Shown here one piece after another: positions 1 to 22,650 of a stretch of DNA of 22,650 nt. Made by a program: the position numbers and the translations under genes. This DNA comes from a virus. Each line of letters begins with the position of its first letter. Position 1 is the stretch's first letter. The notes beneath the pieces are model-generated. The model had not been told where the DNA came from and did not search any database. It saw only the letters and a list, made by a program, of their open reading frames with translations. The stretch lies in the IMG/VR virus record IMGVR_UViG_3300025120_000611, positions 1 through 22,650 of that record; one strand, 5' to 3'.

Positions 1-56
1 CAAACTAGAAGGTCGCTTGATCCACCTTGAACATAAACGTCACTTGGGTTTAACAT
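1..56 (-). CDS. 5' end of a further leftward gene (partial)
   Basis: An ATG at 56-54 lies 1 nt after the TAA stop of the preceding gene and stays open to the window edge, giving 18 codons that begin MLNPSDVYVQGG. The tight TAA-T-ATG spacing is the same kind of junction seen throughout this operon, which is the main reason to believe it. No strong ribosome-binding site is visible, as for several neighbours. Nothing can be said about function except that, at the distal end of the tail operon after fibre-type genes, another appendage or adsorption protein would be expected. Confidence 0.45.
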   Translation of the reverse strand, partial: MLNPSDVYVQGGSSDLLV

Positions 57-57
57 A

Positions 58-693
58 TTATCCGAAAGTTATTGTCCATCTAAACACCAACCCAAAGTCT
101 GATGTTTTTCTAATATTACTAAAGTATCTGTATGCGGCCATGGGAGAAATTTCATTAGCAAGAGTCCCGGTAGGGTTCCTGGTAAATAAGGCAATTTCAT
201 TTAAGGCCGCTCCATTATTACTACTACCACCCGACTTTTCTCTTTCGAGGTCGTTACAAGAATCTTCGTCAATAAATATTGTATACCTTACTGATCTCTC
301 ATCAATCCTGGTAACCTTTGAGAAGGGTATCTTACAAAAGACCGCATCTGGGGATGTCGCAAGATCATTCTTGTATTGCTTTTCAATAAATGCATGTAGG
401 TTACTGTCTCCGGTACCCGCATACTCTTGAACTGAGGATAAAGGCTCCCCAAGTTCATAGGTGGAACTTACCTGTCGGCCTGAGGTGCCACTAAGTCCCA
501 ATTGAAATCTATCAATCTGATAATCGGTAATGTCATCGGACCCTACTAACCCGTATAATTGAGATAGGTTGAATCCAAATCCAGAAGTGATAACGTTGGC
601 TTCATCATAGACCAACTCCTCCTCACCGTTTGCAACTTTATGGATAGTGAGATGACCTCTCATATTAACTTTATCTACAAACGATTTATACAT
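58..693 (-). CDS. virion structural protein, putative tail appendage
   Basis: 211 aa. The N-terminal part contains a stretch reading DEANVITSGFGFNLSQLYGL. The C-terminal part reads LNEIALFTRN...MAAYRYFSNIRKTSDFGLVFRWTITF. An N-x-I-T motif near the start and a C-terminal 'NEIALF...R..F..I.K...F.L.F.W.I.F' pattern are common in tail or baseplate-associated structural proteins of T4-like marine phages, so a virion role is likely; the precise position is inference. The start is 1 nt beyond the stop of the upstream fibre-like gene, indicating translational coupling. There is no clear Shine-Dalgarno. A second in-frame ATG (Met11, at 663) precedes the recognisable part and could be the true start. 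Confidence 0.6.
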   Translation of the reverse strand: MYKSFVDKVNMRGHLTIHKVANGEEELVYDEANVITSGFGFNLSQLYGLVGSDDITDYQIDRFQLGLSGTSGRQVSSTYELGEPLSSVQEYAGTGDSNLHAFIEKQYKNDLATSPDAVFCKIPFSKVTRIDERSVRYTIFIDEDSCNDLEREKSGGSSNNGAALNEIALFTRNPTGTLANEISPMAAYRYFSNIRKTSDFGLVFRWTITFG

Positions 694-694
694 G

Positions 695-1792
695 TTAAAA
701 GAAATTAAATTTTATTACGAAAGTGGGGCCTTTATTAGTTAAGGACCCCATATTATAGCCACGTTGAAGACCACCTTCACCTGCCTCATCGTGACCAGTA
801 AACCCGGCATCTGAATGAATCATAAGATTATCCCAAAAGGTAGCTTTTGAGACCAACTTATAGATTCTCTTATTATTTAGTTCATTCCCGACACGAAGGT
901 TGTTTAGATGATTCCAAGAATATGGTGGATCTATTGATGCAGCCAGCATAGCTTTAACGTCGATACAGTAGACACCTATATGGTTTACTCCTCCAAACAT
1001 TGCTAGGGTAACCGCATCCCCATGTTGAGGAACGACTGCCATAGCGGCTGTCCCAGATATAGGACTTATACCATCCGCAACAGAGCTAAACATCACACAC
1101 CCATCTACCAGAGAAGAGAGAATATTTGTCCTTGCGAGGGCACTAGCTTGGCTAACCTTTATAAACCCATCCTTATCCACAACCTTATTGTGATTATACA
1201 TTCCACTAAGAATACCACTGGCTATCTGACTTCCACCTCTATCAATTAGAATGAATCTTTGACCAGCGTCGGAGGGTGGAGCATATGCTCCCAAAACATT
1301 CCAAGCACTACTAACCGAACTATCCATGTAGGCGTTAGGGTAATGACCTAAGTCAGGCAGGGTAGCAGAGAAGGAGGATGCCGTAGTAGTTCTGGTTGAT
1401 GCATATTCAAGTCGTGTATGCTCGGGAGATGGGTAAATAGCTAAGGAATCATAGGTATCTATAAAGTGTAACTGAGTAGCACTGGCTAAGTAAGAGCTAA
1501 CATAATTCCCAGCATTAATAAAATTCTTAGCTATGACATTTTGACCACTGTCTCCATTAATATTATTGAAAGTAGCACCACTTACACCAGATGCTACTAC
1601 GCCATTCGTGTATTCAAGGGTTATACTGTTGGGGCTATGAGCGTGAAAGTTGTAACCGGCTGCGTCTTTCCCAAGGGCCACAGCCTGGAAGGTATAGTTA
1701 GAAGCATCTAAGAAGTGAGTATTGACACTACTTAATGCAGGGTTAACCGTTAGTATATCGGTAAGTATTTCTCCAAATCCGTCTACAAACAT
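695..1792 (-). CDS. virion structural protein, putative tail fibre/appendage
   Basis: 365 aa, rich in Ser, Ala, Gly, Asn and Thr, with no membrane segment or enzyme motif that I recognise. This composition and its place directly after the gp7/I-like wedge gene match the position of fibre genes in contractile phages (gpI then gpH order). The last 70 residues (motif YKLVSKATFWDNLM, then a Gly-rich stretch ending FVIKFNFF) look like a compact beta-rich C-terminal domain. The start codon follows the upstream stop by 10 nt, with GAGG 4 nt before the ATG. Function as a fibre is inferred from context only. It could equally be a baseplate-peripheral or receptor-binding protein. Confidence 0.55.
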   Translation of the reverse strand: MFVDGFGEILTDILTVNPALSSVNTHFLDASNYTFQAVALGKDAAGYNFHAHSPNSITLEYTNGVVASGVSGATFNNINGDSGQNVIAKNFINAGNYVSSYLASATQLHFIDTYDSLAIYPSPEHTRLEYASTRTTTASSFSATLPDLGHYPNAYMDSSVSSAWNVLGAYAPPSDAGQRFILIDRGGSQIASGILSGMYNHNKVVDKDGFIKVSQASALARTNILSSLVDGCVMFSSVADGISPISGTAAMAVVPQHGDAVTLAMFGGVNHIGVYCIDVKAMLAASIDPPYSWNHLNNLRVGNELNNKRIYKLVSKATFWDNLMIHSDAGFTGHDEAGEGGLQRGYNMGSLTNKGPTFVIKFNFF

Positions 1793-1802
1793 TATGCCTC
1801 AA

Positions 1803-4800
1803 TTACAGCCCACTGGCTTCGAATATTTTTATCTCATCAAGAGTTCCATTCTGGAACGATGGGTTGAACCATGTAGTCTTGTATCTGTAAGTTATCTTTG
1901 AACCGCCGTCCTTACCCATTATAGACTCAGTTTTAGTAGAGTCTCTGGATGTGGTGCTAGTCGTTCGATTTTTGCCTGAGAGTATGTTGAAATATTTAAA
2001 TATGGTTAAAAGATTTTCCTTAGACACTTCATATCGATGTTCAACTCCCTTACTTGGGTCTACGTTTAACTCAATTAATGGATTTGCCTTGGGTCCAATA
2101 AGATGTCTCTCAGACATTTTCTTCATTGTTAAGTCTTTAACAAATACGTTATCAAACACTAAGAAGTTCTCTGACTGGATTCCGGGCAGCAGGAACACCT
2201 CTATAACATAATTTTGATCTTTAGTATGTACATCTCCAAATGTAACTTTATAATCTTGAGGCTCTATAATTGTTCTATTTCTAGTATTAAATTTTATAGT
2301 ATAATTTTTAAAGTCTTTTTGACTAAGTTTAGTAACAGGAATTCTGATTTCTCCAGCCACAACATCTAAACATTTAAAGTCATCATTGGTAGGATTAGTT
2401 TGAAGTGGCTTTATCGAAACAGGGAACTGAAATACGTTACTATATGTATTTAATAATTGGCTTCTGGTAACTGATGCTCCATGTTGAATCCACTCTCCAT
2501 TGGGTTTGCAAGTCCACATTTTACCACCCTCTGGCTTTGTATGGATCCACACCCCGACGCTTCTTCCACCAAAGTTTCTTCCCGTATTGTCTGTTACAAG
2601 AGTATCAAGACTTAATTCATAATCATGGTCAGGAAGTAAGAAGTTATTATTTAGAGGATAATCCCCTCCTCCATCCCAAAGGGTTTTTTTGCAAACATCC
2701 AGTCGAATCCTAGGCATTGCTCCTACACTCGTTTTAGAGACGATAAACGTCTTCCCAAACATGTAAGGATCATCCCCTTGCTTCATTGACTTTTTGCTAA
2801 CCCTAAACACTGAGAATGAGTTCTCATCACTCCTAACACCACTAGTGTGGATAAGCTCTACACCCTTAATAAGCGCGGAAAAAACATACTCCGGCTTCTC
2901 TACATACATATCGTTTGGACCATCTGCTACATAGGAGGAAACTGAGTTAAAGGGAGCCTCTTCAGACTTCAGTTCTTTAACATCACTTATTGAGGTAGTA
3001 ATTAAAGATCCAGCAGCGTCGTTATAAAGCAAATCAAAGTCATGATTAAACAATAAGGGACCATAAGTATGTGATATAATATTTGGACCATCCGTAGATA
3101 AGAACCTAGGTGTTAAGGTATGCTGATGGAAGTCCTGCGTATAAATTCTGTAGAGGTTACAAAGATCTCTCCCAAAGTCAAAGTTGTAGTAATCATTAAC
3201 ATCCTTGGGGAAAGTATACCCATCTATGTTTAGATTGGTATATTGAGAAGCCAAGTTCGTCCAGAAGGAATCAGGCAACAAGTTAAGCTCATCTATTAAG
3301 TTCTGTAGAGACTCCTGAACCTCAGCAGTTCGAGGCATCGCCTCAAGTTTACGTATTTCCTTATTTACGGCAGGAGGTCCATACTGAATAAAAGCTTTAG
3401 AAATCTTCTCTTCTTCAGATATATTATGCATAGCTGCATATATATCAGGAAGTTGTCCTCGGTCATTAGGAACACTAGATAGGGAAAAGGAGATGCCTCT
3501 AACAGGCATTGTTTTATTTACAGCATATCCATAATATGAATTTGTAGAATCTAAATCCTCACAGTGTGACCATATGGGAGGTAAATTTATATAACTACTT
3601 ACCGGAGTGAAAGACGCTGACGAGGGGTTATAGCCTAACAGAATGGCACCTTCTGGTGCTGCGCTTAAACGATATGCGTCCATCTCGAAGGAGTTAGGCA
3701 TGTTAAACCCAGTCCTGTCGTAATACCCATGGAAGGGCATTGCATTTTTAAGACTTCGTCTCCTGGATGATCTTCTGGGCAAGTCTGCCATAGAGCTTGC
3801 ACTTAGAATTCTAGGAGACACTGCCGACTGTGTGTCTTTTCTTTCAAGAACCTGCTGTGATCCACGTCCGTGACCTCTCTTGTAAGACCCTACAAAAAGA
3901 CCTGAGGCTCCATAGTTATTGTTACCTCCAGACTTAGATTCTTCTAAGTTAGTAGTTACAAGAGGTAAATGATAGTTGTCATTATAATTAACGTTGTCAA
4001 CTTCATTAGATAACTCAAGTGTTATTAAAGGTATTGAGTGAGCGGGAGCAAATTTACGAACCATCTGAGAAGCAATAACAACTGCATCCCCGGTATCCGT
4101 TGTGATCAATCCCTTTTTTGTAAAGTCGTAATCAGAAGCATTCAATGCTAGTTTGAAATGTGAAGACTTACCAGACCATAAGGATAAGTACTTTACATTT
4201 TTACTATTTGATTCATCCACCATATCTGAAAAGTTTGGTGGATTGTTGTATCCAGGGGTAAATAATAACCAGGAACCGTCACGAGGTTCATCATTCGAAT
4301 CTAAACCATACTCAGTAAGATATCCGCTTACATCTATTGCGAACTTATTGCTAACTCCAAAACAAGCCAATCGATCAGCAATAAAGTCAATCATTTTCTT
4401 GTTAAGCTCTACGTTAACATAGTATGGATACTCCTCGTAAGGAGGCATAACACTGTTGGTACCTCTATAGGAAAACCCATCTTGCTGATTTGGAATGTTA
4501 AAGCTGTCTGGGAATTTAAGGAAAATCTCATAAATGATTCTATCAGTAGCCCGTGCTAAATTACCCTCCATACTAGAGGTGGAATAACCTTGAACTCCCA
4601 TTTGCAAAGACAGATTAGGTGTCCAGGTGGAATAGTCCTTAAAGTAACTTGACTCCGTAGCTAAAGCATAGTAAATGATGTAAGGAACATAGGATTCCCA
4701 CAATTCAGTTATGTTTGATTCAATAGGAAATTGGTCTTTGGGAAAGACTGTATTTAAAGCGAATTGAGATGCCTTCCTAGTTCCAACAGACTTGTAAATA

Positions 4801-5819
4801 CTAGTAGCATTCCTAAGCTGTAGTCTCCACTTATCTGGGTCGGTTCCGAAAAGATCCCATCCAATCAATTTAGCAACAAGAGGGAGGAACTCATCCGGGC
4901 AATCCTCTAGATCATAAATGGTATTAAGTTTCTCAGATAAGTTATCAACATCATAAGCTAGAAAGGATAAAGCTCTTAAAAACCTTACGAAAGGACCATC
5001 CTCTACTTTTCTTGTTGTTTTAATATTGCCATCAATAAACGTTTCAAATTTATCCCTAACTCTGAAGTCTGAGTTGTCTGCATATAAAGGAGAATAAATA
5101 ATATCTATCCAAGTTTTAAGCTTGTCTAGTTGTTGAGTTCCGCTAAGATCATAACGGCTCCCAGCGGCAAAGTAACTATTAGGAAAATAATCTACTAGAT
5201 TATTTCTCCACACATACTCCATCAACCCTTGAATACCATCAGAGGTTGTTACTTTCTTCCCTTTAAAAACATTATTAACTATTAAGTTAGAAACAAAAGA
5301 AGAAGGGTCGTAGCTCGTTCCAGTTGTGTTAAGGAAATATAACCAAGACATATTAGTGACCAAGTAATTATGAACTTGGGCTGGAGTCGAGGTAGCTAAA
5401 GACTTAGGATTGTTTAGTTTGGTAACAGGTATGAGTGTACCATCCACAAATGAGCTAAAACTCTCTATTGTTGTGAACTCGCTCATCCTTTTATTGGTCA
5501 AAGGCAGGAGTATATTATCTTCGAAGTCCTGAGTTGTTATATTAGTAAGATTATTTTGCTTTACGAAATAAGGAGTAATACCTGATAAGGTATTAAGATT
5601 TTCTGATGATCCTCCAGCGACGGAACTAACACTGATAACATTTGATATATTACTGGCTAAATTAATATTGGAATTAATAATAACGTCTGCTAGATCATCT
5701 GCCTTGGGTGAATGCTCTCGATCATCCTCATACATATACCCAGGTACAATGTATTTAAAAGCATCGAAATAGTTATGCTTATGAAAGTTCTTATTTAGTA
5801 AGTAGCTCTTTCCAGACAT
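1803..5819 (-). CDS. 7: baseplate wedge protein, gp7 / tail protein I-like
   Basis: 1338 aa, the largest protein in the window. Residues about 270-370 resemble phage tail protein I (P2 gpI; T4 gp7 core): an EDCPDEFLPLVAKLIGWDLF segment, then a basic helix and KSVGTRKASQFALNTVF. That is the family pattern 'cP..~lP~lA...gw......~~~R..i......~~~~GT..al'. It is the third gene of the conserved W-J-I wedge triad: its ATG overlaps the gp6-like stop by 1 nt (TAATG) and gp25 precedes gp6. P2 gpI is under 200 aa and T4 gp7 is about 1030 aa, so this is a gp7-type expanded version with roughly 950 extra C-terminal residues. That region is beta-rich and includes a basic low-complexity patch around residues 665-710 (RRSSRRRSLKN). 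It would sit in the iris around the hub and link wedges to peripheral parts. Confidence 0.75.
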   Translation of the reverse strand: MSGKSYLLNKNFHKHNYFDAFKYIVPGYMYEDDREHSPKADDLADVIINSNINLASNISNVISVSSVAGGSSENLNTLSGITPYFVKQNNLTNITTQDFEDNILLPLTNKRMSEFTTIESFSSFVDGTLIPVTKLNNPKSLATSTPAQVHNYLVTNMSWLYFLNTTGTSYDPSSFVSNLIVNNVFKGKKVTTSDGIQGLMEYVWRNNLVDYFPNSYFAAGSRYDLSGTQQLDKLKTWIDIIYSPLYADNSDFRVRDKFETFIDGNIKTTRKVEDGPFVRFLRALSFLAYDVDNLSEKLNTIYDLEDCPDEFLPLVAKLIGWDLFGTDPDKWRLQLRNATSIYKSVGTRKASQFALNTVFPKDQFPIESNITELWESYVPYIIYYALATESSYFKDYSTWTPNLSLQMGVQGYSTSSMEGNLARATDRIIYEIFLKFPDSFNIPNQQDGFSYRGTNSVMPPYEEYPYYVNVELNKKMIDFIADRLACFGVSNKFAIDVSGYLTEYGLDSNDEPRDGSWLLFTPGYNNPPNFSDMVDESNSKNVKYLSLWSGKSSHFKLALNASDYDFTKKGLITTDTGDAVVIASQMVRKFAPAHSIPLITLELSNEVDNVNYNDNYHLPLVTTNLEESKSGGNNNYGASGLFVGSYKRGHGRGSQQVLERKDTQSAVSPRILSASSMADLPRRSSRRRSLKNAMPFHGYYDRTGFNMPNSFEMDAYRLSAAPEGAILLGYNPSSASFTPVSSYINLPPIWSHCEDLDSTNSYYGYAVNKTMPVRGISFSLSSVPNDRGQLPDIYAAMHNISEEEKISKAFIQYGPPAVNKEIRKLEAMPRTAEVQESLQNLIDELNLLPDSFWTNLASQYTNLNIDGYTFPKDVNDYYNFDFGRDLCNLYRIYTQDFHQHTLTPRFLSTDGPNIISHTYGPLLFNHDFDLLYNDAAGSLITTSISDVKELKSEEAPFNSVSSYVADGPNDMYVEKPEYVFSALIKGVELIHTSGVRSDENSFSVFRVSKKSMKQGDDPYMFGKTFIVSKTSVGAMPRIRLDVCKKTLWDGGGDYPLNNNFLLPDHDYELSLDTLVTDNTGRNFGGRSVGVWIHTKPEGGKMWTCKPNGEWIQHGASVTRSQLLNTYSNVFQFPVSIKPLQTNPTNDDFKCLDVVAGEIRIPVTKLSQKDFKNYTIKFNTRNRTIIEPQDYKVTFGDVHTKDQNYVIEVFLLPGIQSENFLVFDNVFVKDLTMKKMSERHLIGPKANPLIELNVDPSKGVEHRYEVSKENLLTIFKYFNILSGKNRTTSTTSRDSTKTESIMGKDGGSKITYRYKTTWFNPSFQNGTLDEIKIFEASGL

Positions 5820-7426
5820 TAGACAAAGGAGGTAGTTATATTTAAGTTATTCATTTGAATAATTTCGTTGAATCCAACTTTAATTGGAGATTCCACATTG
5901 TCAACGCGAGCATATCTTATGTTAGTTTCATTATCTAAGATATACCTAATGAGATCTTGTGGAACAAAGCTTTCTCCAAAGTCAGTATTGCCTACATCAA
6001 AATACTTTTGAGTAAGTTCCCGAGCCGATTGGATGATCTGATTTTGACCTAGTTTATAGTTAGAGTCTAGGGTTAGAACTAAGAAAAGATCTAAAGTTCT
6101 AATGAGGCCATCAACTACCACAACCTCGTCTGTTAGCATTTTTTTAGGCTGGATAGATTCCAGAAGCTGTTTTTTATACTCTTGAGTTGCTCTTCTGAGT
6201 TGGGTATCTGAGGCTTTCTCCAGAACAAAGAGATCGATCATGTTAGCAGAAGAAAAAGCCCTACGAACAACAGCAGCAGCCTTCCCTGTAGATCCATAAT
6301 TAGATGCAAAACTATTAGCATGAGCCTTATAGTCTTCAAGAGTCACTAACCTATCTTGACTGCGGTAGTAAAGTGGAGCATACCTTTTAGCACTTTCGAT
6401 TGTTTCGGCATTTCTACCACCCGTTGCTAAACTCGTATTTTCTAAAGTTCCTTCAACGCCTGTTATATCTGGAGTGTCAGAAGTCTTTAAAGTCACCGTT
6501 ACCGGAACATTTATGTAGCTCTCAGCAACGTTACCCCTAGAACCACCTCCAATTCTATAAGTTATAGTGTAACGATCTCCTACAGCCGGTGCTTGTCCGA
6601 CGCTATTATCTCCAAACAAGAGAGATGCTCTAAAATTCTCATCTGTGGAAATTTGAAATACCTTATCAGTACCTCCTGATGCAAAGTAGATGTTGTCTTC
6701 TTCTTTGTAAACTCCTTGAGTTGCTGTTGATCCAGTTATAAAGACCTGGGCACTCCTCTCAATGTATGGTGCCTGACCTAACTGAACTTCTTTAATACTA
6801 TCAGGAGAATTAAAGATACCAGACTCTACGACTAAAGCCCCTTCCTGTATAACTAAGTCTGATACTGTAACTACCGAAGAATCAACTGTCGCATTAACAA
6901 TTAAATCAGTAGCCGCCCTGTCGAGGTCTACCGTTCCATCGCTGTTTAATTTATAAAGAGTGAAGCTAAGACTACCACCATCCTCTGGAGAAGTTATTGT
7001 GAAAGTTCTTTGATCTTCAGAAAGCTCTATGGAAGTAACTGATGAGTCACTAGTTTCGGCTTGAATTTGCCCGTCTGCCGCTGATGAAATTGGACCCTTC
7101 ATACGAACTCCAATAAGCTCTAACAGTCTCTTTACGCTGTCTCTGCTCTTAGCAGTTCCTAAGTAGTTTTCATTCGCTAGGTAATCGGCCTTGTTAGATT
7201 GAATATGCCCAACAGCCGCCATAAGCTCAATTAAAAGAGTACCAAAGTCAGAAGACTCGAAATTGTTATAATCTAAAGGAAAAGTAGCTTTTACATACTC
7301 AATTAAGTTATCCCTGTAACCTTTAAAGTCGGCGGCTGCAAAGTCTATAAGTTTAACTTTATTCTCCAACTGTGTTGGTAAATACTTTAGGTAATCCGAC
7401 TGTACTGTTCCTGAGAATACGACCAT
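5819..7426 (-). CDS. 6: baseplate wedge protein gp6 / J-like
   Basis: 535 aa. The N-terminal 110 residues (KGYRDNLIEYVKATFPLDYN, then DFGTLLIELMAAVGHIQS and a kink to SRDSVKRLLELIGVRMKG) match the gp6/baseplate J pattern. A C-terminal block about residues 335-430 (ARRYAP-type 'AKRYAPLYYRSQDRLVTLEDYKA', split here around AKRYAPLYYRSQDR and LVTLEDYKAHANSF) is the most conserved J-family segment. The protein forms the dimer that joins wedges into the baseplate iris with gp25 and gp7. Length is between P2 J (about 300) and T4 gp6 (660). It overlaps gp25 upstream and gp7 downstream by one base each (TAATG), so the three are translationally coupled. Confidence 0.88.
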   Translation of the reverse strand: MVVFSGTVQSDYLKYLPTQLENKVKLIDFAAADFKGYRDNLIEYVKATFPLDYNNFESSDFGTLLIELMAAVGHIQSNKADYLANENYLGTAKSRDSVKRLLELIGVRMKGPISSAADGQIQAETSDSSVTSIELSEDQRTFTITSPEDGGSLSFTLYKLNSDGTVDLDRAATDLIVNATVDSSVVTVSDLVIQEGALVVESGIFNSPDSIKEVQLGQAPYIERSAQVFITGSTATQGVYKEEDNIYFASGGTDKVFQISTDENFRASLLFGDNSVGQAPAVGDRYTITYRIGGGSRGNVAESYINVPVTVTLKTSDTPDITGVEGTLENTSLATGGRNAETIESAKRYAPLYYRSQDRLVTLEDYKAHANSFASNYGSTGKAAAVVRRAFSSANMIDLFVLEKASDTQLRRATQEYKKQLLESIQPKKMLTDEVVVVDGLIRTLDLFLVLTLDSNYKLGQNQIIQSARELTQKYFDVGNTDFGESFVPQDLIRYILDNETNIRYARVDNVESPIKVGFNEIIQMNNLNITTSFV

Positions 7427-7869
7427 TAGACTCTAACTCCAACTCTAAAGTAGGGTACCTGTGCGTCATTATAAGCACAGTATAAGTTTACTTTTAAACC
7501 AGTTTCCCCAGACTTAAGGACCTGTAGTTTACCTATAGTAACTTTCTTTAGGTATTTACGAATGCTGGTGTTTACATCGTCTTTTATTGCTAAAAAAGTT
7601 CCTTCATCTAAAGGTTCAAACAAAAAGTTTCTAACATTGCAACCATAATCTGGCAGCATGAACCTCTCCCCAGGTACAGTCCTAATAACATCCCTTAATC
7701 CAGACCTAACGAGCTTTACGTTTACGGCTTTAGAAAAGTAGCCTCTTTCGGGTAACTTTGGAATAGGGTATCGTAGACCTGCAAGCTCAACAACTTTATT
7801 ATCCACGATTGAGGTAGCAGACCTCGGAGCAACTTTGCCATAAACTTTTACTGTGTCAGAAACGGTCAT
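7426..7869 (-). CDS. 25: baseplate wedge protein gp25 / W-like
   Basis: 147 aa, close to T4 gp25 (132 aa). The core reads VIRTVPGERFMLPDYGCNVR then NFLFEPLDEGT, the standard GPW/gp25 signature (residues 60-90), followed by a helix (residues 91-106). This small protein links wedge and sheath in the inner baseplate of contractile tails. At the place where the family carries its Glu-Pro-Arg (EPR) signature, this protein instead has YLKKVTI (residues 105-111), which is unusual. It starts with an ATGA overlap to the LamG-protein gene and is the first gene of the coupled 25-6-7 triad. Confidence 0.85.
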   Translation of the reverse strand: MTVSDTVKVYGKVAPRSATSIVDNKVVELAGLRYPIPKLPERGYFSKAVNVKLVRSGLRDVIRTVPGERFMLPDYGCNVRNFLFEPLDEGTFLAIKDDVNTSIRKYLKKVTIGKLQVLKSGETGLKVNLYCAYNDAQVPYFRVGVRV

Positions 7870-10454
7870 ATGAGTTTAACAAATTTAAAGAAATTCTTAT
7901 TAGCGTTATAGTTCTGAGTCACTTCAGAACTAGTTAATGGTTTAGAGTAGAACTTTAATCCACCTACCTTTCCTTGTAATCCACTGGTGAGTCCCCCGTA
8001 GGTTCCTCCTGTGAATCCTCCAATAGACCGATCTTTCCCAATTCCCGCAGGACAGCCATCGGTATAGCCCCCTCCAACAATCCAAGGAGTAAAGAATCTA
8101 TCTAGATTAGGTCCTTCACCAGAATACTCGAAGGAACTTGATAGAGTTAAGGAGGGTATCTTTGGAGCTAGCCTCCTTCCTGTTCCAAAGGTATCGTAGT
8201 AACCAGAAACAGAAAGAAGTTTAGAATCTAAGTAAACACTGACCTTATCGATTGCAGGATTAAAGGTGACTGCTAAGTGACAGAAGGCGGTACCACAGTC
8301 AGTAAAAGCAACGCTTTCAACCATAGAACTTACTGGAATCGTGAGACCATGCCAAGTCGTGTTGTTCGCGTTACAGGGTTCTTTATTAATAAACCCAAGA
8401 CTAGAAGAGTTATAGGATTGTGTGGGAGCTATAACAAATGCTGCTGCGGAAGCAGGATTATCAAAGTCTTCATTACTGGCGGCTCGTCCAACAGTTCCTC
8501 TGCCTGCAAATCTGCGGTCTCTAGTGAAGCCCATGATCATACCTCTGACAAAAGAGGTTCCCTCGTCAAGGCCCATCTCTTCTATATTTTTCTGAGGCTC
8601 TGCGCCACTAGCCATACCTACGTTTTCATTAGCAAGGATTAATCTATATAAGCCACTAACATCACCTAAGGTGGAAGACAGGTTATATGAGGAATTTTCC
8701 TGTAATCCAGAAACTTGAATCCAGGCTTCAAAGGTTCCTCCAGATTTATTATATAATAAATCTTGAAGCTCTTTTACTGCGGGAAGCCTAATGTAAGAAT
8801 TAGCACTAACCCCTTCTAGATAAGCGGTTCCTAACCCATTTTTAAGTAACCCTGATGCATCTCCTACAATTTTAGCGTTGTAGTTTTTTCCATTTTCCGA
8901 ACTATTAAATACACCAAATTCTAAACTATTAGAAGTTGTCTCCTTAACCGAAAGCAAGTTATAAAGAGCTATTAAGTTGTCTTCAATAAGGGTTTCGGTT
9001 ATTGATAATACAGGACCACCTGAAGCGGGAGCAGCATGATCGATAATTGCACCCCTAGCAATACCAGCTAGTAACAGATGATCAACAATTACTGGGTCGG
9101 GTGATTCAATCTTTTGTGTGTATTTAACGTCTAAAGGAAGGACTACCCCTTCAACATCATCCTGCTTGATAACCAACTTTCTCTGCTCTTCTACACCTAT
9201 CATAAAGTTGGTACCCTCTAGATAAGAAAAATCATTAATCGGTATCTTACCAGGAGAATAAACAGGACCTTTTCCGTATAGCACCGGAGCTTTGACCGCC
9301 AGTTCAATTTGCTTCTTTCTCTTATCTGCTTTTTCATTAAAGTAAGCCGCTTCCGAAATTAGGGTTTGCTTCATGTTATCAATTAAGATTGTTGCAGAAC
9401 CGTTGGCGGTCATTTCTGAAATATCAGAGGAAACATCAAAGACCTTTCTATCCCTTTGACCCTTGATACTTAAAAGAAGCCTGTCCTCATCGTAGAATCT
9501 ACGTAGAGCTTTCGATTCATCAATGATGGTAGGATCAAAAAGACTATTGAAATAGTACTTAATGTTTTCAGACGTTAATTGATTACCTCTTCCACCTATG
9601 TTAGGATCATAAGATAGATTCCAATACTTTTCTCTTTCTAGAGATTTCTTCTTATTAGCCAACTCCATGAGGGCTGGCATAAGACCATTTGAGGTGTCGT
9701 AGTATAATCCATCCACAGATAGTATGAACTTGCCATTGACGGCCTCTGGAGGGCCTGCCTGAAGCCTGAAGACGCTCTCTGTAGCCCCAATAGGTGCGTC
9801 AATAAGCCTAGGCTCTAAGCTAGGGTCTAGCTCTCTCTGACCTAAAACAGTATTAATAACTTGAATAACGTTTACGGCTTTCTCTTGAAATTTTTGAGCT
9901 TCTGCTAACTGTGCTTGAGCAAAAGCATTCTCACCCTGAAGGGCAGCTTGGTAATTCGCGTTGTTTCTAGCAGTACCTTCTCCAGAGTTACTTAGGAACG
10001 CTTGAAGTTGACCAAAGCAGTTCTTAATATCCTGTATCTGCTGCACGGTGTTGAGATAGTTTTGATATATCTGTGCTCCGGCCCCAGCCACTGCATTAAT
10101 AGTACCCATCAAACTTCCAACAGCAGCCAAGAACGAAGCCCCTCCTGAGTCCTGTCCAAACTTGTTTAATCCACTGAAAAATCCAAATTGACCGTTTCTG
10201 TCTGGGAAGATAGAGATCCCCAAGTTTACTTTAATCCATCTTGCGATCTTATTAATTACAGCTTGAGTTTTGGCCTCTGCTTCCTCCATTGCTAATTTTA
10301 AAGGAACCAGCACACTGGTAGGTATTAAGTTTGCATTCAGTATATCTAATTCAAAAAGACACGAAGGAACTCCAAAGGATAGAGCGATGCTTTCTACGGC
10401 GTTTTCTCCACCAGCTTGTCTTGTTAAAAATGAGTTTGAATCGAAACTTGCCAT
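7866..10454 (-). CDS. virion structural protein with C-terminal LamG/concanavalin A-like domain
   Basis: 862 aa. Residues 1-60 form a distinct start (SIALSFGVPSCLFELDILNA). Residues 50-220 are Ala/Gln-rich helices likely to be coiled or bundle-forming, with a short Ala/Gly hydrophobic stretch at about 108-130 (FLAAVGSLMGTINAVAGAGA). From about residue 555 a laminin-G/concanavalin-like jelly roll is visible: GGTFEAWIQVSGL, CHLAVTFNPAIDKVSVYLDS, and at the end VGGLKFYSKPLTSSEVTQNY, which are the usual first, middle and last strands of that fold. Such domains bind carbohydrate, so a role in surface recognition or baseplate decoration is inferred. It lies between the spike and gp25 genes and ends in an ATGA overlap with gp25. 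No Shine-Dalgarno is obvious. Confidence 0.7.
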   Translation of the reverse strand: MASFDSNSFLTRQAGGENAVESIALSFGVPSCLFELDILNANLIPTSVLVPLKLAMEEAEAKTQAVINKIARWIKVNLGISIFPDRNGQFGFFSGLNKFGQDSGGASFLAAVGSLMGTINAVAGAGAQIYQNYLNTVQQIQDIKNCFGQLQAFLSNSGEGTARNNANYQAALQGENAFAQAQLAEAQKFQEKAVNVIQVINTVLGQRELDPSLEPRLIDAPIGATESVFRLQAGPPEAVNGKFILSVDGLYYDTSNGLMPALMELANKKKSLEREKYWNLSYDPNIGGRGNQLTSENIKYYFNSLFDPTIIDESKALRRFYDEDRLLLSIKGQRDRKVFDVSSDISEMTANGSATILIDNMKQTLISEAAYFNEKADKRKKQIELAVKAPVLYGKGPVYSPGKIPINDFSYLEGTNFMIGVEEQRKLVIKQDDVEGVVLPLDVKYTQKIESPDPVIVDHLLLAGIARGAIIDHAAPASGGPVLSITETLIEDNLIALYNLLSVKETTSNSLEFGVFNSSENGKNYNAKIVGDASGLLKNGLGTAYLEGVSANSYIRLPAVKELQDLLYNKSGGTFEAWIQVSGLQENSSYNLSSTLGDVSGLYRLILANENVGMASGAEPQKNIEEMGLDEGTSFVRGMIMGFTRDRRFAGRGTVGRAASNEDFDNPASAAAFVIAPTQSYNSSSLGFINKEPCNANNTTWHGLTIPVSSMVESVAFTDCGTAFCHLAVTFNPAIDKVSVYLDSKLLSVSGYYDTFGTGRRLAPKIPSLTLSSSFEYSGEGPNLDRFFTPWIVGGGYTDGCPAGIGKDRSIGGFTGGTYGGLTSGLQGKVGGLKFYSKPLTSSEVTQNYNANKNFFKFVKLI

Positions 10455-10473
10455 GTCTACGTTATATTTAGTT

Positions 10474-11700
10474 TTATACTAAAGGGGTATCCCCATAACT
10501 GTTTCTCACTACAACGCTAGGTATTGCAGGTACAGGAATTACCACAGGAGGTGTAATAGCAGGAATCGCCCTTACATAAGGGACCGGAGTTGGAGGAGAC
10601 ATAGGAGCCTGTGGGTAACCTACAACAGGAGGAGTTGTACCAATGACATTAACAGCCGTTCCATTTACGTTGACATTACCTCCCTTTAAGTTTGCGGCGA
10701 GTGCACCATACAAATTAAGGGTTTGCGCGTTCATGGATACCTCTCCAGCCACTGGGTCCATACTCAGCATACCTCCAGTCATTTTAACAGCCCCATTAAA
10801 GTTTATGATAGGTGCGTTTAAATCAATCATGGTGGTACTTTCAAATAATACACCACCCGTGCCGAGACTCCTCACAACTACACCACCAGTTGTTCCATTA
10901 ACTTGAATCTCTGCCCCAGGAGTAATAATGTTTATGTTGCGAGTTGCCCTAGGGTTGGCAATCGCACCCGTAGATCCTGTCCTAAGAGTAATATCTTTAT
11001 TCTGGCTGTGAATTCTAATGTTTCCAGACGAAAGACCACAACCTCCTAGATCAGGAGTATTTGCAAGATTAGAAATATTAATGTCATCCCCCGCCTTACC
11101 AACTGTTACGTTGTATGACGCACCCGCTTCGATAAGCACCGGACCCTGGGAAGTCATGGATATACTTCTGTAAGGGAAGAGTCCATTCGGTGCGCCTTGC
11201 ACAGCAATTCCGTCATTGTGCTCATTGACAACCTGACAACCTTGCTCCCCAGCAGAAATTGACGCACCCATCTCTGACTCAAGGGCTGTGTAATTCTTTC
11301 TTACACTATTATTTAATTCAGTCTTGTTAACTAATCCCTGACCATCCCCATTTGCGATGGAGGTTCCTACTGGTCGCTTATCCTTATATAAGGATTGACC
11401 AGGAACACCCCTAACCGCTTTAAATTCTTCAATTCTATTTTCAGAGTCTAAAGGTGGATCATCTACAATCGTAGCCATGTAATAAAAGGGTGGTTCATTA
11501 CCTTTAGGATTATCGTTCTCATACAGTAGAACATAAGAATCGATTATAGGAGGAGCGAAGATTCCTCCATTGTTAATATTATAACTAGGAGACGTATAGG
11601 CAACCCTTACCGCTTCACCTCGATTCTCAGTCTCAATCCAAAAAGAACCATCCTCGTTAGGAGAAACGTCAGATACTACTCTTCCTTTTACAATTTTCAT
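10474..11700 (-). CDS. 5: baseplate central spike protein (gp5/gpV/VgrG-like)
   Basis: 408 aa. Residues 1-85 look like an OB-fold: KGRVVSDVSPNEDGSFWIET, then GIFAPPIIDSYVLLYENDN and FYYMATI, the pattern by which gpV/VgrG-type spikes start. Residues 190-355 are rich in short beta repeats (for example INFNGAVKMTGG and VNVNGTAVNVIG), typical of a trimeric beta-helix needle. T4 gp5 has a lysozyme domain between OB-fold and needle; none is visible here. The C-terminus (about 358-408) is Pro/Val-rich (PMSPPTPVPYVRAIPAITPP...) and lacks the HxH iron-binding tip seen in P2-type spikes. The gene lies directly after the putative hub gene, as expected for a hub-spike pair. Confidence 0.7.
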   Translation of the reverse strand: MKIVKGRVVSDVSPNEDGSFWIETENRGEAVRVAYTSPSYNINNGGIFAPPIIDSYVLLYENDNPKGNEPPFYYMATIVDDPPLDSENRIEEFKAVRGVPGQSLYKDKRPVGTSIANGDGQGLVNKTELNNSVRKNYTALESEMGASISAGEQGCQVVNEHNDGIAVQGAPNGLFPYRSISMTSQGPVLIEAGASYNVTVGKAGDDINISNLANTPDLGGCGLSSGNIRIHSQNKDITLRTGSTGAIANPRATRNINIITPGAEIQVNGTTGGVVVRSLGTGGVLFESTTMIDLNAPIINFNGAVKMTGGMLSMDPVAGEVSMNAQTLNLYGALAANLKGGNVNVNGTAVNVIGTTPPVVGYPQAPMSPPTPVPYVRAIPAITPPVVIPVPAIPSVVVRNSYGDTPLV

Positions 11701-11718
11701 AACAATTTATTATAGGCT

Positions 11719-14328
11719 TTACTGAACCACAGTTCCCGGTATTACCTCTCCAGTATTTGAGTCAAAGGTTTGCATTTGTAGTCGGTTTGCTATTGCCTGC
11801 CTCTTTCCCTCTTTAGGCAAAGTCGCCTTATTGGGACCACTCGTAGCACGAGGCTTTTTTGATTTCGTTTCTTCACTTGATTCGCCCGTAATAAGTTCCC
11901 TAGTCTTAGAGAGAATGGGATCTTCACCTGGATTACCCGGTTTAGCTAATACAAACTCAGAAAAGGCGTTGTTAGCACTCATAAAGTGCCTCGAACCATG
12001 CGTGATATAATTACCATTAAGAAATGTTGAAGGAATTTTATCAGAGTTATCCCTAGAAGATGAAATAATGTTGTTATAAAGACTGAAGAAATAGCATTCT
12101 CTGTTAAAGTAAGCTTTCTGGTTGAAGAATGGAAGGGTCTTTATTTGCAGCCCTATGATTTTTTTTTGCACCTTTTCAAAGAGGTCGGCCATCGTGGCTA
12201 ATATTCTACTCTTGCCGTCTGCTATATTATCGTCAGTATAAGGAACTTCCACCTGTAAGCCATCTCTGTAATCACTCTTAAGCAACTTTTTGTAGCCAAT
12301 AATTAAGTCTATGTAATCAGCAAATCTTTCGTCTTTAGATACTAAGCTCTGGTTGATTATTTTCGCATCAGTAGCCTCCACCCGACTTCTATATTCTTTA
12401 AATTCTTCACTGTCTGCTGTTTCCTGATCCTCTATCCACTTTGCCAAATTAAATCTTGATTGATCCAAATCATCTACAAAAATCTTTTTAGTGTCTAAGT
12501 ATTCAATTAGCTGCTTGATATTGAATGTATCGTCAATTACAGCCAATTGAGTAAAATTGTTTAGATAGGGATTTCTTCTTATAGATTCCATTTCATAAGA
12601 CATTAACTCTCCTTGAGCAAAATCTTTTTTAAAGTTTACAGATATAACATTTGAGTTTCGAACACCATGCATAAAGATAATATCTTTCTGATCTTCAATC
12701 TCTTTAAACTCCTTAGTAAATGGACCGAAATCTAACTTCTCTTTAAATGATGAAGTTTGTCTCCTTTCTCTAAGAAGTATGGTATCTTTAAACTTCTTTT
12801 GGTAAGACTCCCAATCAATATCGTCTAGTGCCTCATCCGAGAAAGCCTTCTTGTAAGCCGTTTCATTGCTTGGTTTCGTCTTACCCTCATCGGATAAGTA
12901 GATAAGTCTCTTTATAAGATCCACATCCCCAAACACTAACCTACTTGTTTTATGTTCGTGCATCGGACCTCCACAACTTTGATTAATGAAATCGTTAATT
13001 TCTACATCATTAATCTCAAATAAGCCATAGGTAGTGGACCTTAATTGATTCTTCCTTAAAGCTCCTAGGAATTCAAAGATTGGATCTAAAGCGGACTCTG
13101 GTGTCTTCACAGAAGGGTTAACGTCTATTTTCATCCCCATACTAATGTAGCACTCAGTAAGTAAGTAGTCGCTATCCCATAACTCTTTGTATTCGGTCAT
13201 CTTCTCTTGAATAGCTTGAGTGCTTCCACTTCTCTCCTGGTTTGATGAATACTCTTTATACTCTGGCCCCCTGTGCCGCTGATCCATACGAAGTCTACTC
13301 GCCGCCAAATCGTCTACATTAAACTGACCATCAATGGTAACATCTTTACCTCCTACTGTAACCACTTCAGGAGGACCTCCACCCCTTGAAGTTTTTTCAC
13401 CTTTATTACTTGCGTCAGGCTTTTTTAATCCTAGAGTTATCCCAAACTCCTTTAGTTTTCCCTGATAGTTTCTACAGAAGTCCTTACTTTCTGAGCCTGT
13501 AAGAGGATCATTAAATATCTTATCCATATCATCCCCCAAAATAATCATTATTCTGTAGGGGTCGCCATATACCTGCCCTAAGTATCTTCTAAGCAAGTGC
13601 CTAATATAGGTATTCCAACCATAGGGAGGCAATAAACATCTCTTCCTAGAAGGATCCCGAGTAGTTCTTGGTCCCTTAGTAGGCTTTAACCCCTTAGACA
13701 TCCACACACTGGCGTTTAACTTAACCTTTGAACCCCTAGAAAGGGGAGGATTCATCTTGTCGCCGTCAGCAAACCCTAAGGCACCATGGAATTTTTTAGT
13801 ATAAGCTTTGATCCCCTGAAGAGATCCCATTAGGAACCCTAGGGTTATTACCTTTACATTCTTATCTAAGTCTACCTGAGCGGCTCCCAGACTAACCTCA
13901 AAAGGACCAGCCCACTCACCTAGATCATCCCCTGTTCCAAAAGAAACATAAAATTTATTTAGCTGCTTAAGGCTTGATCCTAAAGGTATGTTAGCCTTAG
14001 CAAGCAACTCGAATGCTGAATTAAGATATGTGTCAATAGGTTTAGTAGTAAGGAGAAAGTACTCTAGTATTTCATTGGTTTCTATAAACTTTAAGTTTAG
14101 GTAACCTCTAGCATTAGCATTAGCAGGAATATTTAAATCGGCTTCAATTAGATTAGGGTTTTTACCTGGAGCGCAGATTAAAAAGTCTGTGTCGAATTCT
14201 TCCTCTCTTATATTCTGCATGACCTGATCCAAGCTATTTATTTTTGCATCCCCTAATTTTTGAGGACCAAAAAAGATACGCTTCATAGTATCAAACTTTT
14301 TTGTTACAATTATGTTTGGAGTGATCAT
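11719..14328 (-). CDS. putative baseplate hub protein (gp27/gpD-like position)
   Basis: 869 aa, lying between a LysM-type wedge gene and the spike gene, the usual place for the hub ring (gp27/gpD/XkdQ). N-terminal residues 1-190 are beta-rich with ILEYFLLTTKPIDTYLNSAF and DDLGEWAGPFEVSLGAAQVD, compatible with tube-like barrels of a hub. A central region has YLGQVYGDPYRIMIILGDD, then a polar, Gly-rich linker (about 305-370). Residues about 560-575 (FMHGVRNSNVISVNF) resemble the 'GxRNxNVLS' segment of hub proteins in other large myophages. It is more than twice the length of T4 gp27, and no lytic catalytic motif is recognised. It starts by ATGA overlap with the gp53-like gene. Hub assignment rests mainly on order and fold-like patterns. 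Confidence 0.55.
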   Translation of the reverse strand: MITPNIIVTKKFDTMKRIFFGPQKLGDAKINSLDQVMQNIREEEFDTDFLICAPGKNPNLIEADLNIPANANARGYLNLKFIETNEILEYFLLTTKPIDTYLNSAFELLAKANIPLGSSLKQLNKFYVSFGTGDDLGEWAGPFEVSLGAAQVDLDKNVKVITLGFLMGSLQGIKAYTKKFHGALGFADGDKMNPPLSRGSKVKLNASVWMSKGLKPTKGPRTTRDPSRKRCLLPPYGWNTYIRHLLRRYLGQVYGDPYRIMIILGDDMDKIFNDPLTGSESKDFCRNYQGKLKEFGITLGLKKPDASNKGEKTSRGGGPPEVVTVGGKDVTIDGQFNVDDLAASRLRMDQRHRGPEYKEYSSNQERSGSTQAIQEKMTEYKELWDSDYLLTECYISMGMKIDVNPSVKTPESALDPIFEFLGALRKNQLRSTTYGLFEINDVEINDFINQSCGGPMHEHKTSRLVFGDVDLIKRLIYLSDEGKTKPSNETAYKKAFSDEALDDIDWESYQKKFKDTILLRERRQTSSFKEKLDFGPFTKEFKEIEDQKDIIFMHGVRNSNVISVNFKKDFAQGELMSYEMESIRRNPYLNNFTQLAVIDDTFNIKQLIEYLDTKKIFVDDLDQSRFNLAKWIEDQETADSEEFKEYRSRVEATDAKIINQSLVSKDERFADYIDLIIGYKKLLKSDYRDGLQVEVPYTDDNIADGKSRILATMADLFEKVQKKIIGLQIKTLPFFNQKAYFNRECYFFSLYNNIISSSRDNSDKIPSTFLNGNYITHGSRHFMSANNAFSEFVLAKPGNPGEDPILSKTRELITGESSEETKSKKPRATSGPNKATLPKEGKRQAIANRLQMQTFDSNTGEVIPGTVVQ

Positions 14329-14615
14329 AGGTTTACTAATTTAATCCTATCCCCCACGTTTAACTGTTGGAAAGGGTCGCTAATGTTGTTAGTCCAACAA
14401 ATCATCCAGTCTAAGTTTGGAGTACCATAGAAAAGATTTGAGATTTTATCTGCTCTATGTTCATATCCTGGGGGTATGGTCCCAATAGTAAAATCCTGCT
14501 TATCAAGACCCTCTATAAATTCTCGAAACTCTAATGAAGCGAGATTAGTGGAGACATCTTTATTTTTATGTTTTACGATGTATCCACCTATTCTTAAATG
14601 ATTCTTATAATTCAT
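14325..14615 (-). CDS. 53: gp53-like baseplate wedge protein with LysM-type fold
   Basis: 96 aa. Residues 45-95 (YEHRADKISNLFYGTPNLDW, then MICWTNNISDPFQQLNVGDR) match the LysM-like motif of phage baseplate proteins (T4 gp53, tail protein X/XkdP): 'R.D.IS...YG...L.W.I...NNI.DPF..L..Gd.I'. In contractile tails this domain clamps the wedge against the tube base. T4 gp53 is about 196 aa, so this version is nearly just the domain. AGGA lies 9 nt before the ATG. The 3' end overlaps the hub gene by ATGA. Confidence 0.75.
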   Translation of the reverse strand: MNYKNHLRIGGYIVKHKNKDVSTNLASLEFREFIEGLDKQDFTIGTIPPGYEHRADKISNLFYGTPNLDWMICWTNNISDPFQQLNVGDRIKLVNL

Positions 14616-14619
14616 TAGT

Positions 14620-15558
14620 CTAATCCTCGGAGGTGTCTATATTATAATTCATAGCATCAAGAACATTTTCATTTATAATAGACTCCCAACCCGTTAGGTT
14701 ATCACCTTCTATAGGGTCTCCCATAGCGTAATCTCCAAAGTTGCCTGCCCTTGATTCAACAAGAGACATACTAACTTTTATGGTGTGAGGTAAAAGTGTC
14801 TCAAGATCATAGTTAGAAGTTTTATCTACTGCTATCTTATAGTTCTCCACCAAACAAGGAGAGTTCATATACATGGGACCATGATTAAGCCTTACCAATG
14901 GAGGTCCAAACACCGTATTTCTAGAGTCATTAAGCACACTCGATCTTATTAGGTTTACCCAATACATCATCAGATCAACAACTTTGTCTGAGTCTGTATT
15001 CTTCACGCTGTAAAAATTAGAGCTTTGCCCTCTTTTTCCATAACGAGCGGCTGTCTCCGCAAGAGCTTTGACTCGATCTACAGACAACCCTAAACTTTTA
15101 AAGAAGTTTAATTTAGCGCGGTTGCCATAGTTATATGCAGAACCGAGTGCTGGGGTATTGCTTAAGCCCTTTGAGGGAGTGAATCTCCTTCTTTCAGCCT
15201 CTACATCTTTATTCTTAATAGTTTGCTTAAACCTCTCAGTAAACCCTTCAGTTTCCTGTAAGTGGTAAAGATGTAGAAAGCTCATCTCAAAGTCTAATTT
15301 AAGCTTTCTAGAATCAGCACCACCATATGAAAACAGTTGACCCGCTCTACCTAGTAAGTTATACTCTGCAAGATTAGCCTTACCATCTTCGTTAATAGTT
15401 ATATTTTGAAGGAAAGGAAGGTGTGCTCTTGTTACTTGATCCCCCGAACCGAAGTATTCGAAAAGAAGAAATGACCTTTCTTGGAGTAGCCTAGCTCTAA
15501 TCTCCGGCTTATTTGGATTAGATAAATCTGTATATATCGCTCTTCCTGTAGTACTCAT
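14620..15558 (-). CDS. tail protein, possibly tail-tube-fold initiator (gp48/gp54-like position)
   Basis: 312 aa. The conserved-looking block is HLPFLQNITINEDGKANLAE, then NLLGRAGQLFSYGGADSRKL (residues 44-85), with a second block near 225-275 (FGPPLVRLNHGPMY, SPCLVENYKIAVD and LLPHTIKVSMSLVESR). The layout of beta strands, the 'GRaG..fSYgGADSR' loop and the 'G..~......P....V.l.l.E' ending are what I would expect of a gp19/gp54 tube-type fold. The gene follows the tape measure, where T4 has genes 48 and 54 (54 is 320 aa). That would make it an initiator of tube polymerisation, but this is inference. GGAGG lies 9 nt before the ATG, one of the best ribosome sites in the operon. Confidence 0.55.
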   Translation of the reverse strand: MSTTGRAIYTDLSNPNKPEIRARLLQERSFLLFEYFGSGDQVTRAHLPFLQNITINEDGKANLAEYNLLGRAGQLFSYGGADSRKLKLDFEMSFLHLYHLQETEGFTERFKQTIKNKDVEAERRRFTPSKGLSNTPALGSAYNYGNRAKLNFFKSLGLSVDRVKALAETAARYGKRGQSSNFYSVKNTDSDKVVDLMMYWVNLIRSSVLNDSRNTVFGPPLVRLNHGPMYMNSPCLVENYKIAVDKTSNYDLETLLPHTIKVSMSLVESRAGNFGDYAMGDPIEGDNLTGWESIINENVLDAMNYNIDTSED

Positions 15559-15563
15559 TGTTG

Positions 15564-17618
15564 TTAGCCTCCGTTAAGGTCTCCTTGCTTTCCAGTTTCT
15601 GACATGTTAGCGTCTCGATTTCTCTTTATATGTAAGTCCTTTATATCCTGGAGAAGTTCGGCCACTTGTTTACTGTCGGACCCAGCTAAATTTGATTCCG
15701 ACTTTCTTACCCTATCGACAATTCCCATAAGAATGAAATCGGATCTCTGTGTAGCTGCTCGCATTCTCGCATCGGAAGCCTTTTCCTTTTCTTCTTTCAG
15801 TTCTCGTTTTTTAGCAAGTTCTAACATACTCTTAGAGTTTTTAGAGTCATCTTCCATGTATTCACTAAACAATCCATAAAGACCTCCCAGGGCACCACCG
15901 ACAGCCATTCCAGCAACACCAAATATAGATCCCATTCCCGCACCCTTAAGGGCCATTGATCCAACGTCCATAGCATCTCCTGCATCAAGCCCTTCCTTCT
16001 CTTCAATACCTAGACCAGTCTTTGCCATACTCAAGGCTTCGCCTGCCAGCGAAAACCCTAATCCTCCTCCCAGAAGCTTGGCTGAGGTGGGGAGCTTTGG
16101 TACTAGCATTCGAGCCATAGCAACATTTCCCAAATGGTCTCCTGCGCTGCCAAGAAGCTTACCTGCCGTGGTCTCCTGTCCGCCGAGACCTTGGCCTAAC
16201 GCCGCTGCACCCATACCAAGCATACCTACCCCCATGGGTGATTTAAATGCAGACCCAAAGTTTCGTGGCATCCTAGTTTTAATCGCCTCTGTTAAGTTTT
16301 TAATTGCTCCCGTGCTCTTGGTATTAAAAGTATTAAGATAGGCTGAATGTGCTACTTGCCCCTTATTAGTTAAAATATTGGAGTGAGTTAATTTAGTCAT
16401 CGCCTTCTGGGATTTTGCAGGAATTGCTCCTCCCGCCAAGTTTAAAAATGACTTACTTCCTGTTTGCACGGCTGCGAAGAGGTTAACACCCTGAGAAATT
16501 TGAATTAAAGGTAACATCAAATTTGTCACCGCATCTAATGTCATGGGAGCTATTTTTTCGTAATACTTATTAGCTAATTCAGTTTGATTCTTAAGAGTTT
16601 TTTGGTTATCTTCTGCTGTTGATAAAAGTTTTCTATCGTTAGAAGGGCCTGCTACAGCGATATCCTTAAGCATTACAAGATTGGAAGCATCTTGCTGACT
16701 AAGACTATACATTGCTTTCAGTGTATCAACGGCAACATCAAACTCCATTCCTCGGGTTGCCTCAGACATTTGCTGGCCAACTGAAACCATTTTCGCTCTA
16801 GTTTCATCAGCCGATATAGCTCCACGAGCCATGTCTTCAGCAAATTGTTGTATACCTAGTAATTCTCTAGTAGGTCTGGTTGATAAGCCTCCCTTGAATA
16901 AGTTCATAAATGAACCTATCTGCTCTTCTCCTAAACCCTGGAAAGATCCTTTGACATCGGCAAATACTTCTGAAAGGTTTGAGGCGACCTCAGGTCCAAA
17001 CAACGCAAACTGGTTGATGTCCCCTTGCAGCTTTTTAATACCCTCCAGCAAGTCACCCGTAGCCATTTGGTAATCTTTAGCTGATTGAATAACCGAGTCG
17101 TTAAACGACCCTAGTGCCTCATAGTTTCTACCAGTTGCACCTAGTAGATTATTGTTGACATCTCTAAATGATTGTTGATTCTGACCCGTTAGAATTAACT
17201 GCTCAGTTAATCGGAGAGTCCCGCCTTCGGTTTTTCTGATACCTGCGGCAAAGTTGTCAATAAAAGCTTCTGCTGCTCTAAGATAGCCAACACTGCTGTT
17301 ATTGATAGCGGTGGAGTTCTCGTTGATGATCTTTTGTAAGGTAACACTCTGGCCTAAAGCTTTAACATTGATTCTATCGGCCTTTTTAACAACCTCGGTA
17401 CCCTTATTAAGAACATTGTTTGACTGAAGGATTGTGTTACGCAGGTACCTTACTTCATTTAGGTTGTCTAGTTGAACATTCTTAAGGTCACCTGTATTAA
17501 CAGACAGTCGGGTAATCGGATCAACTAAACGATTCGTACCGTCAGTTGAATCCTCCAACGCAGCTACCATGTTTGCGGTCAGTTGATGCTGTGTATTTCT
17601 TAGATTGTTCTTTGCCAT
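15564..17618 (-). CDS. tail tape measure protein
   Basis: 684 aa, almost entirely helical. The first 400 residues are polar helices rich in Gln, Asn, Glu and Leu. Small hydrophobic Gly/Ala segments lie at about 455-475 (PMGVGMLGMGAAALGQGL) and 548-582 (GSMALKGAGMGSIFGVAGMA and GGALGGLYGLF). The charged C-terminus runs KKRELKEEKEKASDARMR. This architecture is that of tape measure proteins (T4 gp29 is 590 aa), which set tail length and enter the cell envelope on infection. With about 0.15 nm of tail per residue, a tail near 100 nm is inferred. The gene starts 2 nt after the preceding stop and is followed by the putative tube initiator, as in T4 (29-48-54). Confidence 0.78.
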   Translation of the reverse strand: MAKNNLRNTQHQLTANMVAALEDSTDGTNRLVDPITRLSVNTGDLKNVQLDNLNEVRYLRNTILQSNNVLNKGTEVVKKADRINVKALGQSVTLQKIINENSTAINNSSVGYLRAAEAFIDNFAAGIRKTEGGTLRLTEQLILTGQNQQSFRDVNNNLLGATGRNYEALGSFNDSVIQSAKDYQMATGDLLEGIKKLQGDINQFALFGPEVASNLSEVFADVKGSFQGLGEEQIGSFMNLFKGGLSTRPTRELLGIQQFAEDMARGAISADETRAKMVSVGQQMSEATRGMEFDVAVDTLKAMYSLSQQDASNLVMLKDIAVAGPSNDRKLLSTAEDNQKTLKNQTELANKYYEKIAPMTLDAVTNLMLPLIQISQGVNLFAAVQTGSKSFLNLAGGAIPAKSQKAMTKLTHSNILTNKGQVAHSAYLNTFNTKSTGAIKNLTEAIKTRMPRNFGSAFKSPMGVGMLGMGAAALGQGLGGQETTAGKLLGSAGDHLGNVAMARMLVPKLPTSAKLLGGGLGFSLAGEALSMAKTGLGIEEKEGLDAGDAMDVGSMALKGAGMGSIFGVAGMAVGGALGGLYGLFSEYMEDDSKNSKSMLELAKKRELKEEKEKASDARMRAATQRSDFILMGIVDRVRKSESNLAGSDSKQVAELLQDIKDLHIKRNRDANMSETGKQGDLNGG

Positions 17619-17620
17619 GG

Positions 17621-18202
17621 TTACTGTGCGATGTCAGGATCTAATAAGGATATTGAGAAAAGATCAGATATGGATGCAACATTAAAAGTCTTAAAGCTAC
17701 CACTGTTTAAAACACCCACCAAACCCGCTCTATTCTCCCTTCCTAAAAGTCTTCTGGAAATGGTGGACTCTTTCAATGCTTCAGTTAATTCAGACGTTCC
17801 TCTGCCAAGATTTCTAAGGTATCCATAATCGATAGTTTGATCTGTACTGTTAGATCTTTTCTTGATGGATAAATACCTGGACAGAATTCTATTCTTATAC
17901 AAGTTATTTATCACGAATTGAAGCAACTGGTCACTTAATGATTCTATTGTTAATACTTGTAAAATTGTATTATATGTGGTTCGTGCAAACCTGTACCCTC
18001 TTGCACCAGATCTCCTAGTAGATACAACAAGACCCTGGTAGATCGCATTCTTAGATTCTGTAATGTAGGTAAACTGGATCATATCTCCAGGTTTAAGACC
18101 TAAATAGGAAGTTTCTGGTGCCCTGATCAATCTGTCTTTAGGGTCTAAGTCATTCAACCTTTCCCTAAATTCTCTGTCAACTCCTCGGTAGTGTAGTGCC
18201 AT
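17621..18202 (-). CDS. small tail protein, first gene of the late operon, function unknown
   Basis: 193 aa. It has a beta-type N-terminal half (LKPGDMIQFTYITESKNAIY, then YRFARTTYNTILQVLTIESL), followed by a helix (DQLLQFVINNLYKNRILSRY) and a basic linker, with a C-terminal SDLFSISLLDPD. The 'PGD.i.F.Y.......Y....V' start recalls small tail proteins of large myophages that begin with a beta barrel, but I do not recognise the family. Being first in the operon, ahead of the tape measure, suggests a tail-assembly or hub-associated part (T4 has gene 28 at this place; no similarity claimed). The leader lacks a Shine-Dalgarno; two late-promoter octamers lie just upstream. Confidence 0.55.
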   Translation of the reverse strand: MALHYRGVDREFRERLNDLDPKDRLIRAPETSYLGLKPGDMIQFTYITESKNAIYQGLVVSTRRSGARGYRFARTTYNTILQVLTIESLSDQLLQFVINNLYKNRILSRYLSIKKRSNSTDQTIDYGYLRNLGRGTSELTEALKESTISRRLLGRENRAGLVGVLNSGSFKTFNVASISDLFSISLLDPDIAQ

Positions 18203-18226
18203 TGTAATATTTTTGAATATTTCTCA

Positions 18227-18234
18227 TATTTATA
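18227..18234 (-). promoter_or_regulatory. T4-type late promoter octamer, proximal
   Basis: Reading the minus strand, this is an exact TATAAATA, the -10-like element recognised by the T4 late sigma factor gp55. It sits 24 nt before the ATG of the first tail gene (18202), a typical late-promoter distance. The surrounding sequence has no -35 element, as expected for late promoters. Exact copies of the octamer were found at only three places in the window, two of them in this short divergent gap. Confidence 0.6.
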
Positions 18235-18264
18235 TACAGACATTGTATAGTAGGATCTATCATC

Positions 18265-18272
18265 TATTTATA
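18265..18272 (-). promoter_or_regulatory. T4-type late promoter octamer, distal
   Basis: A second exact TATAAATA on the minus strand, 38 nt upstream of the first and ending 6 nt before the likely ATG of the rightward small gene. Transcription from here would give a leader of roughly 55 nt on the tail operon. Both octamers lie in the same AT-rich divergent gap, so one may be fortuitous. Confidence 0.45.
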
Positions 18273-18278
18273 AAATAT

Positions 18279-18578
18279 ATGGGTAGCTTAGAACAGGATT
18301 TAGTTGAAACAATAGATTTATTAAATTTTACTTTCTCTAGTGACTTTGTAGATAAATGGTCATTTAAGTATGGTAAAAGATTACCTAGTTTATTTCAAAT
18401 AAGACTATTAAAGTCTTTAGATAGTAGAAAGCCATTAAAAATAGAAACTGTTAATAAATTTCTTACAGTTGATTCAGGATTTAATGAAGATGTTGTATTT
18501 AGTTTTCTTAAAGATATTGACATTAAGATCTACAGACCTATAATTTCAGGAACACTTAAACAAAAGACAATACAATGA
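18279..18578 (+). CDS. small rightward protein of unknown function, very AT-rich gene
   Basis: 99 aa from the ATG at 18279 (starting MGSLEQDLVETIDLL). An earlier in-frame ATG at 18213 would add 22 residues but would run through both late-promoter octamers of the divergent operon, so the later start is preferred. The protein is helical, with no membrane segment and no motif I recognise; the second half reads KPLKIETVNKFL and DVVFSFLKDIDIKIY. G+C in 18301-18540 is 58 of 240 (24%), far below the genes on either side (roughly 40-48% in the lines counted). Its stop overlaps the next small gene by ATGA. It may be a small regulatory or host-directed protein; that is a guess. Confidence 0.6.
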   Translation: MGSLEQDLVETIDLLNFTFSSDFVDKWSFKYGKRLPSLFQIRLLKSLDSRKPLKIETVNKFLTVDSGFNEDVVFSFLKDIDIKIYRPIISGTLKQKTIQ

Positions 18579-18730
18579 AAGATCTAAAAGTACGTCAGAT
18601 TATTGCTAAGGGAGTCTCAGATTCTAATCGATACACCTCTCCACCAGATGACGATGGCGCAGCAGCAACTCTGGGCATGATGCTACTTTTTCTTATCTTT
18701 TACGCTTTCTACTACGCGGCTACTCAATGA
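18575..18730 (+). CDS. 51-aa predicted single-pass membrane protein
   Basis: The ATG at 18575 overlaps the stop of the preceding gene (ATGA), and the frame is open to a TGA at 18728-18730. It has a charged N-terminal half (MKDLKVRQIIAKG...PPDDDGAA) and a C-terminal hydrophobic segment, residues 33-49 (LGMMLLFLIFYAFYYAA). This would be one membrane span with the N-terminus probably inside. Small phage proteins of this shape include holin-like, spanin-like and superinfection-exclusion proteins, but there is no specific match. Its last 48 nt are antisense to the 3' end of the nuclease gene. The base composition returns to normal exactly at this gene. No Shine-Dalgarno is visible; translation would depend on coupling. 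Confidence 0.5.
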   Translation: MKDLKVRQIIAKGVSDSNRYTSPPDDDGAAATLGMMLLFLIFYAFYYAATQ

Positions 18731-19501
18731 CTTCTTTAGCTCGCGCTGCTCGTCCAGTCTTTTACAGACAACATCCTCTGATTCGAATTTAGGGCAAGCT
18801 TCCTTATACTCACACCAGTTACAGAAGATGTTCTCCTGCGCCCAGAACTCATCCTTCTTCTTCTTTCGAATTCTCCACACCTTATCAATTTGCTGTCTCT
18901 TCCATCTTTCTATCTGAAATCTGGTGAACTTGACGGCAACAAAATTACCTGTTACGGGGTAGTAGTGAGCACAAAAGATATTCTCAAAGGGGACACCATG
19001 AATCTCGTGCATCGCCCATGCGTAGCCCTTTAGCTGGTTGTCATCCATTAGAGTTTTCTTTCTCTTCTCCTTTTTGGATGTTTTGTAGTCAATTACTAGA
19101 TAACCACCATCCCGCCCCTTAACCACTCGGTCAATGATGCCAACGAAGCTGATATCGTTTTTCTCGTCTAAGGGCAAGCTGACTGACTGCTCAGTTGAGA
19201 CAGTTTCCCCCATCTTCTGATTCCAGATCAGAAAGTTCTCCAAACAAGTCTTCATTCTCTCATTCTCATGGAATGGGACTTTGTAAGTCGCTCGTTCCTG
19301 TTCCGCAAGCCTAAGGAGAGACTTTAAGTCATTCTCCTTGTATCCAAGTTCAAATACCTTATGAATGAAAGAACCGAAATTCAAAGCGTCTTCATTCTTG
19401 GCACCAAATCCTGGTAACCGTTCTACATATCTCAGCTTGTATTTCCATAGGCATTGGTCTATGATGTCACTTCGAGAGGCACTGATATTATTTATAAACA
19501 T
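18683..19501 (-). CDS. Cas4/RecB-type PD-(D/E)XK nuclease with Fe-S cluster motif
   Basis: 272 aa. The N-terminus ISASRSDIIDQCLWKYKLRY supplies the first cluster Cys (C17). H47 lies in FGSFIHKVFELG. Catalytic D124 is in GIIDRV, followed by D138-x-K140 (VIDYKTSK), and Q156 and Y160 are in QLKGYAW. The C-terminus has FCNWCEYKEACP (C227, C230, C236). This is the full set of RecB-family nuclease motifs plus a 4-Cys iron-sulphur site, as in Cas4 and AddB. Such phage enzymes act as exonucleases in recombination or DNA processing. The only in-frame ATG upstream of the motifs is at 19501, which shares bases with the start codon of the divergent primase; no Shine-Dalgarno is present. There are no Cas1/Cas2 genes or repeats nearby, so a CRISPR role is not supported. 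Confidence 0.88.
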   Translation of the reverse strand: MFINNISASRSDIIDQCLWKYKLRYVERLPGFGAKNEDALNFGSFIHKVFELGYKENDLKSLLRLAEQERATYKVPFHENERMKTCLENFLIWNQKMGETVSTEQSVSLPLDEKNDISFVGIIDRVVKGRDGGYLVIDYKTSKKEKRKKTLMDDNQLKGYAWAMHEIHGVPFENIFCAHYYPVTGNFVAVKFTRFQIERWKRQQIDKVWRIRKKKKDEFWAQENIFCNWCEYKEACPKFESEDVVCKRLDEQRELKKSLSSRVVESVKDKKK

Positions 19502-20456
19502 GGCGGATAGTTCTTACATTAGAAAGTATTGCTTGAGTAAGTTCCAGTCTAATTATAGACTTACTAGTGATGATGCGGAATTAGTAGTTCCATCATTATT
19601 TCTAGATAACGACTACAAGAGACACATGTCGATTAACCTGGAGACAGGTTTGTGGAGGTGTTTCAAGAGTGGTGAGACTGGGAACTTTGTAAAGCTCTAT
19701 GCGACACTTGAGAAGTGCTCTTTTCAAGAAGCTTATGAGAAGTTTGTATTTGAAGACTTTATGGCGGGACGTGGCCTTAGTCACCGCAAGCCCATTGAAC
19801 CTATCAATCCACACAAGATTAGGTCCAGCCTGGAGGAAGCAGAGCACTTTGAGGAAATCGAAAGCCACCCCTTGATTGATAGTCGTATGCTTCAAGGCTT
19901 TCGCTTCATGATGGCTAAAGAAGGAAAATACAAGGGCAGACTAATTATACCTTTCATCAACTCCAGGAACAAACTCTTTTACTTTCAGGGTCGTGCTATT
20001 AATGGGGAGTTGCCAAAATATCTTAACTGCAAAGACCTCAGGAGTTCACAGGTTCTATACCCTTTTGATTATGCCTCTCACAAGCCCCTGTATATCACTG
20101 AGGGGGTCTTTGACTGCCTTAGCCTACAAGCGGTAGGGTTGAATTCAACAACGACCCTAAGCTGCTTTACGAGCCGCGAACAGATGCTACAACTCAGTCA
20201 GTATCAGGGACCCCTAGTCTGTGCATTTGATAATGATGGGGCTGGGGAAAATGGTAGAAAGAAGTTTATGGACCTTGCACACTGGGTGTGTCGGGGTGAT
20301 TTATTTTCCGTAGTGCCGACCTCACCTTTTAAGGACTGGAACGAGATGCTAGTTAAGGAGGGACCTGACTACCTCAAGGAAGAGGCAGAGCAAATCACCA
20401 AGCTAGACGCACTCTACCTAACGATGCTATCGTATAATAAAGGCCATCTCGTTTGA
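19500..20456 (+). CDS. TOPRIM-domain DNA primase
   Basis: 318 aa from the ATG at 19500. The TOPRIM core is clear: LYITEGVFDCLSL with E201, VCAFDNDGAGENGRKKF with D244 and D246, and a later KDWNEML. These metal-binding acidic residues are those of DnaG/gp61-type primases, which make RNA primers at the replication fork. Residues 40-75 (KRHMSINLETGLWRCFKSGE, then GNFVKLY) align in layout with the second half of a CHC2 zinc domain, but the usual four Cys/His ligands are not present. In-frame ATGs at 19365, 19461 and 19464 would extend it, but into a hydrophobic stretch antisense to the nuclease, so they are not preferred. The last 30 nt overlap the converging 318-aa virion gene. Confidence 0.82.
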   Translation: MADSSYIRKYCLSKFQSNYRLTSDDAELVVPSLFLDNDYKRHMSINLETGLWRCFKSGETGNFVKLYATLEKCSFQEAYEKFVFEDFMAGRGLSHRKPIEPINPHKIRSSLEEAEHFEEIESHPLIDSRMLQGFRFMMAKEGKYKGRLIIPFINSRNKLFYFQGRAINGELPKYLNCKDLRSSQVLYPFDYASHKPLYITEGVFDCLSLQAVGLNSTTTLSCFTSREQMLQLSQYQGPLVCAFDNDGAGENGRKKFMDLAHWVCRGDLFSVVPTSPFKDWNEMLVKEGPDYLKEEAEQITKLDALYLTMLSYNKGHLV

Positions 20457-21383
20457 TACGATCGTTTGATTCAGAGCATTAAACTTAAGTCTAGCAACGT
20501 AGGTTCCTGTCATGGACCCTAAAGTACCATCCAATAATCTAGGGTGCGTTTTCAAGGCTTCAGTATCAAAACTAAACACAACGGTATCCTCGGATGTGGT
20601 ATCCATAACCGAAGAAGTTGCTGTGTATCCTGATACCTCAACTCTAGCGGGTAGATTTCTGTCTTGGTTTTTCTTATAAATCTCAAGCATTGGTTGGGTC
20701 ACTAAGGACTGCTTAAAGAGATTAGTGATGCTTCTATCAATATTGGCGTTCTCAAGAGTAAACTCATTTGTGAACTTGAGATCTACTTTAGACCCTAGTA
20801 CCAAAAAGTTATTCTCAAGCCTTGTGGAGCAACGAAAGAGAAGAGGCTCTGTTACACCAAAGAATCTATCCTCGGTTAAGGTAAACTCATTGATGATTGT
20901 ATCTATATTAGAGCCAACAACGCGCCTAACAGTCCAAACATCAAGGAAATCTCCCGTGGTATCGACTCTGTTTTTTATTTGCTTAGTATTGGGAAAACTT
21001 GAAAGATTAAATTCACCACTAGGTTGAACTGAAGGCTGATTTAGAATTACGGCATATTTACCAGAATCAAGTTTATAGATGCCGGAAGCGTTACCCTCCC
21101 CAGGGTCGTAGTTGCTAGGGTCAAAGTTCGAGTTAGTCGTTACTGAGTTGTTATTGGTGAAGTTCATCAGAACTTGACCAGTTGCAGCATAGTCAATCTC
21201 ACCATCAGTATTAATGACTGAGCTTGGGAATTGATTGTTTGAAGCCTTAAAGACCGATACTCCACTTATCTCGTAGGGATCAGTGTATTGCCCATCATTT
21301 ATAAAGTAGAGCAGAAGAGCAGTTGGGCCTAGAACGGTAGGTCTTTCATGCCTAGTAACGACTTGATTTCCGTTAATTATCAT
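20427..21383 (-). CDS. putative virion structural protein, unknown
   Basis: 318 aa, beta-rich, without membrane segments, with many Asn, Thr and Ser residues and a C-terminal domain (VEVSGYTATSS..., then TGTYVARLKFNALNQTIVS) that looks Ig-like. I do not recognise the family. A Shine-Dalgarno GGAG lies 7 nt before the ATG. That site, the ATG and the next 8 nt all lie inside the -1 frame extension of the gp26-like gene, so the genes are physically coupled. Following a hub-assembly gene, it is probably a tail or baseplate component. It ends 30 nt inside the 3' end of the primase gene on the other strand. Confidence 0.55.
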   Translation of the reverse strand: MIINGNQVVTRHERPTVLGPTALLLYFINDGQYTDPYEISGVSVFKASNNQFPSSVINTDGEIDYAATGQVLMNFTNNNSVTTNSNFDPSNYDPGEGNASGIYKLDSGKYAVILNQPSVQPSGEFNLSSFPNTKQIKNRVDTTGDFLDVWTVRRVVGSNIDTIINEFTLTEDRFFGVTEPLLFRCSTRLENNFLVLGSKVDLKFTNEFTLENANIDRSITNLFKQSLVTQPMLEIYKKNQDRNLPARVEVSGYTATSSVMDTTSEDTVVFSFDTEALKTHPRLLDGTLGSMTGTYVARLKFNALNQTIVSNEMAFIIR

Positions 21384-21551
21384 AGCGATTCTCCAATCTT
21401 GTCATCTCATCTGAGTAGAATTTCAGGAAAGACATCCTTTCTTTCTTCGTCATTGTCTTAACATCAGAGTAAGAAAAACCAATTTTACTTACTAATATGT
21501 AGGCTTGTTGTAGTAGGTCCTCAGAGGTTAAAGTTTCTGTTAGCTCATTGA
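21373..21551 (-). CDS. -1 frame extension of the gp26-like protein (gp51-like position)
   Basis: After a -1 slip at the T run, the frame is open for 59 codons to a TAA at 21373-21375, from TTC AAT GAG onward (FNELTETLTSEDLLQQAY, then SKIGFSYSDVKTMTKKERMS and FLKFYSDEMTRLEN). It has no plausible start codon of its own before the middle (the first ATG encodes M34), so it must be reached from the gp26-like frame. The fused product would be 307 aa. The helical, charged C-terminal pattern (LLQQAYxLV...GFS..DV..M...ER..FL....DEM) resembles the distal domains of phage tail assembly chaperones. The stop overlaps the next gene's start by 11 nt. The alternative is a sequencing error in the homopolymer that splits one normal gene. 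Confidence 0.65.
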
Positions 21552-22295
21552 AAAAAAACCGGCATCTATCGGTACTGCGAGCGTATCTTTATGCCCACAT
21601 TTCCCGCACTTAAATACAAACCTAGGATCAATACCATACTCCGTGACCGTAATCTCTTTAAAAAGAGTCTTAACATCCGCTATTTCCATCATTCCAATGG
21701 CCTTAGATATAAAGACAGGATCGGTATTTTCATTAAGGGAGACTACAAACCTATACAGATTTTTGTAGATAGTTTCCGTGTCCATTAAATATGGCTCTTC
21801 TCTATTCCTAGGAAGTCTAATTACAGCCTCTACCTCTAGTTTGGGAAGGTATACTTTCCTAGGGTCCTCGTAATCTGCTGGAATCTGGTTTAAGTTAAGC
21901 TGCTTGGATAGCTGAATTTTAGATTTAGATTCGTGATTGCAGTTATTACAAACAACCCCAAACTCGTAGTCATCACCATAGGATACCTCCCGCAGCTTCA
22001 TTAAAAGGTAGTTTTTGTCCATGAGAAGAATTTCATTGACATTTATACCTTCGACTGTCTTTTCAAGAAGTTCAGTTACAATATCTTTTTCTATATCCTT
22101 ACCTGTAAGAATCAATTGCTCATCTAAAAACTTTAAAGGAGAAATCTTAATGCCAGTAAAGTCAGTGTAAAACTTACCCCCGGACGGCAAGTTTGTTATG
22201 GTCATAGAGGAATCTTTTATTTTACCGAAAAGATCATCTAGGGCTTTATCTCGTTGACTGCCAATGTCGGCATTAATTTTTTTAGCTTCACTCAT
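21540..22295 (-). CDS. 26: gp26-like baseplate hub assembly protein, short (zero-frame) form
   Basis: 251 aa. Residues 35-60 (NLPSGGKFYTDFTGIKISPL, then DEQLIL), 90-112 (LLMDKNYLLMKLREVSYGDD) and C116xxC119 fit the T4 gp26-type baseplate family: 'LPS.G.FY....i.i.~l...de...', then 'D...ll..lR..SYG..Y...v.C..C'. A second CxxC (C230, C233 in FKCGKCGHK) completes a likely zinc ribbon. T4 gp26 (208 aa) acts in hub assembly, with gene 51 next to it. The zero frame ends three codons after an 8-T run (21551-21558). The gene lies divergently from a uvsW-like gene, echoing the uvsW-25-26-51 neighbourhood of T4. No Shine-Dalgarno is evident before the ATG. Confidence 0.78.
   Translation of the reverse strand: MSEAKKINADIGSQRDKALDDLFGKIKDSSMTITNLPSGGKFYTDFTGIKISPLKFLDEQLILTGKDIEKDIVTELLEKTVEGINVNEILLMDKNYLLMKLREVSYGDDYEFGVVCNNCNHESKSKIQLSKQLNLNQIPADYEDPRKVYLPKLEVEAVIRLPRNREEPYLMDTETIYKNLYRFVVSLNENTDPVFISKAIGMMEIADVKTLFKEITVTEYGIDPRFVFKCGKCGHKDTLAVPIDAGFFSMS
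21552..21558 (-). promoter_or_regulatory. candidate -1 ribosomal frameshift slippery heptamer T TTT TTT
   Basis: In the gp26-like frame the codons read GGT TTT TTT TCA ATG AGC TAA. The heptamer T TTT TTT fits X XXY YYZ, so both P- and A-site tRNAs re-pair perfectly after a -1 slip, and the -1 frame is open for 59 codons. The zero-frame stop lies three codons downstream. I see no internal Shine-Dalgarno at the usual 10-14 nt upstream, and could not compute a downstream stem-loop. Confidence 0.6.
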
Positions 22296-22332
22296 AAATT
22301 ACTTGTTGTTTTCTAATAAACTATTATAGTAT
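22296..22332. other. 37-nt divergent gap between gp26-like and uvsW-like genes
   Basis: AT-rich and too short to hold more than overlapping promoters. On the minus strand it contains one TATAAT (22328-22323), 27 nt before the gp26-like ATG, but with no recognisable -35 partner. No TATAAATA octamer and no Shine-Dalgarno for either gene was seen. Promoters for one or both genes presumably extend into coding sequence. Confidence 0.4.
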
Positions 22333-22650
22333 ATGAAGTTGGCAGTAGGTAACTTAACGACAAAGCTAGAAACAGATAATCCTGAGATTATTGCAACATT
22401 ACGAGACAAGTATTCATTTTCTGTTCCTGGGTATCAGTATTCACCAGCCTATAGGAGTAGAAGATGGGATGGAAAGAAACGTTATTTCAACTCTAGTGGT
22501 AAGTTTAGAACCGGACTACTTCCTCGAATCTTAAAAGATCTTGAAAAGATCGGAGCTAAAAATATCGAATGGGAAAATAAGCCAGAGCAAGAGGAGCCTT
22601 ATATCCCTTCAGTATCGGAGTTTGAATACCGAGAATATCAAGAGAAAGCT
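22333..22650 (+). CDS. uvsW: UvsW-like helicase, N-terminal part (runs off the window)
   Basis: 106 codons, open at the right edge, beginning MKLAVGNLTTKLETDNPEII. The segment LRDKYSFSVPGYQYSPAYRS, then RRWDGKKRYFN and GLLPRILKDLEKIG, matches the small N-terminal DNA-binding domain of T4 UvsW in pattern ('LrdfFSF.a.GYrFnPrfR.g.WDGrirl......p.GL...i'). The last residues FEYREYQEKA correspond to the Q-motif start of the SF2 helicase core. UvsW unwinds branched DNA and R-loops and helps switch replication modes late in infection. It is divergent from the gp26-like gene across a 37-nt gap. In T4, uvsW also lies near genes 25 and 26, so synteny supports the call. Confidence 0.8.
   Translation, partial: MKLAVGNLTTKLETDNPEIIATLRDKYSFSVPGYQYSPAYRSRRWDGKKRYFNSSGKFRTGLLPRILKDLEKIGAKNIEWENKPEQEEPYIPSVSEFEYREYQEKA

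Follow-up and report, generated by a model that had tools for sequence, protein, structure and literature searches.

A probable tail assembly chaperone gene with a predicted −1 frameshift, related to T4 genes 26 and 51, in an uncultured virus lineage

The window, that is, the whole stretch of DNA analyzed here, is a virus record of 22,650 bases. On its minus strand lies a gene for a gp26-like protein of 251 amino acids (22295..21540), hereafter the short form (TAC-N), which was assigned by Pfam, by PHROG and by its relatives. The junction codons at the end of this gene read GGT TTT TTT TCA ATG AGC TAA on the minus strand. The eight T residues occupy 21558..21551, the heptamer T_TTT_TTT (21552..21558, minus) lies in frame within this run, and the frame-0 stop codon TAA (21540..21542, minus) follows three codons past the heptamer. 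The −1 frame is open from 21552 to 21376 (FNELTETL...RYDN) and ends with a TAA at 21375-21373. This −1 extension of 59 codons plus stop (TAC-C, gp51 C-terminal-like; 21373..21552, minus) was recognized from the relatives, a codon comparison and a fusion-profile score, and the predicted frameshift fusion would be 307 amino acids long. The next gene (318 amino acids; 20427..21383, minus) starts with an ATG at 21383, within the end of the −1 extension, and the gene order around it was the same in the relatives. In the 7,362 codons of the called genes of the window, T_TTT_TTT or T_TTT_TTC occurred once, at the gp26-like junction. An earlier sequence-only reading of this locus had given 251 amino acids, 59 codons, 307 amino acids and three codons to the stop, and all these numbers were correct. 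It had also noted a −1 frame without an early start codon, which agrees with a first possible start at codon 34 in the window, and an overlap of the end of this frame with the start of the next gene, which the positions of the stop and the ATG bear out.

The short form matched the Pfam family PF12322 (T4_baseplate) with 56.4 bits (E 4.4e-15; curated cut-off 24.5) and PHROG 150 (baseplate hub) with an E value of 1.5e-13. It was 13-26% identical to the short forms of the named phages with which it was aligned, and it contains two CxxC pairs, which suggests a zinc-ribbon-like part. T4 gp26 and gp51 both matched PF12322 (8.8e-64 and 3.9e-52, respectively); judged by their sequences, they are paralogues of this one family. 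The gp51 protein consists of a PF12322 domain and a C-terminal addition of about 48 residues, and gp26 has no such extension. T4 differs from the window in having two separate genes, and no slippery site was found at the end of T4 gene 26.

The conservation of the junction was analyzed in 15 relatives from an IMG/VR scan (71-87% amino acid identity), of which one ends before the junction, leaving 14. Exactly eight T, the same TAA stop and an open −1 frame of 59 codons were found in 14 of 14, so the alignment showed both the slippery site and the two frames to be kept. The first start codon in the −1 frame was at codon 31-34 across the close family, more than halfway through the extension. Synonymous differences per comparable codon pair were then determined by codon-by-codon comparison of 12 sequences. 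They amounted to about 0.5 per pair across most of the gp26-like gene, to 0.19 in codons 226-240 and to 0.018 in codons 241-251, the final 11 before the stop. Past the junction, the value was 0.148 in extension codons 1-10 and 0.56 in extension codons 31-40, where amino acid differences were 0.14. The zone of suppressed synonymous change thus covers the last 26 frame-0 codons and approximately the first 30 extension codons (21463..21620, minus). The low amino acid change of the extension beside its high synonymous change marks the −1 frame as a selected protein; by this codon comparison, the −1 frame is protein-coding and under purifying selection. Synonymous change near zero around the slip site indicates that the nucleotide sequence of the junction is itself selected. 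Of 231 control ORFs, six carried a slippery heptamer close to the stop; a terminal heptamer together with at least 45 open codons in the −1 frame occurred in 0 of 231.

One block of 20 nt within the extension, CAAGCCTACATATTAGTAAG (window 21488-21507, minus), was nearly invariant in all relatives, including at synonymous positions. It spans roughly nucleotides 45-64 past the slip site.

The same layout was found in other phages. S-PM2, P-SSM2, Syn9, HTVC008M, KVP40, Aeh1, phiM12 and phiW-14, diverse members of the T4 superfamily that are not T-evens, each have a single PF12322 gene, and in these same eight phages the gp51 C-terminal family phrog_634 matched another frame right at the end of that gene. 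In all eight, a T_TTT_TTC or T_TTT_TTT site lies at the stop or shortly ahead of it, and about 55-64 codons of −1 frame follow beyond the stop. T_TTT_TTC stood exactly 10 nt upstream of the stop in 80 of 80 cyanophage-type loci, which were recruited by similarity to S-PM2 and are therefore not independent. The −1 layout was also found in the more distant XacN1, RAS14, PA5oct and Atu_ph07. The extension is routinely missed by annotation, being unannotated in Aeh1 and PA5oct; in Aeh1, an unannotated gp51 C-terminal domain lies at 118822-119001 on the minus strand (locus L055, about 1320-1502), in the −1 frame of gene 26 behind T_TTT_TTC. According to Sullivan et al. 2010 (PMC3037559), the gp51 of cyanophages reaches only about 20% of its normal length, and Aeh1 lacks gp51. 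A −1 extension explains both the "reduced" gp51 of the cyanophages and the "missing" gp51 of Aeh1. Like the gp51 C-terminal-like part in the window, the gp51 C-terminal part of the cyanophages and vibriophages with "reduced gp51" is a short ORF right after gp26; it was described in that paper as a truncated separate gene, but is better read, there and in the window, as a −1 extension of gp26.

In several other phages the frame of the extension is +1 (or −2) and not −1. These were SP-15 (L018, 4639-4913), LIS04 (L019, 4650-4958), GXN1 (L025, 4635-5003), an uncultured phage (L023, 4719-5021) and Microcystis phage Mel-JY01 (L137, near 4723). The sequence NCC CGA TTY just before the stop, common to SP-15, LIS04 and GXN1, is a possible +1 shift site. 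In the uncultured giant phage LR756511 (L022, 4756-5028), the extension starts with an ATG of its own that overlaps the PF12322 stop (TAATG), so that there it may come from coupling rather than from frameshifting.

The homology of the window extension to the gp51 C-terminus was examined by profile methods. Searched by itself against Pfam and PHROGs, the extension gave nothing credible and no direct PHROG match, and hhalign of the 59 residues against the gp51 C-terminus gave a probability of 13% (E 0.0021), which is weak on its own. A nine-sequence profile did not tell the extension apart from its shuffles; the E value with a broader profile was 0.0012. On a profile of the fusion proteins of other phages, the window short form scored 35.7 bits and the fusion 46.6 bits, a gain of 10.9 bits. 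Shuffled extensions on this profile scored 36.7 bits on average (sd 1.8), and the real score was matched by 1 of 500. A pattern of roughly [S/T]xxDhxxMxxxER (h, hydrophobic) was common to the window extension and the gp51-type C-termini. In the profile search proposed in the sequence-only reading, the evidence was weak for the extension by itself and better for the fusion. The suggestion in the same reading that T4 genes 26 and 51 correspond to the short and the frameshifted form was supported, since both belong to PF12322, only gp51 has the extension, and eight T4-superfamily phages encode that extension in the −1 frame.

The model of the window protein, built from 10 similar rows, had a pLDDT of 39.7 and was unusable; therefore, a cyanophage relative with an alignment of 55 sequences was modeled instead (pLDDT 89.8). 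Of the solved chains compared with the N-terminal domain of the relative, the best were RBSTP2171 (Z 7.1), HK97 gp13 (PDB 2ob9; Z 7.1) and YqbN (Z 6.8), over about 85 residues; Z scores of 6.8-7.1 can arise from a shared arrangement alone, but the top matches were consistent in kind. The next matches were a V. cholerae PICI-like-element protein (Z 4.8) and then chains at or below 2.6. The entry 2ob9 is titled as a tail assembly chaperone, and RBSTP2171 and YqbN are chaperone-like proteins. Foldseek found no significant PDB match for the model of the relative, the chaperone match coming from a second aligner, and a sequence search against solved structures found nothing. In SP-15, LIS04 and Mel-JY01, the PF12322 gene lies between the tail tube gene and a long tail or tape-measure-like gene, and the slot between tail tube and tape measure is the usual place for a tail assembly chaperone. 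In the window, the chaperone gene is followed by the 318-amino-acid gene, and the candidate tape measure gene lies about 4 kb downstream, not adjoining. This putative tape measure protein (15564..17618, minus) would have 684 amino acids, with a Gly-rich hydrophobic stretch near the C-terminus; it obtained no Pfam or PHROG tail-family assignment and no phage match by tblastn. The two products had earlier been proposed to chaperone the tape measure or the hub. Their role is better put as that of a tail assembly chaperone for the tape measure than as that of a hub component.

The sequence-only reading had named a homopolymer read or assembly error as its main alternative, by which the true run would be 7 or 9 T and the gene one frame. 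Runs of eight bases are prone to length errors, but the relatives, which come from other metagenome assemblies, had exactly eight T in 14 of 14 cases, and no relative covering the junction had 7 or 9 T in one uninterrupted frame. Moreover, the same junction recurs in distant relatives with a run of just 6 T before a C, and the synonymous sites frozen at the junction would be unneeded in a plain fused gene. The alternative was rejected on the count of eight T in the 14 relatives, and we consider a read error here to be hardly credible.

The other two alternatives accept the sequence as it stands. RNA polymerase might add a base on the eight-T run, so that some mRNAs would encode the long form in one frame. 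Runs of at least eight T or A can cause polymerase slippage, and the whole close family has eight T; however, other family members have T_TTT_TTC, a run of just 6 T and thus a short one for the polymerase to slip on efficiently, and the heptamer is exactly phased for −1 slippage. Because of these 6-T sites, the ancestral mechanism was most likely ribosomal, and transcriptional slippage appears unlikely. The −1 frame could otherwise be an independent short gene expressed by reinitiation after the stop, giving two separate proteins. This would fit P-SSM2 and KVP40, in which an ATG lies just past the stop in the −1 frame (+5 and +2, respectively) and for which databases annotate a separate "gp51". 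It fits poorly with the window family, where the first start in this frame is at codons 31-34, and with Syn9, HTVC008M and Aeh1, in which the first ATG comes at about +50, preceded in Syn9 by nothing but a TTG at +20. No ATG was present near the junction in 20 of 80 cyanophage loci, and in T4 gp51 the same part is fused to the PF12322 domain. Two separate proteins are accordingly a very improbable outcome.

An RNA stimulator of the slip was sought by three methods. Single-strand folding of the 81 nt past the slip site gave a structure weaker than shuffles (z +1.3), with no hairpin or pseudoknot predicted. Alignment folding downstream of the slip site gave one covarying pair and used the T run itself in the fold, and an Rfam search for a stimulatory RNA gave a chance match only. 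The conserved zone around the slip site suggests that something acts there. It is conceivable, although we are inclined to doubt it, that the frozen zone of about 50 codons without predicted structure hides an unrecognized stimulator, such as a nascent peptide, an mRNA-rRNA contact or an unusual pseudoknot; this would set the ratio of short to long chaperone in a way undescribed for other tail assembly chaperones.

Taken together, the gene very probably encodes a tail assembly chaperone made as a short (26-like) and a long (26-51-like) form by −1 frameshifting. From the chaperone-like fold of the relative and the gene position in SP-15 and LIS04, the simplest account is one gene that yields two chaperones, one short and one long. 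The programmed −1 frameshift with the logic of G and GT, as first proposed, is supported by the in-frame T_TTT_TTT and the open −1 frame conserved in 14 of 14 relatives. That ribosomes shift here, how often they do so and what the two forms bind are inferred. Most ribosomes would read the PF12322 frame to the TAA and produce the 251-amino-acid short form (TAC-N), a putative counterpart of T4 gp26 and lambda gpG. A minority would slip back one base on T_TTT_TTT and read 59 more codons, producing a long form of 307 amino acids (TAC-NC) that would correspond to T4 gp51 and to gpGT of lambda. If it works as in lambda, the tape measure protein may be coated by many copies of the short form and few of the long one, whose C-terminal part may recruit subunits of the tail tube or the hub platform.

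The slip heptamer of lambda is GGGAAAG. The window gene differs from that of lambda in its heptamer, which is all T, and from those of lambda and HK97 in its protein family by sequence. It is like lambda gpG/gpGT and HK97 gp13 in that a short and a long chaperone would be produced from one gene by a −1 frameshift near the 3' end, and in that the predicted N-terminal fold of the cyanophage relative matches HK97 gp13. In 2022, Vladimirov, Gautam and Davidson (Virology 566:9-15) reportedly identified the tail assembly chaperone genes of T4-like phages, and their abstract is said to name genes 26 and 51. Papers citing that work state that some T4-like phages do not frameshift but have two genes, a short one and a longer fusion (PMC10885494), and describe poly-T slip sites in T4-like TAC-N genes (PMC12846349). 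Short and long chaperones from one gene are known from lambda gpG and gpGT (PMC5009743). By these descriptions, the window gene resembles the T4-like chaperones (gp26/gp51) in its PF12322 short form, in a long form with a C-terminal extension, and in the poly-T −1 site of the frameshifting groups. The cyanophages have T_TTT_TTC and one codon to the stop, whereas the window family has eight T and three codons. The principle of a frameshifted T4-like chaperone was already published in 2022, so the idea of the sequence-only reading is not new. Since the general result is published, what is new here is a member in an uncultured lineage, not a new kind.

The rest of the window gave some indication of this lineage. 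The closest match of its baseplate wedge gene (about 25% identity) was in the genome of an uncultured giant phage; cyanophages and others matched less well. The lineage is apparently marine, judging from the company it keeps. A likeness to T4 was seen in a helicase gene that adjoins the chaperone gene of the window, as uvsW lies a few genes from gene 26 in T4. At 18683-20456, the called coding regions of a PD-(D/E)XK exonuclease gene (minus) and of a primase-like ORF (plus) share 137 nt in head-to-head orientation. The primase-like ORF probably begins at an internal Met near 19500, and hardly any shared sequence would then be left. A run of nine A (12159-12167, minus) inside an 869-amino-acid gene of the baseplate region (14328-11719) could be a site of slippage; no alternative frame is obvious there.

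With this gene, an uncultured lineage, whose PF12322 proteins are 13-26% identical to those of the aligned named phages, would join the frameshifting T4-like tail assembly chaperones. The finding supports the view of T4 genes 26 and 51 as a duplicated form, without the frameshift, of a recoded gene that is older.
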